From Hymenobacter sp. DG25A (lineage in GTDB: Bacteria > Bacteroidota > Bacteroidia > Cytophagales > Hymenobacteraceae), in contig NZ_CP012623.1 of NCBI RefSeq assembly GCF_001280305.1, forward strand, positions 1,054,001 to 1,118,000: DNA of 64,000 nt. The letters are read 5' to 3'. The first letter of the stretch is position 1, and the number at the start of each line of letters is the position of its first letter. Shown here piece by piece: positions 1 to 64,000 of this stretch. The notes beneath the pieces were generated by a model. That model saw only the letters and a list, made by a program, of their open reading frames with translations. It was not told the DNA's origin and made no database searches. Position numbers and translations under genes: made by a program.

Positions 1-93
1 GCGGCGCACCAGGCACTTGCCTTCGGCCACCATGTCGGTGATTTCGACTTCGCGAAGCAGCTCCGCGGGGATGTTTTTTACTGATTTCCTCAC
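1..93 (-). CDS. 23S rRNA (uracil-C5) methyltransferase RlmD-like, N-terminal fragment
   Basis: Thirty-one codons run without a stop from a GTG at 93 to the window edge. The translated start contains the segment EVEITDMVAEGKCLVRR, which resembles the TRAM-domain opening of RlmD/RumA-type SAM-dependent methyltransferases that make m5U in 23S rRNA. Only the RNA-binding TRAM start is visible; the catalytic part lies outside. GTG is chosen because no in-frame ATG lies between it and the TACCTTTG promoter element just upstream, which would place transcription start almost on the start codon. The protein could be another TRAM-domain RNA methyltransferase. Confidence 0.6.
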   Translation of the reverse strand, partial: MRKSVKNIPAELLREVEITDMVAEGKCLVRR

Positions 94-98
94 AAGCG

Positions 99-106
99 CA
101 AAGGTA
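99..106 (-). promoter_or_regulatory. Bacteroidota -7 promoter element for the RlmD-like gene
   Basis: The minus strand reads TACCTTTG, an exact match to the Bacteroidota -7 consensus TAnnTTTG, only 5 nt before the GTG start. I see no good -33 TTG. The spacing implies a leaderless or nearly leaderless mRNA. Confidence 0.5.
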
Positions 107-185
107 ACCACGGATTTGACCGGATTTACGAGGCGATGCGGATTTTGTGGAGGACAAGATGGCGTAGCCGCGCTTAGAAAAACCG

Positions 186-193
186 TAGTTTTG
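186..193 (+). promoter_or_regulatory. Bacteroidota -7 promoter element for the SDR gene
   Basis: TAGTTTTG matches TAnnTTTG and lies about 46 nt before the ATG at 240. No clear -33 TTG is visible. Confidence 0.4.
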
Positions 194-239
194 CCTTTCC
201 CGGCCTGCTGAACTGGGGCCTGAATTCTGCTAAGACCCT

Positions 240-1046
240 ATGAAAGGAAAAGTTGTACTGATTACCGGTGGTACCTCAGGTATCGGCCGCGCCTGTGCCG
301 AGGTGTTCGGCCAGGCCGGCGCCAAAGTGGTTATCACGGGCCGTAATGAAGCCCGCCTGCGGGAAACCAGCGCTGAGCTGCAGCGCCAGGGCATTGAGCA
401 CCGCACCGTGCGCGCCGATGTGGGCAACGAAGAAGACTCGCGCCGGGCAGTAGAGGAAACCATTGCCGCTTTTGGCCGCCTGGATGTATTGCTGAATAAC
501 GCCGGCATTTCTATGCGGGCCCTGTTTCAGGATGCCGACCTGGACGTAATCCGGCAGTTGATGCAGACCAACTTCTTCGGCACGGTATACACCACCAAGT
601 TTGCGCTGCCGCATATTGTGGCTACCAAAGGTTCTATTGTAGGCATCAGCAGCATTGCCGGCTACCGCGGCCTGCCCGGGCGCACAGGGTACTCGGCTTC
701 CAAGTTTGCTATGCAGGGTTTCTTGGAAGCGCTCCGCACGGAGCTGCTGCCGCAGGGCGTGCACGTGCTGGTGGCCTGCCCGGGTTTCACCTCCTCCAAC
801 ATCCGCAACGTGGCCCTGGCCGCCGATGGCTCCCAGCAGGGGGAGTCGCCGCTGGATGAGGGCAATATCATGAGCAGCGAGGAAGTAGCAGCTCATATCC
901 TGAAAGCCGTGCAGCACCGCCGCCGCGACATGGTGCTCACCAGCCAGGGCAAACTCACCGTTTTTCTGAACAAATGGATGCCCGGACTCACCGATAAGCT
1001 GGTGCTGAATCATTTCCGCAAAGAAAAAGATTCACCGCTGCGCTAA
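240..1046 (+). CDS. Short-chain dehydrogenase/reductase (classical SDR)
   Basis: This 268-residue NAD(P)-dependent oxidoreductase has the classical SDR layout. The cofactor glycine motif TGGTSGIG is at residues 9-16, NNAG at 86-89, N111, the catalytic Ser at about 137-138, and YSASK at 151-155 supplying Tyr151 and Lys155. An Arg after the second beta strand (TGRNEARL) suggests NADPH preference. The C-terminus carries a short basic helix rather than a membrane segment, broadly like the DHRS7-type SDRs. The substrate cannot be read from sequence. The gene stands alone, divergent from the RlmD-like gene, and is followed by a strong terminator. Confidence 0.9.
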   Translation: MKGKVVLITGGTSGIGRACAEVFGQAGAKVVITGRNEARLRETSAELQRQGIEHRTVRADVGNEEDSRRAVEETIAAFGRLDVLLNNAGISMRALFQDADLDVIRQLMQTNFFGTVYTTKFALPHIVATKGSIVGISSIAGYRGLPGRTGYSASKFAMQGFLEALRTELLPQGVHVLVACPGFTSSNIRNVALAADGSQQGESPLDEGNIMSSEEVAAHILKAVQHRRRDMVLTSQGKLTVFLNKWMPGLTDKLVLNHFRKEKDSPLR

Positions 1047-1085
1047 GAGTTCCGAACCGTAATAGCCTTCAAATCCCATATTGAA

Positions 1086-1133
1086 AAACCCGACCAGCCC
1101 CGCAGTAGCTTTCTGCCTGGGTTGGTCGGGTTT
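1086..1133. terminator. Bidirectional rho-independent terminator
   Basis: AAACCCGACCA (1086-1096) pairs with TGGTCGGGTTT (1123-1133) as an 11-bp stem across a 26-nt loop. It sits between the convergent SDR gene and the TPR-SH3 gene and can serve both. Confidence 0.7.
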
Positions 1134-1222
1134 CTGCTTAAGCCTACTTCCAGGTAGCCTGTCGCTAGGACTATATAGCACATACACAAGGGGGCTAGTC
1201 CTTCCTTGCACTGGCATAAGCT

Positions 1223-1948
1223 TTATTCAACCAATAAGAGGTTCTGCTTCCGGATAAAGGCGGTGCGCCCATGCCATTCTACCTGATACCAGATATCCTG
1301 CACGCCTTCTACCTGCAGCCGGTCGCCGGCTGCTACCACCGTCAGCCAGTTGGCCCCAGCGGCGGGGCCACTCATCAGAGCCGCCCGCGGCTGACACACC
1401 AGCCCCACTTTTTCCGGGCGAAGCAGATTGAGCAACACCCCAGCCAGCAGCAGGTACATACCATAAAGCACCCACCATTCCCGCACAATACGGCGCCGCT
1501 TCAGCAACCGAATCAGAAGAACAGTGCCCGCTACCACCGCTACTATAAAGGCGGCCTGTAGAAGCTGGTTGTAATAGCGCCGGAAAGGAATCAGTAAGCG
1601 CTGGGGCCAGGAAGCAGTATAGCCATCGAGGCGGTTGTTTTGGGCTAACTCCACCATTTTATTCCAGGTAGCCTGCGAGGGAGCATGCGTCTGCAATACA
1701 TTTAAGTAGTACAGCGCAGCCGGGTAATGGCCTATTTGCTCCTGAATGTAGGCCATGCGCACCAGCAACCGGGGGCTGTGCTGCTGGCCCTGGCGCAGGG
1801 TTTGACGGTAGAGCTTGTAGGCAGGCAGCAATGCACCCACCTCAAACAAGGAATCTGCTTTTATAAGGGCTTTGCTATCGTTTTGGGCCAGAACGGTTTG
1901 GCAGAAAAACAGGCCCAGAAATAAAAAAAAGTGAGTTTTTTTGAGCAA
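1223..1948 (-). CDS. TPR and SH3 domain membrane protein (BatE-like)
   Basis: The 241-residue product begins with a signal peptide ending LAQ at about residue 22. A short tetratricopeptide-like helical part follows (about 25-105). Two membrane helices come next, near 130-147 and 159-176, separated by basic residues. A C-terminal bacterial SH3 domain (about 185-240, WYQVEW and GRTAFI strands) ends the chain. This TPR-TM-SH3 arrangement is common in Bacteroidota and resembles BatE of the aerotolerance cluster, but no other bat genes are nearby. Its role is probably periplasmic or envelope-associated protein interaction; the exact function is unknown. Confidence 0.75.
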   Translation of the reverse strand: MLKKTHFFLFLGLFFCQTVLAQNDSKALIKADSLFEVGALLPAYKLYRQTLRQGQQHSPRLLVRMAYIQEQIGHYPAALYYLNVLQTHAPSQATWNKMVELAQNNRLDGYTASWPQRLLIPFRRYYNQLLQAAFIVAVVAGTVLLIRLLKRRRIVREWWVLYGMYLLLAGVLLNLLRPEKVGLVCQPRAALMSGPAAGANWLTVVAAGDRLQVEGVQDIWYQVEWHGRTAFIRKQNLLLVE

Positions 1949-1953
1949 AACGT

Positions 1954-1984
1954 TTGCAGGATAAGGATCGGCCCTCTACTTTTG
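1954..1984 (+). promoter_or_regulatory. Bacteroidota promoter of tRNA-Lys
   Basis: A -33 TTG at 1954-1956 is followed after 20 nt by the -7 element TACTTTTG at 1977-1984. This is a near-ideal match to TTG-N19/20-TAnnTTTG, about 42 nt before the tRNA. Confidence 0.75.
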
Positions 1985-2026
1985 TGCCACAATCAGCGAA
2001 TAACACACGCCGATTGCAAAGTAAAG

Positions 2027-2099
2027 GATTCTGTAGCTCAGCTGGTAGAGCAATACACTTTTAATGTATGGGTCCTGGGTTCGAATCCCAGCGGGATCA
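2027..2099 (+). tRNA. tRNA-Lys (anticodon TTT)
   Basis: The 73-nt cloverleaf has a 7-bp acceptor stem (GATTCTG with CGGGATC, including G-U pairs), a D arm TAGCTCAGCTGGTAGAGC, anticodon stem ATACA/TGTAT around loop CTTTTAA, and a T arm CTGGG-TTCGAAT-CCCAG. The CCA end is not encoded. Confidence 0.97.
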
Positions 2100-2102
2100 C
2101 AC

Positions 2103-2133
2103 AAACCCTCTTAGCATCACGCTGAGAGGGTTT
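2103..2133 (+). terminator. Rho-independent terminator after tRNA-Lys
   Basis: CCCTCTTAGC pairs with GCTGAGAGGG around loop ATCAC, with flanking A and T runs. It follows the tRNA by a few bases. Confidence 0.9.
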
Positions 2134-2266
2134 TTTATTTAGTGGGTAGGGAAGAGGGTTGGCTGGGCGAATATGACCAAGGTTTTATTAAAATACCGAG
2201 CTCCTACTCAGTCCTTTGGAAGCGGGCACGCACCTCCGTGTCGCGGGACACTTCTATACTGCCCAC

Positions 2267-2475
2267 TTAGGCCACCATCTGGGCCTGCTGATAGCAGTAG
2301 AGTAGTTTAGGGCTGCTGCCCAACTGCCGGGACACGGCTTGCTGCGGCTCTCGCCGGCCAAGTGCAGGGTCTCCGCCTTAAAAGCCTCGTCGTATTTACG
2401 CCCTTTGTCGGACGACGTCCCGCTGGGTTTTGCTGCCACAACAGAAGAAATATGTGTCCTTCTTCTTTCCTCCAT
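2267..2475 (-). pseudogene. IS3-family transposase OrfA remnant, frameshifted
   Basis: The frame from 2475 reads RRTHISS...GRKYDEAFKAETLHLAGES, the typical N-terminal helix-turn-helix region of IS3-type OrfA. After about residue 47 the homology moves to another frame, which continues QAVSRQLGSSPKLLYCY and stops at TAA (2267-2269). A net loss of one base joins the two parts into about 69 residues. OrfB and recognisable inverted ends are missing, so this is a dead fragment. It lies between tRNA-Lys and the nucleotide cluster, a plausible old insertion spot. Confidence 0.75.
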
Positions 2476-2503
2476 TCCTAGACAACCTCAATCTGCACAC
2501 CAG

Positions 2504-2551
2504 CTCAAGAGACCTGTGAAAAAAAGCTGTTTTTCACAGGCCTCTTGAGCG
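2504..2551. repeat. Long near-perfect inverted repeat (hairpin)
   Basis: A 21-bp arm starting GCTCAAGAG at 2504 pairs with its complement ending CTCTTGAGC at 2551. There is one G-T pair and a 6-nt loop. The inner part of the stem is AAAAA/TTTTT. It lies just upstream of the IS3 fragment. It could be a bidirectional terminator or part of a decayed mobile element end. Confidence 0.75.
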
Positions 2552-2580
2552 GAGCAAGCATTTAGAAGTCCTAAATTTTA

Positions 2581-2604
2581 ACAAGCTCTCACTGCTTGTT
2601 TTTG
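2581..2604. terminator. Possible terminator downstream of carB
   Basis: ACAAGC (2582-2587) and GCTTGT (2595-2600) form a 6-bp stem with a 7-nt loop. It is followed by TTTT on the plus strand and by TAAAATTT on the minus strand. It could end the carB transcript. I see nothing else in 2605-2697. Confidence 0.4.
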
Positions 2605-2697
2605 CAATCAGATATTCCTGGAGCTTCCGTTTCCAGCGCTCGGGCAAGTCGGCACTACGCATGATGGTGCAACGATACGCGAAGTAGAAGCTTTGCC

Positions 2698-5600
2698 TTA
2701 CATGGCCTTATATTCCTTCCAGCTTTTGATCTTCAGGTCCTGCATGTCCAGGGTGCAGAAGGCCTGAATGAAGGCCTTGGCCAGCCTCGCGTTGGTCAGC
2801 AGCGGAATGCCGAAGTCCACGGCCGTGCGGCGGATGGTGTAGTCGTTGTCCAGCTCGCCCTTGCTCAGGTTCTTGGGGATGTTGAGCACCAGCTCAATCT
2901 TCTTCTCCTTCAGACAGGTCAGCACGTTGGGTTCCTGCCGCTCGTCGGGCCAGAAGACCAGCGTGCTGGGCACCTGGTGCTCGGCCAGGAAGCGGTGCGT
3001 GCCCCCCGTGGCGTAGAGCACGAAGCCCTGCTGCACCAGCAGGCGGGCCGAGTCCAGCAGCACCAGCTTGGAGAGCAGCGGGCCGCTGGACATCAGCACC
3101 GACTTTTGCGGAATCTTATAGCCCACGCTGAGCATGGCCTTGAGCAGGGCCTCCTCGGCCGTGTCGCCCAGGCAGCCCACCTCGCCCGTGCTGGTCATGT
3201 CCACGCGCAGCACCGGGTCGGCGCCGGGCAGGCGGGTGAAGGAGAACTGCGGGGCCTTTACCCCCACGAAGGGCAGGTCGTAGACCAGCTCGCTGGCGTC
3301 GCGCGTGACCTTCTTGCCCAGCAGCACCTGCGTGGCCTTCTGAATCAGGTTGTGGCCCGAGACCTTGCTCACGAAGGGGAAGGAGCGCGAGGCGCGGATG
3401 TTGCACTCAATGACGCGGATTTCGCGGTTTTTCTCCAGGAACTGGATGTTGAAGGGCCCGCTGATTTCAAACCGTTTCGCAATCTTCTCGGCAATGATTT
3501 TGAGCTTGCGCACCGTGCCCACGTACACGCGCTGGGGCGGGTAGTACATGGTCGCGTCGCCGGAGTGCACGCCGGCAAACTCCACGTGCTCGGAAATGGC
3601 GTACGAGACAATCTCGCCCTTATCAGCTACCGCGTCCAGCTCGATTTCCTTGGCCTCCTGGATGAACTCGGAGACCACCACCGGGTACTCGGCACTGACC
3701 TGCTTCGCAGCTTTGAGGAATTCTTCCAGCTCGAAGGCATTGGACACCACATTCATGGCCGCGCCTGAGAGCACGTAGCTGGGCCGGATCAGCACGGGGT
3801 AGCCCACCTCACCCACGAAGGCCAGCATGGCCTGCAGCGAGGTCAGCTCCTGCCAGCGGGGCTGGGCAATGCCCAGCTCATCCAGGATGGAGGAGAACTT
3901 GTGGCGGTTTTCGGCCTGGTCAATCATGGCCGCGCTGGTGCCCAGGATGGGGGCCTGCGCGTCGGCCAGGCGGGTGGCCAGGTTGTTGGGAATCTGCCCG
4001 CCCGTACTCAGAATCACGCCATTGGGCTGCTCGAAGTCCAGAATGTCCATGACCCGCTCAAAGCTCAGCTCCTCAAAGTAGAGCCGGTCGGAGACGTCGT
4101 AGTCGGTGGAGACGGTTTCGGGGTTGTAGTTGATGAGAATGGTTTTGTAGCCTTCGGCCGCCGCCGTCTGCACGGCCTGCACCCCGCACCAGTCAAACTC
4201 CACGGAGGAGCCGATGCGGTACACGCCCGAGCCCAGCACCAGCACGGACTGGTCGGTTTCCGGCGCCAGGTCGTGTTCCGTGCCGTGGTAGGTGGTGTAG
4301 AGGTAGTTGGTCTGGGCCGGGAACTCGGCCGCCAGCGTGTCAATCTGCTTGATGACGGGCAGCACACCCAGGGCCTTGCGGCGGGCGCGCACGCGCAGCT
4401 CATCGGCTTTCACGTCGCCTTCGCCTAAGAGTTTGACCGCTATTTGCTGATCCGAGAAGCCGGCTTTTTTGACGTCGCGCAGCAGCGCGGTGTCCAGCCC
4501 GTCGAGGCCGCCGTTGGTACGGCCTTCGGCCAGCTTTTGGCCCAGCTCAAAGATGGTGGACAGGCGCTGCAGAAACCAGTGGTCAATCTTCGTCAGCGCA
4601 TGCACCTGGTCCAAGGTGTAGCCCGCCTCGAAAGCATGATTGATGGCGAAGATGCGCTCCTCGTTGGGCTCGCTGAGCAGCTGGTCGATGGCGGCATTAT
4701 CCAGCTCGTCCTCCGGGCGGTTGGCTACGAAGCCGCGCTTGCCCGTGTCGAGCATGCGCAGGCCTTTCTGGATGGCTTCCTCGAAGCTTTTGCCGATGGC
4801 CATCACCTCGCCCACGCTCTTCATGGCCGAGCCGATCTGCCGGTTCACGCCCGCGAACTTGCCCAGATCCCAGCGCGGCAGCTTCACCACCACGTAGTCC
4901 AGGGCCGGCTCAAAGAAGGCCGAGGTGGTCTGCGTCACGCTGTTCTTGAGCTCGGCCAGTGAGTAGCCCAGGCTGAGCTTGGCCGCCACGAAGGCCAGCG
5001 GGTAGCCCGTGGCTTTGGAGGCCAGGGCCGAGGAGCGCGAGAGGCGCGCATTCACCTCAATGACGCGGTAGTCCTCGGATTTCGGGTCCAGCGCGTACTG
5101 GATGTTGCACTCGCCCACGATGCCCAGGTGGCGGATGGTCTGAATGCCAATGCGGCGCAGCTTGTGGTACTCCCGGTTGGAGAGCGTCTGCGAGGGGGCC
5201 ACCACGATGCTCTCCCCGGTGTGAATGCCGATAGGGTCGAAGTTCTCCATGTTGCAGACCGTGATGCAGTTATCATAGGCATCGCGCACCACTTCGTACT
5301 CCACTTCCTTCCAGCCCTTCAGCGACTCCTCCACCAGAATCTGGTCCGAGGTGGTGAAGGCTTTCTGGGCCAGGGCCCGCAGCTCATCCAAGTTATTGGC
5401 AAAGCCGCTGCCCAGCCCGCCCAGGGCAAAGGCGGCCCGCACGATAATGGGGAAACCGATCTGCGCACCGGCGGCCAGCGCGTCCTCCAGCGTCGTGACG
5501 GCCACGCTGCGGGCCGAGAGCACGCCAATCTGCGCGAGCTTTTCCTTGAAGATGTCCCGGTCCTCCGTGTCGATGATGCTCTGCACGGGCGTGCCCAGCA

Positions 5601-5934
5601 CGCGCACGTTGTACTGCTCGAACACGCCGGCCCGGTACAGGGCCACGGCGCAGTTCAGCGCCGTCTGCCCGCCAAAGGCCACCAGAATGCCGTCGGGCTG
5701 CTCCTTTTTGATGACTTCCTCCACGAAGTAGGGCGTCACGGGCAGAAAGTACACGTCGTCGGCCAGGCCCTCCGAGGTCTGCACGGTGGCAATGTTGGGG
5801 TTGATCAGGATGGTGCGGATGCCTTCCTCTTTGAGCGCCTTGAGGGCCTGCGAGCCGGAGTAGTCGAACTCGCCGGCCTCGCCGATTTTCAGCGCGCCGG
5901 AACCGAGGATAAGCACTTTGGTGGGTTTGTTCAT
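2698..5934 (-). CDS. carB: Carbamoyl-phosphate synthase large subunit
   Basis: The 1078-residue protein has the full CPSase large-subunit layout. It has two homologous ATP-grasp synthetase halves (about 1-400 and 560-935), a helical oligomerisation region between them, and a C-terminal MGS-like allosteric domain (about 940-1070, with KLVLLDSARLL and YATGGTHRFL). It makes carbamoyl phosphate from bicarbonate, ATP and ammonia delivered by CarA. The opening LGSGALKIGEAGEFDYSGSQ belongs to the eukaryote-like subtype found in Bacteroidota. The start MNKPTKV at 5934 is preferred over an upstream in-frame ATG at 5961 because family similarity begins there. It is the last gene of the cluster, 84 nt after carA. 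Confidence 0.95.
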   Translation of the reverse strand: MNKPTKVLILGSGALKIGEAGEFDYSGSQALKALKEEGIRTILINPNIATVQTSEGLADDVYFLPVTPYFVEEVIKKEQPDGILVAFGGQTALNCAVALYRAGVFEQYNVRVLGTPVQSIIDTEDRDIFKEKLAQIGVLSARSVAVTTLEDALAAGAQIGFPIIVRAAFALGGLGSGFANNLDELRALAQKAFTTSDQILVEESLKGWKEVEYEVVRDAYDNCITVCNMENFDPIGIHTGESIVVAPSQTLSNREYHKLRRIGIQTIRHLGIVGECNIQYALDPKSEDYRVIEVNARLSRSSALASKATGYPLAFVAAKLSLGYSLAELKNSVTQTTSAFFEPALDYVVVKLPRWDLGKFAGVNRQIGSAMKSVGEVMAIGKSFEEAIQKGLRMLDTGKRGFVANRPEDELDNAAIDQLLSEPNEERIFAINHAFEAGYTLDQVHALTKIDHWFLQRLSTIFELGQKLAEGRTNGGLDGLDTALLRDVKKAGFSDQQIAVKLLGEGDVKADELRVRARRKALGVLPVIKQIDTLAAEFPAQTNYLYTTYHGTEHDLAPETDQSVLVLGSGVYRIGSSVEFDWCGVQAVQTAAAEGYKTILINYNPETVSTDYDVSDRLYFEELSFERVMDILDFEQPNGVILSTGGQIPNNLATRLADAQAPILGTSAAMIDQAENRHKFSSILDELGIAQPRWQELTSLQAMLAFVGEVGYPVLIRPSYVLSGAAMNVVSNAFELEEFLKAAKQVSAEYPVVVSEFIQEAKEIELDAVADKGEIVSYAISEHVEFAGVHSGDATMYYPPQRVYVGTVRKLKIIAEKIAKRFEISGPFNIQFLEKNREIRVIECNIRASRSFPFVSKVSGHNLIQKATQVLLGKKVTRDASELVYDLPFVGVKAPQFSFTRLPGADPVLRVDMTSTGEVGCLGDTAEEALLKAMLSVGYKIPQKSVLMSSGPLLSKLVLLDSARLLVQQGFVLYATGGTHRFLAEHQVPSTLVFWPDERQEPNVLTCLKEKKIELVLNIPKNLSKGELDNDYTIRRTAVDFGIPLLTNARLAKAFIQAFCTLDMQDLKIKSWKEYKAM

Positions 5935-6018
5935 GCTAGGTGCGCGTGGGGTTTGCCCCATGCTTTTTTGGGAGCAGAAGACTAATCTTTAAAAAATTCG
6001 ACCGGCCTGTTAGAGCGG

Positions 6019-7098
6019 CTATTTACCGGCTTTATACTCGGCCACTGCCTTCAGGAAGTCATCGAACAGAAACTCCGTGTCCTGGGGGCCGCCGGCGGCT
6101 TCAGGGTGAAACTGCGTCGAAAAAAACGGTTTCGACACGTGCCGGATGCCTTCGCAGGTGCCGTCGTTCAGGTTCTCGAACAGCACGCGCCACTCGGCCG
6201 GCAGCGTGGCCGGGTCGACGGCGAAGCCGTGGTTCTGGCTGGTGATGTAGCAGTGCTGCGTGCCGGTGAGCCTGACGGGCTGGTTATGGCTGCGGTGGCC
6301 GTACTTGAGCTTGAACGTGTCCCCGCCCGCGGCCAGGCCCATGAGCTGGGAGCCCAGGCAGATGCCGAAGATGGGCTTGTCCTGCTGCAGGGCTTGCTGC
6401 AGATGCTGGATGGTAGCGGTGCACATCTTCGGGTCGCCCGGGCCGTTGCTGAGGAACAGGCCGTCGTATTCCAGGGTGGTGAAGTCGTAGTCCCAGGGCA
6501 CGCGGATGAGCTCCACGTCGCGCTCGAGAAAGCAGCGGATGATGTTGGTCTTGGTGCCGCAGTCCACCAGCACGATTTTATGCTGGCCGTGGCCGTAGCG
6601 GGTGACCTGGGTGGGGCTGACCTGGGCCACCAGGTTATCGAGGTTGGGGTCGTGGAAGGGCACATCTTCCTCCGCTACAATTTTGCCCAGCATCGCGCCT
6701 TTCTCCCGCAGCTTCTTGGTGAGCATGCGGGTATCGACGCCGAAGATGCCGGGGATGTTATACTCTTTGAGCCAGTCGCCCAGGCTCTTGGCCGCGTTCC
6801 AGTGGCTGTGCTCCTGGGAGTAGTAGTTGACGACCAGGCCGGCAATGTGCACCTTGTCCGACTCGAAGATCCGGGAAATCGACTCGTAGAGCTCCTCGCC
6901 GGGCACGCCGTAGTTGCCGACCATCGGGTAGGTGAGCACCAGAATCTGGCCGGCAAAGGAGGGGTCGGTCAGGTTTTCCGGGTAGCCGGTCATGGCCGTG
7001 CTGAACACCACCTCGCCCGCGGCCGAGGTAAAGGCCCCGAACGATTGGCCCTCGAGTTCGGTGCCGTCTTCCAGAATGAGTTTTACTGTTTGGGTCAT
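6019..7098 (-). CDS. carA: Carbamoyl-phosphate synthase small (glutaminase) subunit
   Basis: The 359-residue protein has the CarA N-terminal domain (LILEDGTELEGQSFG) followed by a class I glutamine amidotransferase domain. The nucleophile motif GICLGSQLMG and the His-Glu pair in FHPEAAGGPQD are intact. It hydrolyses glutamine and passes ammonia to CarB. The start at 7098 (MTQTVKL) is chosen over an in-frame ATG 18 codons upstream because the family begins there. Together with carB it feeds pyrB and pyrC in the same cluster. The sequence is of the usual Bacteroidota type, unlike the neighbouring purK. Confidence 0.95.
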   Translation of the reverse strand: MTQTVKLILEDGTELEGQSFGAFTSAAGEVVFSTAMTGYPENLTDPSFAGQILVLTYPMVGNYGVPGEELYESISRIFESDKVHIAGLVVNYYSQEHSHWNAAKSLGDWLKEYNIPGIFGVDTRMLTKKLREKGAMLGKIVAEEDVPFHDPNLDNLVAQVSPTQVTRYGHGQHKIVLVDCGTKTNIIRCFLERDVELIRVPWDYDFTTLEYDGLFLSNGPGDPKMCTATIQHLQQALQQDKPIFGICLGSQLMGLAAGGDTFKLKYGHRSHNQPVRLTGTQHCYITSQNHGFAVDPATLPAEWRVLFENLNDGTCEGIRHVSKPFFSTQFHPEAAGGPQDTEFLFDDFLKAVAEYKAGK

Positions 7099-7200
7099 GT
7101 TCTGTTGGTTCGCCTCACACCCGGCCCCCTTTCCTCGCTTGATGCGCGACATGGTGAAGAGGGGAGCCAGGGCTGTACGACTGGAAATGATTAATAGCCT

Positions 7201-8451
7201 CTAGATGGCGTCTAGCCCCGGCAAGCCGAGCAGACTCGCGGCGTGCCGCGCCACGGTTTTGACACTGGCCACATCCGGGCCGGTGATGGTCAGGTGGCCC
7301 ATCTTGCGGCCTGCGCGCGCCTCCAGCTTGCCGTACAGGTGCAGGTGCGTGCCGGGCAGGCTCAGTACGGCGGTCCAGTCCGGCTCCTGCCGTTGCCCGC
7401 GGGCGTCAAACCACACCTCGCCCAGCAGGTTGAGCATGATGGCCGGGGAATGCTGGCGCGGCGGCGGCAAGGGCAAGCCCGCCATGGCATGCACCTGCAG
7501 GTCAAACTGCGACGCGTCACAGGCGTCCAGGGTGTAGTGGCCGCTGTTGTGCGGGCGCGGGGCCATTTCATTGACTACCAGTCCGCCGTGTGCACTGCCG
7601 TCGTCCACCACAAAAAACTCGACGCATAGTACCCCGACATAGCTGAGATGATGCGCGATGGAAACGGCCGCCTCGCGGGCCCTGATTGCCAGGGCGGACG
7701 GCATATTCCCTTCGTATGCATGGGTCACGGCCAAAATTCCATCGACGTGCACGTTGCGCTGGGGGGCGAAGCTGACGACCTGCCCGTCCCAACCGCGCGC
7801 CACTAGCACCGAACACTCGGCGGTTAGCGGCAGCATCTTTTCCAGCACGCAGGCGACGCTGCCTAACTCCGCCCAGGCGGCTGTCAGCTCACCGGCGGTC
7901 CTGACGCGGACCTGGCCCTTGCCGTCGTAGCCCATACGCGCGGTTTTCAGGATGCCGGGCAGCAAATCCGCCCGGTCGGCCTGAATGGCCTGCAGCTGGG
8001 CGGGCGTTTCAATCACCGCATAGGGCGCGCAACCCACCCCCGAGAGGTCAGCGCAGGCCGCGAAGTGGGCTTTTTCCTCGATGCGGTTTTGGGCAATCCC
8101 CACCACGGCCGCGCCCGGCGCCACGGGCCGGGTCAGCGCCAGCGTTTGCAGGGACTGGGCCGGCACATTTTCAAACTCGGTGGTGATGGCCTGGCACAGC
8201 TGGGCCAGCTGCGACAGCCCCGCCGGGTCGTTGTAGTCAGTCTGGATGTGGTAGTGACTCACCCGCCCGGCCGGGCTTTGCGCGTCCGGATCCAGCACGG
8301 CGGTGAAGTAACCCAGGCGCTGAGCGGCATGCACAAACATGCGGCCCAGCTGGCCGCCCCCCATCACCCCCAGGGTGGCTGGCTGGCCCGCGGCGTCTTC
8401 ACTGCCCGGGAAAACCGGGGTCATGGCTGCAATGTGAATACCTTCCTTCAT
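7201..8451 (-). CDS. purK: N5-carboxyaminoimidazole ribonucleotide synthase
   Basis: This 416-residue ATP-grasp enzyme converts AIR, ATP and bicarbonate into N5-CAIR, the substrate of PurE. Visible family marks are [12 protein letters not shown] near residue 27, the TTEFENVPA segment, GYDGKGQ in the ATP-grasp fold, and [18 protein letters not shown] near residue 293. It overlaps purE by 4 nt (ATGA), so the two are translationally coupled. The sequence ([33 protein letters not shown]) closely resembles Burkholderiales PurK as I remember it rather than Bacteroidota forms, which suggests transfer. A lone purine gene pair in a pyrimidine cluster fits that reading. Confidence 0.95.
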
Positions 8452-8972
8452 ACGGGCAGCGTCATGGCGCGAGCAGCTTCGGTTTGTTCGGCGCGAAACG
8501 CCTGCAGCCTGGTCGCCAGGCCCGGATCGTGCAAGGCCAGCAGGCTGACGGCGAACAGCGCGGCATTGGCCGCTCCGGCGTCGCCAATAGCAAACGTGGC
8601 GACGGGCACCCCTTTGGGCATTTGCACGATGCTGTGCAGGGAGTCTACCCCCTGCAAATGGCGACTGGCCACTGGTACCCCCAGCACGGGCAGCGTGGTT
8701 TTGGCTGCCAGCATGCCTGGCAGGTGGGCGGCGCCCCCGGCACCGGCGATAATGACTTGCAAGCCGCGCGGGCCGGCTTGTTCAGCGTAGGCAAACAAGT
8801 CGTCGGGCATGCGGTGGGCCGACACTACACGCGCTTCGTGCGCCACGCCAAAGTGCGCGAGCATCTGCACGGTATGCTGCATGGTGGTCCAGTCGCTGCT
8901 GGAGCCCATCACAACGCCAACCAGTGGCTTGCCCGGGGAGGTGGGGGTGTCGGAGGTGGTAAGGGTACTCAT
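8448..8972 (-). CDS. purE: N5-carboxyaminoimidazole ribonucleotide mutase
   Basis: The 174-residue class I PurE moves the carboxyl group of N5-CAIR to give CAIR. It shows the phosphate-binding GSSSDW near residue 23, SAHRMPD near 51, and the [12 protein letters not shown] loop near 76. The C-terminal stretch [14 protein letters not shown] is intact. Its tail ([12 protein letters not shown]) matches the betaproteobacterial pattern as I recall it. It is followed by purK with a 4-nt overlap, giving a two-gene module for conversion of AIR to CAIR. It lies 88 nt downstream of pyrC on the same strand. Confidence 0.95.
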
Positions 8973-9060
8973 GGTGGGCCTTGTAGAGTGGGCTGGGCAG
9001 CCCCGGGTGGTCGAAAAAACGTGATTTGGGGCGGGGTCGCGGGCTAGAAGCCGCGTTCTA

Positions 9061-10338
9061 TTAACGCTCCAGCAGGATTTCCGTACCTAAAATCACCAGG
9101 TCTACCCGGCCTTTCAGCGTCTGGTCAATGAAGGGCGTATTCTGGGATTTGGATTTCATGAATTCCTTCGTGAAGGTTGTTTCCGCTTCGGTATCGAATA
9201 AGACACAGTTGACTTGCTGGCCGACTTCGATGGCAGCTACCGGCAGGCCCATCAGGCGACGGGGCTCCGCCGAATAGCGCTTCACCACCAGGTCCCACCC
9301 GAATTTTCCAGGCTCGACGAAGAAGTGATAGAGCGACACCAGGGCCGTATCCAGGCCGGTGATGCCATTGGGCGCGCTGATGAAATCCTGGGCTTTTTCG
9401 AACGGCGTGTGCGGCGCGTGGTCCGTGGCAATGATGTCGAAGACGCCTTCCTTGAGCCCTTCCAGCAGCGCATCACAATCGACCTGCGTCCGCAGCGGCG
9501 GGTTCATCTTGTAGTTCGTGTCGTAGTCCCCGATGTGCTCGTCGGTGAACAGCAGGTGGTGCGGCATCACTTCCGCCGTCACCTTTACATCGCCGCGCGA
9601 TTTCCACCAGCGGATGGTTTCCATGCCAAGCTTGCTCGAAACGTGCTGGATGTGCACGTGCGCGCCCGCCGCCCGGGCCAGGCGGATGTCGCGGTCGATG
9701 ATGATTTCCTCCGCGCAAGCCGGCGAGCCCTTGATGCCGAGCCGATAGCTCATCACCCCTTCGTTCAGGGCGCGCGGCCCGGCCAACTCCGGTACCTCGC
9801 AGTGGCTGGCGAAAAACATCCCAAACTCGGTGGCGTACTGCATGGCCCGCAGCAGCACCGCCGGGTCGGCGGTGGTATCTCCGTCGTCAGTGAGCATTTT
9901 CACCCCGAGTCCGCGCATGCCCTCGATTTCCGCCAGCTCCTTGCCCTCGCGGTTCTTGGTGACGCAGCCGGAGGTGTACACCGGAATGCGGGATCGGTCC
10001 TTTGCATTTTCCAGCACGGTGGCCACCGCGGTAGCAGAGTCGAGAGCGGGGCGGGTGTTGGGCATCATGACCACGCCGGTAATGCCGCCATTGATAGCCG
10101 CTTCGCTCCCTGTGGTGATGGTTTCCTTGTTCTCAAATCCCGGGGCACGGAAATGGACGTGAGCATCAAACATGGCCGGCATCAGAACCCGGCCGCGCGC
10201 GTCGATGACGCGGCCCCCCTCGGGAATGGCTAGGCTTTTGCCGATTTGCTGGATTATTCCTTCGACAATCAGAACATCACTCTCGACAAGCACGGGTGAA
10301 TTTTCGGAGGCGATGCGGACGTTTTGGAGGAGGAGCAT
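9061..10338 (-). CDS. pyrC: Dihydroorotase, class I
   Basis: The 425-residue amidohydrolase cyclises carbamoyl aspartate to dihydroorotate. Metal-site motifs are complete: [10 protein letters not shown] near residue 59, the LTDDGD aspartate, SHCE, IQHVSSK, and the catalytic Asp in ATDHAPH. It should therefore be an active enzyme and not a PyrC-prime pseudo-enzyme. The start [10 protein letters not shown] at 10338 is chosen over the ATG 22 codons upstream, whose extra residues lack family character. It lies 94 nt after pyrB. Its closest resemblance in my memory is to Verrucomicrobia-type dihydroorotases, an impression only. Confidence 0.93.
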
Positions 10339-10432
10339 GGGTGGAAGATTGCTGTAAACCGGCAAGTGGTGTAGGTATTCGGGCTGTTGAAGAAGAAAGT
10401 ACACGAGCGGAAACAGCCGCCACGTTCTGTAT

Positions 10433-11413
10433 TTAAGGCATAATCACCGTTGAACCAGCTCGCTGCCGCGCGGCATACGATTCCTGCCGCGGGAAGTCCC
10501 CGCCCGGCGTGAGCCAGTCGAGCACGGCCATGCGGATGGAGATGCCATTTTCGACCTGGTTGGTGATGAGGCTGCGCTCGTAGTCCATGACGGCGTCGCA
10601 CAGCTCAACCCCCCGGTTCACGGGGCCCGGGTGCATGATGTAGAGGCCCCGGTCGCGGATTTCCGCCAGCCGGGCGGTGGTGATGCCGTATACCCGGTGG
10701 TATTCGCGGACGCTGGGGAAAAACTGCACGTCCTGACGCTCCAGTTGCACGCGGAGCAGGTACACCACATCGGGCGCCCAGGCCATGGCCGCCTCATAGT
10801 CGGTGAAGCGGCGGATGCTTTCCGGAACATACTTGGGCACCAATGAGCCCGGCCCCAGGTAAGCTACCTCAACGCCCAGCTTTTGCAGCAGGGTGCTGGT
10901 GGAGCGCGCGACACGGGAGTGGAGAATATCCCCGATGATAAGGACTTTTTTGCCCCGGGGGTCGGGAAATTTTTCCTTGATGGTGAAGGCGTCCAGCAGA
11001 GCCTGGGTGGGGTGCTCGTGCGCCCCGTCGCCGGCATTGATGACCGATGCCGTGGTTTGGCGGGCTATCATGGCGGGCAGGCCGGGGTGACCATGGCGGA
11101 CGACGATGTAGTCGGTGCGCATGGCCTGCAGCGTCTCAATCGTCTCGCGCACCGACTCGCCCTTGGTGATGGAGGAGTGGGCGACGTCGAAGTTCGTCAC
11201 CTCCGCCGAGAGGCGTTTGGCGGCGACCTCGAAGGAGGAGTGCGTCCGGGTGCTGGCCTCGTAGAACAGCATGAGCACAGACTTGCCCTCGAGGGCGGGG
11301 ATTTTCTTCACCGAGCGGGTGAACAATTTTTTAAAGGACGTGGATTGGTCGAGCAAGAACTCGATTTCCTCGCGGTGAAGGGATGCAATGTCGAGCAGGT
11401 CTTTACGTGCCAT
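10433..11413 (-). CDS. pyrB: Aspartate carbamoyltransferase catalytic subunit
   Basis: The 326-residue transferase joins carbamoyl phosphate and aspartate. The carbamoyl-phosphate loop STRT is in EASTRTHSSFE near residue 53, with HPTQALLD and HPGPVNRG further on. The C-terminal QVENGISIRMAVLDWL is also present. A tail of about 25 residues after that motif is longer than usual. No regulatory chain pyrI is adjacent, so it may work as an unregulated trimer. It is the first gene of the cluster, preceded by a long leader with a terminator. It resembles Verrucomicrobia-type ATCases more than the common Hymenobacter form I remember. Confidence 0.95.
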   Translation of the reverse strand: MARKDLLDIASLHREEIEFLLDQSTSFKKLFTRSVKKIPALEGKSVLMLFYEASTRTHSSFEVAAKRLSAEVTNFDVAHSSITKGESVRETIETLQAMRTDYIVVRHGHPGLPAMIARQTTASVINAGDGAHEHPTQALLDAFTIKEKFPDPRGKKVLIIGDILHSRVARSTSTLLQKLGVEVAYLGPGSLVPKYVPESIRRFTDYEAAMAWAPDVVYLLRVQLERQDVQFFPSVREYHRVYGITTARLAEIRDRGLYIMHPGPVNRGVELCDAVMDYERSLITNQVENGISIRMAVLDWLTPGGDFPRQESYAARQRAGSTVIMP

Positions 11414-11606
11414 ACCGGAGTGGAGGAAAAGTGAGGTCGTCTAGCTAAAACAAACAGTGTAAAGTCTTATCTGCCACTACCCATAAGGGAGAAACTGGCT
11501 ACCGGTCTGGGCTGAGGAGCTGGCGGCAGCCGCCACGGTTGGCGGTGAGAATGTAGGCGTCCATTTGACCTGTGAATGGGCGGCAGCCGACGAACTCGAT
11601 GGACAT

Positions 11607-11635
11607 AAAAAAACCGTTTCGGAATCCGAAACGGT
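11607..11635 (-). terminator. Intrinsic terminator in the leader upstream of pyrB
   Basis: On the minus strand ACCGTTTCGG, loop ATT and CCGAAACGGT form a perfect 10-bp stem followed by seven Ts. It lies about 194 nt upstream of the pyrB start in the same direction, so it either ends a separate small transcript or acts as an attenuator. Confidence 0.8.
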
Positions 11636-11779
11636 GGCGGGGCAAAACCCAGAAAAAACAACGGAAATGCCAAAGGCAAAATCGGGAAAACCGATGGTAG
11701 CGAAGACCTTCCGGTCCACTCGCGGTTTCCTGAAGAGCAGGGTCCCGCGCTTCATCAACAAGTTTTTTGGTTGAAGCAT
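11607..11779 (-). other. Candidate leader RNA or leaderless small gene upstream of pyrB
   Basis: A minus-strand transcript from the promoter at 11784-11791 would run about 170 nt to the terminator at 11607-11635. It can fold into several local hairpins, for example GCTTCA/TGAAGC near the 5' end and GACC-ggaa-GGTC in the middle. An ATG at 11779, 4 nt after the -7 box, opens a frame whose codons 6-29 are rich in G/C at third positions, so a small leaderless peptide is possible. That frame runs through the terminator to 11477, which argues against a normal CDS. I do not recognise an RNA or protein family, and no PyrR-type binding motif is seen. Confidence 0.45.
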
Positions 11780-11783
11780 GGGG

Positions 11784-11791
11784 CAAAGCTA
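11784..11791 (-). promoter_or_regulatory. Bacteroidota -7 promoter element upstream of the pyr leader
   Basis: The minus strand reads TAGCTTTG, matching TAnnTTTG. No convincing -33 TTG is seen. It points toward pyrB and the leader terminator. Confidence 0.5.
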
Positions 11792-12157
11792 CGGCATTGT
11801 TACGGATCCTTTGCGTATGTCAGGCAAGAATTTCCGTTAGGGCGAATCGTATCACTTACAAACGAGTAAAGAACCTTTGGTTTAAGCGCTATGCGGAAGC
11901 GTTTCGGACCGGTTGGCGCACTAAACTGCGGTTAAAGTTGGGTACTAGAGTCAAACAAGCGGCTTAGGTCAGGGCTCCTATAGACTGAGGTAGTCCAGCT
12001 AAGCCGGACACAGTGGGAAAGCATACAAAACGCTGCCATAGCACTATCTGTTTTCTATTAAACGGGGCTGGCAGCGGCCAAATTATAGCGGCTTATCTTT
12101 CCTATATCCCCAGAACATTTTTACAGCCAGAATTGGAAAACAGTAATTATTCACTTG
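11792..12157. other. Intergenic stretch without recognisable gene
   Basis: Divergent region between the pyr leader and the membrane-protein module. A short plus-strand frame (11767-11967) has no recognisable family, no upstream signals and composition like noncoding DNA. I see no RNA gene here. Confidence 0.5.
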
Positions 12158-12172
12158 CTTTGCATTACAAAG
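12158..12172. promoter_or_regulatory. Palindromic operator candidate upstream of the winged-helix module
   Basis: CTTTG-CATTA-CAAAG is a perfect 5-bp inverted repeat with a 5-nt spacer, 13 nt before the ATG at 12186. The same CTTTG-N5-CAAAG pattern recurs at 13153-13171 on the other side of the regulator gene, which suggests binding by that regulator. Confidence 0.55.
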
Positions 12173-12185
12173 TGCTCTGAAAGAT

Positions 12186-12839
12186 ATGAAGCCTGCTACT
12201 GACCCGCTTGCCCAACTCACGGAGATTCGTGCCATCATGGAGCGTTCTTCGCGTTTTCTCTCCCTCAGTGGCTTATCTGGGGTAGGGGCTGGTATTGTGG
12301 CCCTGGTGGGAGCAGGGGTGGGACATTTCTACCTGCAGCAACAATACGGCCCGGAAGGGTTTCTGCGGTTAGTAGATGCCTCGGCGGAAGAGCGCCTGCA
12401 AGCGCTGCCTTTTCTATTGGGTTTGGCGGTGGTGGTTATTTGCCTTACGTTGGGGGTGGCTTGGTATTTCACTCGGCGACGGGCCGCGCACGATGGGCGC
12501 CCGCTGTGGGATGCGCCAGCCCGGCGGTTGTTGCTGAGCCTGGCAGTGCCGCTGGTGGTGGGCGGTTTGTTTTGCCTGGCTCTGTACCTGCGCGGCGCGG
12601 CTTCCTTTGTAGTGCCCGGGATGCTGATTTTTTATGGCTTGGCCCTGCTGAACGCCAGCAAGTACACGCTGGACGAAATCCGGCTGTTAGGGCTTACCCA
12701 ACTGGCGCTGGGGCTACTGGCCCTGTTGTTGCCGGGCTGGGGACTTATCTTCTTTGCGGCGGGGTTTGGGCTGGGCCACATTGGCTACGGGCTGCTTATG
12801 TACAACCGCTATGAACGCGCTTCACAACCAGCCCTGTGA
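12186..12839 (+). CDS. Membrane protein of the winged-helix regulator module
   Basis: The 217-residue product is strongly hydrophobic. It has about six membrane helices, near residues 30-50, 75-95, 113-132, 137-152, 160-178 and 180-205. The N-terminal 25 residues (AQLTEIRAIMERSSRF) are amphipathic and cytoplasmic-looking. I recognise the arrangement of such a membrane protein directly before a small winged-helix regulator in Bacteroidota, but know no biochemical function. Its stop overlaps the GTG start of the regulator (GTGA), so the two are translationally coupled. The palindrome 13 nt upstream probably controls it. Confidence 0.7.
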   Translation: MKPATDPLAQLTEIRAIMERSSRFLSLSGLSGVGAGIVALVGAGVGHFYLQQQYGPEGFLRLVDASAEERLQALPFLLGLAVVVICLTLGVAWYFTRRRAAHDGRPLWDAPARRLLLSLAVPLVVGGLFCLALYLRGAASFVVPGMLIFYGLALLNASKYTLDEIRLLGLTQLALGLLALLLPGWGLIFFAAGFGLGHIGYGLLMYNRYERASQPAL

Positions 12840-13135
12840 AACACGTCATTCATACGCTGAACAAGGCTTTCGACAATCGAGTACGGTTGGGCGTGATGGC
12901 TGTGCTCCTGGCAAACGATGCCGTGAGCTTCAATGAGCTGAAAGAGGCGCTGGACCTCACCGACGGCAACCTGGCCAGCCACGTAGGGGCCCTGGAAAAA
13001 GCCGGCTATGTGGAGGTGTCCAAGCAGTTTGTGGGGAAGAAGCCCAATACCACTTATACCGTATCAAAAGCAGGAAAAACGGCCTTTCAGGAGCATCTCA
13101 ATGCGCTGGAAAAATTGTTGCGCGGTCAGTCGTGA
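12836..13135 (+). CDS. Winged-helix transcriptional regulator (MarR/ArsR-like fold)
   Basis: This 99-residue protein is a single winged helix-turn-helix domain. The segment VSFNELKEALDLTDGNLASHVGALEKAGYVEV (residues about 30-60, quoted only in part: LTDGNLASHVGALEKAGYV) is the recognition region. It is followed by a wing with PNTTYTVSKAGKTAF. It has no effector domain, so it may respond to protein interaction or level alone. The GTG start overlaps the upstream stop by 4 nt. The two CTTTG-N5-CAAAG palindromes flanking the pair are its likely operators, implying autoregulation and control of the DUF4173 gene. Confidence 0.85.
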   Translation: MKHVIHTLNKAFDNRVRLGVMAVLLANDAVSFNELKEALDLTDGNLASHVGALEKAGYVEVSKQFVGKKPNTTYTVSKAGKTAFQEHLNALEKLLRGQS

Positions 13136-13152
13136 CCTTTTTTTTGCGTTTA

Positions 13153-13171
13153 AACTTTGTAATTCAAAGTT
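13153..13171. promoter_or_regulatory. Palindromic operator candidate upstream of the DUF4173 gene
   Basis: AACTTTG-TAATT-CAAAGTT is a perfect inverted repeat with 7-bp arms, 34 nt before the ATG at 13205 and 18 nt after the regulator stop. Its core is the same as the site at 12158-12172. Confidence 0.6.
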
Positions 13172-13204
13172 CTTTTAAATTATATAACACCCATTCCCAC
13201 CACT

Positions 13205-14863
13205 ATGAATACCATTGCCTCATCCGTCCCACTACGGCCCCACAGGGCAGCAATTTCCTTGTTTCCGCTGACCCTGGTGCAGAAGCTGTTGCTGCCCGTG
13301 GGGGCCATTCTGTTTGATGTACTGTTCTGGCAGGAGCGTGCCGCCCTGAGCCTATTGCTTTACACGGTGTTTGTAGTAGGGGCGGTGCTGGCGGGCACGC
13401 CCCGGCACGCGGCCGTGTGGCGCTCGGGGTATTTCTGGGTGTCGTTGCTAGGCACATTGTTTAGTGCGGTGATGGTGGCGGTGTATGGCTCAGGGGCCGC
13501 CCGACTGGCGTGCGTGGCCTCGTTAGCCATCTGGCTGGGGTACATGAACCAGCCGCACCTGAAGCTGGTGCTGTTTGCTTTATTGACTGGCTTATACAAC
13601 CTGTTTCCCGCGGTGGAGCGCATGCTGCAGCTCCTGCGAGTGCCCGCTAATATGGAGAGTAGCCTGAACAGGCTGTGGTACTACTGCCGTCTGCTGCTGT
13701 TGCCTCTCGCGGCCCTGGGCATCTTCCACGTGCTGTTTGCGGTGGCCAACCCTCGCTACAGCGCGCTGACCAATCAGCTGTGGACGGCGTTGGGTGAGGC
13801 CTTGAACGTGTTGTTTGAGCAGCTTTCGGTGCCGCACCTGCTGTTCTTCCTGTTGGGACTCGTCCTCACGGCCGGCTGCCTGTTTATTATTCCGGTGCAT
13901 TATCTGGCCGATCGGGAGTCGCGCCTGGGGGAGTTTGTGCTGCGGCAGCGCAACCGCGTGGCCTCTTTTGCCGTGCGGCAGCCTGATTTTGGGACCCGCA
14001 CATTTCGCCCGCTTGATTTGCGCAAGGAATACCTGATGGCCCTGGGGCTGCTGGCGCTGGTGAATCTGCTGCTGCTGGTTGTTAATGCCATTGACATCAA
14101 CTGGATATGGTTTGGCTTTCACCCTGCGCCGGGGTTCGACCTGACACAGTTTGTGCACGAAGGGACCTATGTGCTGATTCTTAGCATTCTGGTAGCCATG
14201 GGTATTCTGCTGTGGTTTTTCCGCCGCAACCTCAATTTCTACCAGCCCGGCCTGCGGGCGCTGCGGGTGGGGGCCACTATCTGGGTGCTGCAAAATGCCG
14301 TGCTGGCCATCTCGGTGGCGCTGCGCAACTACTACTATATCCAGCACAGTGGGCTGGCCTACAAGCGCATTGGTGTGTACGGGTTTCTGCTGCTGACTTT
14401 GTTTGGGCTGGCCACTATTCTGCTCAAAATCTGGCAGCGGCGCTCCGCTTACGCGCTGGTGCGGCTGAATGCGCTGGCCGCTTATGCGGTGCTGTTGCTG
14501 CTGGCGGGCGGCAACTGGGAAATCTGGATGGTGCGCTTCAATCTGCAGCCCCGGTTTCAGCGGGTGGACTATGGGTTTCTGCTTGATATGCCCGACCGGG
14601 TGCTGCCGGAATTGGCCCTACGTGCCCATACCCTGGCCGGGCGGCATCTTACGACGGAAGACGAATACGGCAAGTGGCAACCCATGGCGCCGGAAACAGC
14701 GGGGCAGCTGCTGACGCAACGAATCCAGGCGTTCCGGGCGCTGGAAGCCCGCCGCCACTGGCCCAGCTGTACCTGGGCCGATTGGCAGGCCGCCCGCTTT
14801 TTCGAACCACAGCATCCTTTAACCCGCCAGGCCCAGAACCATGTTGCTGCAAGTCGCTTTTAG
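13205..14863 (+). CDS. DUF4173/DUF4153-type polytopic membrane protein
   Basis: The 552-residue protein has about twelve hydrophobic segments spread over residues 25-450. The C-terminal soluble part (about 460-550) is rich in charged residues. The conserved stretch around residue 320, HEGTYVLILSILVAMGI, with RNYYYI further on, is how I recognise the DUF4173 family. Function is unknown; linkage to a small winged-helix regulator and another membrane protein is common in Bacteroidota. The palindrome 34 nt upstream suggests control by the regulator at 12836. Its 3' end overlaps the next small gene by 23 nt. Confidence 0.75.
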   Translation: MNTIASSVPLRPHRAAISLFPLTLVQKLLLPVGAILFDVLFWQERAALSLLLYTVFVVGAVLAGTPRHAAVWRSGYFWVSLLGTLFSAVMVAVYGSGAARLACVASLAIWLGYMNQPHLKLVLFALLTGLYNLFPAVERMLQLLRVPANMESSLNRLWYYCRLLLLPLAALGIFHVLFAVANPRYSALTNQLWTALGEALNVLFEQLSVPHLLFFLLGLVLTAGCLFIIPVHYLADRESRLGEFVLRQRNRVASFAVRQPDFGTRTFRPLDLRKEYLMALGLLALVNLLLLVVNAIDINWIWFGFHPAPGFDLTQFVHEGTYVLILSILVAMGILLWFFRRNLNFYQPGLRALRVGATIWVLQNAVLAISVALRNYYYIQHSGLAYKRIGVYGFLLLTLFGLATILLKIWQRRSAYALVRLNALAAYAVLLLLAGGNWEIWMVRFNLQPRFQRVDYGFLLDMPDRVLPELALRAHTLAGRHLTTEDEYGKWQPMAPETAGQLLTQRIQAFRALEARRHWPSCTWADWQAARFFEPQHPLTRQAQNHVAASRF

Positions 14864-15080
14864 CTTGCTGGTGCTGCTGGCCTGTGTGGGCGGCATTGTG
14901 CTCCTGGCCTTCATGCTCACTTGGCAGGAGCGGGGTGCTTCCGCCCACGAGCGCCAACGGCGCCTGCTCACCGGCGTTCTGCCCGTGGCAGGCGGCGTGG
15001 TGGGTATCCTGCTGGGGTTGTTCTTTCTGCTGATGGTAGTCTGGTCGCCGGGCGGCACGAAGCTGCTGGCTCGCTTATAA
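14841..15080 (+). CDS. Small two-helix membrane protein
   Basis: The 79-residue product has two membrane helices (about residues 4-27 and 45-68) joined by a charged cytoplasmic or periplasmic loop (WQERGASAHERQRR). It overlaps the DUF4173 gene by 23 nt and is probably translated from the same message. I know no family or function. The overlap and conserved-looking topology make it more likely real than a chance frame. Confidence 0.55.
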   Translation: MLLQVAFSLLVLLACVGGIVLLAFMLTWQERGASAHERQRRLLTGVLPVAGGVVGILLGLFFLLMVVWSPGGTKLLARL

Positions 15081-15087
15081 AGCTATT

Positions 15088-15447
15088 ATGGAACGGCTAC
15101 TGAATTTTGCAGGGCGGGTGCTTCGGTTGGTGCCAGTACTGCTCTGGTGGGCGGTAGTGGTGGGGATAGGGTGCTTCCTGAATCTTCTGTTATTGAAAGA
15201 AGTATGGCCCAACACGCCCAGGGCAGAGCCGGTATTGGTGGTTCTGCTGGCAATTTGCGCGTTTTTGGTGCCGTGGCTGGTGGCTCAAACGGCAAACCGG
15301 ATAGCAAAAATACTCAGCCTGCAGGGCAGCCTGTGGTGCTGGCTCTGGCGGCTGATTACGATTGTGAGTCTTTGCGGCGCAACGCTTTCCACCATCATAG
15401 TGGGAGTCTTGCTACTCCTGGCGTTGCTACGCGGTGGTCAATTTTAG
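15088..15447 (+). CDS. Small membrane protein, unknown function
   Basis: The 119-residue product has three or four hydrophobic segments (about residues 14-36, 46-64, 85-116). It follows the previous small membrane gene by 8 nt and probably belongs to the same operon as the DUF4173 gene. No motif is recognisable. Its codon use is slightly less GC-biased than its neighbours. Confidence 0.55.
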   Translation: MERLLNFAGRVLRLVPVLLWWAVVVGIGCFLNLLLLKEVWPNTPRAEPVLVVLLAICAFLVPWLVAQTANRIAKILSLQGSLWCWLWRLITIVSLCGATLSTIIVGVLLLLALLRGGQF

Positions 15448-15502
15448 CACGTAGGCCGAATGTGTGTATTGCTCTCGATGTGATAACTGCTTACCCTGCC
15501 CT

Positions 15503-17491
15503 TCACTTCTTTTTATCACCCTTCTGCATTCCTGTTACTCTAAACTCTACCCGGCGGTTAAGCTGGCGGGTGGCTTCCTGCGCGTTGCTGGCAATCGGCT
15601 CGGCGCCACCCAGGCCAATGCCCGTGATACGGTCTGCCGAAATACCATGACTCACGAGGTAGCCTTTTACCACCTCCACCCGCTGCTCACTTAGCTGGAT
15701 GTTTTTCTGCGGGTCGCCTATATTATCGGTGTGCCCGCGCAGCTCAATGGTTAGCTGCGGGTATTTCAGGAGCAGGGCCAGCAGGTATTCCAGATCAGGG
15801 TAGGAGGCGGGGAGCAGCACGGCTTTGCCCTGCTCAAACTGAACTTTTTCCAGGCGCAGTGTAGTGCCCACGGACAAGGGCTGCAGCAGAATATCCTGCC
15901 CGTAAGGGCCGGAACGGGGCGTATACAGGGAATCGGTTAGCACATAGCCCTCCAGATGGGCGCGTACGGTGTAGTCCTTGCCGGGCCGGGCCGAAACCAG
16001 AAAAGCCCCCTCGGGCGTGAGGGGCAACGGCAGAGGGCTACTGTCCTGCAGCAGTTGCAGCCGGGCCTGGGGCAGGGGCTGATACGTGACGGCATCAAGC
16101 ACACGACCCCGCCAGGTGGTGGGCGGAATGGAGGAAGCAGGCGCGGGCCGCGGCGCCGTGCGGAACAGATTGCAGCCGGCCAGATCTGTATACACGCCGC
16201 GCCGCACGCGGGTAGCCTGGCGTTTGCTCTGGTCGGCCTGGTACAGGGCTTTGGGGCCGGCCAGGTAGAACACCCGGTTGCCGTCCACGTCGTATTGCAG
16301 CAGCAGGTCACTGTAGCCGCCCTGCTCCGGAAGGCCGTCCATCGGCAGCAGGTCGGGGGCTGGCTGTTTAGTAGCCAGATTTACCCGCAGCAGGGCGCCA
16401 TCGGTGCTATAAATCTGGTAGAGGGTCTGGGTGTCATCAATACAGAAATTAGCATGTGTTCCCGCGCCCGCAAACCCAATGGCCGGATAGTAAGCAGCCT
16501 GGCGCACGGGGTCCTTTTCCCACACCATCGTCACGGTATTATCCGTCGGGCTCACTTTCACCAGCTTGCTGGCATCAGAGGTGATGAACAGCAGGTCGCC
16601 GCGCTCATCGGTGGCGGCAGAAATCCAGATGTTTTCGGGGCCCTGGGCCGGGAGCTGCCAGGCGGTGTAGCGGCCTTCCTGCGCCGCCGGGTCGTAGCGG
16701 TAAACATATTCGGGCGCGTTGGTGGGCGCCTTCGTGACCGAATACAGACAGTTATCGAAACCCTTAGCCAGGGCGTAGGACTGAAAAGGCAGCACCTGCC
16801 GATGAATCTTGGGTGCCTCAGAAGGGTCCTGCACGGAAAACTCGTGAATGGTGCGGCAGTCATCTTCCCACAGCCCGTCCTGCACTTGCAGGGCTGCAAT
16901 GCCATACATCTTGTCGTCGCAGGTTTGCTCGGCGTAGCGCCTGCTGGGCAGGCCGGCCGGCAGCAGCGCGAAGGAATTGAGCAGCTGCTTTCCTACAGCG
17001 TAGTACTGCCGGGTATAGCTGGCCAGAGCCCGGTATTCCAACCGAAACTCATACCCGCCCCGCCATACCCGCCGCCCGATGACGCGGGTGCGCACCGTGT
17101 CCGTGAGGGAAACTTTGTAGGAATAATCGTAGCGAATCTCCTGGAAGCTGCCAGCATCCCGCTGGTGCAATTCAAAAAGCCGCACCTGAGGGTAGCTGCG
17201 AATAACCAGCCACAGGGAGTCCAGCTGGCCGTGGTTGAGAAGGTTAATATCCTTCTGCCGCTCCGGAACCGGCCGAATGCGCAGCTCCACCAGCACGGGG
17301 GTAGCAAGCGGGGACTTTGGCGCCCAGAAATCCACCGTCAGCAGATCTTCGCTGGAACGCACCTGCCAACCTGCCGGATAAGCCAGCCGGTACCCCGCGT
17401 AGGGACTGATATACTCGCGCAGATCCGCTGGGTCTTGCGCCTGCAGCTTCACGCAGCATAGGGCCAGAACCAACGTCAGCAAAAACCTCAT
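15503..17491 (-). CDS. OmpA-family protein with propeller-like and carboxypeptidase-regulatory-like domains
   Basis: The 662-residue secreted protein starts with a signal peptide ending LQAQ near residue 19. Residues about 25-175 resemble a PsbP-like beta domain (AYPAGWQV). Residues about 185-430 show repeated strand segments typical of a beta-propeller. A carboxypeptidase-regulatory-like beta sandwich follows (about 450-525, WRGRVLDAVTYQPLPQARL). It ends in an OmpA peptidoglycan-binding domain (about 560-655, ELRGHTDNIGD, LSEQRVEVV). It is probably anchored to peptidoglycan on the periplasmic side. The function of the propeller part is unknown. Confidence 0.8.
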   Translation of the reverse strand: MRFLLTLVLALCCVKLQAQDPADLREYISPYAGYRLAYPAGWQVRSSEDLLTVDFWAPKSPLATPVLVELRIRPVPERQKDINLLNHGQLDSLWLVIRSYPQVRLFELHQRDAGSFQEIRYDYSYKVSLTDTVRTRVIGRRVWRGGYEFRLEYRALASYTRQYYAVGKQLLNSFALLPAGLPSRRYAEQTCDDKMYGIAALQVQDGLWEDDCRTIHEFSVQDPSEAPKIHRQVLPFQSYALAKGFDNCLYSVTKAPTNAPEYVYRYDPAAQEGRYTAWQLPAQGPENIWISAATDERGDLLFITSDASKLVKVSPTDNTVTMVWEKDPVRQAAYYPAIGFAGAGTHANFCIDDTQTLYQIYSTDGALLRVNLATKQPAPDLLPMDGLPEQGGYSDLLLQYDVDGNRVFYLAGPKALYQADQSKRQATRVRRGVYTDLAGCNLFRTAPRPAPASSIPPTTWRGRVLDAVTYQPLPQARLQLLQDSSPLPLPLTPEGAFLVSARPGKDYTVRAHLEGYVLTDSLYTPRSGPYGQDILLQPLSVGTTLRLEKVQFEQGKAVLLPASYPDLEYLLALLLKYPQLTIELRGHTDNIGDPQKNIQLSEQRVEVVKGYLVSHGISADRITGIGLGGAEPIASNAQEATRQLNRRVEFRVTGMQKGDKKK

Positions 17492-17659
17492 AATAACCGA
17501 AAGCAGGAATGCCGTTATCCTTCAAAATTAGCTATCCTTATGCCATTCTCACTGTCTTCGGCCAAGGCATATGGAAGAAAAGAGTGAGAAGATGCTCTGG
17601 TTTGTAAGTGGGCAATGGTTTCTTATAACTTTTCAAATTTACTACCAACGCGGACCCCT

Positions 17660-18268
17660 ATGCATAAAGGACGACTCGAAGCCTTCAGTGATGGAGTACT
17701 GGCCATCATTATCACCATTATGGTGCTGGAAATTAAGGTGCCGCACGGGCAGGATTTCACTGCGTTGGTGCCGTTACTGCTCGTATTTCTGAGCTATGTA
17801 CTGAGCTTTATCTACGTGGGCATTTACTGGAATAACCATCACATGATGCTCATGGGGACCAACATAATCAGCGGCCGCACGCTGTGGGCCAACCTGCATC
17901 TGCTATTCTGGCTTTCCCTGATTCCGTTTTCAACCGGCTGGGTGGGAGAAAATCATTTTGCCCAAGTGCCCATGGCCGCCTACGGCTTTGTGCTCCTGAT
18001 GTCGGCCATTGCCTACTTTATCCTGCAGTACAGCATTATAAAATCAGAAGGGCCTAATTCCGTGCTGGCTTATGCCATTGGGCGCGACCTGAAAGGCAAG
18101 GCTACGGCAATACTCTATTGCCTTGGCATTGGCGCCAGCTTCTGGAATGCGTGGGCCGGAGGTTTCTTTTACGTGCTGGTAGCCTTCATCTGGCTGGTGC
18201 CTGATCAGCGCATCGAGCGTGCCCTGCATCAGCAGAAAAAGCAGGCGCAGGAACGCATAGCGGATTAG
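17660..18268 (+). CDS. TMEM175-like / DUF1211 potassium channel family protein
   Basis: The 202-residue protein opens with GRLEAFSDGVLAIIITIMVLE, containing the FSD motif of the TMEM175 (DUF1211) family, whose prokaryotic members form potassium-selective channels. About six membrane helices cover residues 10-185, the expected size of a single-repeat bacterial member. The start at 17660 is preferred over an upstream ATG at 17615 because the FSD motif belongs close to the N-terminus. The basic tail (HQQKKQAQERI) is cytoplasmic. It is a single gene, probably with the terminator at about 18283-18330. Confidence 0.88.
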   Translation: MHKGRLEAFSDGVLAIIITIMVLEIKVPHGQDFTALVPLLLVFLSYVLSFIYVGIYWNNHHMMLMGTNIISGRTLWANLHLLFWLSLIPFSTGWVGENHFAQVPMAAYGFVLLMSAIAYFILQYSIIKSEGPNSVLAYAIGRDLKGKATAILYCLGIGASFWNAWAGGFFYVLVAFIWLVPDQRIERALHQQKKQAQERIAD

Positions 18269-18282
18269 TGGGATGAGAAAAA

Positions 18283-18330
18283 CAAGGCGCAGAAACCGCC
18301 GGTTTTTACGGGCCTTGCGGCTAATTTTTT
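18283..18330 (+). terminator. Possible terminator of the TMEM175-like gene
   Basis: CAAGGC (18283-18288) pairs with GCCTTG (18312-18317), enclosing a second stem AAACC/GGTTT. TTTTTT follows after a few bases. The stem is interrupted, so confidence is moderate. Confidence 0.45.
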
Positions 18331-18399
18331 GAAGCAGAATAGGCAGCGCGGAATGCAGTTACGTATGCTGTTGCATCCAACCTGAACTTCTGCTACTTC

Positions 18400-20946
18400 A
18401 TGGCGACTTCTGCTGCTGACCTTCCGGACCACCCTTTATCTGGCTTTGTGCGCGTGCGTGGGGCCCGGGAGCACAACCTCCGCAACATTGATGTAGACAT
18501 TCCGCGCGATGCGCTGGTGGTGTTTACAGGCGTGTCGGGTTCCGGCAAATCCTCCTTGGCGTTTGGTACGCTCTACGCCGAGGCGCAGCGGCGGTATCTG
18601 GAGTCGGTGTCGCCGTACGCGCGGCGGCTGTTTCATCAGATGGCCGTGCCGGAAGTGGAATCCATTGAGGGTCTTCCGCCGGCGGTGGCTTTGCAGCAGC
18701 AGCGCGGCACCCCTACCACGCGTTCTTCGGTCGGCTCTGTTACCACGCTTTCCAACCTGGTACGCATGCTGTACTCGCGGGCAGGCAATTATCCGGCGGG
18801 CCAGAGTATTGTGTATGCCGAAGGCTTCTCGCCTAATACACCGGAAGGCGCCTGCCCCACCTGCCACGGTCTGGGACGCATCTACGAAGTGACGGAAGAA
18901 ACCATGGTGCCCGACCCCACGCTCACCATCCGGGAGCGGGCCATTGCGGCGTGGCCCCAGGCCTGGGGCGGCCAGAACCAGCGCGACATCCTGGTAACGC
19001 TCGGCTACGACATTGACCGCCCCTGGCAGGAACTACCCCAGGAGCAGCGCGACTGGATTCTGTTCACCGAAGAGCAGCCCGTGGTGCCGGTGTACCCCGG
19101 CTACACGCCCGCCGAAACCCAGCGCGCCCTCAAGCGCCGGGAGCCGCCAAACTACATGGGCACCTTCACGGGCGTGCGGCGGCACGTGCTGCACACCTTT
19201 GCCACCACGCAAAGCCCGCTCATGAAAAAACGGGCCCTGCAGTACATGCTGAGCACCGCCTGCCCCACCTGCCACGGCAAGCGCCTGCGGCCGGAGTCGT
19301 TGGCCGTTACGTTTGCAGGGCTGGACATTGCCGATATGTCCGGGTTGCCGCTGAAGCGGATGGCCGCGCTGCTCAAGCCTTATGCCGATGGCTCCAACAC
19401 CGGCAGCAAAAAGCACAACGCGGAGCACCCCGAGCAGGTGATTGTAGCGCAGCGCATTGCTGAGGATTTGTGCGCCCGCCTCTCGGTGCTGCTGGATCTG
19501 GGGCTGGGGTATCTTTCCCTGGAGCGCAGCACGCCTACGTTGTCGCCGGGGGAGCTGCAGCGGCTGCGCCTGGCCACCCAGCTGTATTCCAACCTTTTTG
19601 GGGTAGTATATGTGCTCGATGAGCCCTCGGCAGGCCTGCATCCTTCCGATACTGCCGCCCTGCTGAAGGCACTGGCCGGCTTGAAAAAGGCCGGCAATTC
19701 CCTGTTCGTGGTAGAGCATAACCTGGACGTAGTGCGGCAGGCCGATTGGCTGGTAGATGTAGGCCCCGCGGCCGGCGAGCTGGGCGGCGAAATCCTCTAC
19801 AGCGGCCCGCCCGCCGGGCTGGCAGCCGTAGCTGCCTCGCAGACGCGCCGTTATTTATTTAATGAAGAAACCCGGCCGGAGAACCCGGCGCGCCAGCCAA
19901 ACGGCTGGCTCCGGCTGCAGGGCGTAACGCGCAACAACCTGCAGGGCCTGAACGTGGAATTTCCGCTGGGCGTGTTCACCACCGTCACGGGCGTGTCGGG
20001 CTCCGGCAAGTCCAGCCTGGTTAGCCAGGTGCTGGTAGAGCTGGTGGCGGAGCACCTCGGGCATCAACTGCCCACGGAAGAGGAGGAAGGCGACCCGCTG
20101 GAACGAGCCGCGCCCATTGCAACCGGCGGGGAGATTGCCGGGGGCATGGAGCACATCAAGCGTCTGGTGCGCGTAGACCAGAAGCCCATTGGGCGCACGC
20201 CGCGCTCCAACATGGCAACCTATACCGGCCTGTTCGACCATGTGCGGCGGCTGTTCGCAGCCACGCCCGCGGCTAAAAAACGCCGCTACGATGCTGGCCG
20301 CTTTTCCTTTAACGTGGCCAAAGGCCGCTGCGAGAATTGCCAAGGCGAAGGCTTTGTGATGGTGGAGCTGCTGTTTCTGCCCAGCGTGTACGCGCCCTGC
20401 CCCGTGTGCCACGGCGCGCGCTACAACGCCAAAACCCTGGAAATCACCTACCAGGATAAAAACATTGCCGAGGTGCTGGGCCTGACGGTAGATGCTGCCT
20501 GGGCATTCTTCCGCGAGGAGCCCGCCGTGCACCGCGCCCTCACCGTGCTGCGGGAAGTGGGCCTGGGCTATCTACGCCTGGGCCAGCCCGCTACCGAGCT
20601 TTCCGGCGGGGAAGCCCAGCGCATTAAGCTGGCCACGGAGCTGCAAAAGGCCCAGCGCGGCAACTCGCTCTACGTCCTCGATGAGCCCACCACCGGCCTG
20701 CACCCCTCTGATGTAGAGAAACTGCTCACTCAGCTCAACGGACTGGTAGATGCCGGTAATACCGTCATCGTAGTGGAGCACGACATGCGCGTGGTAGCCG
20801 GCAGCGACTGGGTGCTGGACATGGGCCCCGGCGCCGGCGACGAAGGCGGGCAGGTAGTAATAGCCGGAACGCCGGCTGTCGTGTCAAAATCGAAGGACAG
20901 CCGGACGGCGCCGTATCTGGAGGGGTTTATCGGCAAAGCAAACTAA
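18400..20946 (+). CDS. UvrA2-type excinuclease ATPase (class II UvrA)
   Basis: The 848-residue double ABC ATPase has Walker A motifs in GVSGSGKSSLAF (near 44) and GVSGSGKSSLVSQ (near 529). Signature motifs are LSPGELQRL and LSGGEAQRI. CxxC zinc-site pairs appear in CPTCHGLG, CPTCHGKR, CENCQGEG and CPVCHGAR. It is about 100 residues shorter than UvrA1. The part between the first Walker region and CPTCHGLG lacks the UvrB-binding domain, which places it in the UvrA2 group. UvrA2 proteins are linked to tolerance of bulky DNA-damaging drugs. The first signature has Pro instead of the usual Gly. Confidence 0.9.
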   Translation: MATSAADLPDHPLSGFVRVRGAREHNLRNIDVDIPRDALVVFTGVSGSGKSSLAFGTLYAEAQRRYLESVSPYARRLFHQMAVPEVESIEGLPPAVALQQQRGTPTTRSSVGSVTTLSNLVRMLYSRAGNYPAGQSIVYAEGFSPNTPEGACPTCHGLGRIYEVTEETMVPDPTLTIRERAIAAWPQAWGGQNQRDILVTLGYDIDRPWQELPQEQRDWILFTEEQPVVPVYPGYTPAETQRALKRREPPNYMGTFTGVRRHVLHTFATTQSPLMKKRALQYMLSTACPTCHGKRLRPESLAVTFAGLDIADMSGLPLKRMAALLKPYADGSNTGSKKHNAEHPEQVIVAQRIAEDLCARLSVLLDLGLGYLSLERSTPTLSPGELQRLRLATQLYSNLFGVVYVLDEPSAGLHPSDTAALLKALAGLKKAGNSLFVVEHNLDVVRQADWLVDVGPAAGELGGEILYSGPPAGLAAVAASQTRRYLFNEETRPENPARQPNGWLRLQGVTRNNLQGLNVEFPLGVFTTVTGVSGSGKSSLVSQVLVELVAEHLGHQLPTEEEEGDPLERAAPIATGGEIAGGMEHIKRLVRVDQKPIGRTPRSNMATYTGLFDHVRRLFAATPAAKKRRYDAGRFSFNVAKGRCENCQGEGFVMVELLFLPSVYAPCPVCHGARYNAKTLEITYQDKNIAEVLGLTVDAAWAFFREEPAVHRALTVLREVGLGYLRLGQPATELSGGEAQRIKLATELQKAQRGNSLYVLDEPTTGLHPSDVEKLLTQLNGLVDAGNTVIVVEHDMRVVAGSDWVLDMGPGAGDEGGQVVIAGTPAVVSKSKDSRTAPYLEGFIGKAN

Positions 20947-21039
20947 GCCAAAATCACAAACCACAGCCCTTTGCAACTGGCGAGAAGCCGCTGTTTTCCT
21001 CTATCCGAAATTATTCGTTTCCCTGCTTAAAGCTATTCT

Positions 21040-21609
21040 ATGTCCTCCTTTCTGGAAGAGTTCTTCCGCAACCCGGCTACAGTAGGCTCCATGGTGCCCA
21101 GCTCCCGCGAGCTGACGGAGAAAGTAATGGAGCCGATAGATTTTACCCGTGCCCGCTGTATTGTGGAATACGGACCCGGGACGGGTGTTTTTACCGATGT
21201 GCTGATGCAGCGCCGCCAGCCCGAAACGGCCATTGTGCTGATAGAAGTAAACCGCCGGTTCTGCACGCTTTTGCAGCAGCGCTACGCCGGCCATGCCCAC
21301 GTGCACATCATCCACGGCTCCGCCGATAAAACCTCCGAATATTTGCAGCAGCTAAGCCTGCCACCCGCCGACTATGTGGTGTGTGGTCTGCCGTTTTCCT
21401 CGCTGCCCCGGCGCCTGGGCTGGCGTATTCTGGAGGATACCAGACAAGCGCTGCGGCCCGCGGGCCGGCTCATTCTCTTCCAGTATTCCCTGCGCAATAA
21501 AAAGCTGTTTGCGCGCTTCTTTCAGTTGCTCAGCAATGCCCACGTGCTGCTGAATATTCCGCCTGCGTATGTGCTGGTGTATGCCCCGCAAGGCACAACG
21601 GCGGAGTAA
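21040..21609 (+). CDS. SAM-dependent methyltransferase, PmtA/KsgA-like fold
   Basis: The 189-residue protein opens FLEEFFRNPATVGSMVPSS. The SAM-binding motif VEYGPGTGVFTDVL follows near residue 43, an acidic LIEVNRRF strand near 67, and CGLPFSSLP near 111. This pattern matches small class I methyltransferases annotated as phospholipid N-methyltransferases or rRNA dimethylase-like proteins. The P-S-S and GLPFS segments favour a lipid N-methyltransferase. The substrate is uncertain. It lies 94 nt after uvrA2 and 103 nt before an ABC ATPase gene, with no clear operon signal. Confidence 0.8.
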   Translation: MSSFLEEFFRNPATVGSMVPSSRELTEKVMEPIDFTRARCIVEYGPGTGVFTDVLMQRRQPETAIVLIEVNRRFCTLLQQRYAGHAHVHIIHGSADKTSEYLQQLSLPPADYVVCGLPFSSLPRRLGWRILEDTRQALRPAGRLILFQYSLRNKKLFARFFQLLSNAHVLLNIPPAYVLVYAPQGTTAE

Positions 21610-21711
21610 GGCCCGTATCTTTGCCTGCCGTCCGGCTCCTGGCGTATTGCAGAACTTTGCTTTCTGATGGGCCGGGCACCCTGCCTTCTGCCTGCCACTC
21701 CACCTGCCTAT

Positions 21712-22698
21712 ATGCGTTTTTTAGAAGTTTCCGGAATAACCCTGCAGGAGCGTGGAAATGCGGTGCTGCAGAATATCAGCTTCACGCAGCAGCAGTTCCA
21801 GAAAATAGCCATTGCCGGCGAAACGGGCTCGGGGAAAAGTACCCTGTTGCAAACTATTGCCGGGCTGGTGCAGCCCACGGCTGGAGAGGTGTGGCTGGAG
21901 GAGAACCGGGTAAAAGGGCCTACGGAAAAGCTGGTGCCGGGCACGCCGGGCGTGGCCTATTTGTCGCAGCAGTTTGAGCTGCCTAAGTTTCTGCGGGTAG
22001 AGCAGGTGCTGCGCTATGCCAACAAGCTCTCGGTGGAAGAGCTGGATAGGCTGTATGACATTTGCCGCATTCGCCACCTGGCGCAGCGGCAAACCAACCA
22101 GCTTTCGGGGGGCGAGCGGCAGCGCATTGCCCTGGCCCGGCTGCTGCTCACCTCGCCTAAAATGCTTTTGCTGGATGAGCCTTTCTCCAACCTGGACCTG
22201 GGGCACAAGCAGGTTTTAAAATCGGTTATCCGGGATATAGCCGAAGAGCTGAGCATCACCTGCACCTTAATTTCTCACGACCCCCTGGATACCCTTTCCT
22301 GGGCCGATGAAATTCTGGTGATGCAGGCCGGGAAGCTTATCCAGCGGGGCACCCCGGCCCAGATTTACCAGCAGCCGGTTTCCGCCTACGCCGCCGCCCT
22401 TTTCGGCGACTACAATCTGCTGACGGGGCCGCTGCTGAAGGCATTAACCCAACCGCTCGGGGCAAGGCCCAAAAAAGGCAGGCAACTGCTCGTGCGCCCC
22501 GAGGATGTAAAGCTGGCTCCTGATGCCCGAAACGGAGTAAATGGCACCGTAACCGGGGTTAAATTCTTTGGCAGCTATTCCGAAATTAATATAAGCCTGC
22601 TGGGCAGCAGCATCACGGTTATAACCGGGGAAAGCGGCATTTTGGTGGGTAATTCCGTAGCCGTTTCCCTGCCTACAGATAGAGTTTGGTATATTTGA
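21712..22698 (+). CDS. ABC transporter ATP-binding protein with TOBE-like C-terminus
   Basis: The 328-residue ATPase has Walker A GETGSGKSTLL near residue 36, Q-loop LSQQFELPKF, signature LSGGERQRIALARLL, Walker B MLLLDEPFSNLDLG and the H-loop ISHDPLD. Residues about 255-328 (LLVRPEDVKLAP, GTVTGVKFFGSYSEI) form a TOBE domain as in PotA/FbpC/MalK-type importers. No permease or binding protein gene is adjacent, so it may serve a remote transporter. The start MRFLEVSG at 21712 is preferred over an ATG 15 codons upstream. The sequence suggests an iron or polyamine importer-like subunit, but this is weak. Confidence 0.85.
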   Translation: MRFLEVSGITLQERGNAVLQNISFTQQQFQKIAIAGETGSGKSTLLQTIAGLVQPTAGEVWLEENRVKGPTEKLVPGTPGVAYLSQQFELPKFLRVEQVLRYANKLSVEELDRLYDICRIRHLAQRQTNQLSGGERQRIALARLLLTSPKMLLLDEPFSNLDLGHKQVLKSVIRDIAEELSITCTLISHDPLDTLSWADEILVMQAGKLIQRGTPAQIYQQPVSAYAAALFGDYNLLTGPLLKALTQPLGARPKKGRQLLVRPEDVKLAPDARNGVNGTVTGVKFFGSYSEINISLLGSSITVITGESGILVGNSVAVSLPTDRVWYI

Positions 22699-22949
22699 GC
22701 CAATAGTGCCCTGCTACCACTTTATGTGAGTAAAAAAGCGTTTCTTGAGCGGGGGTGTTATCAGCCTGACAAAGAGTGTCTTTGCTTTTTCCGTCCGGGC
22801 CACGAATGAACTTAACCCGCCCGGCATCTCTTACCTGAAGTACCGGCCGTAGCAGGGCCGCTCTACTTCTTTTGCAGCGCTACCGCCTTGCACCGCTTAG
22901 CTTACCGCATGGCCCACTGGCTGTGCGCCCCATTCACGGGCCTTCCCCT

Positions 22950-23219
22950 ATGCCTTCTTACTATCAGCCATCTGCCGAGCTACTGCAGGCGCTTGGCTTT
23001 TCTTCCTACAGTGCCCCACCCCGCCAGGCGCGCTACAGTCGTGACAGTGCCTGCGGGCAGGAAACCATTGTGCTGTATGATGATGACGAGCTCACGCTGC
23101 TGGAAGTGGTGAACGGCCAGATGCTCTACAGCTTCCAGGGCCGGGTGGCTTCTGAGGCCGAATTCCGCGTCCTGCTCCGGCAGGTCAACTGGGCTGCTGA
23201 ACCAGCTTCTTCTCTCTGA
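22950..23219 (+). CDS. Small unknown protein
   Basis: The 89-residue product (MPSYYQPSAELLQALGF...) has alternating strand-like segments (ETIVLYDDDELTLLEVV, QMLYSFQGRV) and no membrane helix or known motif. The start at 22950 is chosen because the 26 codons upstream lack protein-like character. It is the first of three small plus-strand genes separated by 18 and 27 nt that look like one operon. I do not recognise a family. The 250-bp region upstream holds no other gene. Confidence 0.5.
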   Translation: MPSYYQPSAELLQALGFSSYSAPPRQARYSRDSACGQETIVLYDDDELTLLEVVNGQMLYSFQGRVASEAEFRVLLRQVNWAAEPASSL

Positions 23220-23237
23220 TTTCTTTTTCCGATTCCC

Positions 23238-23579
23238 ATGACCGATACCTACCTGCGTAGCCTTGGCTTTACGCCCACCGACCAGGGTCGCAATAACAGC
23301 CGCCCTGATTTCAACCGGGCCTGGCGCTACCAGCACGACTACCTGGCTCAGGATGGCACTTCGCTGTTCATTGAGCATCCCTTGGGCATCGACAGCTGCC
23401 GCCTGAGCAACCTCACGGCCCCGCTAAACCCACAGGATGTGTTTGCCACAGTGCCTCTGAACGACCTCCCCGCCCTGGAAGGCGCCATCCAGCAGTTTTA
23501 TGCTGCCCACGGCGGCCAGGGCTCCCTTATTCCTCCTTTCGAGCCCTCTACCTTCCGGCCCTATCGCCGGGCCCGCTAA
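23238..23579 (+). CDS. Small unknown protein
   Basis: The 113-residue product starts MTDTYLRSLGFTPTDQGR and is followed by an alpha-beta pattern. It shares with its upstream neighbour the opening L..LGF and a strand-rich middle, so the two may be distant paralogues. It has no signal peptide, membrane helix or catalytic motif that I can see. It sits 18 nt after the previous gene and 27 nt before the next. Confidence 0.55.
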   Translation: MTDTYLRSLGFTPTDQGRNNSRPDFNRAWRYQHDYLAQDGTSLFIEHPLGIDSCRLSNLTAPLNPQDVFATVPLNDLPALEGAIQQFYAAHGGQGSLIPPFEPSTFRPYRRAR

Positions 23580-23606
23580 GCATACACCCATCACTCTGTA
23601 GCCTTC

Positions 23607-23882
23607 ATGGACAAAGACCTACAATTCAGCCTGGCTAATAACGCCAAAGAATGGCTGGCACTTTCGCTATCCATCTCATCGGCGGAAAAGATATCCTTCA
23701 ATAAAATTCACGACGATTTTTTCGCCACCTACGGCGCAAATTTCATGGCCCACGTGTACCGCACCACCTTTGAGCATGTGCTCCAGAACATGCCCGATGC
23801 GGAGCGCAGCAAGCTCCTGGCTTCTTTCAAGCAAGCCATGGATATGGCCATTGATGAGCACTACTCTACCACCCATTTCTAG
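23607..23882 (+). CDS. Small unknown helical protein
   Basis: The 91-residue product is mainly alpha-helical (EWLALSLSISSAEKISFN, FEHVLQNMPDAERSKLL) and soluble. It is the last of three small genes and is followed by a strong terminator. No family is recognised. Its acidic and amphipathic helices would fit a small dimer or adaptor protein, but this is a guess. Confidence 0.5.
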   Translation: MDKDLQFSLANNAKEWLALSLSISSAEKISFNKIHDDFFATYGANFMAHVYRTTFEHVLQNMPDAERSKLLASFKQAMDMAIDEHYSTTHF

Positions 23883-23926
23883 GGAATATAAACCAAAAGC
23901 GCATGCGTAATGCGCCGTTAGGATAG

Positions 23927-23957
23927 AAAAAGCCCCGGCAGCCGCCGGGGCTTTTTT
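23927..23957. terminator. Bidirectional rho-independent terminator
   Basis: AAAAA-GCCCCGGC, loop AGCC, GCCGGGGC-TTTTTT gives a perfect 8-bp GC stem extended by A/T tracts. It separates the convergent small-gene operon and the L,D-transpeptidase operon. Confidence 0.92.
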
Positions 23958-23988
23958 GTGGCCCTGCAAACACAGCGTATTGCTGGAT

Positions 23989-25452
23989 TTACTGTCCAAA
24001 GAATGCCTTCAGCATAGTGGCGTCGCGGTGGTAGATGTCGGGGTAAAAGCGCAGCTGGCCCTGCTCGGCGGCGCAGGTCAGGTAGCGCACGTGGATAGGC
24101 ATGGAGCGCCGCAGCCAGATGTCTTTGGATGTATTCTGGCGCGCACACTCACTTTCTGATGGCAGGCGCACGGACTTGCCGTCGCGGCGTAGGAGGTAGG
24201 CGGCCAACTGCATGGGCTGCGCCAGCCGGATGCAGCCGTGGCTGAGCGCCCGCACCGGCAAGGTAAACGCTTCACGCATGGGCGTATCATGCAAGTAAAT
24301 GGAATAAGGACTTGGAAAGCGAAACACGATGTTGCCCAGTGCATTATCACAGCCCGCCGACTGCCGGATGGTATACGGGAAATTTTGGGCCGATACCCGA
24401 TGCCAATTCACCCGGTAGGGGTTGACGGGCGTGCCCTGGCGGGTGTAAATGCTGTAGTTGTTGTTGACGAAGGAGGCGGGGTTTCGGCGCAGCATCGGCA
24501 GCAGCTCCTTGGTAGCAATGGAGTTGGGCACGTGCCAGTCGGGGGCAAGGGTGAAGTACGTGATGCGGCTGCTGAGCGTGGGGGAGGGCGTAACAGGCTT
24601 GCCTACAATAACCTTATGGCGCTGCCGAAGGCTGTCCTGCCGCACCAGATACAGCTCATAGGCCGGCAGATTAATCAGCACGTACTCAGAGTCGGGGAAG
24701 GTGCCCCAGCGCCAGCGCTCCAAATTAATTGCTGCCTGCCGGAACTGGCTTTGTTGGAGCGCCGCCGAATCCGGATTTGAGGAAACCGGGCGCCGCAGCC
24801 AGGCCTGTAGGGCCCGCTGCAGCTGCCGGTACTCCCGGTTGCGGGGCTGGCAGGCTGCTACCACTTCCCGCACCTTCTGATTCTGTACCCCCTGGCGCAA
24901 TAGATCCGCTACCGGCAGGGCTTTTTTAGCGGCTTTTTCCCGGGCCGAAAGCGTGTAGGGATGCAGCTTGCCGCGGTGCAGGTCGCGCATCAGGTGCAGC
25001 AGGGCATCGGTGAGATAAAGCTCCAGACGGGCCTGCTGGCGGGCGGTGCTGTGGCGGGCCAACGAATCGCGCAGGGCCTGCAGCCGGGGCCAGTGGTAGT
25101 CGGTGCGGAGCAGGCCAAAGTCATCGGCGTGGGCCAGGAGCTGCAGGGCCGGACGGGCCGGCGGGGCCAGGCTGTCGGCAGGAAGAGTCCAGGCGGGTTG
25201 GGCATCGGCGTAAAAGAGGCGCACGTCCGGGCCGGCCAGCAGGTGCAGGCGGGCATCGGCGGCCGTGGCGCTGCCGGCGGCCGTGGTATCCAGCAGGGCC
25301 TGAATGTAGGGCCCAATCGGCTCGGGCTGCTGGGCGTGGGCGGAAGCAGCGGCCTCTGTAGTGGCTGCTGGCTGCCCCTGGGTGCCTGGTGATGAGGAAC
25401 ACAGGCGCAGAGTCAGCAGTAACCCCAGCAGGCAAAAAAACAGATACCGCAT
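23989..25452 (-). CDS. L,D-transpeptidase (YcbB/YkuD family)
   Basis: The 487-residue periplasmic enzyme has an N-terminal hydrophobic segment (residues 3-17), a helical region (about 45-215) and a YkuD catalytic domain (about 255-420). The active-site motif SHGCIRL is at 404-410, with Cys407 as nucleophile. Enzymes of this type form 3-3 cross-links in peptidoglycan or attach proteins to it, and are important under wall stress. The start codon shares one base with the stop of the P-type ATPase gene (TGATG), so the two are co-translated. It is the last gene of a four-gene operon starting at 30333. Confidence 0.9.
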   Translation of the reverse strand: MRYLFFCLLGLLLTLRLCSSSPGTQGQPAATTEAAASAHAQQPEPIGPYIQALLDTTAAGSATAADARLHLLAGPDVRLFYADAQPAWTLPADSLAPPARPALQLLAHADDFGLLRTDYHWPRLQALRDSLARHSTARQQARLELYLTDALLHLMRDLHRGKLHPYTLSAREKAAKKALPVADLLRQGVQNQKVREVVAACQPRNREYRQLQRALQAWLRRPVSSNPDSAALQQSQFRQAAINLERWRWGTFPDSEYVLINLPAYELYLVRQDSLRQRHKVIVGKPVTPSPTLSSRITYFTLAPDWHVPNSIATKELLPMLRRNPASFVNNNYSIYTRQGTPVNPYRVNWHRVSAQNFPYTIRQSAGCDNALGNIVFRFPSPYSIYLHDTPMREAFTLPVRALSHGCIRLAQPMQLAAYLLRRDGKSVRLPSESECARQNTSKDIWLRRSMPIHVRYLTCAAEQGQLRFYPDIYHRDATMLKAFFGQ

Positions 25453-28142
25453 CAGGAGGAAGTTGCTTTATCCGGATTGGCGGGCTTGGCCAGCGCCAGA
25501 AGGCCATACCCCAGCCGCACCAGCAGCACGGGGATAAGGCCGGCGGCTACAATCAGCCCAACAATCAGGGGGGTGAAGGGCTGCACGGCCAGCAGCCGCC
25601 GCAACGCCGGCACGTAATAAGAGGCCGCAAACAGGGCCATGCATATGCCTAGGGCCAGCCAGATATATGGGTTGCGGGTGACCTCAGACCGGAAAAAGCT
25701 GCGGGGGTCAGTAGAAAAGTTGAACACGTGCAGCAGCTGGCCCAGGGCCATGCTATAAAACATAATATTGTTGCACACCGCCGGCGAAAGCCCGAGCACC
25801 TCCCAGCTGTAGTAATATACAGCCACCGGGCCCAGCATAAGGGCTGCGGCATACAACAGGCCGGTTTTCCAGTCGGTGCTGGTGAGCAGGGGCAGTTGGG
25901 TGGGGCGCGGAGGCTGCTGCATGAGGTGGGGGTGGCCCGTGCCCACGGCCAGCGCAAGCGCCGGAAACACATCCGTAATCATATTCAGAAACAGAATTTG
26001 CAGGGGCAGCAGCGGCACCGACTTATGCAGCAGCCCCACGCCCGTCACCAGCAGAATTTCGCTCAGGTTGCAGGAAGTCAGGTACAGAATGAAGGTGCGG
26101 ATGTTGGCGAAAATAACGCGCCCCTGCCCAATGGCCGCCACTATGGAGGCAAAGGCATCATCCTGCAGCACCATATCCGCAGCCTCCCCGGCTACCTGCG
26201 TGCCGCGCAGGCCCATGGCAATGCCAATATCTGCTTTGCGCAGGGCGGGGGCATCATTTACCCCGTCGCCGGTCATGCCCACAATATCGCCACGCTGCTG
26301 GTACAGCGTAATCAAATCCAGCTTTTGGGCCGGGCTGACGCGGGCAAATATGGTGCACTCATACAACTCCTCTTTTTCGTCCGTAGTCAGCTGGTCAAGG
26401 GGTTTCAGGGTGGGGCCACTTACAACAACGGGCTCTTCTGTGGTGACCAGCCCTACTTTGGCCGCCACCGTGCGGGCCGTGGCCGGGTGGTCGCCGGTTA
26501 CCATAATCACCCGGATGCCTGCCTGCCGGCAGGCCTGTAGCGCGGGCAGCACCTCCAGTCGGGGCGGATCCAGAAAGCCAATCAGCCCCACCCAGGCCAG
26601 GTTGTGCACAAAATCAGCGCCGGGGTGGGTTTCGCCCAGGGAACAGGCAAAGCCCAGGGTGCGCAGGCCGGTTTGGGCCAGCTGCTCCGCTCGGGCAATC
26701 CACTCCTGCTTTTCGGTTTCCGATAGGGGCAGCGGCCCGGCGGCATCCCAGCGGTAGCGGCAGTGGTTCAGAACGTCCTCGGCGGCCCCTTTCACGGCCA
26801 CAAAATACTGGCCATCCAGCTCCTGGTGCAGGGTGGCCATCAGGCGGGTTTCCGAGCTGAAGGCCTTTTCATCCAGGCGGGGGCAGGCGCTCAGCTCGGG
26901 CAGCGATGAGGAGAAGACCAGCTCATTCAGGGCAATTTCCACCGGGTCGCCCACGCCCGTTTTGGGGCGCTGCCCGGGTGCGTAGGGGGCATTGTTGCAG
27001 GAAACAGCCACGCGCAGCAGCTGCTTGAACTGGGGTGAGACGAGCACAGTCTCGTTGCCGTCGGCTACGGTCAGAGGGTGGGTTTCGGAGAAGTGCACCT
27101 CAGCACGGCCGGCCGGCAGCCAGATGGTGTTTACAGCTATCTGATTATGGGTGAGCGTGCCGGTTTTATCAGTGAAGATGACGCTGGTGCTGCCCAGCGT
27201 TTCCACTGCCGCCAGCTGCTTCACAATCACATGCTGCCGGGCCAGGCGCAGCATGCCATGCGCCAGGGCCAGCGTAGCCACAATGGAAAGGCCCTCCGGA
27301 ATGGCCGCAATAGCCAGAATAATGGCCATTTTCACCATCATTACGGCATCCCGGCCCTGCAGCAGGCCAATCAGCAGGTATAGCAGCGCCAGGCCCAGCG
27401 TAAGCAGAATGAGCTGCCGGGCCAGCTGGTTTATTTTGATTTCAAGCGGGGTAGTGGTGCGCCCGGCGGTTTGCACCAGCTGCGCAATGCGGCCCAGCTC
27501 GGTGTTCATGCCAATGCCCGTTACAATAGCGCGGCCGTTGCCATTCACCACGGCCGTGCCTTTGTAGAGCAGGCTGGTAGGGGCATCGGCTACCTGGCCG
27601 GGAGCAGGCAAGGCCCCGGGCTGCTTGGCTACCGGCATAGATTCCCCCGTCAGGGCCGATTCGTTTACGTTGAGCTGCCGGGCTATGTGTACCTCGGCAT
27701 CGGCGGGCAGCATGTCGCCGGCTTCTACCAGCAGCACATCCCCAATGGTGAGGTCAGGGGCGGGAATGGTTTGCTGCTGCCCGTTGCGCACTACGCGGGC
27801 TTTGGGTACGTCCAGCTGGTGCAGCGCCGCCATCGAAACCCGGGCCTGCCACTCCAGCCCCAGCCCGATAAGGGAATTGATGAGCACGACGGCTGCAATA
27901 GCTATGCTCTCAGCCATGTCGCCCATCACCCAGGAAAATATGGCCGCGGCAATGAGCACCAGCACCGTCAGGCTCCGGAACTGCCGCCACACCAGCAGCC
28001 AGATGGGCTCATTGACGTTGGCAGACAGGATATTGGGGCCATGCAGCTGCCGCCGGCGCTGGGCCTCGGCCGTGGTCAGCCCCTGCTGTAAATCAGTGGG
28101 CGGGGGCGGGAACGAAGCCGTGGGGACGCTGGCCGGTATCAT
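25452..28142 (-). CDS. Cation-transporting P-type ATPase (P2, calcium-pump-like)
   Basis: The 896-residue pump has an N-terminal cation ATPase domain (about 15-75), the actuator motif TGES at 165-168, and the phosphorylation motif DKTGT with Asp325. TGDGVNDAPALRKADIG provides the hinge. About ten membrane helices are present, with the last six at the C-terminus. The M4 motif reads PEGLS at 282-286; calcium pumps usually have PEGLP there. It is most likely a Ca2+/Mn2+ or related cation exporter, but specificity is not certain. It lies 37 nt after the DUF1003 gene and overlaps the transpeptidase gene by 1 nt. Confidence 0.9.
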   Translation of the reverse strand: MIPASVPTASFPPPPTDLQQGLTTAEAQRRRQLHGPNILSANVNEPIWLLVWRQFRSLTVLVLIAAAIFSWVMGDMAESIAIAAVVLINSLIGLGLEWQARVSMAALHQLDVPKARVVRNGQQQTIPAPDLTIGDVLLVEAGDMLPADAEVHIARQLNVNESALTGESMPVAKQPGALPAPGQVADAPTSLLYKGTAVVNGNGRAIVTGIGMNTELGRIAQLVQTAGRTTTPLEIKINQLARQLILLTLGLALLYLLIGLLQGRDAVMMVKMAIILAIAAIPEGLSIVATLALAHGMLRLARQHVIVKQLAAVETLGSTSVIFTDKTGTLTHNQIAVNTIWLPAGRAEVHFSETHPLTVADGNETVLVSPQFKQLLRVAVSCNNAPYAPGQRPKTGVGDPVEIALNELVFSSSLPELSACPRLDEKAFSSETRLMATLHQELDGQYFVAVKGAAEDVLNHCRYRWDAAGPLPLSETEKQEWIARAEQLAQTGLRTLGFACSLGETHPGADFVHNLAWVGLIGFLDPPRLEVLPALQACRQAGIRVIMVTGDHPATARTVAAKVGLVTTEEPVVVSGPTLKPLDQLTTDEKEELYECTIFARVSPAQKLDLITLYQQRGDIVGMTGDGVNDAPALRKADIGIAMGLRGTQVAGEAADMVLQDDAFASIVAAIGQGRVIFANIRTFILYLTSCNLSEILLVTGVGLLHKSVPLLPLQILFLNMITDVFPALALAVGTGHPHLMQQPPRPTQLPLLTSTDWKTGLLYAAALMLGPVAVYYYSWEVLGLSPAVCNNIMFYSMALGQLLHVFNFSTDPRSFFRSEVTRNPYIWLALGICMALFAASYYVPALRRLLAVQPFTPLIVGLIVAAGLIPVLLVRLGYGLLALAKPANPDKATSS

Positions 28143-28179
28143 AGCATCAGAAAGAACAGAAGAAGGGCAGGAAAGGCCG

Positions 28180-28896
28180 TCAGGTTACCAGCTTAGACCC
28201 TTCTATTTTCGTCAGGATATCATTCATAATTTCTACCTGAATCTGCTGAATTTCCAGCATATCCTGCTGTTGATGCATAATCAGGTGATCCAGCTTTTCG
28301 TGCAGCATCCGGATTTCCAGCTCCGATTTCAGATTAATCATATAGTCTTTGCGGGCGCGCTGCCGGTCCTTGTCCTCCTGGCGGTTCTGGCTCATCATGA
28401 TAATGGGCGCCTGCATAGCGGCCACGCACGAGAGCAGCAGATTCAGCAGAATAAAAGGGTAGGGGTCGAAGCCGCGGTTGGCCATCCAGAAGCCGTTCAG
28501 CACAATCCAGCACAGCAGAAAAAACAGAAAGGAGAGGATAAACGTCCAGCTCCCGCCAAACGAAGCCATGCCATCGGCCAGGCGCTGGCCCAGCGTCAGG
28601 GGCTCTACGTCGTCCTCCAGCTTATCGGTGAGGGTGGCCTGGGCCTGCAGGTTGCTGAGCACGGTTTGCTCCAGCTCGGAAAGCTGGCCCACCTCTTTCA
28701 GTAGATAATTCTGGATGTACTTGCGCCGGTACTCGTTTAGCTCCGTCAGGGCCAGGTAGTCGTCCTCGGAAAAATGGGGCTGGTCCTTTTGAATAAGCTC
28801 CAGAATAGGCTGCCGTATGGTACGCCCACTGATGCGGTCGGCCTCGGGAAACTCCCGGCCGGAGCAGTCACTGATGAACGTGGGAGCAGGAGGCAT
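28180..28896 (-). CDS. DUF1003 membrane protein
   Basis: The 238-residue protein has a soluble N-terminal part (about 1-100) and two membrane helices (about 116-136 and 146-166). A basic segment (QNRQEDKDRQRARKDY) follows, then a C-terminal coiled coil (about 190-235). The order of helices and basic stretch is that of DUF1003. Function is unknown; members often occur near cation transport genes. It is the second gene of the operon headed by the beta-CASP nuclease, 39 nt after it. Confidence 0.85.
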   Translation of the reverse strand: MPPAPTFISDCSGREFPEADRISGRTIRQPILELIQKDQPHFSEDDYLALTELNEYRRKYIQNYLLKEVGQLSELEQTVLSNLQAQATLTDKLEDDVEPLTLGQRLADGMASFGGSWTFILSFLFFLLCWIVLNGFWMANRGFDPYPFILLNLLLSCVAAMQAPIIMMSQNRQEDKDRQRARKDYMINLKSELEIRMLHEKLDHLIMHQQQDMLEIQQIQVEIMNDILTKIEGSKLVT

Positions 28897-28935
28897 GGCA
28901 GAGCAACGGCTACGTTCTGGGGGCAGGAAGCGAAA

Positions 28936-30333
28936 TCAAATGCCTTCAAAAAGCGAATAGGTTTCCAGGTACCGGGGCTGAATGGGGGCCGGCCAGCCCA
29001 GCTGGTCCTGTATGCCCTGGGCCAGCGCGGCGGAGCTCAGGGGCTCCCCATGCACAATGAAAGTACGCTTGGGAGCCTGCTCAAAGTTTCCCAGCCAGCG
29101 CAGTAGTTCGTCGCGGTCGGCGTGGGCCGAGAAGCCGTTGAGCTGCTGCACCTGGCAGAGCACGGGCACCATGTCGCCGTACATCTTAATCTGCGGCTCG
29201 CCTTCCAGCAGGCGGCGGCCCCGGGTGCCCTCGGCCTGAAAGCCGATAAGCAAAACCGTATCCTGGGGGCGGGGCAGGCGGTGGTGCAGGTGGTGCACAA
29301 TGCGCCCGCCGGTGCACATGCCGCTGGCGGAAATAATGATGGCGCCCTGCTCCAGCAGATTCAGGCTCTTCGACTCGGGCACATCAGTTACAAAACGCAG
29401 CCCGTCAAAATCAAAAATATTGCCGTGGCCCAGCCGGTGCTGCCCCGGATACCGCGGGTACAGCCCCGATACCCGAATGCCCATGGGGCTATCAACATAC
29501 ACCGGCACGTGGGGCACCCGGTTTTGCTGGCGCAGGCGCTTGAGGTAATACAGCATGGTTTGGGTGCGGCCCACGGCAAAGGCCGCAATAACCAGCACCC
29601 CGCCCCGCCCCAGCGCCTGGTTTACCACGGCCGCCAGCTCTTCCTCCGGGTCCGGCACGCGGTTATTCCGGTCGCCGTAGGTGGATTCTACCAGCAGCAC
29701 ATCGGCCTGGGTAATAGCGGTGGGGTCAAACATTACGGGGTCGTCGTAGCGGCCCAGGTCGCCGGAAAATACCAGCTTTTTCTCCTGCTGCTCGCCCTGC
29801 ACCAGCGTCTCCACAATAGCCGCGCCCAGAATGTGACCCGCCTCCCGGAAGAGCACGGAAACCTGGTTGAGGGCCTGCACGGGCATATTATAGGGGCAAC
29901 TCACCAATAGGGGTAGCACCTGCTGTACGTCCTCGGTGGTGTAGAGCGGCAGCGCGGGGTGATGCTTGGAGTAGCCTTTGGCATTGGCAAAGGCGGCTTC
30001 TTCCTCCTGCAGCTTGGCGGAGTCCAGCAGCATAATTTCCAGCAGGTCGCGGGTAGCTTCGGTGCAGAGAATGCGGCCCCGGAAGCCCTCTTTTACCAGG
30101 CGGGGCAGGTAGCCGCTGTGGTCGATGTGGGCGTGGGTGAGCACCAGGGTATCCACCTGGCTGGGGCTGATGGGCAGGGTATCCCAGTTGCGGAGGCGCA
30201 GCTCCTTCAGGCCCTGGAACAGGCCGCAGTCTACCATAAGCTGCTGCTGAAGCGGGCCGTGGCTGAACGTGAGGACATACTTGGAGCCCGTTACGGTTTG
30301 GGCGGCGCCCAGGAATTGGATGCTAACGTTCAT
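28936..30333 (-). CDS. Beta-CASP metallo-beta-lactamase RNA nuclease
   Basis: The 465-residue protein begins with a metallo-beta-lactamase domain carrying the zinc motif HAHIDHSG near residue 67, then FREAGHILG and FSGDLGRYD. The beta-CASP part follows (VESTYGDRN, FAVGRTQ, SASGMCTGGRIVHH, FSAHADRDEL, VHGEP). This is the bacterial CPSF73/YSH1-like exonuclease family that degrades or processes RNA. It is the first gene of an operon divergent from the first Usp gene, sharing a 194-bp promoter region with an FNR-type box. The association with stress proteins suggests RNA turnover on entry into low-energy states, an inference. Confidence 0.9.
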   Translation of the reverse strand: MNVSIQFLGAAQTVTGSKYVLTFSHGPLQQQLMVDCGLFQGLKELRLRNWDTLPISPSQVDTLVLTHAHIDHSGYLPRLVKEGFRGRILCTEATRDLLEIMLLDSAKLQEEEAAFANAKGYSKHHPALPLYTTEDVQQVLPLLVSCPYNMPVQALNQVSVLFREAGHILGAAIVETLVQGEQQEKKLVFSGDLGRYDDPVMFDPTAITQADVLLVESTYGDRNNRVPDPEEELAAVVNQALGRGGVLVIAAFAVGRTQTMLYYLKRLRQQNRVPHVPVYVDSPMGIRVSGLYPRYPGQHRLGHGNIFDFDGLRFVTDVPESKSLNLLEQGAIIISASGMCTGGRIVHHLHHRLPRPQDTVLLIGFQAEGTRGRRLLEGEPQIKMYGDMVPVLCQVQQLNGFSAHADRDELLRWLGNFEQAPKRTFIVHGEPLSSAALAQGIQDQLGWPAPIQPRYLETYSLFEGI

Positions 30334-30438
30334 AGCGGCTGGTTATGGGCCCCTGGCTAACCTGTCCGCCACTGCCCGCAGGCCGGCGTCAGCTAAGGTG
30401 GCCGCCGGAAGGTAAGCAGTGGGGGAGGGGAATTTCTA

Positions 30439-30450
30439 TGATATTCATCA
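30439..30450. promoter_or_regulatory. FNR-type box between the nuclease operon and Usp1
   Basis: TGAT-ATTC-ATCA matches the core of the FNR/ANR consensus TTGAT-N4-ATCAA except for the outer T/A positions. It lies in the AT-rich divergent region, 78 nt before the Usp start and 105 nt before the nuclease start, so one site could control both. Confidence 0.55.
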
Positions 30451-30527
30451 TCATATATTAATTTGTTATCATACTGAGGGTGAAGGAAAACCTCCTTCTT
30501 TGTGTTATCATTTTCTCTCTGCTGCAT

Positions 30528-31343
30528 ATGGCTGATTCTCTGCTGGTACTAACTGATTTTTATCCGGCGGCCAACCGCGCCTTGGACTATGCCGCCAATG
30601 TGGCCAGCGCGCTGCATGCCAATCTGATTTTACTGCACGTGCGCCGCACTTCACTGCTGGATGCCGAGTTCTTTACCGGCGCGGTTTCCGGCCAGACGCA
30701 GGAGTCGGCGCGGGTGGCGCTGAGCCGGTTGGCCGAGGAGCTGCCGGTGCCCGCCGTTACGGAGGTGCGCAAGGGGCGCGTGGCAGAGGAGGTAGCCGAG
30801 GCTATTGAGCAGCACCAGCCCAGCCTGCTGGTGCTGGGCCGCCCTGATGTAGAAAATGTGCCCGAAGAGCTGGTGACCACCACCTCGCTGGAAATTCTAC
30901 GGACCAGGCCCTATCCCATGCTGGTGCTGCCGGCCCATGTGGCCACTACTGAGCGCCCGCGCCGCGTGCTGGTAGCCCTGGACGGGGACTCTTTCCAACT
31001 GGGCGACTGCAACGACCTGCTGCGCCAGCTCTTCAAGGCGCTGCACGCGGAGCTCACCGTGCTGCACATTGTCACGCAGAATGAAACCGCGGCCCGGGCC
31101 CTCAATACCTTAACCCAGACCGGCCTCACCATTGACCTGGCCCCCGTGCAAACCAAAGCCATTCGCAACCACGACCCCGCCGAGGGCATTCTGCAGGCCG
31201 CCAAACCGGAGGACTATGATATGGTGATGATGGTAGCCCGCCCGCGTAGCTTTCTGGGAAAGCTGTTTCACCGGAGCGTAACCGCGCAGGTGCTGCTGCA
31301 AAGCCCGCTTCCCGTGCTGATAGTGCCCGCTATCGAGGAGTAA
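30528..31343 (+). CDS. Tandem universal stress protein (Usp1)
   Basis: The 271-residue protein has two Usp domains (about 1-140 and 145-270). Each opens with a beta strand (SLLVLTDFYPAANRALDYAA and RRVLVALDGDSF). The C-terminal end FHRSVTAQVLLQSPLPVLIVP is shared with the three other Usp genes at 35.5-38.2 kb. The usual ATP-binding glycines (G-x2-G-x9-G-S/T) are not intact, so nucleotide binding may be altered. The start at 30528 is preferred over a GTG at 30480. It is divergent from the nuclease operon and convergent with the prs-like gene, whose stop directly abuts its own. Confidence 0.9.
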   Translation: MADSLLVLTDFYPAANRALDYAANVASALHANLILLHVRRTSLLDAEFFTGAVSGQTQESARVALSRLAEELPVPAVTEVRKGRVAEEVAEAIEQHQPSLLVLGRPDVENVPEELVTTTSLEILRTRPYPMLVLPAHVATTERPRRVLVALDGDSFQLGDCNDLLRQLFKALHAELTVLHIVTQNETAARALNTLTQTGLTIDLAPVQTKAIRNHDPAEGILQAAKPEDYDMVMMVARPRSFLGKLFHRSVTAQVLLQSPLPVLIVPAIEE

Positions 31344-32231
31344 TTACCCGGGCAGCCTGGCTAAGGCATCCGCTAATAAAGGAGCCAGATTGATGGCGTT
31401 GGAAGGATGCGGCACGGTGTTGCACGTTACCACGGGCCCGGCGCCGGCCGCCATCAGCTCCTGATAGGACGCACCCACAAACAGCGCGTGAATGCCCAGG
31501 CATACCGGGGCAGGCAGCCCGGCCCGGCGCAGGTGCTGCACGGTGGCTATCATGGTGCGCGCCGTGGAAATAATGTCATCTACCACTACCGGCGTGTGGT
31601 GCTGAAAGCGGGCTACATCCGGCGGGGCTATTTTCACGCTTCGGTCGCCGTGGCGCTGTTTGTTGAGCACGAGGAAGGGGCAACCGGCCTCCCGGGCTAT
31701 GGCCGCTACCCATTGCTTGCTTTCACTGTCGGGGCCTATTAAAACCGGCTGGGTTACTTGCATGCGTACATACTGCGCTAACGGGCCCGTGGCGTGCAGG
31801 GCCTGGGTAGGCATAGAGTAAATATCCCGCAGCTGGTGCCAGCGGTGCAGATGGGGCGCTACCGTCAGTAGGCCATCCAGAAAACCGGAAAGCAGCCGGG
31901 CAAAGTAGGCGGAGGTAATGCCTTCACCCGGCTGAAAGCGCGCATCCTGCCGCATATAGGCCAAATAAGGCGCCAGCAGATACACGCGGCGCGCCCCCAG
32001 GTCGCGGGCAGTTTCAGCCAGAAAATACAGCGGCACCAGCTGCGGATTTGGCTGCGCCAGCGTGCACACCAGCACCAGCGTGCGGCCGGCTACCGGGGTG
32101 TGCAACTGCACATAGGTTTCGCCATCGGGGAAGCTGCGCAGGGTGTAGTCGGCCAGGGAGGTGCCCAGTTGGTAGGCCAGCTCTTGGGTGAGGGCTTCGT
32201 TGCCGGGCAGAGCAAGTAGCAGCGGCCGCAT
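31344..32231 (-). CDS. Ribose-phosphate pyrophosphokinase-like protein
   Basis: The 295-residue protein has the PRPP synthetase fold. SFPDGETYVQL near residue 34 matches the N-terminal ATP loop, and PYLAYMRQDARFQPGE near 88 matches the canonical YARQDR region. VVVDDIISTARTM near 216 is the ribose-5-phosphate/PRPP loop. It is slightly shorter and more divergent than housekeeping Prs, so it is probably a specialised copy that makes or consumes PRPP. Its ATG overlaps the stop of the phosphorylase gene by one base (TAATG), so the two are made together. Confidence 0.88.
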   Translation of the reverse strand: MRPLLLALPGNEALTQELAYQLGTSLADYTLRSFPDGETYVQLHTPVAGRTLVLVCTLAQPNPQLVPLYFLAETARDLGARRVYLLAPYLAYMRQDARFQPGEGITSAYFARLLSGFLDGLLTVAPHLHRWHQLRDIYSMPTQALHATGPLAQYVRMQVTQPVLIGPDSESKQWVAAIAREAGCPFLVLNKQRHGDRSVKIAPPDVARFQHHTPVVVDDIISTARTMIATVQHLRRAGLPAPVCLGIHALFVGASYQELMAAGAGPVVTCNTVPHPSNAINLAPLLADALARLPG

Positions 32232-33769
32232 TAGTAGGCAATGATAGGTTCTGTGGAGTCGTGCAGATAGTCGCGGGCGTAGGTTAGCTCGCCGGGGCTT
32301 TCTGCATACAGCGTAAACAGCACCTGCCCGGCCTGCACCGGCTGGCGCAGCCGCACGTGCAGATCAATACCGGCGCTGGCCTTCCAGGGGGCACCGGCCA
32401 GCTTGGCCAGCGTAGCCAGGCGGCGGTTGTCAATGGTGAGCACCAGGCCCGGGCGGGTGGCTACCATATCCCAGTGCAGCGCCGCAGGCTTAGGAAAGTG
32501 CAGGCCGCCCTGGGCCTGGCAAATGTCCTGAAACTTCTGCCAGGCTTTGCCCGAGGAAAGCAGCATGGCCGCCTCCGCGGCGCCGGTGCCAGCGGCGGCG
32601 TGCCCGGTAAGCTCCAGCAGGGTGGCCGCCAGGTGCAGGGATTTTTCGCGTAGGTCCGGCGGTGCATCGGGGCTGTTCTGGAGCACGGCCAGCACGTCGC
32701 GGGCTTCCAGGGCCGGGCCAATGCCGCGCCCCACGGGCTGGCTGCCATCGGTCAGCATCACTTCTACTTTCAGCCCCACAGCCTGCCCTACCTGCCGGAA
32801 CAGGGCCACCATATCCTGCGCTTCCTCCAGGCTGCGCACCTTGGCGGTGGGGCCCACGGGTACATCAATTACCACATGGGTAGCCCCGGCGGCCACTTTC
32901 TTGGACAGCACGGAGGCCACCACCTGGGCCGGACTATCAATATCCAGGGCGCGCTCCACCCGAATCAGAATATCATCGGCGGGACTCAACTGCATGGCCC
33001 CGCCCCAGGCCAGGCAGGCGCCGTGGTGGGCTACCACGCGGCGCATCTGGCGCAGCGTCAGGTTTACGGAAGTTAGCACTTCCATGGCATCGGCGGTGCC
33101 GGCCGGCGAGGTAATGGCCCGGGAAGATGTTTTGGGCATGAGCAGCCCGGCCGCCGCCACAATAGCCACTACAATGGGCGTGGTGCGGTTGCCGGGCAGC
33201 CCGCCAATGGAATGCTTATCGGCTACGACGTGGGCCGGCCAATGCAGCTGCCGCCCGGCCGCAATCATGGCCTGCGTGAGGCCAATGGTTTCTTCGGTGG
33301 AGAAGTCGCGCACGCAGGCAGTTACAAAAGCGGCCAGCTCTACGTTGGAATACCGCTCGGCGGCAATATCACGCATAATAGCGTGGTAGTCTTCGGGCAG
33401 CAGGCGGCGGCCGTACATTTTGGCGCGCACCCGGTGCATGGTTTCCAGCGGCGGTAAGTGCATCAGGTGCACTTCGTCGCCGGGGCGGGCGTGCAGGTGC
33501 TCCCACACCACCTCCGACACGCCTACTTCGTGCGGCTCCAGCAGCGTGTTGCCGATAATGGTGTTCAGGGAGGCAATAATGGTGTGCCCGTTGGCCATCA
33601 CCTTCAGGCGCGATAGGGCCTGAAAGCCTTCCGCGTGGCATACCGGCGAATCGGAGCGCAGAAACACCACGTGCTCGTTGCGGGTATCGATGCCCATGCG
33701 GCGCAGGTGCAGCTGGTCGGAAGCGGGCTGTACCACGGGCGGTGGCAGAAGCGGAGCAGGGCTATTCAT
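32231..33769 (-). CDS. AMP phosphorylase / thymidine phosphorylase family enzyme
   Basis: The 512-residue protein has an N-terminal extension (about 20-105) like the beta-barrel domain of archaeal AMP phosphorylase. Then comes the nucleoside phosphorylase core with DKHSIGGLPGNRTTPI at 184-199 and SSRAITSPAGTADAMEVL near 225. A C-terminal phosphorylase domain ends it. True thymidine phosphorylases are about 440 residues and lack this extension. It probably splits a nucleoside monophosphate with phosphate, giving a base and ribose 1,5-bisphosphate. It overlaps its upstream neighbour by 8 nt and the PRPP-synthetase-like gene by 1 nt, forming a coupled unit. Confidence 0.88.
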   Translation of the reverse strand: MNSPAPLLPPPVVQPASDQLHLRRMGIDTRNEHVVFLRSDSPVCHAEGFQALSRLKVMANGHTIIASLNTIIGNTLLEPHEVGVSEVVWEHLHARPGDEVHLMHLPPLETMHRVRAKMYGRRLLPEDYHAIMRDIAAERYSNVELAAFVTACVRDFSTEETIGLTQAMIAAGRQLHWPAHVVADKHSIGGLPGNRTTPIVVAIVAAAGLLMPKTSSRAITSPAGTADAMEVLTSVNLTLRQMRRVVAHHGACLAWGGAMQLSPADDILIRVERALDIDSPAQVVASVLSKKVAAGATHVVIDVPVGPTAKVRSLEEAQDMVALFRQVGQAVGLKVEVMLTDGSQPVGRGIGPALEARDVLAVLQNSPDAPPDLREKSLHLAATLLELTGHAAAGTGAAEAAMLLSSGKAWQKFQDICQAQGGLHFPKPAALHWDMVATRPGLVLTIDNRRLATLAKLAGAPWKASAGIDLHVRLRQPVQAGQVLFTLYAESPGELTYARDYLHDSTEPIIAY

Positions 33770-34130
33770 AGTGCGGGAGAGTAAGCAGGGTTTCCTGGCT
33801 GAACTGGCAGAGCAGCCAGCAGAGCAGCCGCGGGTGCTCCCGGGTTAGTTTGCGGAAGCTATTCTGGCTGAGCAGCGTGAGCTGGCAGGGCTGCAGGGCC
33901 AGCACCGTGTACCGGCACCGGCTGGCCACCACATGCTCGCTGCCCAGCAGCGCCGGCGCCGAAATCACCTGGAACAGCCCCGCCGGGCTCCGGGACCAGA
34001 TACCCACCGTGCCCCGCTCCAGCCAGTACACATGGCGGGCCGGCTCGCCGGCGCGGTAAAGGCGGTGGCCGGCCGCGCAAACCAGGCGCTGCGGGTTCAT
34101 GCGTGGAAGAGGAAGCCAGGGGAGCAACAT
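33762..34130 (-). CDS. Cyclic-nucleotide-binding-fold protein without DNA-binding domain
   Basis: The 122-residue protein is a Crp-type beta-barrel (RLYRAGEPARHVYWLERGTVGIW, quoted in part: VYWLERGTVGIW) with a following helix but no helix-turn-helix. Start codons are uncertain: ATG at 34130 or 34100, or GTG at 34163. The conserved cAMP-binding motif is not complete, so the ligand is unknown. Its end overlaps the phosphorylase start by 8 nt, which implies co-translation and a role as sensor or partner of that enzyme. Two FNR-type boxes lie upstream. Confidence 0.7.
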   Translation of the reverse strand: MLLPWLPLPRMNPQRLVCAAGHRLYRAGEPARHVYWLERGTVGIWSRSPAGLFQVISAPALLGSEHVVASRCRYTVLALQPCQLTLLSQNSFRKLTREHPRLLCWLLCQFSQETLLTLPHYE

Positions 34131-34260
34131 GCGCCAGATGGGTAGGGGGCGGTGGAACTGCACCCGGAAAGGTTCTGCTCAGCAGAAACCAGCTGCTGCC
34201 CGGGCACGGCAGATATACAAACAGGGCCCTAATTTCTGCTGCTGGCGGCAACGGAAAAGC

Positions 34261-34272
34261 TGATGAATATCA
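34261..34272. promoter_or_regulatory. FNR-type box 1 upstream of the phosphorylase operon
   Basis: TGAT-GAAT-ATCA is a perfect TGAT-N4-ATCA palindrome. It lies 131 nt upstream of the ATG at 34130 and is the exact reverse complement of the core at 30439-30450. Confidence 0.6.
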
Positions 34273-34282
34273 CGCTGTAAGG

Positions 34283-34294
34283 TGATAGTTATCA
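34283..34294. promoter_or_regulatory. FNR-type box 2 upstream of the phosphorylase operon
   Basis: TGAT-AGTT-ATCA, followed by A, is a second palindrome of the same type. Its centre is 22 bp from that of box 1, about two helical turns, so two dimers could bind on the same DNA face. Confidence 0.6.
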
Positions 34295-34558
34295 ATACAT
34301 AATATATAAGGAATAAGCATCTTCGTTACACAGCACCAGCTGGTTATACCCCAAGCTTTGCCCGGCTGCTTCGGTTTGGCTGCGTGGCTAAATTGGGGTT
34401 GCCGGCCGGCGGGCTTTTACCTCTCTGGAAGTACCGCTCCATGAAAACGCCCTGTTCCCTGCGCTCCTCGCTGCCCGTACCTCATCCGGTGCGGATAGCT
34501 GTGGTTTGCCACCCGGAAAGAGGGCCATAGGAGCCTGGTAAACCTGAGGCCCGTCTGG
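34295..34558. other. Intergenic region upstream of the phosphorylase operon
   Basis: Noncoding region between the FNR-type boxes and the stop of the FNR-like regulator gene. The first 30 bases are AT-rich (AATATATAAGG). No gene or structured RNA is recognised. Confidence 0.4.
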
Positions 34559-35263
34559 TTAATCGTAGCGAGTAGAAATCTCGGCCAGGCGGGCCGGGTT
34601 CAGGATGGTAATCAGGCTGCCGCGCGCCTGCAGCACGCCTTCATCCCGAAATTCCGACACAAACCGGCTAGTAGTTTCCTTGGCCGTACCCACCAGTGAG
34701 GCCAGGTCGTCGCGGGAAATAGGAATGCTCACGGGCTCCTGGTTTTGCTGCTGATACGTGCGGGCCAGCAGGAGCAGGGCTTCGGCCAGCCGCTCCCGCA
34801 CGGGCTTGTAGGCCAGGTGCAGCATCCGCTCTTCGGCATCGCCCAGGGCTCTGGATAGCAGCTGCATGAGGGAGGTGGCAAAGCGCACATTCTGCTCAAT
34901 CAACCGGAAGAACTCCGCGCGCGGAATGCAGCACACCACCGACTCTTCCAGCGCCACCGCCGAGGCGGAGTGGCTGTTGCCGGCCAGCAGCCCCCGATAC
35001 CCCAGCAAATCACCCTCCCGGGCCAGCCGGATAATCTGCTCCTTACCATCGCCGCCCACTTTCATCACCTTAATCTTGCCCGAATGAATGCAGTACAGCC
35101 CCATTGGGCGGCCATTCTCCTGAAAAATAACCTGTCCCCGCTGATACACCTGTGCCGTTTTTACCAGGGAAAGCATCTCCAACTCCTCCGGCTGGCAGCA
35201 GGACATGGGGCAACTATGACGGCTGGGGCATTCTGGGCAGGAAGGTGGAACAAAGCGTTTCAT
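34559..35263 (-). CDS. FNR-like Crp/Fnr family transcriptional regulator
   Basis: The 234-residue protein has a Crp-type sensor barrel (about 30-125), dimer helix (about 130-155) and a winged HTH (about 170-225). Cysteines 9, 12 and 18 have the C-x2-C-x5-C spacing of E. coli FNR. Cys111 in VVCCIP aligns with FNR Cys122 in VCEIP, giving four candidate Fe-S ligands; Cys22 and Cys23 are also near. The recognition helix ETTSRF carries the E-x2-SR pattern that reads TTGAT half-sites. An oxygen-sensing role is thus well supported by sequence. It lies among the Usp and phosphorylase genes that carry matching boxes. Confidence 0.85.
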   Translation of the reverse strand: MKRFVPPSCPECPSRHSCPMSCCQPEELEMLSLVKTAQVYQRGQVIFQENGRPMGLYCIHSGKIKVMKVGGDGKEQIIRLAREGDLLGYRGLLAGNSHSASAVALEESVVCCIPRAEFFRLIEQNVRFATSLMQLLSRALGDAEERMLHLAYKPVRERLAEALLLLARTYQQQNQEPVSIPISRDDLASLVGTAKETTSRFVSEFRDEGVLQARGSLITILNPARLAEISTRYD

Positions 35264-35573
35264 AACCTAAAGCTGCAAAGGCCAACTGGGGCCCGGGAGA
35301 AACTCACAATCGATGCATGCTTTTTATAGCCAATGGCCCGAATGGAAGCGGGCGAAGAGTGTAGCGAAATTAGTGCTGGTAACCTTGCTTAATGTACAAT
35401 AAAATCAACGATATTCACAATGTTTTGTCAGGGTTTTGCCTTGGGCAGACCTTGCGCGTTGGGGCCACCTTGGGCCGGTGGCAGTGTCTGCGTTGCTTAG
35501 CCGCCGGAGCGGAGTAGCAGGGTGGTTTTATTCCGGGTTTTGCTTGCGCTTTCCTTGTTTCCTTTCCCGTGCC
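35264..35573. other. Divergent promoter region between the FNR-like gene and the Usp operon
   Basis: About 310 bp with no gene that I can support. A degenerate match to the FNR core, CGATATTCACAA at 35409-35420, lies in an AT-rich stretch 154 nt before the Usp2 start. It is too weak to call alone. Confidence 0.3.
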
Positions 35574-36398
35574 ATGAGTGCCTCCTTAGTTGTTTTAACC
35601 GATTTTCTGGCGGTATCTAACTGCGCCCTGTCGTATGCGGCCACGCTGGCCGTGCCCCTGCATGCCCACCTGGTACTGCTACACCTGCGCCACGATGGAC
35701 TGCTTTCCCCCGAGGAGTACAGCCGGCAGCACTCGCCACAGGGTGAGAAGCAGCTGGAGCAGGCCCTGGGCAAGCTGGTGAATACCCTGGCCGTGCCGGC
35801 CGAAGTAGAGATTTCCGAAGAGTTTTTGCCCGATGCCGTGACCGATACCGTGCATCATCACCACCCGCTGATGCTGGTGCTGGGCCGCCCCGGCACCGCC
35901 ACCTCGCCCACAGAGCTGATCAGCGTTACGGTAATGGACCTGCTGCGCACGGCGCCCTACCCGTTGCTGATTGTGCCCACCATGGGCTGGGAAGTACAGC
36001 CGCCCACGCACCTGCTGCTGGCGGTAGATGGGCAGGAGTTTACCCTGGGAACTCACGCCGGCGTGGTGGAAAAGCTGCGCGCGGCATTTGGAGCGCGGCT
36101 TTCCGTAGCGCACATCACCAGTCCCACCGATCCGCAGCCACCTATGTCGCGCGAAACGGTGTGGAGCGTGTGCGCCAGCGGTCTGGCCTCTGACCTTACC
36201 TCCGCCGATGTACACGAGCTGAAGTACCCATCAGTAGCGGAAGGTATTCTGCAGGCCGGCACCGAGCTGCGGGCCGATATGCTGGTCCTCATTGCCCGGC
36301 GGCACAGCCTGCTGGGAAGCCTGTTTCACCGCAGCGTAACCGCCCAGGTTATCCGGGACAGCATGTTGCCTATACTGGTGCTGCCCTCCCCGGATTAA
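35574..36398 (+). CDS. Tandem universal stress protein (Usp2)
   Basis: The 274-residue protein has two Usp domains. The first begins MSASLVVLTDFLAVSNCAL; the second begins near residue 147 (THLLLAVDGQEF). It ends FHRSVTAQVIRDSMLPILVLP. A longer frame opens at 35436, but the 46 extra residues have no Usp character and the ATG at 35574 aligns with the paralogues. It is the first of three consecutive Usp genes on the plus strand (spacings 53 and 59 nt) diverging from the FNR-like regulator gene. Confidence 0.9.
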   Translation: MSASLVVLTDFLAVSNCALSYAATLAVPLHAHLVLLHLRHDGLLSPEEYSRQHSPQGEKQLEQALGKLVNTLAVPAEVEISEEFLPDAVTDTVHHHHPLMLVLGRPGTATSPTELISVTVMDLLRTAPYPLLIVPTMGWEVQPPTHLLLAVDGQEFTLGTHAGVVEKLRAAFGARLSVAHITSPTDPQPPMSRETVWSVCASGLASDLTSADVHELKYPSVAEGILQAGTELRADMLVLIARRHSLLGSLFHRSVTAQVIRDSMLPILVLPSPD

Positions 36399-36451
36399 GC
36401 CGGCCCTGCTGCCTGCTGAATGATTATTCCTACCCTTTTTATTTCTTCGAT

Positions 36452-37273
36452 ATGGGACCTAATCTGGTAGTACTAACTGATTTTTCCGAGTCCTCGCGGC
36501 AGGCCTTGGCTTATGCAGCGGCCCTGGCGCAGCCGCTGCAAAGCAAGGTAGTGCTGCTGCATCTGTATCAGGATGTGCTGCTGGATCCGGAGTACGTCAT
36601 GATTCCGGCCGCCGCGGCCATCCGCAGCCAGCGGGAAACGCGCAACGCCCTGGAGAAGATGGCGGAAGAGCTGCCTGTGCCGGCTGCGGTGGAGCTTTCG
36701 GTGAACACCCTGGCCGAAACCCTGGCCGATGCCATTGCGCGCTACCACCCGCTGGTGCTGATATGCGGCCGCGCCGCCACCCCCGATTTCCTGGATCAGC
36801 TGCTGGGCGACCAAGCCCTGCCCGTACTGCGCCACCTGCGCTACCCGCTGCTAATGGTGCCCGAGGGCTCCCCGATGCCGGGCACGCCCACCCGCGTAGC
36901 GCTGGCCGCCGATGGTGAGCCGTTTACCTTCCGGGATAATGCCATGGATATGCACCCCCTTTGGGAGGCACTGCGCGCCACCTTTTCCGTGCTGCACGTA
37001 GAAACCGAGGAGCAGTATGACCGCGCCCGCACCGCCGTCAACTCATTGCGGCACAACCACCTAGTAAAGGATTTGTCGCCGGATAGCCTGTACACCGTGC
37101 ACCATACCAGCCCGGCCACCGGTATTCTGCAGGCCGCCGCCGATACCCAGGCCGAGCTGCTGGTTCTTATGGCCCGGGAAAGAAGCCTGCTGGGTGGCCT
37201 GTTTCACCGGAGCGTAACGGCCCAGGTGTTGCAGCGCAGCCCCGTGCCGGTATTGGTGCTGCCGGTTATGTGA
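36452..37273 (+). CDS. Tandem universal stress protein (Usp3)
   Basis: The 273-residue two-domain Usp starts MGPNLVVLTDFSESSRQAL and has the same C-terminal mark (LFHRSVTAQVLQRSPVPVLVLP, quoted in part: FHRSVTAQVLQRSPVPV). It is the second gene in the tandem set. The first domain is acidic and the middle contains a linker near residue 140 (PMPGTPTRVALAADGE). As in its paralogues, the nucleotide-binding glycines of canonical Usp are replaced around HRS. Confidence 0.9.
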   Translation: MGPNLVVLTDFSESSRQALAYAAALAQPLQSKVVLLHLYQDVLLDPEYVMIPAAAAIRSQRETRNALEKMAEELPVPAAVELSVNTLAETLADAIARYHPLVLICGRAATPDFLDQLLGDQALPVLRHLRYPLLMVPEGSPMPGTPTRVALAADGEPFTFRDNAMDMHPLWEALRATFSVLHVETEEQYDRARTAVNSLRHNHLVKDLSPDSLYTVHHTSPATGILQAAADTQAELLVLMARERSLLGGLFHRSVTAQVLQRSPVPVLVLPVM

Positions 37274-37332
37274 GCCCGAGTTCTTGCTGCCGGTCCGGCC
37301 TCCTGATGTAAGCTTCCTTCTTCTGCTCTGCC

Positions 37333-38229
37333 ATGTCCTTCACCTTCATCGTTCTCACTAACTTTTACCCGGCGGCCAACCAGGCTATGCAGTATGCAGC
37401 CGGGCTGGCGCATAAGATGCAGGCCCAGCTGGTACTGCTGCACGTAAAGCGCGCGTCCCTGTTCGACCCCTATGTGTTTGCCGGCGACAACTGGCGCCAG
37501 GCGGAGCTGGATGCCGAAGCCCCCACGGCCGAGGTGATGAGGGAGCTGGTAGACCAGCTTCCGGTGCCGGCCACAGTAGAAATGGCCACCGATCTGCTGC
37601 CCACCATGGCACAGTCCCTGATGGCGCGCTATCAGCCGGCCTTGTTTGTGCTGGGCCGCCCAACAGAAGAAGCCGCCTCCGGCGACCAGGTAAGCGGGGC
37701 CGCGCTGGATTTGCTGCGGGCCGCCCATTTCCCTTTGCTGCTGGTACCCGTTGGCAGTACGGCCACCGCGCCACCTCACCATATTATTATTGCGGCCGAT
37801 GCGGATGGCTTCCGGCTGGAAGAAAAGGGCCGCTTTGCGCAGCAGTTTCTAACGGAGCTGGGGTGCCCGGTTACCGTGGCGCACGTTTCTGAAGTAGAGG
37901 ATGATGATGCCTGTGCCGCCGCCCTGCAGGCCGTGCATAACAGCGGTCTGGTAGACCGGAATCAGCACGCGGATTTACGCTGCTTTCAGCATGCGCATGC
38001 CTCCGCCGGCATTCTGGAGGCGGCACATGCTACCCGGGCCGGGCTTATTGTGCTGCTGGCCCGGCAGCGCAGCTACTTGGGCGAGCTGTTTCATAGGAGC
38101 GTAACAGCTAAGATGTTGGAGCACAGCACAGTGCCCGTGCTGCTGTTGCCCGCCGTGGATGTTCCGGTTTCTGAGGCCACCAACGAGCGCACCGACCTGG
38201 GCGGCGAGGCGGAGGGTCTTTTGTATTAA
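37333..38229 (+). CDS. Tandem universal stress protein (Usp4)
   Basis: The 298-residue two-domain Usp begins MSFTFIVLTNFYPAANQAM, closest in its opening to Usp1 (FYPAAN). It carries FHRSVTAKMLEHSTVPVLLLP near the end and a C-terminal tail of about 20 acidic residues absent from the other three. It is the last gene of the tandem set, 78 nt before mlaE. The similarity to Usp1 suggests that the set arose by several local duplications. Confidence 0.9.
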   Translation: MSFTFIVLTNFYPAANQAMQYAAGLAHKMQAQLVLLHVKRASLFDPYVFAGDNWRQAELDAEAPTAEVMRELVDQLPVPATVEMATDLLPTMAQSLMARYQPALFVLGRPTEEAASGDQVSGAALDLLRAAHFPLLLVPVGSTATAPPHHIIIAADADGFRLEEKGRFAQQFLTELGCPVTVAHVSEVEDDDACAAALQAVHNSGLVDRNQHADLRCFQHAHASAGILEAAHATRAGLIVLLARQRSYLGELFHRSVTAKMLEHSTVPVLLLPAVDVPVSEATNERTDLGGEAEGLLY

Positions 38230-38307
38230 GTATATTTTGCTGGTATTCATCTGGTTAGATGAGTTCAGAAGGAGTTTTTCTTACAGGGTATTGCTAAACC
38301 GCCTACT

Positions 38308-39066
38308 ATGCAGGCCAGCGAGTTTTTGGCAGAAGCCGGTGCTATTTCCCGGTTTACAGGGCGGTTTTTCAGCGAAGGATTTCGGCCGCGCTACGAGGTG
38401 CAGGAATTCCTGCATCAGTGCTATGTAGTGGGCTACAAGTCGTTGCCGCTGGTGGGCATTACGGGGTTTATTATGGGCATTGTGCTCACGCTGCAGGCGC
38501 GCCCCACCATGGCCAAGTTTGGCGCCGAGGCCTGGATTCCGGCCATGGTAGCGCTGTCCATCATCCGCGAAATGGGCCCCATTATCACGGCCCTCATCTG
38601 CGCCGGCAAAATAGGCTCCAGCATTGGCGCCGAGCTGGGCTCCATGAACGTGACGGAGCAGATTGATGCCATGGAAGTATCGGGCACCAATCCGTTTAAA
38701 TACCTGGTAGTCACGCGGGTAATGGCCACCACCCTGATGATACCGGTGCTGGTGATTCTGGCCGATCTGATTGCCCTGTATGCCTCCTACATCGGCATAA
38801 ACATGAAGGGCGTAACCAGCATGTCGCTGTTCGTGAACAACATCCTGAACCGGCTGGAATTCAGTGATGTGCTGCCGGCTTTCATCAAAACTTTCTTCTT
38901 CGGCTTTGCCATTGGCATAATTGGGTGCTACAAGGGCTACCATTCCCAGAAAGGCACCGAAGGCGTAGGGCAGTCGGCAAACTCGGCGGTGGTGGTATCG
39001 TCGCTGGTCATCTTTGTGCTTGATTTGCTGGCCGTGCAGATAACCGGCCTGCTGGGTCTTAACTAG
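38308..39066 (+). CDS. MlaE-family lipid ABC transporter permease
   Basis: The 252-residue permease has five to six membrane helices. Its conserved central loop reads SIIREMGPIITALICAGKIG and GSMNVTEQIDAMEVSG, the signature of the MlaE/permease-for-MCE family. It is the inner-membrane channel part of an MCE lipid transport system that moves phospholipids between the membranes. It is followed after 8 nt by the ATPase gene and then the MCE protein gene, a complete three-gene core. Confidence 0.93.
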   Translation: MQASEFLAEAGAISRFTGRFFSEGFRPRYEVQEFLHQCYVVGYKSLPLVGITGFIMGIVLTLQARPTMAKFGAEAWIPAMVALSIIREMGPIITALICAGKIGSSIGAELGSMNVTEQIDAMEVSGTNPFKYLVVTRVMATTLMIPVLVILADLIALYASYIGINMKGVTSMSLFVNNILNRLEFSDVLPAFIKTFFFGFAIGIIGCYKGYHSQKGTEGVGQSANSAVVVSSLVIFVLDLLAVQITGLLGLN

Positions 39067-39074
39067 CCTGTGCC

Positions 39075-39878
39075 ATGCAGCCCGCCAGCCCACAGGTACA
39101 GGAAGCACCAACGCCCACCCCAGCGGCCGGGGCCGAAGTGGTGCTGGAGGTGGAGCATCTCTTTAAATCATTCGGCGACAACCATGTACTCCGGGATTTC
39201 AGCCTGACGCTGCACCGCGGCGAAAACGTGGTGGTGCTGGGCAAGTCGGGCTCGGGCAAATCGGTGCTGATTAAGTGCATCATAGGCCTGCTGCAGCCCG
39301 ATGCGGGCAGCATTCGGGTATTCGGGGAGGAAATCAATGAGTTCGACCACCAGCAGCTGGATGAGCTGCGCGCCCGGGTGGGCTTTCTGTTTCAGAGCAA
39401 TGCTCTGTACGACTCCATGACGGTGCGCGAAAACCTGCTTTTCCCGCTGCGCCGCCATTGGATGAACAAAACCCGGGAAGAGGAGCAGGCCATGGTAGAG
39501 GAGGCCCTGGCCAGCGTGGGCCTGGAGCACACCCAGAACATGATGCCCGCCGAGCTGTCGGGGGGTATGCGCAAGCGCATCGGGCTGGCCCGCACGCTCA
39601 TCCTCAAGCCCGATATCATTCTCTACGATGAGCCCACCACCGGCCTGGACCCCGTAACGGCCCGCGAGATAAGCCAGCTGATTCTGGATGTGCAGGCCCG
39701 CTATACCACCTCGTCCATCATTATTTCCCACGATATGAACTGCGTACGCATCACGGCCAACCGCGTGGCCCTGCTGGTTGATGGCCGCTGCTACCAGCAA
39801 GGCACCTACGAGGAGCTGCGCCTCTCCACAGACCCGGTAGTGCACGAATTCTTTGAGGGGGCAGTGCCCCGCACCTGA
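39075..39878 (+). CDS. MlaF-family ABC ATPase
   Basis: The 267-residue ATPase shows Walker A GKSGSGKSVLIKCI near residue 56, signature LSGGMRKRIGLART near 158, Walker B ILYDEPTTGLDP near 180 and H-loop ISHDMN. The GMRKR variant of the signature is characteristic of MCE transporter ATPases. About 25 residues rich in Pro, Ala and Thr precede the domain. It powers lipid transport together with the permease at 38308 and the MCE protein at 39923. Confidence 0.93.
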   Translation: MQPASPQVQEAPTPTPAAGAEVVLEVEHLFKSFGDNHVLRDFSLTLHRGENVVVLGKSGSGKSVLIKCIIGLLQPDAGSIRVFGEEINEFDHQQLDELRARVGFLFQSNALYDSMTVRENLLFPLRRHWMNKTREEEQAMVEEALASVGLEHTQNMMPAELSGGMRKRIGLARTLILKPDIILYDEPTTGLDPVTAREISQLILDVQARYTTSSIIISHDMNCVRITANRVALLVDGRCYQQGTYEELRLSTDPVVHEFFEGAVPRT

Positions 39879-39922
39879 CTTTTCTCAACCTGTTTTTTCG
39901 CCGTTCTTTTCCTCCCATAGCC

Positions 39923-40924
39923 ATGAGCCAGCGAACCGCCGCCAACAACGTCCGCCTAGGTGTCTTTGTACTGGCCGGGCTGGTGTGTCTTATTCTGCTG
40001 CTCTATATGCTGGGGCGCAAGCAGAATATGTTCAGTAATACCCTGGACATTAATGCCGACTTCCGCGCCGTAAATGGCCTGCTGACGGGCAACAACGTGC
40101 GCTTTGCCGGCATTATGGTGGGTACGGTGGAAGGGATTGATATTGTAGGAGATACCACCGTGCGCGTGCGCATGTCGCTGCGGCGCGAGGTGCAGCCCTT
40201 CATCAAGAAAAGTGCCATAGCCTCCATCGGCACAGATGGGCTCATGGGCAACACCATCGTAAACATTACGGCCATGCCCGAGCCGGCCCCGCCCGTAGCC
40301 AACGGAGATAAGCTGCGCTCCCGGCAGCCCGTCCGCATAGAAGCCATGCTGAACACGCTGCAGCGCACCAACCAAAACCTGGTGGGCATTACCGAAGACA
40401 TGAAAGAGGTGACGGGCAAGCTCAACAACAGCTCCGCCATGTGGGAGCTGATTGGCGACAAAAAAGTGGCCAACAGTCTGCGGGCCTCCGTGAAGCACGC
40501 AGAAGGCACCATGGCCCGCATGGATGCGGCCTCCCGCGACGTGCAGACCCTGGCCCGGGATGCCCGCCGCGGCCGCGGCGTGGTGGGCTACTTGTTCACC
40601 GATACCTCGTTTGCCGGCCAGATGAAGCATACCATGGGCCGCGCCAGCCGCCTGAGCGCCACCGCCGATACCATGACCACCACCCTGAACACCATAACCC
40701 GCCGGGTGCAGGCCGGGCAGGGGCCCCTGGGCACGCTGCTGGTAGATACCACCATGGCCGGCCGCCTGCAGCAGTCTATGGGTAACTTGGAACAGGGCAC
40801 GGCGCGCTTCAACCAGAGCATGGAAGCCCTGCAGCACAACTTCCTGCTGAAGGGCTTCTTCAAGCGGCAGCAGAAGAAAAAGGCCCGCGCCGAAAAGCAG
40901 CAGGCCCCGGACTCGGTGAAATAG
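39923..40924 (+). CDS. MlaD-family MCE domain protein
   Basis: The 333-residue protein has one N-terminal membrane helix (about 12-30) and a single MCE domain (about 38-115, with GLLTGNNVRFAGIMVGTVEGI). A long helical C-terminal region (about 130-310) contains repeated TGRVQ/GPLG-like segments (GRGVVGYLFTD, GQGPLGTLLVD). It ends in a Lys-rich tail. Such proteins form hexameric rings or tubes that guide lipids across the periplasm. No periplasmic MlaC or outer-membrane MlaA-like gene is nearby. Confidence 0.92.
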   Translation: MSQRTAANNVRLGVFVLAGLVCLILLLYMLGRKQNMFSNTLDINADFRAVNGLLTGNNVRFAGIMVGTVEGIDIVGDTTVRVRMSLRREVQPFIKKSAIASIGTDGLMGNTIVNITAMPEPAPPVANGDKLRSRQPVRIEAMLNTLQRTNQNLVGITEDMKEVTGKLNNSSAMWELIGDKKVANSLRASVKHAEGTMARMDAASRDVQTLARDARRGRGVVGYLFTDTSFAGQMKHTMGRASRLSATADTMTTTLNTITRRVQAGQGPLGTLLVDTTMAGRLQQSMGNLEQGTARFNQSMEALQHNFLLKGFFKRQQKKKARAEKQQAPDSVK

Positions 40925-41137
40925 TTGGCCTGCCGTAAACCGGCCGCCGGCCACGGGCTATCTGCTAACTGGCAGAAGATCAGGATCAGGTTGGTTGAAT
41001 ATCGGCTGGCCGGGCAAGATAATTTCGCAAAAGAGGCAGCCCGGCAGTTCCTGTAGCCGTTACAAGAGAGAAATTCCCCGGTGCCGCTGCCCCAAATATT
41101 AGTGGCACCTTTGCCGCTGCTGGAGGAAGCTTTTTAG

Positions 41138-41875
41138 TTGTATTGCTGTTTGAATTCCGTGACTGATACCTATCCCGAGAACCGCCGCCCCGACCTGCTG
41201 CGTGTACCCTATGACGACTACCGGGCCCTGCCGGCCATCGCCAACTCTGACCTCTCGCGCCTGCGCGATGCGCTGAATGGCCGCCTGCCCCGCACTCTTA
41301 GCAATAACGGCGCCCTGAGTTTTGGCACCGCCTTTCATACCGCCCTGCTGGAGCCCGAAGACTATGTGCCCGGCGAGCCGGGCATTAACGATACCCTGGT
41401 GTGGTGGCTGGTGGAAGGCGTGAAAATGCAGCCGGCCCTGCGCCAGCTGCTGGAAGCCGGCATTCCCGAGCCCAGCTGCCTGTTCACGGAGCCCACCACC
41501 GGCACGCTCTGCAAGCTGCGCGCTGATCTGGTAGTAGACCAGCCGCACCAGCCCTACACCATCGTGGATTTTAAAACCACCATGGCCCGCGACTATGAGC
41601 ACTTCCGGGCTACCTGCACCGGTTATGATTACGACCGGCAGGCCGCCTTTTATTCCGATGCCCTGCAGGCCGAGCGGTTTCTGCTGGTGGGCGTGCAGAA
41701 GGTGGAGCCCTTTGGGGTATTCACGGTAGAAGTAACCCCGCAAATGCTGGAAGAAGGCCGCCGCAAATACCTCTACCTGCTTCGCCTCCTGCAACCCGAT
41801 GCCGAGGTGCCCGCTTACTTAAGTGAGGCCGTGCGCGGGGTAGCAAGCAGCCTGGGCCAGTCCAGGGAGGAATAA
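41138..41875 (+). CDS. PD-(D/E)XK nuclease-like protein (RecE C-terminal/DUF3799 type)
   Basis: The 245-residue frame starts at TTG 41138, 11 nt after GGAGG; GTG at 41159 is an alternative. Nuclease-fold marks are LSFGTAFHTALLEP near residue 68, CKLRADLVV with the metal-binding Asp near 132, YTIVDFKTT with the D-x-K pair near 145, and YDYDRQAAFYSDAL. This is the RecE-type exonuclease fold. In phages it works with a RecT annealing protein, but no recT is present, so its role here is open. It is a stand-alone gene. Confidence 0.75.
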   Translation: MYCCLNSVTDTYPENRRPDLLRVPYDDYRALPAIANSDLSRLRDALNGRLPRTLSNNGALSFGTAFHTALLEPEDYVPGEPGINDTLVWWLVEGVKMQPALRQLLEAGIPEPSCLFTEPTTGTLCKLRADLVVDQPHQPYTIVDFKTTMARDYEHFRATCTGYDYDRQAAFYSDALQAERFLLVGVQKVEPFGVFTVEVTPQMLEEGRRKYLYLLRLLQPDAEVPAYLSEAVRGVASSLGQSREE

Positions 41876-41966
41876 GATATCTAAAACTATTGCACGGAGC
41901 AGAGGCGGAGTGTCTGGCTGATATAGCCGGCTGCGCTTTCCGCCACGTTGCCCGAAACAGGTATTT

Positions 41967-42836
41967 ATGGTTAAGAACCGCTACCCATCACCTCCGGCGG
42001 CCATCCGCCGGTTACGCTTTCAGCTGAGGCTGCTGGCTGCCGTTTCCACGGAGCTGGCTTTCCGGGCGGCCTGGCGGATTTTTACTTCCCCGCGCCGCCT
42101 GCCAACCAAGACCTGGGAAGCTGCTGCTCTGGCCGAGGCCCGGCAGTTTTGGGTGGCTGCGGGAGAAGATAAAATAGCCGCCTATGAGTGGAATTCCGCG
42201 GGCGAGAAAACCGTGCTCATGGTACACGGCTGGGAGCATCGGGCCAGTTTCTGGGGCGTGTTTGTTCGGGCCTTGGTGGAGGCCGGCTACCGCGTAGTGG
42301 CGTTGGACGGCCCCGCGCACGGCGCCTCATCTGGCACCCAGACCACGCTGCCGGCCTTTGCCCGGGCGGTGCAGGCCGTAGCCGACGAGCTGGGTCCGAT
42401 ATATGCCGTGGTAGCCCATTCTTTTGGTGGAGCGGCCACGGTAGGAGTGCCCGTGCATTTCAACAAATCCACGGATCAGCACCTGGCGCGGCTGGTGTTG
42501 CTGAGCGTGCCCGCCAGCACCAACGCCGTGGCCCAGCGCTTTGCCGCCCTGCTGCGCCTGCCACCCGCCGTAATGGAGCGCATGAACCAGCACGTGCAAA
42601 AGCAGCACGGCCGCGATGCGGAAAGCTTCAGCCTGCTGAATAATGGCCACCAGTTCCCAGCCCACCACGCCTTGCTGCTGCACGACCACCAGGATGAAAG
42701 TATTCCGTTTGCCGAAGCCCAGGAGCTGGCCAACAGCTGGCCCCGCCTCGATTTCCGGCCTACCGATGGCCTGGGCCACAACCGCATTATGCGCGACTCC
42801 GCCGTGGTACAGCAGGTGCTGGAGTTCCTGCAGTAG
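41967..42836 (+). CDS. Alpha/beta hydrolase
   Basis: The 289-residue enzyme has the alpha/beta hydrolase pattern VLMVHGWEHRASF (oxyanion region near residue 79), LDGPAHGAS, the nucleophile elbow VAHSFGGAA near residue 150, a late acid in HDHQDESIPF and the catalytic His in GLGHNRIM near residue 271. The basic, hydrophobic N-terminal 40 residues could hold a membrane-associated helix. The substrate is unknown. Its end lies 3 nt from the convergent stop of the J-domain-like gene. Confidence 0.88.
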   Translation: MVKNRYPSPPAAIRRLRFQLRLLAAVSTELAFRAAWRIFTSPRRLPTKTWEAAALAEARQFWVAAGEDKIAAYEWNSAGEKTVLMVHGWEHRASFWGVFVRALVEAGYRVVALDGPAHGASSGTQTTLPAFARAVQAVADELGPIYAVVAHSFGGAATVGVPVHFNKSTDQHLARLVLLSVPASTNAVAQRFAALLRLPPAVMERMNQHVQKQHGRDAESFSLLNNGHQFPAHHALLLHDHQDESIPFAEAQELANSWPRLDFRPTDGLGHNRIMRDSAVVQQVLEFLQ

Positions 42837-42839
42837 CCG

Positions 42840-43850
42840 CTAAATGGTTTCGTGGCCTTCGGCGGCGATACTCCGCAGTACCTCCCGCAGGCCCTCGGGC
42901 TCCTGAATCAGCTGGCTGATGTGCTGCAGGTATTCGGCTTCGGCGCGCAAATGCCGCTTAAGCTGCCGCAGCTCCTGCTCCCTCTTTTTGCCGGTGCTGC
43001 CCAGAAAGCTTTGCGCCCCAAACAACAGCGCTTGCAGCTGTTGCTTTAGCTCCGTCTGCTGCTGCTGCAGGGCCTTGGTGTAGCGCAGCAATACATCATC
43101 CGCTTCCTGGTCGGCGGGGCCGGATTCGGAGAGCAGCTGCAATAGGGTATACAGGTCGTTGGCTTCGTAGGCCTCCGTGATGCGCTGCATGCGGGCCGTT
43201 TTGTGCTGCTGCAGGGCCGGGTCGCGCTCCAGGTCGGGGTGGTTGGCGCGGGCCAGCTGCCGGTACACAGTTTTGGTATTGGAAAGCAGCCGCTGCTGCT
43301 CGTCGCGGGCAGTCTGCTCGGCGGCTTCGCGGGCACGGTCGGCTTTGGTTTTGCGGCGGTTGCGGGCCTCGTGGGCAGCCTGCTCGTGCGGCCTGGGCTG
43401 GTCGTTTTCTTCCGGTGATGCGCTGGAATGGCCGGCTGCCGGAGCTGTATCCGCGGACCCCGCTTTGCGCGAGGCCGGGGCATATTTGCTCAGAATGTCC
43501 GACGCATCTTCCCCGAAACGATCCTGCAGGCTGCGCGCATTCCCAATAATGACTTCCTCCAGCTGCCGATGCTCGGCCCGGGAGAAATAGTCCAGCAGCA
43601 GGGCTTCTTCCAGCGGGGGAAATAAGGCGCGGCGCGCGGCCACCACCACTTCGGCCAAAGGCCCCACCTGTTTCCAGTATTGGCGGCGCGCATCGGCCTG
43701 TTCCTGGCGCACTTCCGTCAGGCGCTGGCGCAGGCCTTCCACCTGCTCCACGGCCGCCCGAAAGGCCTGTTGCGCCGCCGAGCCGGCTACAGCATTACCA
43801 GGAACGGGAAGGGAGCGGGGCGGCTGCAGGGAGGCGTTTTGTGAGGTCAT
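42840..43850 (-). CDS. J-domain-like coiled-coil protein
   Basis: The 336-residue protein is mostly helical and rich in Gln, Glu and Arg. A segment near residues 190-235 reads YRQLARANHPDLERDPALQQ, containing the HPD tripeptide of J domains in the right helical setting. Coiled coils lie on both sides (about 30-65 and 255-310). It may stimulate an Hsp70, although the J domain is short and internal. The start MTSQNASLQ at 43850 is chosen because the promoter -7 element ends 8 nt upstream. It is divergent from rtcB. Confidence 0.65.
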   Translation of the reverse strand: MTSQNASLQPPRSLPVPGNAVAGSAAQQAFRAAVEQVEGLRQRLTEVRQEQADARRQYWKQVGPLAEVVVAARRALFPPLEEALLLDYFSRAEHRQLEEVIIGNARSLQDRFGEDASDILSKYAPASRKAGSADTAPAAGHSSASPEENDQPRPHEQAAHEARNRRKTKADRAREAAEQTARDEQQRLLSNTKTVYRQLARANHPDLERDPALQQHKTARMQRITEAYEANDLYTLLQLLSESGPADQEADDVLLRYTKALQQQQTELKQQLQALLFGAQSFLGSTGKKREQELRQLKRHLRAEAEYLQHISQLIQEPEGLREVLRSIAAEGHETI

Positions 43851-43858
43851 AAGTACTG

Positions 43859-43866
43859 CAAAGGTA
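43859..43866 (-). promoter_or_regulatory. Bacteroidota -7 promoter element for the J-domain-like gene
   Basis: The minus strand reads TACCTTTG, an exact TAnnTTTG match. Only 8 nt separate it from the ATG at 43850, implying an extremely short 5' leader. Confidence 0.55.
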
Positions 43867-43965
43867 GGCAAGCCCCACACTTGCGCGCCGGCTTGCGTAT
43901 AGGAAACCACACGGGCAGGCAGCTGCCCGTGTTTTCTCCCTTTTGTTTATACTCATATCTCCATT

Positions 43966-45405
43966 ATGGCTTCTCAGAAACTCCGCGGTAACGACCTGCG
44001 CCAGCTGGGCTACCCTGAGGGACGTGCTATTGGTATGGCCCTCGATATTCTGGATCAGAAACAATTCAAGAAGCTGGACAAAGGCAGCGCCCTTTCCCTG
44101 CTCAAGCAAATAAAAGACGACCCTTTTGCTTACGTGCGCGACGAAACCTGGCGCCCCCTGGCCGAAGAATTAGTGCCCCAGCCCAGCCGCGACGTGGCCC
44201 TCAATGCTAAAATCAAAGACTACCGCCGCTACGGCGAAGATTTTATTGAAGATGGCGCCCGCAAGCAGATGGATACCGCTATGCAGCTGCCCATCACGAT
44301 AGACGGCGCCCTCATGCCCGATGCCCACCAGGGCTATGGGTTGCCCATTGGCGGCGTTTTGGCCACTGATAACGCCGTAATTCCCTACGGCGTGGGTATG
44401 GACATTGGTTGCCGTATGGCGCTGTCGGTGTATGATTTGCCGCCTGCCTTTCTGGAGGAGCGCCAGCATGCCCTGAAGAAAATACTGCTCGAAAATACCC
44501 GCTTCGGCAACCGGGAAGTCTTTAAAGACCGCAACACCGACGACCCGATTTTCGACCGGCCCGAATTCCGGCAGATTGGCGTGGCCCGGCATAAGCTGGA
44601 CTCGGCGGTGGCGCAAATCGGCAGCTCCGGCTCTGGCAACCATTTTGTGGAGTTTGGCCTGGTAGATATTACCGATGCCAGCAATGAAATGGGCTTGGCG
44701 GTGGGGCAGTATCTGGGGGTGTTGTCGCACTCCGGCTCGCGCGGGCTGGGGGCGGCCATTGCGCAGCACTACACCAAAATTGCCATGGATAAGTGCCAGC
44801 TGCCCCCGCAGGCCCGGCATCTGGCCTGGCTTTCCCTGGACTCGCAGGAAGGGCAGGAGTACTGGGCGGCCATGAACCTGGCCGGCGACTATGCCTCCGC
44901 CTGTCACCGCGACATTCACCGGCGCCTGAGCAAAGCGCTGGGAGAGAAGCCGCTGGCCAAGGTAGAAAACCACCACAACTTTGCCTGGAAGGAAACCCTG
45001 CCGGATGGCCAGGAAGCCATTGTGCACCGTAAAGGTGCCACGCCGGCCGGCAAAGGCGTGCTGGGCGTCATTCCGGGCTCCATGACGGCGCCGGGCTTTA
45101 TTGTGCGCGGCCGCGGCGAGCGGGACTCCTTGCAATCTGCCTCGCACGGGGCCGGGCGGCGGCTTTCCCGCACCCAGGCCAAGCTGCAGGTAACGGAAGG
45201 CGAGCTGCGCCGCCTGCTGCGCGACAAAGGCGTGGAGCTCATTGGTGGCGGTCTGGATGAAGCCCCCATGGCCTACAAAGACATTCACCAGGTAATGGCC
45301 CACCAGCGCGACCTGGTAGATGTGCTGGGCTCCTTTACGCCGCGCATTGTGCGCATGGATGCCGGCGGCAATGGCAAAGGAAAAAGCAAATACGGCGGCG
45401 AATAG
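43966..45405 (+). CDS. rtcB: RNA-splicing ligase RtcB
   Basis: The 479-residue GTP- and metal-dependent ligase joins 2',3'-cyclic phosphate or 3'-phosphate RNA ends to 5'-OH ends. Key motifs are intact: MPDAHQGYGLPIGGV near 117, the metal-site Cys in DIGCRMAL near 148, GSGNHFVEFG near 225, HSGSRGLG near 254, HHNFAWKE, HRKGATPAGKG and the guanylylated His in SHGAGRRLSR near 394. It is longer than E. coli RtcB (408) by a helical N-terminal region. No rtcA or rtcR is next to it, so it is a stand-alone repair gene. Confidence 0.95.
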   Translation: MASQKLRGNDLRQLGYPEGRAIGMALDILDQKQFKKLDKGSALSLLKQIKDDPFAYVRDETWRPLAEELVPQPSRDVALNAKIKDYRRYGEDFIEDGARKQMDTAMQLPITIDGALMPDAHQGYGLPIGGVLATDNAVIPYGVGMDIGCRMALSVYDLPPAFLEERQHALKKILLENTRFGNREVFKDRNTDDPIFDRPEFRQIGVARHKLDSAVAQIGSSGSGNHFVEFGLVDITDASNEMGLAVGQYLGVLSHSGSRGLGAAIAQHYTKIAMDKCQLPPQARHLAWLSLDSQEGQEYWAAMNLAGDYASACHRDIHRRLSKALGEKPLAKVENHHNFAWKETLPDGQEAIVHRKGATPAGKGVLGVIPGSMTAPGFIVRGRGERDSLQSASHGAGRRLSRTQAKLQVTEGELRRLLRDKGVELIGGGLDEAPMAYKDIHQVMAHQRDLVDVLGSFTPRIVRMDAGGNGKGKSKYGGE

Positions 45406-45435
45406 CTACCTGATTATTGCTTCACTTTCTGACAT

Positions 45436-45477
45436 AAAAAAGAGGGGTCCTGGTACGTACCAGAACCCCTCTTTTTT
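45436..45477. terminator. Very strong bidirectional terminator
   Basis: AAAAAAGAGGGGT at 45436 pairs with ACCCCTCTTTTTT ending at 45477. A perfect inner palindrome CTGGTACGTACCAG completes the stem, with a single C/A mismatch. It separates rtcB and the convergent MOSC gene. Confidence 0.95.
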
Positions 45478-45507
45478 ATGTAAGCTAATTCCTGATTCAC
45501 GGGAAGC

Positions 45508-46047
45508 TTATTTTTCCTGTGTGTCTGTAGTGGTTTCCTGCACCCGCACCGCATCACCGAGGCGGATGGTGCCGCCCTGCAGGATGCGGGCCGTGAGGCC
45601 ACCGTGCCCGCGCATGGCGTTGTAGCCACCCGGGCCCAACTCTTCTTCCATGCGGGAGCAGGGGTGGCACTCGCCGGTTATCTCCAGCAATACTTCCTCA
45701 CCAATGAGCACGCGCCAGTTTTTGAGCGCCAGCAGGTTAATACCGCTGATAGCCAGGTTACGGCGCAGCTGCCCGGGAGCAATAGGCTCCTCACGCCCCA
45801 GAAAACCGGCTACGGCCGCCAGATGCTCGTGCTGAATAAGGGTAATCTGCCGCTTGCCGCCGGGTTTAGGGCGGGCATGGTCGCCGAGGAGGTGGCGGTC
45901 GGTTTCCGCTAGGGCTTCCGTTACCGCCTGCAGGGGCTGCCGCCGGGCCGGGCGGAGACCAATCCATTCTACCTTGCCTACCTGAGGCAAAGTCCTCAAT
46001 AGATTCGCAATGGTGGATTTATCGTCGCCGAAGAAAGGAAAGGGCAT
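45508..46047 (-). CDS. MOSC domain protein
   Basis: The 179-residue protein matches a stand-alone MOSC domain. It has the conserved Cys in GECHPCSRMEEELGPGGYNAM near residue 130, RGHGGLTARIL, and the closing GGTIRLGDAV strand. MOSC domains act in molybdenum-cofactor sulfur transfer and in reductases of N-hydroxylated compounds. No molybdenum cofactor genes lie next to it. It follows the four-TM membrane protein gene by 29 nt downstream on the opposite side of a small gap, but operon linkage is unclear. Confidence 0.9.
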   Translation of the reverse strand: MPFPFFGDDKSTIANLLRTLPQVGKVEWIGLRPARRQPLQAVTEALAETDRHLLGDHARPKPGGKRQITLIQHEHLAAVAGFLGREEPIAPGQLRRNLAISGINLLALKNWRVLIGEEVLLEITGECHPCSRMEEELGPGGYNAMRGHGGLTARILQGGTIRLGDAVRVQETTTDTQEK

Positions 46048-46076
46048 CAGAAACCAAATAGAAATGAATAAGGAAG

Positions 46077-46568
46077 CTACTTATGGTCCTCTTGCTCTTC
46101 TGAGGGGCGGGCGGGTCCGGCCACTTCGGTTTTGGCACCGGCCGGGCGAACTTCAGCATGGGTTATTTGCCCGCCCAGGGTGCCGGCGCGGGCCAGCAGG
46201 CCAAAGCTGGCGGCAGTGGCGGCCAGGGTAAGCCCGCTGAGCAAGTGCCCCCGGGTGGGCATCAGCAGCGCCAGCAAGGCCAGTACGCCCGTGGCTTCTA
46301 GGGCCCAGAATCCCACCTCGGCCGCTTCTTCGTGCTCATGAATAAGGGTGTGGGTCACGCCTGGCATATCTTCTACTACTTCCTCAGCACCCTCGCCGGT
46401 GAGCTGGGTAGGGATGCACAGCAACGCCGAAATCAGCACCGTAATGAGGCCAATGCGGACCGCGGGAGTATGGTGGCGGAGCATCCCGATGGCCAGCAGC
46501 AGCAGTCCAAACAAGGTGCCTAAAATAGGAGTGTGGTTCAGGAGCAGGTGCCAGTGTGCTTCGTTCAT
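46077..46568 (-). CDS. Four-helix membrane protein with conserved histidines
   Basis: The 163-residue protein has four membrane helices (about 12-28, 36-52, 84-102, 107-128). Histidine-bearing motifs occur in LLNHTPILG at the start of helix 1, THTLIHEHEEAAE before helix 3 and GGQITHAEVR after helix 4. The pattern resembles DUF2231-type and other small haem- or quinone-linked membrane proteins, but I cannot assign a family firmly. It lies between the MOSC gene and the VIT family gene on the same strand. Confidence 0.6.
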   Translation of the reverse strand: MNEAHWHLLLNHTPILGTLFGLLLLAIGMLRHHTPAVRIGLITVLISALLCIPTQLTGEGAEEVVEDMPGVTHTLIHEHEEAAEVGFWALEATGVLALLALLMPTRGHLLSGLTLAATAASFGLLARAGTLGGQITHAEVRPAGAKTEVAGPARPSEEQEDHK

Positions 46569-46635
46569 GTGCGCCAGGGATTGAGGGAGAAGGGAGAAAA
46601 TGAGGAGAAAGACAAAGAAACGTTATGATTCGGGC

Positions 46636-47343
46636 TTAAAAATGCCCTTCAAACTGCTTGGCTACCAGGAAGGCAGCGGCAGCAGCCAGGGCGCCGGTGC
46701 CGGCCATTTTCAAAGCGCCCATCACCGGGGGCTGTCCCGTAATGCGGCTCTTGATGTAGCCAAACACCAACAGGCATACAATAGTAATCACCGCCGACCA
46801 AACCAGCCCTTCGGCGGGTGTAGCGGTTAAGAAATAGGCGCTCAGGGGAATCAGGCCGCCTACGGCATAGGCCATGCTGATGGTAACGGCGCTTTTCCAG
46901 GCTTGCTTAGGGTCGGGCTTTTCCAGACCCAGCTCATACTTCATCATGAAGCGCACCCACTGGTCGGGGTCGGAGGTGAGCTCCCGCACGGCTTGCTCGC
47001 GCGTGGCTTCAGAAAGGCCCATTTCCGTCAGCAGCTCGTCTACCTCGGCGCGCTCTACGTGGGGCACTTCCTGCACCTCGCGGTGCTCCCGGTCCAGCTC
47101 CGCCTGATAATGCTCCACTTCCGTGCGGCCGGCCAGGTAGCCGCCCAGGCCCATGGCAATAGAGCCGGCCACAATTTCGGCCAGCCCGGCCGTAATAACC
47201 AGCGCCGAAGACTGCACCGCGCCGCTCAGGCCGGCGGCCAGGGCAAACGGCACCGTCAGGCCATCGGAGAGCCCAATAACAATGTCCTGCAGCATAGCCG
47301 AGCTGCTAAGGTGGGTTTCCGGGTGAGGATGAATATGGTTCAT
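46636..47343 (-). CDS. VIT1/CCC1-family iron/manganese transporter
   Basis: The 235-residue protein has the VIT family layout. Helix 1 is DIVIGLSDGLTVPFALAAGL; helix 2 contains AEIVAGSIAMGLGGYLAGRTE, carrying the metal-path Met and Glu residues. A cytoplasmic metal-binding helical hairpin rich in Glu follows (about 85-145), then three more helices. It probably moves Fe2+ or Mn2+ out of the cytoplasm. The start MNHIHPHPE at 47343 gives a His-rich N-terminus. It is divergent from the Dps-like gene with 105 nt between them. Confidence 0.92.
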   Translation of the reverse strand: MNHIHPHPETHLSSSAMLQDIVIGLSDGLTVPFALAAGLSGAVQSSALVITAGLAEIVAGSIAMGLGGYLAGRTEVEHYQAELDREHREVQEVPHVERAEVDELLTEMGLSEATREQAVRELTSDPDQWVRFMMKYELGLEKPDPKQAWKSAVTISMAYAVGGLIPLSAYFLTATPAEGLVWSAVITIVCLLVFGYIKSRITGQPPVMGALKMAGTGALAAAAAFLVAKQFEGHF

Positions 47344-47448
47344 AACTGATAAAGTAGGGTTTTGCGTCAACCCAACCAACCTCCCTACGTAAGAAAAGCC
47401 CGGTAGCGGTAATATACAGCCGCTTGCCCCATCATTCCCGAACCCATC

Positions 47449-48096
47449 ATGGCAACCAAAACAACCGCTACTAAGAAACCCGCTGCCCCGCGTAAAGCGG
47501 CGGCTGCATCTGCCAACGGCCGCGCTGCCGTAAGCGTACAGCCCATTTTAAATCAGCAGGTAAATGCTCCGGCCGCCCTGCAGAAATACGGCACCGTGTC
47601 GCAGCGCCTGCCCATTGGCCTGGCCGAGAATGTGCGCCAGCAAAGCGTAACCATGCTTAACCAGCTGCTGGCTGACACCATGACCCTGCGCGACCTGTAC
47701 AAAAAACACCATTGGCAGGTAGTAGGCCCCACTTTTTACCAGCTGCACCTACTCTACGACAAGCATTATGAGGAGCAAAGCGTGCTGGTAGACAGCATTG
47801 CTGAGCGCATCCAGATTCTGGGCGGCGTGGCTATTGCCATGGCTCCTGACGTGGCCGAGCTGACCAGCATTCCGCGCGCCCCCAAAGACCGGGAAGAAGC
47901 GCCTATTCAGGTTTCCCGCCTGCTAGAAGCTCACCAGATCATCCTTAAGCATTGCCACGACTATGCTAAAAAGGCCGATGACGCTGGTGACGACGGCACC
48001 AATGACCTGGTGGTAAGCAGCGTGATGCGCACCAACGAAATGCAGGTATGGTTTATCTCCGAGCATGTGGTGGATACCCCACTGGCTCATTCTTAA
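47449..48096 (+). CDS. Dps-family ferritin-like protein with Lys/Ala-rich N-terminal tail
   Basis: The 215-residue protein has a Dps core (about 60-210). The inter-subunit ferroxidase site is in KKHHWQVVGPTFYQLHLLYD and HYEEQ (His, Asp and Glu ligands). The first about 30 residues (TKTTATKKPAAPRKAAAAS) form a histone-like Lys/Ala tail that could bind DNA. It should oxidise Fe2+ with peroxide, store iron and protect DNA. Next to a VIT transporter and an iron permease it fits an iron-handling block. A strong terminator follows. Confidence 0.93.
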   Translation: MATKTTATKKPAAPRKAAAASANGRAAVSVQPILNQQVNAPAALQKYGTVSQRLPIGLAENVRQQSVTMLNQLLADTMTLRDLYKKHHWQVVGPTFYQLHLLYDKHYEEQSVLVDSIAERIQILGGVAIAMAPDVAELTSIPRAPKDREEAPIQVSRLLEAHQIILKHCHDYAKKADDAGDDGTNDLVVSSVMRTNEMQVWFISEHVVDTPLAHS

Positions 48097-48120
48097 TAAT
48101 TTGCAAGAATAGTTTGTAAG

Positions 48121-48150
48121 AAAAGCCCGGCACTACAATGCCGGGCTTTT
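48121..48150. terminator. Bidirectional rho-independent terminator
   Basis: AAAAGCCCGGCA pairs with TGCCGGGCTTTT across the 6-nt loop CTACAA. It lies between the convergent dps and iron permease genes. Confidence 0.93.
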
Positions 48151-48157
48151 CTTATGG

Positions 48158-48625
48158 CTAAAACCGTTGGGCGTGCAGCTTATACGCGTGATTTTCCTCT
48201 GCCTCTTCCACTGAATGCGTGCGCCCCAGGTCACGGTCGGCTTTGGCTTTGTCTGCCAGCAGGCAGAAGTATTGGTGTAGCAGCTGAATTTCTTCTTCCG
48301 TAAAGTCCTGGGCATTAATCAGGCGGTTGCTGGCACCTTTCGTGGCCGCCAATAATTCATTCAGCTTGAGGTGCAGCACCAGGGAATCCTTGTTCTGCGC
48401 CCGCTGAATGAGAAACACCATCAGAAAGGTGACGATGGTGGTGCCGGTATTGATGATGAGCTGCCAGGTTTCGGAGTAATGAAACACCGGCCCCAGCAGC
48501 GCCCACACCAGCACAATGCCGGCTGCCAGGCAAAATGCGGCCGTGGTGCCCGTAAACTGGGTAATTTTCTCAGCCAGCCGGGCAAACGGGTTAGGAGAGC
48601 TGGAAGTGGTGGCGGGAATGTTCAT
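48158..48625 (-). CDS. Low-affinity iron permease family protein
   Basis: The 155-residue protein has two membrane helices (about 28-46 and 57-75). It carries the family mark FARLAEKITQFTG, then WALLGPVFHYSETWQL and INTGTTIVTFLMVFLIQ. A soluble helical tail follows (about 85-150). These match the bacterial Fet4-like low-affinity iron permease family. The protein may regulate or mediate Fe2+ entry. It is convergent with the Dps-like gene. Confidence 0.9.
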   Translation of the reverse strand: MNIPATTSSSPNPFARLAEKITQFTGTTAAFCLAAGIVLVWALLGPVFHYSETWQLIINTGTTIVTFLMVFLIQRAQNKDSLVLHLKLNELLAATKGASNRLINAQDFTEEEIQLLHQYFCLLADKAKADRDLGRTHSVEEAEENHAYKLHAQRF

Positions 48626-48776
48626 GGGAGTACTGGTTGACTGATTGTTGAAAGGATAGTCACCGTTTTGCTAGCGCTTCAAAATAACGCCGGGAGGGTA
48701 GTGGCTGAAAATGAGCTGTAAGCAGCACATAGGTAATTGAAAAACCGCCAGAAAGGCAAAAAAATGCAGAGTGGGC

Positions 48777-48807
48777 TTGCAACGCTATGCAGCAGTGCCT
48801 ACTTTTG
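48777..48807 (+). promoter_or_regulatory. Bacteroidota promoter of tRNA-Leu
   Basis: TTG at 48777-48779 and TACTTTTG at 48800-48807 are separated by 20 nt, an almost ideal -33/-7 pair. The tRNA begins 73 nt downstream. Confidence 0.8.
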
Positions 48808-48880
48808 CCCTCGCTTCGTCGCCTCAGCAAAGCCGGAAACGTTGGTTTCTGAAGTAGCTTGCCAAGAATAAACTACCGCT

Positions 48881-48962
48881 GCGCACGTGGTGAAACTGGT
48901 AGACACGCCATCTTGAGGGGGTGGTGCCTTCGGGTGTGGGAGTTCGAATCTCCCCGCGCGCA
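48881..48962 (+). tRNA. tRNA-Leu (anticodon GAG)
   Basis: The 82-nt class II tRNA has the leucine D arm (TGGTGAAACTGGTAGACAC), anticodon loop CTTGAGG, a short variable arm GGTGCCTTCGGGTGT, and T arm GGGAG-TTCGAAT-CTCCC. The acceptor stem GCGCACG/CGCGCGC contains one A/C mismatch at position 5-68. CCA is not encoded. Confidence 0.93.
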
Positions 48963-48984
48963 CACCGGCCGCCGATTGGCCACC

Positions 48985-49017
48985 AAAAAGCCCAACCTGT
49001 ATAAGGTTGGGCTTTTT
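48985..49017 (+). terminator. Terminator after tRNA-Leu
   Basis: AAAAAGCCCAACCT pairs with AGGTTGGGCTTTTT around the loop GTATA. It also serves the convergent NFACT gene. Confidence 0.93.
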
Positions 49018-49043
49018 GTTTATCTATACTTGGAAAGGAGCCC

Positions 49044-50597
49044 TTAGCTTTCCGGGCTTCCGAACCGCTCAAACGGGTTAGCCGGCACTACCAGCACCAC
49101 CCGCTCCCGCTCTACCACTACCGAGCCGGCCACGGAGCCTTTGGGCTTGCGCACAAACTTTTTAGGCGTGACCGTGACGGGGCAAAGCGAGTCGTTTTTG
49201 CGGCGGGAGTACCAGGCGGCCAACTGCGCGGCCCGCTCTACCACAGTTTCCGGCACGGTTTGCCCAGCCTTCTGCCGAATAACTACGTGGGAGCCGGTTA
49301 CGTCCTTAGCGTGCAGCCACAGGTCGTCTTTGTGGGCGTAGCGTTGCGTGAGCAAATCGTTGTTCTGGGCGCTGCGGCCTACCAGAATAGTGTAGCCGGA
49401 GTCTTCGAATACTTTAAAGGGTAGCTCGGTAGCCGCTTTGGCTTTGGTTTCCGGCTCCAGTCCGTGCTGCTTGCGCCAACTGCGGAAAGCGCGCAGGTCG
49501 GCAATAGACTCCAGCTCTTCCAGCCTTTCCAGGCACCAAAGGGCTTCAGTTTCGCGGCGCTCGGCGCGTTCCTTTAGCTGTTGGGTTTCCAGCTGCTGGT
49601 TTTTGGCCTTGCGGTATAGGTTTTGGGCTGTGCGCTGGGGTGTTTCAGTCGGTTTGAGCTTGAGGGTGCGAGGCTCGTTGGTGAGATAATCGATGACCTC
49701 TACCTGCGCCGCGCCGGGCGTAATCTGGTGCAGGTGGGCCATAATCAGGTCGGCGGTGTGGCGGAAGCCGGCTTCGTGCTCCAGCGCGTGCAGGCGGCGG
49801 CGGGCGTGGGCCGCGCCGGTGGTGGCTTCGTCGGCGCGGCGCTCCAGCTGCTGGCGCAATTGGCGCAGCTCGGTTTCATAGGTGCGCCGGCTGAGGATAA
49901 GCGGCACAAAGCGCCGCAGGGCTTCAATGGGGTCGGGGGCCCAGGTCTGCTCTACTTCGCCTACGGGAAGCAAACTCAGGCGGGTGCGGCCTTCCAGCGC
50001 AATCAGATAGAAGTGCGGCGGGTTTTCCAGCAGGCTTACCACCTGTTGCACCAGCTGCTCCCGCGTAGCGGCATCAGAGGTTTCGTAGCCCTGGGTGCGC
50101 AGCCAGTGGCGCGGCACATCGCCTAAAGCCGGCAGGCGCTTCAGCGGGTCTTCTGTGGTGGGCAGCAGGGCCGGGGCCAGCTCGGCATCCGCCGTAAACC
50201 GCTGATGAAACAGCTCCGGCGCGGCCCCGGGCACCGCCCGGGAGACAGCATTGGGACGCGGCCCGTACAGTTTCAGCAGCAAACTGGCCCCATCAGTGAA
50301 CTGAATAGTAAGCACCCGGTCCTGCGGAAACACATCCACCAAGGCTACCTCGCGCCCCAGCAAAGCAGGCAGCAGATCCACAGAGTTTTGCCGCGCCCGA
50401 TGAAACGTTTCCGGCAAGGCCAGCAGCGGAAAAGCGGCCGAAAGCTGCACTTTCAGCCAGAACTCAGCGGCGCCATTCGTCAGGCCAATCACCAGCTCAT
50501 CCTTCTCCTGCGAAAAGCACGTGACCACCCGGAAGCCGGCCAGTTTTTGCGTGAGAGCCGGGGCCAGCAGGCGGAAGAAATAGTAGTTGTTGTGCAC
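49044..50597 (-). CDS. NFACT family protein (RqcH/Rqc2-like)
   Basis: The 517-residue protein has an N-terminal NFACT-N-like domain (about 1-180), helix-hairpin and coiled-coil middle (about 230-390), and an NFACT-R domain (about 395-500) with DDLWLHAKDVTGSHVVIR (quoted in part: LHAKDVTGSHVVIR). RqcH binds stalled 50S-tRNA complexes and adds alanine tails to the nascent chain. The start MHNNYYFFRLLAP is typical of the family in Bacteroidota. It lies next to a copy of the palindromic repeat. Confidence 0.88.
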   Translation of the reverse strand: MHNNYYFFRLLAPALTQKLAGFRVVTCFSQEKDELVIGLTNGAAEFWLKVQLSAAFPLLALPETFHRARQNSVDLLPALLGREVALVDVFPQDRVLTIQFTDGASLLLKLYGPRPNAVSRAVPGAAPELFHQRFTADAELAPALLPTTEDPLKRLPALGDVPRHWLRTQGYETSDAATREQLVQQVVSLLENPPHFYLIALEGRTRLSLLPVGEVEQTWAPDPIEALRRFVPLILSRRTYETELRQLRQQLERRADEATTGAAHARRRLHALEHEAGFRHTADLIMAHLHQITPGAAQVEVIDYLTNEPRTLKLKPTETPQRTAQNLYRKAKNQQLETQQLKERAERRETEALWCLERLEELESIADLRAFRSWRKQHGLEPETKAKAATELPFKVFEDSGYTILVGRSAQNNDLLTQRYAHKDDLWLHAKDVTGSHVVIRQKAGQTVPETVVERAAQLAAWYSRRKNDSLCPVTVTPKKFVRKPKGSVAGSVVVERERVVLVVPANPFERFGSPES

Positions 50598-50617
50598 GAT
50601 TCGGACCCTAAAAAGTA

Positions 50618-50712
50618 GTCATGCTGAGCGCAGTCGAAGCATCTTACGTGCTGAGGTTGTGGTGCTAACTAATTACCACACTAGCGAGATGTCTCGACAA
50701 GCTCGACATGAC
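50618..50712. repeat. Palindromic dispersed repeat, copy 1
   Basis: A 95-bp element with ends GTCATGCTGAGC and GCTCGACATGAC shares the core GTGCTGAGGTTGTGGTGCTAA and ACCACACTAGCGAGATGTCTCGAC with the copy at 62036-62134. The inner TGTGGT/ACCACA and outer arms can fold into one long hairpin. Confidence 0.85.
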
Positions 50713-50739
50713 AGGCAAAAAGAATGATTAAGACCCAAA

Positions 50740-51507
50740 CTACACCGTCACCTGCAGCCCATCATACGCCAGCCGGATAAACGGCGGCAATTCTGCCTCC
50801 ACCTCGCGGTGGCGGCCCAACTGGTGGCTGATGTGCGTGAGGTAGCCGCGGGCCGGCGCCAGCTCAGTGAGGATATCGACGGCTTCCTGCAGTGTGAAGT
50901 GGGAAATGTGCTTCTCGTGGCGCAGGGCATTCAGCACGATTACCTCTGAGCCGCGCATCCGCTCCATGGATTCCGGAGAAAGGTGGTTGGCATCCGTCAA
51001 ATAGGTAAAGCTGCCAATGCGGAAGCCCAGCACGGGCAGCTTGTAGTGCAGGGCCCGAATGGGGTGCACTTCGATGCCTTCCACCCAAAAGCTGTCGGTA
51101 TCGCTCAGAATTGGGTGCACTTTCACCTGTGGCACGCCGGGGTACTTGTGCTCGGCAAAGATATAGGCGTACTCCTGCCGCAGCTGGTCCAGCACGCGGG
51201 GCTCAGCATACACCGGCATATCCTGCTGCTGCCGGAAATTATAGGCCCGGATGTCGTCCATGCCGGCCGTGTGGTCCTTGTGCTCGTGGGTGAACACCAG
51301 GGCATCGAGGTGGTCGATGCGGGCGCGCAGGGCCTGCTGCCGGAAATCGGGGCCGCTGTCAATGATGATGCTTTTGCCGCCTACCTGCACGTGAACCGAC
51401 ACGCGCAGGCGCTTGTCGCGGTAGTCAACGGAACGGCACACGGCACACTGACACCCGATAACGGGCACCCCCTGCGACGTGCCCGTTCCGAGGAAAGTAA
51501 TCTGCAC
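50740..51507 (-). CDS. PhnP-like metallo-beta-lactamase fold hydrolase
   Basis: The 255-residue protein starts ITFLGTGTSQGVPVIGC, with a CQCAVC cysteine pair near residue 20 that may bind structural zinc. The active-site metal motif is FTHEHKDHTAGMDDI near residue 72, then LTDANH and HISHQLGRH. These are the features of PhnP/YycJ-related phosphodiesterases, including 5-phosphoribosyl 1,2-cyclic phosphate hydrolase. No phosphonate genes are nearby, so the substrate may be another cyclic or phosphodiester compound. The gene begins 94 nt upstream of the end of the receiver-domain gene. Confidence 0.88.
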   Translation of the reverse strand: MQITFLGTGTSQGVPVIGCQCAVCRSVDYRDKRLRVSVHVQVGGKSIIIDSGPDFRQQALRARIDHLDALVFTHEHKDHTAGMDDIRAYNFRQQQDMPVYAEPRVLDQLRQEYAYIFAEHKYPGVPQVKVHPILSDTDSFWVEGIEVHPIRALHYKLPVLGFRIGSFTYLTDANHLSPESMERMRGSEVIVLNALRHEKHISHFTLQEAVDILTELAPARGYLTHISHQLGRHREVEAELPPFIRLAYDGLQVTV

Positions 51508-51600
51508 TTCGTGAAAATTCTGGAGCTAAAAAATGATTACTGCCTCCCGGGTAAAACCCTGTGGGTTCTACTTCGGCAGGCAGCAGTCGGGCTTCAGCGT

Positions 51601-51978
51601 TTAGCCAATATATTGCTTTACTACCCGCACCAGCGCGTCAAAATCCAGCGGCTTGGGCAGGTAATCGGTTACGCCGGCCTCGCGGAACTGCTCCATGGAG
51701 TAGTTGTTGGCGTTGCCGGTAATAGCAATAATTGGAATTTTGGCGATGCGCTGATCAGGGTTGCGGCGGATTTCGCGGGTGCATTCCATGCCGTCTTTCA
51801 CCGGAATGTTAATGTCCATCAGCACACAGTCAATGGGCTGGCTTTCCACTTGTTTCAGGACCTCCCCACCATTTTTGGCGGAAACAATCTTGTACTTCTG
51901 CAACTCCAGAATTTTCTTGGTCAGATTTAGAATCACGGAGCTGTCTTCGGCAATTAGAATCGTTTTTTGATCGGCCAT
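51601..51978 (-). CDS. Single-domain response regulator
   Basis: The 125-residue product is a bare receiver domain. The acidic pocket is in LIAEDSS, the phospho-acceptor Asp in CVLMDINIPVKDG near residue 55, Thr in IAITGNA and Lys in YLPKPLD. A longer frame from 52125 overlaps the kinase gene and is rejected in favour of MADQKTILIAED. It has no output domain, so it probably works as a phosphate relay or motility-type signal protein together with the adjacent hybrid kinase, 64 nt upstream on the same strand. Confidence 0.93.
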   Translation of the reverse strand: MADQKTILIAEDSSVILNLTKKILELQKYKIVSAKNGGEVLKQVESQPIDCVLMDINIPVKDGMECTREIRRNPDQRIAKIPIIAITGNANNYSMEQFREAGVTDYLPKPLDFDALVRVVKQYIG

Positions 51979-52042
51979 GATAGGGAGTAAATTAGAACCA
52001 GGGAGGGAATGAAAGTAAGGAGAGAGGAAACCTAATAAATTC

Positions 52043-56095
<4,053 letters not shown>

Positions 56096-56162
56096 GGGCA
56101 GTTAATAAACCGGACGCTGTATGTTGGGGAACAAGTCAGCCCAGCTGTATCAGTTGACTGCT

Positions 56163-56170
56163 TAAATTTG
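56163..56170 (+). promoter_or_regulatory. Possible Bacteroidota -7 element for the glycosyltransferase-miaA pair
   Basis: TAAATTTG fits TAnnTTTG and lies 67 nt before the ATG at 56238. No convincing -33 element is visible. Confidence 0.35.
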
Positions 56171-56237
56171 TCAAAAATATCCAGAATAAAGTGCTGGCAG
56201 CTCCTTTTCTCCGCTGCGGGCCGCCGTTTGCCCGCTC

Positions 56238-57362
56238 ATGCGCCGCCTTGTCTTCACCGTTACTACGGATTTAAACTACGACCAGCGCATGCAGCGCATC
56301 TGCGGCAGCCTGGCCCGGCATGGGTATGCGGTGCTGCTGGTGGGCCGCGCATTGCCTCAGTCGGGGCCACTCACGCCACAGCCTTACCAACAACACCGGC
56401 TGCGTTGCTGGTTCGGACGGGGTAAGCTATTTTATCTGGAGTACGCCGTGCGCCTGTTCCTGTTTCTGCTGAAACAGCGCGCCGATGCCTGGTGTGCTAT
56501 TGATCTGGACACCGCCCTGCCGGTGTGGCTGCGGGCCCGGCTGAGCCGCCAGCCTTTTCTCTATGATGCCCATGAACTGTTTACGGAGGTGCCGGAAGTA
56601 GTGCGACGCCCCGCGGTGCAGCGCGTCTGGCAGTGGGTGGAGGCCTTTATTGTGCCCCGGGCCACGCTGGCGTACACGGTGGGTCCGGCGCTGGCCGGGG
56701 TGTTTGCCCGGCGCTACGGCCGGTCATTCCACGTTATCCGGAACATCAGCTGGCTGGATGAAGCGCCCATTCCGCCCGCCTCGGCTGGCCCACCTACTAG
56801 CTTTATCCTATATCAGGGCGTGCTGAACGAAGGCCGGGGGCTGGAAGCCCTGCTGGAGGCTATGTCGCAGGTAAACGGCCAGCTGGTACTGTGTGGCGAA
56901 GGCGACCTTTCGCAGGCGCTGCGCCAGCAGGCCACGGCGCAGGGGCTGCTGGCCAGCGGCAAAGTAGTGTTTAAAGGCTACGTGCTGCCCGCCGAGCTGC
57001 GCCTGCTTACCCGGCAGGCCGCTTTGGGTATTATGCTGCTAGAAAACCGGGGGCTGAGCTACTATTATTCCTTGGCCAATAAGTTTTTCGATTATCTGCA
57101 CGCGGGGGTGCCGCAGGTAGTAGTCGATTTCCCGGAGTACCGGGCCCTGAATGATGAATTTGATGTGGCCGAATACGCCACCTTGAATCCGAAGGAGCTG
57201 GCGATGGTTCTTAACCAGCTGCTGCACGCTAACCCTGCCCGCTACCAGGAGCTGGCCCAGAATTGCCGCCGCGCCCGCCTGGTGCTGAGCTGGCAGCAGG
57301 AGGAGCAACACCTGCTGGCGCTCTACGCTGGGCTGTGGCCCGATCAGAATATTGCCTTATGA
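56238..57362 (+). CDS. Group 1 family (GT4-type) glycosyltransferase
   Basis: The 374-residue protein has a GT-B fold. The N-terminal half reads VFTVTTDLNYDQRMQRIC and FLYDAHELFTEVPEV near residue 110. The C-terminal half has LYQGVLNEGRGLEALLEAM near 193, LCGEGDLSQAL near 219 and the acidic region NKFFDYLHAGVPQVV near 285. It probably transfers a sugar in exopolysaccharide, lipid or protein glycosylation; donor and acceptor are not predictable. Its stop overlaps the miaA start (ATGA), an unusual pairing with a tRNA modification gene. Confidence 0.88.
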   Translation: MRRLVFTVTTDLNYDQRMQRICGSLARHGYAVLLVGRALPQSGPLTPQPYQQHRLRCWFGRGKLFYLEYAVRLFLFLLKQRADAWCAIDLDTALPVWLRARLSRQPFLYDAHELFTEVPEVVRRPAVQRVWQWVEAFIVPRATLAYTVGPALAGVFARRYGRSFHVIRNISWLDEAPIPPASAGPPTSFILYQGVLNEGRGLEALLEAMSQVNGQLVLCGEGDLSQALRQQATAQGLLASGKVVFKGYVLPAELRLLTRQAALGIMLLENRGLSYYYSLANKFFDYLHAGVPQVVVDFPEYRALNDEFDVAEYATLNPKELAMVLNQLLHANPARYQELAQNCRRARLVLSWQQEEQHLLALYAGLWPDQNIAL

Positions 57363-58288
57363 TGGAATTTTCAGACTTTTCGGCGGCCGCTGGCCCCACG
57401 CTCCTGGTGCTGGCCGGCCCAACGGCCGTGGGCAAAACTGCCCTCAGCGTGCGCTTGGCCCAGCACTTCAGTACCGAAATTATTTCCGCCGATTCTCGGC
57501 AGTTTTTTCGGGAGCTGAGCATTGGTACGGCCAAGCCCACGCCGGCAGAAATGCAGGGTGTGCCGCATCATTTTATTGATTCCCATTCTATTGCGGAAGA
57601 GTATAACGCGGGCCGGTTTGAAACCGAAACCCTGGCCCTGCTCGAAACACTTTTCCAACGGCATCAGGTAGTCATCCTCACGGGCGGCTCCGGCCTGTAC
57701 CTGCAGGCGGTAACCGATGGGTTTGATGTATTACCGCCCATAGCACCCGAAGTGCGCACTCAGATTCAAGAAGAGCTGGCCACCGAAGGGCTACCAGCGC
57801 TGGTTGAGCACCTACGCCTGCTGGACCCGGTGACGTATGAGCGCATTGACCGCCAGAACCCGCAGCGGGTGGTGCGCGCCCTGGAAGTAACGCGCGGTAC
57901 CGGACAGCCTTTTTCCAGCTTTCATCAGGCCGGCAAAGGCGTGGAGAGGCCCTTTCGCATCCTGAAAATTGCCCTCACCCGTGAGCGGGAGGAACTCTAC
58001 ACCCGCATCGACCAGCGCGTGGACGATATGCTGGCCGCCGGCCTTCTGGACGAAGTGAAATCCGTTGAGGCTTACCAGCACCACAACGCCCTGCAAACCG
58101 TGGGCTACCAGGAAATTTTTGGGTACCTGCGCGGGGAGTATGACTGGGAAGAGGCCGTGCGCCTGCTCAAGCGCAACACCCGCCGCTATGCCAAGCGCCA
58201 GCTCACCTGGCTCCGCCGCGACCCGGCTTACATGTGGCTGCACCCGGATGAGGCTGAAAATGCCATCGGGCAGCTACTGACCAGGTAG
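57359..58288 (+). CDS. miaA: tRNA dimethylallyltransferase
   Basis: The 309-residue enzyme adds a dimethylallyl group to A37 of tRNAs that read UNN codons. P-loop GPTAVGKTAL is at residues 20-29, followed by ISADSRQFFREL, the substrate region GTAKPT, and LTGGSGLYLQAV near 101. ALQTVGYQEIF is near 242 and RRYAKRQLTWLRRD near 281. Two in-frame ATGs (57359 and 57362) open the gene; the first overlaps the glycosyltransferase stop by 4 nt. All key motifs are intact. Confidence 0.95.
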   Translation: MMEFSDFSAAAGPTLLVLAGPTAVGKTALSVRLAQHFSTEIISADSRQFFRELSIGTAKPTPAEMQGVPHHFIDSHSIAEEYNAGRFETETLALLETLFQRHQVVILTGGSGLYLQAVTDGFDVLPPIAPEVRTQIQEELATEGLPALVEHLRLLDPVTYERIDRQNPQRVVRALEVTRGTGQPFSSFHQAGKGVERPFRILKIALTREREELYTRIDQRVDDMLAAGLLDEVKSVEAYQHHNALQTVGYQEIFGYLRGEYDWEEAVRLLKRNTRRYAKRQLTWLRRDPAYMWLHPDEAENAIGQLLTR

Positions 58289-58329
58289 CCAGAACTGCCC
58301 GATGGCGTACTCATTCAAATATGGTGCTA

Positions 58330-58936
58330 TTACAACCGGTGGCTGACTTTCAGCTGGCCGCCGGGCAGAATAGTGGAGCGGGAATCATTCTGAAAAGCGA
58401 GCTTAACACCCACTTGCCAGTTTTGGCGCGCATCCACCCAAAAATCGGTGTTCAGCGAAGCTATATAGCCTACATGCAAACCGTTGGTCTGCCTGGCTTT
58501 ATAGCTGAATTCCATCTTGTTATTCGCATTCAGGGCGTATTGGGCATACTCGAAGTTATACTGTTGCCCATAACCCACAAAACCCGCCTCCCAGCGCTAC
58601 TACCACGCGGCCATCGTTGCCGAAGGGAGCAAAGAAGACCTCACTTTCGAGGTTTACCGCATGGTAACTAACCGGTACACTGGCATCAGGACCAAAGTAT
58701 TTCACCTTGGCTCCGCTGATCATGGCAATGCGCGTTCCGGCGCTCAGGTGCCTGTTTAGCAAGCTGGTATAGCCCAGGTGCGTCTTCAGGCAGGAATAAT
58801 CACCAGAGCCATTGAGGCTGGTACCTAAGCCAAACTCCAACAAATGCTTGGGTTGGCTGGCGGCGGCTGGCTGGGTTTGCGCCTGCGCGGCAGTGCCGGC
58901 AACCAGGGCAATCAACAAAGGATAAAATAACTTCAT
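58330..58936 (-). pseudogene. Outer-membrane beta-barrel-like protein gene with one-base frameshift
   Basis: A signal peptide (MKLFYPLLIALVAGTAAQA) and a strand-rich domain run from 58936 to a premature stop after a TTTT run at 58579-58582 (plus strand AAAA). Removing one base there joins the frame to VGYGQQYNFEYAQYALN and onward to the stop at 58330. This restores a continuous 201-residue product with alternating beta strands and a C-terminal KVSHRL. The gene may be a recent pseudogene, phase-variable at the short homopolymer, or affected by a sequencing error. No family is assigned. Confidence 0.7.
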
Positions 58937-59029
58937 ACAAGATGGATAGTGAGAAAAACAGACAAAACAGAATATCCACAAGAGTAGCTGTTTCCGCCTG
59001 TTTTTCCAACGGCCTTTCCCGCAGAGCTA

Positions 59030-60001
59030 TTACACGCTCAGAATCTCTACCATCCGCATAAAGCTCTGGTTGATAAGCTTCTTCTTGTAGATGGTGTCAT
59101 GGAAAGGGGTATACACCAGCTTGCGGTCCATGATGCCAGCCATTACGTTGCGCATACCGTTCATGAGGCCCTCTACGGCTGCAATGCCAATCTGGGAAGC
59201 CAGCATACGGTCGGCGGCGGAGGGTGCGCCGCCGCGCTGAATGTGCCCGATGATGGTTACGCGGGTATCCAGCTGCGGAATTTCTTCTTTCACGCGCTGG
59301 GCAATGCCGTGGGCGTTGCCCTCTTCGTCGCCTTCGGCTACCACCACAATAAAGGAGGTTTTGGAGCGCTGCCAGCCATTGCGCAGGCTTTCAATCACGG
59401 CATCCGTCGACATCTTGGTTTCCGGAATCATTACAATTTCGGCCCCGCCCCCAATGGCGCAGGGAATGGCAATGTAGCCGGAGTCGCGGCCCATTACTTC
59501 CACAAAAAAGCACCGGTCGTGCGAGTCAGCGGTGTCCCGGATTTTATCAATGGCCTCCAGCGCCGTGTTCACTGCCGTGTCGTAGCCAATGGTGTAGTCG
59601 GTGCCGAAAAGGTCGTTGTCAATGGTGCCGGGGGCACCTACGGTAGGAATGCCAAATTCTTCTTCAAATAGCTTGGCGCCGGTGAACGTGCCGTTGCCGC
59701 CAATGGCCACCAGTCCTTCAATACCGTTGTTTACCAGCTGATCGAAGGCCTGCTGCCGGCCTTCCTTGGTCATGAACTTCTGGCTGCGGGCCGATTTCAG
59801 AATGGTGCCGCCTTTCTGAATGGTGTTGGATACGGAAGCAGAATCAAGGCGTACAAACTCACCCTTAATCATGCCGCTGTAGCCGCGCATAATGCCATAC
59901 ACCTCAATACCATGGTAGACTGCGGTGCGCACCACGGCCCGAATGCAGGCATTCATGCCGGGCGAGTCGCCGCCGCTGGTAAAAACTCCAATGCGTTTCA
60001 T
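59030..60001 (-). CDS. pfkA: 6-phosphofructokinase (PfkA type)
   Basis: The 323-residue enzyme phosphorylates fructose 6-phosphate, the committed step of glycolysis. GGDSPGMN is at 10-17, the catalytic TIDND near 126-130, EVMGRDSGYIA near 163-175 and HIQRGGAPSAADR near 248. The ATP-site sequence reads GGNGT at 101-105, with Asn103 where most ATP-dependent PfkA proteins have Asp. Gly104 indicates the ATP-dependent rather than pyrophosphate-dependent type. The start MKRIGV at 60001 is chosen over an upstream in-frame start because the family begins MKRIGV. Confidence 0.95.
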   Translation of the reverse strand: MKRIGVFTSGGDSPGMNACIRAVVRTAVYHGIEVYGIMRGYSGMIKGEFVRLDSASVSNTIQKGGTILKSARSQKFMTKEGRQQAFDQLVNNGIEGLVAIGGNGTFTGAKLFEEEFGIPTVGAPGTIDNDLFGTDYTIGYDTAVNTALEAIDKIRDTADSHDRCFFVEVMGRDSGYIAIPCAIGGGAEIVMIPETKMSTDAVIESLRNGWQRSKTSFIVVVAEGDEEGNAHGIAQRVKEEIPQLDTRVTIIGHIQRGGAPSAADRMLASQIGIAAVEGLMNGMRNVMAGIMDRKLVYTPFHDTIYKKKLINQSFMRMVEILSV

Positions 60002-60260
60002 ATACTTAGTTGGTCTTGTCCCCAAGGAGAAGCCGGCGGCAGGGCTGCAGCCGGCACAAATGATGCGAAGTAAGATAAATTCAACCGTTGTTCCTTGGAT
60101 GTGGCTATTTTTTCCGAAACTGCGTATTGTGTTCTAGCGGGGTAGTAGGTATCTTAACCTCCCTTTTCGCAGTCTTCGTTTTCACCCCGGCAGGATTTTC
60201 GCTGTCGTTCCGCCCTTCTGGCAACCGCCTAATTCCCACCTGTTAACCTGTTTCCGTTAT

Positions 60261-60701
60261 ATGTTTGGTTTTTTCGAAAGCGAACAGACGAAGAAAGTCA
60301 AAAGCCACCTCTGCAACCTTGCTTCCCTGGCTAAAGCCGATGGACACATTGATGAGCGGGAAATGACTTTCATTGTGGCTGTAGGCAAAAAGAACGGTAT
60401 GCGGGCGGAGGATGTCCGCAACCTGGTAGCCAATACCAACACTGCCGCCATGGTGGTGCCTGATAATGACTCTGAGCGCTTTGACCAGATTTTTGATCTG
60501 GTAGACATGATGCTGGCCGATGGCGTGGTAGACGACCACGAAATGGACTTCTGCATTGACATGGCCACCAAGCTGGGCTTCCGCAAAGCTATTGTAGGCG
60601 TGCTGGTCCGGAAGATTTCTATGGGCGTGAAAGATGGCCTGCCCCGGGAGCAGATAAAGCAGGAGTCGCAGGCCTTCCTGAACTACAACGGCGGCGAGTA
60701 G
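60261..60701 (+). CDS. TerB-like protein
   Basis: The 146-residue soluble helical protein resembles the TerB fold. It has paired acidic helices LASLAKADGHIDEREMTFI near residue 19 and DMMLADGVVDDHEMDFC near residue 75, in which the DGxID/DGxVD Asp and Glu residues bind metal in known TerB domains. It is found in stress and envelope contexts. No other tellurite-resistance genes are near. It stands alone between the divergent pfkA gene and the convergent aminotransferase gene. Confidence 0.8.
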   Translation: MFGFFESEQTKKVKSHLCNLASLAKADGHIDEREMTFIVAVGKKNGMRAEDVRNLVANTNTAAMVVPDNDSERFDQIFDLVDMMLADGVVDDHEMDFCIDMATKLGFRKAIVGVLVRKISMGVKDGLPREQIKQESQAFLNYNGGE

Positions 60702-60707
60702 CTGGCC

Positions 60708-61925
60708 TTAGCTGGCCAGGGCGCCCGTTACGTGCTCTACAGCCCGCAGCAGCGCCGCGCAGGCTACTTCAATTTCCTCATTTGAGATAGTGAGGGGAGG
60801 AGCCAGCCGCAGTGAATTATCACAGAACAGAAACCAGTCCGTCAGCACACCTTCGTGCTCCAGAGCCCAGTCAATAATGGGCTTCAGCACAGCAAACGAC
60901 TCAAATTCCACTGCCATCAATAATCCACAGCCCCGCACCTCGCGGATGGCCGGGTGCCGCAGAAGCCGCCTGAACAGGGCGGCTTTTTCGTGCACGCCAC
61001 TTAGCAGGTTTTCCTCCTGAATAACACGTAGCGTAGCCAGGGAAGCCGCGCACGACACCGGGTGCCCGCCAAACGTGGTGAGGTGCCCCAGAATAGGGTT
61101 GGTTTTGAAAACAGCCATGATTTCCTGGGGCGCAATAAACGCCCCAATGGGCATGCCACCGCCCATGCCTTTGGCCGTGAGAAGAATATCCGGCTCGATG
61201 CCAAACTGCTCAAATGCCCAGAAGGTACCCGTGCGCCCAAACCCGCACTGAATCTCATCCAGAATCAGCAGGGCGCCTACCTCGGTGCAGCGCTGGCGCA
61301 AGGCCGGCAAATAGCCCGGAAGCGCTACCCGAACGCCGGCTTCGCCCTGCACGGTTTCCACTATTACGGCGGCGGTGCGGGAGGTGATATGCTGCAAATC
61401 GGCCTGGTGGTTGAACTCGATGTGGCGCACATCGGGCAGCAAAGGGCGGTAGCTGCGCTTGAATTCCTCCGACCCTGTAACAGACAACGCGCCCTGCGTG
61501 GAGCCATGATAAGCGCGGTGACAGGAAATAAGCTCGGTGCGGCCGGTATAGCGCTTGGCCAGCTTCAGGGCACCTTCCACGGCCTCGGTGCCGGAGTTGG
61601 TGAAATATACTGAGTCCAGACGGGTGGGCAGGGTGTGGTGCAGGGCGTGGGCCAGCTCGGCCGGCGGGGCCTGCACCAGCTCACCATATACCATCAGGTG
61701 CAGGTATTTATCCAACTGCTGATGAATGGCCGCCAACACTTTGGGGTGGCGGTGGCCTACGTTACTTACCCCAATTCCGGAAATTAAATCCAGGTAGCGG
61801 CGGCCATCAAAACCGTACATATACACTCCTTCGGCCCGCTCAATTTCAAGCAGCAAAGGGAAATCAGAGGTTTGGGCCTGATGGCGCAAAAAAAGCTGGC
61901 GGGAGGTAAATGAAGCCGTTTGCAT
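60708..61925 (-). CDS. Class III PLP-dependent aminotransferase
   Basis: The 405-residue enzyme has the class III fold. VYFTNSGTEAVEGALKLAKR (quoted in part: TNSGTEAVEGALKLAK) is the cofactor phosphate loop. The DEIQCGFGRTG segment near residue 226 contains the PLP Asp, and the catalytic Lys lies in LLTAKGMGGGMPIGAF near residue 257. It could be acetylornithine-, ornithine- or 4-aminobutyrate-type; the sequence does not decide. ATG at 61925 is preferred over 61964 because a -7 promoter element lies 5 nt upstream of it. Confidence 0.9.
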   Translation of the reverse strand: MQTASFTSRQLFLRHQAQTSDFPLLLEIERAEGVYMYGFDGRRYLDLISGIGVSNVGHRHPKVLAAIHQQLDKYLHLMVYGELVQAPPAELAHALHHTLPTRLDSVYFTNSGTEAVEGALKLAKRYTGRTELISCHRAYHGSTQGALSVTGSEEFKRSYRPLLPDVRHIEFNHQADLQHITSRTAAVIVETVQGEAGVRVALPGYLPALRQRCTEVGALLILDEIQCGFGRTGTFWAFEQFGIEPDILLTAKGMGGGMPIGAFIAPQEIMAVFKTNPILGHLTTFGGHPVSCAASLATLRVIQEENLLSGVHEKAALFRRLLRHPAIREVRGCGLLMAVEFESFAVLKPIIDWALEHEGVLTDWFLFCDNSLRLAPPLTISNEEIEVACAALLRAVEHVTGALAS

Positions 61926-61930
61926 AGACG

Positions 61931-61938
61931 CAAAGGTA
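61931..61938 (-). promoter_or_regulatory. Bacteroidota -7 promoter element for the aminotransferase
   Basis: The minus strand reads TACCTTTG, 5 nt before the ATG at 61925. No -33 TTG is evident. The spacing suggests a leaderless mRNA. Confidence 0.5.
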
Positions 61939-61962
61939 AGGCGCCATTTTACCGCATGCATC

Positions 61963-61993
61963 AAAAAAGGCTGCCCAGTGCGGACAGCCTTTT
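61963..61993 (-). terminator. Terminator of the sigma factor operon
   Basis: On the minus strand AAAAGGCTG pairs with CAGCCTTTT around an 11-nt loop, followed by further Ts. It lies 170 nt after the last gene of the operon (62163) and just upstream of the aminotransferase promoter. Confidence 0.75.
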
Positions 61994-62035
61994 GGAGCTA
62001 ATGGATAATTGAAATATCAGGACGAGAATTAGACT

Positions 62036-62134
62036 GTCATGTCGAGCGAAGTCGAGACATCTCGCGTGCTGAGGTTGTGGTGCTAATCACTATTTACCAC
62101 ACTAGCGAGATGTCTCGACTTCGCTCGACATGAC
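62036..62134. repeat. Palindromic dispersed repeat, copy 2
   Basis: A 99-bp element begins GTCATGTCGAGCGAAGTCGA at 62036 and ends with the near-perfect reverse complement at 62134. Its internal sequence nearly matches copy 1 at 50618-50712. Perfect outer arms of about 29 bp surround a core with TGTGGT/ACCACA. Confidence 0.9.
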
Positions 62135-62162
62135 GCCTTAATATTCATGTGTTTATAAAACC

Positions 62163-62672
62163 TTAGCGCGGGGCTGCCATGTCGCCGGGGCGAGGGCCGC
62201 CGCGGCGCTCATCCAGGCGGTGCAGTACCTCGCGGGTGAATTCCCGCTCGGCCAGATACAGCCGGCCCACCTGCCGGATGGACAGCACTTTCTGAAACTT
62301 ATCGAAGTACTCCTTTTCCAGATTCACTTCCTGCTGGCGCATGGCAAAGGCCTGGGTCAGGTTGTCCTTGATTTGCTGGTCCGTGAGGCCTTCGGGGTCG
62401 CTGGTGCGCAACTGGCGCTGGCGGCGGTTCAGGTCGCGGCGCTTATCGGTAAACTCATTGTAGAGGGGCCAGAAGCGTTGGGCCTGGTCCTGGGTGAGCG
62501 TGAGCTTATCAGTGAGGAACGCAATTTTGGCGTTTTCCAGGCGGGAGAGGCGTTCCTGGCGGTCGGGTTTCTGGGCCCAGGCGGAGGTATGCAGCAGCAG
62601 GCCGGCCAGCAGAAGGAATGCTGCCAGACCAGGCTTTTTTACCCGGAGGAGAGAGGAGAGAGTAAGGGACAT
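62163..62672 (-). CDS. Spy/CpxP-like periplasmic protein
   Basis: The 169-residue secreted protein has a signal peptide ending SAWAQ near residue 33. A helical domain follows with LTLTQDQAQRFWPLYNEF and many Glu, Arg and Gln residues. The LTxxQ-type motif recalls Spy/CpxP periplasmic chaperones and stress sensors. It is the last gene of a three-gene operon with the ECF sigma factor, 4 nt after the previous stop. The ATG at 62693 would overlap the previous gene by 17 nt and is less likely. Confidence 0.75.
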   Translation of the reverse strand: MSLTLSSLLRVKKPGLAAFLLLAGLLLHTSAWAQKPDRQERLSRLENAKIAFLTDKLTLTQDQAQRFWPLYNEFTDKRRDLNRRQRQLRTSDPEGLTDQQIKDNLTQAFAMRQQEVNLEKEYFDKFQKVLSIRQVGRLYLAEREFTREVLHRLDERRGGPRPGDMAAPR

Positions 62673-62676
62673 CAGC

Positions 62677-63150
62677 TTATAAATAAAGGTCATCGGTGGG
62701 TTGCTCGTCCAGGATATCCTGCACTTCGGCCGAAGAGGCCTGCAGGAAACTGTCCGTTACGGTTTGGTCGGCGGTGCCGGGGAGCTCGGCTAGGTCCGGG
62801 AGGGTTACGCGCTGGTCGCTGGCCAGCAGGTACTGCACCATTTCTGTGCGCGGTACATTGGCCAGGGCCATTGCGGCAGTGGCCTCCGTCGCAGGCTGAT
62901 GCGGAGAAACCACCTGTTGGCTTAGGAAAAACGAAGTGGCAAAACCACCCAGCAGAACGGCCGAGGCCAGGGCAGTGCGCATGGGCCGGGAAAGGGCCAG
63001 CAGCCAACCGGGCATAGCCCACTCCGCCGCCGGTGCCGGCTGCACGCGCTCCAGCACGCGGTGCGGAAGCCGCTCAAAGTAGCCATCCGGGGGCGGAGCC
63101 AAGGGTGATGTCCGGCGGGGGTGGTCGTCCAGACGAAACGGGGTTTTCAT
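62677..63150 (-). CDS. Putative single-pass membrane protein, anti-sigma-like
   Basis: The 157-residue protein has a soluble N-terminal part (about 1-55, FERLPHRVLERV near 25) and one membrane helix (about 58-76). An acidic periplasmic tail (about 85-157) follows. It lies directly between an ECF sigma gene and a periplasmic Spy-like gene. The layout and the N-in helix are typical of anti-sigma factors, but no ZAS zinc motif is present, so the assignment rests on context. Confidence 0.65.
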   Translation of the reverse strand: MKTPFRLDDHPRRTSPLAPPPDGYFERLPHRVLERVQPAPAAEWAMPGWLLALSRPMRTALASAVLLGGFATSFFLSQQVVSPHQPATEATAAMALANVPRTEMVQYLLASDQRVTLPDLAELPGTADQTVTDSFLQASSAEVQDILDEQPTDDLYL

Positions 63151-63180
63151 ATCGGTTAGAAGCCGCTAGGGCCGTGAGGT

Positions 63181-63726
63181 TTAATCGGAGTGGGTATTGA
63201 TGTACTGTTCAATCTTTTTGGCGGCGTGGTGGTAGGAGGCTTTCAGCGCGCCTACGCTGGTGCCGGTTACTTCTGCCATTTGCTCATAGGGCATTTCATC
63301 ATAGTAGCGCAGGTTGAACACCAGGCGCTGCTTATCCGGCAGCTGCAGAATGGCTTTTTGCAGCTTCAGCTCTATTTCGTCGCCGGCAATGGCGGGGTCG
63401 GCCTCCACCTTGGCGGCCAGCTCAGCCCCCACATCATTCAGCGGCAGAAAGAACTTGCGCCGCTTGCTACTCAGGAAGTTCAGGCACTCGTTGGTGGCAA
63501 TGCGGTAAATCCAGGTGTAGAGGGAGGCATCCTGGCGGAAGTTCTCCAGGTGCTTCCACACTTTAATAAACACATCCTGCGTCAGGTCGTCGGCGTCCTC
63601 GTGGTCAATCACCATTTTGCGCACGTGCCAGTACACCTTCGTCTGGTATTTGCGCACCAGCTGGTTGAAGGCCACGTTGCGGGCGGCCGGGTCCTGAAAC
63701 TTGAGTAGTATTTCCTGGTCTTCCAA
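63181..63726 (-). CDS. ECF-type RNA polymerase sigma factor
   Basis: The 181-residue protein has sigma region 2 (about 18-90, with YWHVRKMVIDHEDADDLTQD, quoted in part: DHEDADDLTQDVFIKVWKHL) and region 4 (about 125-175, LPDKQRLVFNLRYYDEMPYEQ, in part: VFNLRYYDEMPYEQM). It recruits RNA polymerase to a stress regulon, probably for envelope stress because its operon encodes a membrane protein and a periplasmic protein. It lies at the head of the operon. A TACCTTTTTG sequence about 35 nt upstream could be its promoter element. Confidence 0.93.
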   Translation of the reverse strand: MEDQEILLKFQDPAARNVAFNQLVRKYQTKVYWHVRKMVIDHEDADDLTQDVFIKVWKHLENFRQDASLYTWIYRIATNECLNFLSSKRRKFFLPLNDVGAELAAKVEADPAIAGDEIELKLQKAILQLPDKQRLVFNLRYYDEMPYEQMAEVTGTSVGALKASYHHAAKKIEQYINTHSD

Positions 63727-63907
63727 ACAGGGTGCGGAGAGAGGTGACGGCGGCTTAGAGGCAAAAAGGTAGCCCGGGTTTAAAAGCCCGTTCGTTCTTT
63801 CTGATTTGGTGTGCTGGGCCTAGCTCACATAAAGATGGTATTGATTTAAAAAGTGATGCGGTGTGAGGGTGATTACCCGGAAAATTAAAACAGATAAATA
63901 TTAATTT

Positions 63908-63932
63908 ATAGGAGAATGATTCTTACTCCTAT
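63908..63932. promoter_or_regulatory. Palindromic operator candidate upstream of the last gene
   Basis: ATAGGAG (63908-63914) and CTCCTAT (63926-63932) form a perfect 7-bp inverted repeat with an 11-bp spacer in an AT-rich region 29 nt before the ATG at 63961. It could bind a regulator or form a hairpin. Confidence 0.4.
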
Positions 63933-63960
63933 TTTTACCCCGAAATCTACCTTCTGCGCT

Positions 63961-64000
63961 ATGAGCAATCTGATACAATTTGTTGCCAACCACGACGACC
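63961..64000 (+). CDS. Unknown protein, N-terminal fragment
   Basis: An ATG at 63961 opens a frame reading MSNLIQFVANHDD to the window edge. It lies 29 nt after a palindrome in a divergent region with the sigma factor. I have a vague memory of zinc-ribbon proteins with such a start in Hymenobacter, but thirteen residues cannot support it. Confidence 0.45.
   Translation, partial: MSNLIQFVANHDD

What the first reader, a model, noticed from the sequence alone, without database searches (positions are those of the whole stretch)
30334..38229. FNR-type oxygen-response island with Usp paralogues, AMP-phosphorylase-like and PRPP-synthetase-like enzymes
Seen: an FNR-like regulator (34559-35263) has the C-x2-C-x5-C spacing plus Cys111, and E-x2-SR in the recognition helix. 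Three TGAT-N4-ATCA palindromes lie in two promoter regions beside it, at 30439, 34261 and 34283. Those regions serve a Usp gene, a beta-CASP nuclease operon, and the cNMP-fold/phosphorylase/PRPP operon. Known: FNR with E-SR reads TTGAT half-sites. Inference: this is a low-oxygen or dormancy island for Bacteroidota, similar to Usp islands of proteobacteria.
Basis: partly seen in the sequence, partly recalled or inferred. Interest (0 to 1): 0.8.

Follow-up and report, generated by a model that had tools for sequence, protein, structure and literature searches.

The report
FNR-box island with AMP-phosphorylase module
In a few Hymenobacter strains, a rare set of nucleotide-recycling and stress genes lies beside an FNR-like regulator gene and carries conserved FNR-type control boxes; a similar enzyme trio is switched on by low oxygen in a distant soil bacterium, so this is probably a low-oxygen response, although oxygen sensing by this particular regulator is unproven.

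Summary
Three TGAT-N4-ATCA palindromes lie exactly where stated. In the two relatives that share the island, 24 of 24 specified box positions are invariant, against 211 of 427 other noncoding positions. Around 21 other Hymenobacter fnr copies such boxes are 36 times denser within 1 kb of fnr than beyond, in three loci as a pair 22 bp apart, as here. A similarly named trio in Bradyrhizobium is microoxia-induced and FixK2-dependent.

Corrections: the third cysteine of the CX2CX5C motif is in 2 of 111 sequences, the window's own and a sister's; the conserved set is C9, C12, C22/C23, C111. A boxed 2-hydroxyacid dehydrogenase gene is commoner, and keeps its box, in genomes without this FNR, so another regulator can read the box. 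The phosphorylase is patchy (3 of 101 genus genomes) and does not nest within other Bacteroidota sampled. RuBisCO and R15P isomerase were not found, so its product's fate is open. The PRPP-synthetase-like partner lacks the usual loop Gly in 72 of 72. New variant of a known kind.

The parts
25452..28142 (-). P-type cation ATPase, downstream of beta-CASP and DUF1003
   Evidence: Pfam E1-E2_ATPase, Cation_ATPase_C; a homologue lies within 8 kb of the phosphorylase gene in 51 of 78 loci
28180..28896 (-). DUF1003 protein
   Evidence: Pfam PF06210
28936..30333 (-). beta-CASP / RMMBL metallo-ribonuclease-like protein
   Evidence: Pfam Beta-Casp, RMMBL, Lactamase_B; best solved relative is RNase TTHA0252, E 1.5e-73
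30439..30450 (.). FNR-type box between beta-CASP and Usp1 (ATGATATTCATCAT)
   Evidence: kept in two relatives
30528..31343 (+). Usp1, two Usp domains (GTG 30480 is an alternative start)
   Evidence: Pfam Usp
31344..32231 (-). PRPP-synthetase-like enzyme with loop DDIISTART
   Evidence: NCBIfam PRK07199 401 bits against a cut-off of 322; loop; second paralogue at G000:C1:2514015
32231..33769 (-). AMP/thymidine-phosphorylase-family enzyme
   Evidence: NCBIfam PRK04350 665.6 against 434, TIGR02645 595.5 against 434.6; TIGR03327 AMP phosphorylase 483.5 against 535; best solved relatives 4ga5 and 4ga4
33762..34163 (-). cNMP-binding fold protein without HTH, first gene of the operon
   Evidence: Pfam cNMP_binding; kept in G454 and G015
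34261..34272 (.). FNR-type box, proximal, upstream of the cNMP/phosphorylase/PRS operon
   Evidence: 14 of 14 columns invariant in three genomes
34283..34294 (.). FNR-type box, distal, 22 bp from the first
   Evidence: conserved; same 22-bp pair beside fnr in G023, G026 and G009
34559..35263 (-). FNR-like CRP-family regulator with C9, C12, C18, C22, C23, C111 and C112
   Evidence: Pfam cNMP_binding and HTH_Crp_2; cysteine survey; model
35385..35422 (.). conserved noncoding block between fnr and Usp2, not a strict box
   Evidence: runs of 14 of 14 invariant columns in three genomes
35574..36398 (+). Usp2, two Usp domains
36452..37273 (+). Usp3, two Usp domains
37333..38229 (+). Usp4, two Usp domains

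Best explanation
An FNR-type regulator beside the island binds TGAT-N4-ATCA boxes in the beta-CASP/Usp1 promoter region and, as a 22-bp-spaced pair, in front of the cNMP-fold / phosphorylase / PRPP-synthetase operon, and switches these genes on when oxygen falls. Shown: the boxes, their conservation, their clustering at fnr across the genus, and the gene content. Supported by analogy: low-oxygen induction, from a FixK2-dependent trio in Bradyrhizobium. Inferred: a [4Fe-4S] sensor held by C9, C12, C22 or C23, and C111, rather than by the classical CX2CX5C set. Inferred biochemistry: the RNase releases nucleotides from RNA when respiration stops, and the phosphorylase splits 5'-mononucleotides with phosphate (AMP + Pi to adenine + ribose-1,5-bisphosphate, the archaeal reaction) instead of spending ATP; how the PRPP-synthetase-like partner uses or replaces that product is not known. 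The phosphorylase operon probably entered this Hymenobacter clade from outside and sits beside an older regulator.
For: 24 of 24 box positions invariant against 211 of 427 elsewhere. 13 boxes in 42,000 bp within 1 kb of fnr against 3 in 347,256 bp farther out, 21 loci from 20 other genomes, 10 loci with a box. Boxes upstream of PEP synthase in 3 of 5 genus loci (chance 0.01) and of the D-2-hydroxyacid dehydrogenase gene in 10 of 26 (chance 0.05), the window's genome included in both. Bradyrhizobium bll3117, bll3116 and bll3115 up in microoxia; bll3117 and bll3115 down in a fixK2 mutant, putative box ATGATCTGGGTCAA at -74 (table passages seen). In Pseudomonadota, 6 of 18 scored phosphorylase loci have a 9- or 10-of-10 match to TTGAT-N4-ATCAA upstream (the phylum split is my count from its rows and the titles), and four loci carry an FNR-like gene. 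PRS directly follows the phosphorylase gene in 70 of 78 loci. Of 111 sequences, 109 keep C9, 111 C12, 111 C111, and 109 have C22 or C23.
Against: C18 is in only 2 of 111 sequences, the window's own included, and G011 and G029 lost most N-terminal cysteines. By my tally, the dehydrogenase gene is in 13 of 15 genus genomes without this FNR and 9 of 21 with it, with strict boxes in 5 and 3 (from the lists), so the box has another reader. 11 of 21 fnr loci have no strict box within 1 kb. The NAPRT box is not kept: 1 of 30, the window's own. 46 non-Pseudomonadota phosphorylase loci show 3 good boxes, one of them in this island's own clade. No convincing promoter element (TAnnTTTG, recalled) near the boxes. 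PMC6515984 does not mark the Bradyrhizobium trio as FixK2 direct targets. NCBIfam Fnr scores 100.8 against a cut-off of 228. RuBisCO and R15P isomerase not found.
Confidence: 0.62

Rival explanations
1. The boxes are read mainly or jointly by another CRP-family protein, for instance the response-regulator-cNMP-HTH paralogue at G000:C1:1851084-1852136, so the island answers a phosphorelay signal and not directly oxygen.
For: The paralogue has the same cNMP and HTH domains and a recognition helix with E-x2-I-R, and a strict box lies upstream of the PAS kinase gene next to it. Boxed 2-hydroxyacid dehydrogenase genes occur in genomes without the Cys-FNR, at times within 20 kb of such a paralogue (places).
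Against: Boxes are 36-fold enriched beside fnr in other species, and the island pair lies on the 3' side of fnr, as most do there.
Confidence: 0.23
2. The regulator is a cysteine protein that senses something other than oxygen, such as NO, redox state or metal, or is not a [4Fe-4S] protein at all.
For: The classical third ligand is not conserved; two relatives have lost most N-terminal cysteines; NCBIfam Fnr cut-off not reached.
Against: Four cysteine positions including C111 are nearly invariant; 2-hydroxyacid dehydrogenase and PEP synthase targets fit oxygen limitation.
Confidence: 0.2
3. The three palindromes are chance matches.
For: 2 of 100 shuffles give three matches in the window; 31 of 47 other genomic matches examined are called inside genes.
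Against: 24 of 24 positions conserved; 36-fold clustering at fnr in other species.
Confidence: 0.03

Closest known systems
Bradyrhizobium diazoefficiens FixK2 / microoxia regulon, predicted operon bll3117-bll3116-bll3115 (PMC6515984, PMC9104804; table passages seen)
   Same: Phosphorylase-family, PRPP-synthetase and MBL metallo-hydrolase genes together, low-oxygen induced, with a putative TTGAT-like box; ppsA and a Usp in the same 2022 table
   Different: One operon there; here beta-CASP is split off behind another box. FixK2 has no Fe-S cysteine set (recalled). Orthology rests on product names, not on a sequence comparison here
Classical FNR (E. coli, A. fischeri)
   Same: Fold; C9, C12, C18 and C111 align with FNR cysteines; E-x2-S-R helix; near-identical box core (FNR box recalled)
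   Different: Third conserved cysteine of the family is ten or eleven residues after C12; curated Fnr score not reached
Archaeal AMP phosphorylase (4ga5 and 4ga4; T. kodakarensis recalled)
   Same: Closest solved relatives across residues 74-509
   Different: TIGR03327 cut-off not reached; no RuBisCO or R15P isomerase found in the genome
Flavobacterial operons with a phosphofructokinase-like, 2-hydroxyacid dehydrogenase, Usp, ATP-cone, beta-CASP, phosphorylase, PRS and P-ATPase genes (labels by BLAST to my bait set)
   Same: Same core enzymes
   Different: No strict box drawn in front of them and no Cys-FNR labelled within the part shown; several operons ran to the end of the locus and were not scored

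Membership tests
FNR (oxygen-sensing CRP family) | cNMP-fold plus Crp-type HTH | tested here: met
FNR (oxygen-sensing CRP family) | four conserved cysteines that could hold [4Fe-4S] | tested here: inconclusive
   CX2CX5C plus C111 present here, but C18 in 2 of 111; C9, C12, C22/C23, C111 conserved
FNR (oxygen-sensing CRP family) | NCBIfam Fnr model cut-off (PRK11161) | tested here: not met
   100.8 against 228 bits
FNR (oxygen-sensing CRP family) | recognition helix E-x2-S-R | tested here: met
   present here; E and R 111 of 111, S 52 of 111
FNR (oxygen-sensing CRP family) | oxygen-dependent DNA binding | not testable with these tools
   needs biochemistry
AMP phosphorylase | TIGR03327 equivalog cut-off | tested here: not met
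   483.5 against 535; broader PRK04350 and TIGR02645 met
AMP phosphorylase / RuBisCO pentose bisphosphate pathway | R15P isomerase and RuBisCO in the genome | tested here: not met
   PF00016 and TIGR00511 ring 0 of 1 genome; they ring in 5 and 9 of 14 control genomes
PRPP synthetase | family model TIGR01251 | tested here: met
   175.6 against 113 bits
PRPP synthetase | Gly before Thr at the end of the PRPP loop (DDIxxT-x-GT) | tested here: not met
   DDIISTART; 0 of 72 module proteins have Gly there; the genome's other PRS reads DDIVDTAGT
Type VII CRISPR Cas14 nuclease | NF045584 cut-off | tested here: not met
   393.3 against 800
FixK2-type low-oxygen module | sequence orthology of the trio to bll3115-3117 | not tested
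   no Bradyrhizobium sequence was compared; product names and gene order only

The most novel reading that the evidence does not exclude
Bacteria of at least two phyla carry a nucleotide-salvage module that works without RuBisCO (absent as tested in this genome): an RNase, an NMP phosphorylase, and a PRPP-synthetase subfamily whose ribose-5-phosphate loop has Arg, His or Gln in place of the usual Gly. Together they turn RNA-derived NMPs into bases and activated ribose phosphate without ATP cost during oxygen limitation. In Hymenobacter it has come under an FNR variant whose [4Fe-4S] cluster uses a new ligand spacing (C-x2-C-x9/10-C plus a distal C).
Probability: 0.27. Interest if true: 0.75.

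Novelty: new variant of a known kind. Interest (0 to 1): 0.5.

Why it matters
Among the rows listed I saw no paper on FNR control in Hymenobacter or on oxygen control of this module in Bacteroidota (open-licence library only, lists capped). The island gives a testable FNR variant with a different conserved cysteine set, an example of one enzyme module tied to FNR-type boxes in distant lineages, and a defined biochemical puzzle: what a paired NMP phosphorylase and loop-altered PRPP-synthetase-like enzyme do in a cell in which no RuBisCO was found.

Tried and rejected
Chance origin of the boxes: rejected by conservation and clustering. NAPRT as a regulon member: box not kept (1 of 30). Donor of the phosphorylase: midpoint rooting put the Hymenobacter trio with Pseudomonadota, but the tree is unrooted and the opposite split is also supported 98/88, so only 'not nested within the other sampled Bacteroidota' is claimed. 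Flavobacterial operons under the same box: not seen in those scored. RuBisCO route: RuBisCO and R15P isomerase not found. PhnN-type R15P kinase: best match 49.3 bits against a cut-off of 156, perhaps another P-loop kinase, so inconclusive. A promoter element at a fixed distance from the boxes: none convincing. The structure comparison lists CRP/FNR-family proteins in the rows shown. Two small proteins 3' of fnr in one other Hymenobacter locus have no Pfam match, and one of them no match in this genome, a search without a positive control. A first box count around the dehydrogenase, PEP synthase and NAPRT genes mis-oriented some loci and was replaced. My gene caller is crude: 2 of 80 loci had no called phosphorylase gene, 64 of 80 could be scored upstream, and some 'intergenic' sites are probably in missed genes. 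After the submission check I mended wording and counts and left the odds as they were.
Full report
WHAT IS THERE. The window is G000:C1:1054001-1118000 of a complete 3.78-Mb genome, Hymenobacter-like: the nearest named genome with the phosphorylase is Hymenobacter sp. BT730. From 25452 to 38229 lie, on the minus strand, a P-type ATPase, a DUF1003 protein and a beta-CASP nuclease; on the plus strand Usp1; on the minus strand the overlapping genes cNMP-fold protein, phosphorylase and PRPP-synthetase-like enzyme (PRS), with fnr upstream of them; and on the plus strand Usp2, Usp3 and Usp4. The three boxes are exact.

ARE THE BOXES REAL. Two relatives, G015 and G454, carry the same island with three strict boxes each at the same places. 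Across the two noncoding regions that hold boxes, 24 of 24 specified positions are invariant in all three genomes, against 211 of 427 other positions; the nominal probability of about 4e-8 treats positions as independent. In 21 other fnr loci from 20 genus genomes, strict boxes number 13 in 42,000 bp within 1 kb of fnr and 3 in 347,256 bp beyond, about 36-fold; 10 loci have at least one and 11 have none. Eight of these ten have their box or boxes 160-215 bp past the 3' end of fnr (strands), and in G023, G026 and G009 they form a pair 22 bp apart, as in the window, where the pair lies 265-298 bp past the 3' end. In many of those genomes fnr lies between 2-oxoglutarate dehydrogenase genes and lpd (Pfam tested in one locus), with two small proteins of no Pfam family next to the boxes in that locus. 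So the arrangement 'fnr, then boxes' looks older than the enzyme operon; that the operon was placed behind an existing FNR promoter is my inference.

OTHER BOXED GENES. Strict boxes lie upstream of PEP synthase (3 of 5 genus loci; chance 0.01) and of a D-2-hydroxyacid dehydrogenase resembling D-lactate dehydrogenase (10 of 26; chance 0.05; with one mismatch allowed 18 of 26, chance 1.41), but not of NAPRT (1 of 30, the window's own; with one mismatch 5 of 30, chance 1.68). These genes were picked because the window's genome has a box there, so without it the first two counts are 2 of 4 and 9 of 25.

WHO READS THE BOXES. From the lists I count 21 of 36 other genus genomes with the Cys-FNR (match E 4e-70 or better, my line). 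The dehydrogenase gene occurs in 9 of those 21 and in 13 of the 15 without, with strict boxes in 3 and 5. Another regulator must therefore use this box. A candidate is the response-regulator-cNMP-HTH paralogue, beside whose neighbouring kinase gene a strict box lies.

THE ENZYME MODULE. The full-length phosphorylase family is in 3 of 101 genus genomes and, of 395 phylum genomes, in this one, G309 and G254, with a partial match in G060; the other matches at E <= 1e-30 are about 26-34% identical and lie in the part shared with ordinary pyrimidine-nucleoside phosphorylases. A scan of named genomes confirmed 289 relatives and kept 80, many of them Flavobacteriaceae, so counts are not independent. 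Of 78 loci with a called gene, PRS follows directly in 70; within 8 kb lie PRS in 72, a P-type ATPase in 51, an ATP-cone protein in 49, beta-CASP in 48, Usp in 34 and the dehydrogenase in 24. The ATP-cone protein, tested in one locus, also matches Mrr_cat. A maximum-likelihood tree places the Hymenobacter trio on a long branch between Pseudomonadota and the other Bacteroidota. All 72 PRS sequences examined have R, H, Q or another residue where the genome's other PRS has Gly before the loop Thr.

LOW OXYGEN. In Bradyrhizobium diazoefficiens, bll3117 (thymidine phosphorylase family), bll3116 (ribose-phosphate pyrophosphokinase) and bll3115 (MBL fold) are higher in microoxia as protein and transcript (PMC6515984, table passages); that table does not mark them as FixK2 direct targets. 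bll3117 and bll3115 fall 6.6- and 30.6-fold in a fixK2 mutant, with a putative box ATGATCTGGGTCAA at -74 and predicted operon bll3117-3116-3115 (PMC9104804, table passages). The 2022 table also holds ppsA, a Usp, phosphoketolase and acetate kinase. Of 18 scored Pseudomonadota phosphorylase loci here, 6 have a 9- or 10-of-10 FNR-type match upstream; of 46 others 3 do; overall 9 of 64 against 2.09 expected. FNR-like genes lie in four of the Pseudomonadota loci; the two tested score 228.3 and 226.8 against the Fnr cut-off of 228.

METABOLISM. RuBisCO and R15P isomerase were not found in the genome, while both models ring in control genomes. The archaeal onward route is therefore absent as far as these models show. 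A PhnN-type kinase gave only a weak match. What happens to ribose-1,5-bisphosphate, if it is made at all, is open.

JUDGEMENT. Its cysteine argument and its generality are not. The regulatory pattern is of a known kind; the cysteine set, the split operon and the PRS loop make it a variant worth testing.

Noticed in passing
35385-35422: A conserved noncoding block between fnr and Usp2, with invariant runs in three genomes; it is not a strict FNR-type palindrome.
   Followed up: partly
L057 (G000:C1:1850578-1853727): A BLUF blue-light sensor gene lies beside the response-regulator-CRP paralogue and its PAS kinase; a strict box lies upstream of the kinase gene.
   Followed up: partly
L142:12225-13067, L141:11953-12822: An ATP-cone protein (Mrr nuclease domain in the one tested) recurs next to beta-CASP and the phosphorylase in many Bacteroidota; a possible energy-state-gated nuclease.
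   Followed up: partly
31344-32231: The module PRS has DDIISTART where the genome's other PRS has DDIVDTAGT; 0 of 72 module relatives keep the Gly.
   Followed up: partly
L086, L088: In G011 and G029 the fnr orthologue has lost most N-terminal cysteines but keeps C111, beside an L,D-transpeptidase homologue and, in L088, a Usp.
   Followed up: no
33762-34163: A cNMP-fold protein without an HTH heads the phosphorylase operon; its role is unknown.
   Followed up: no
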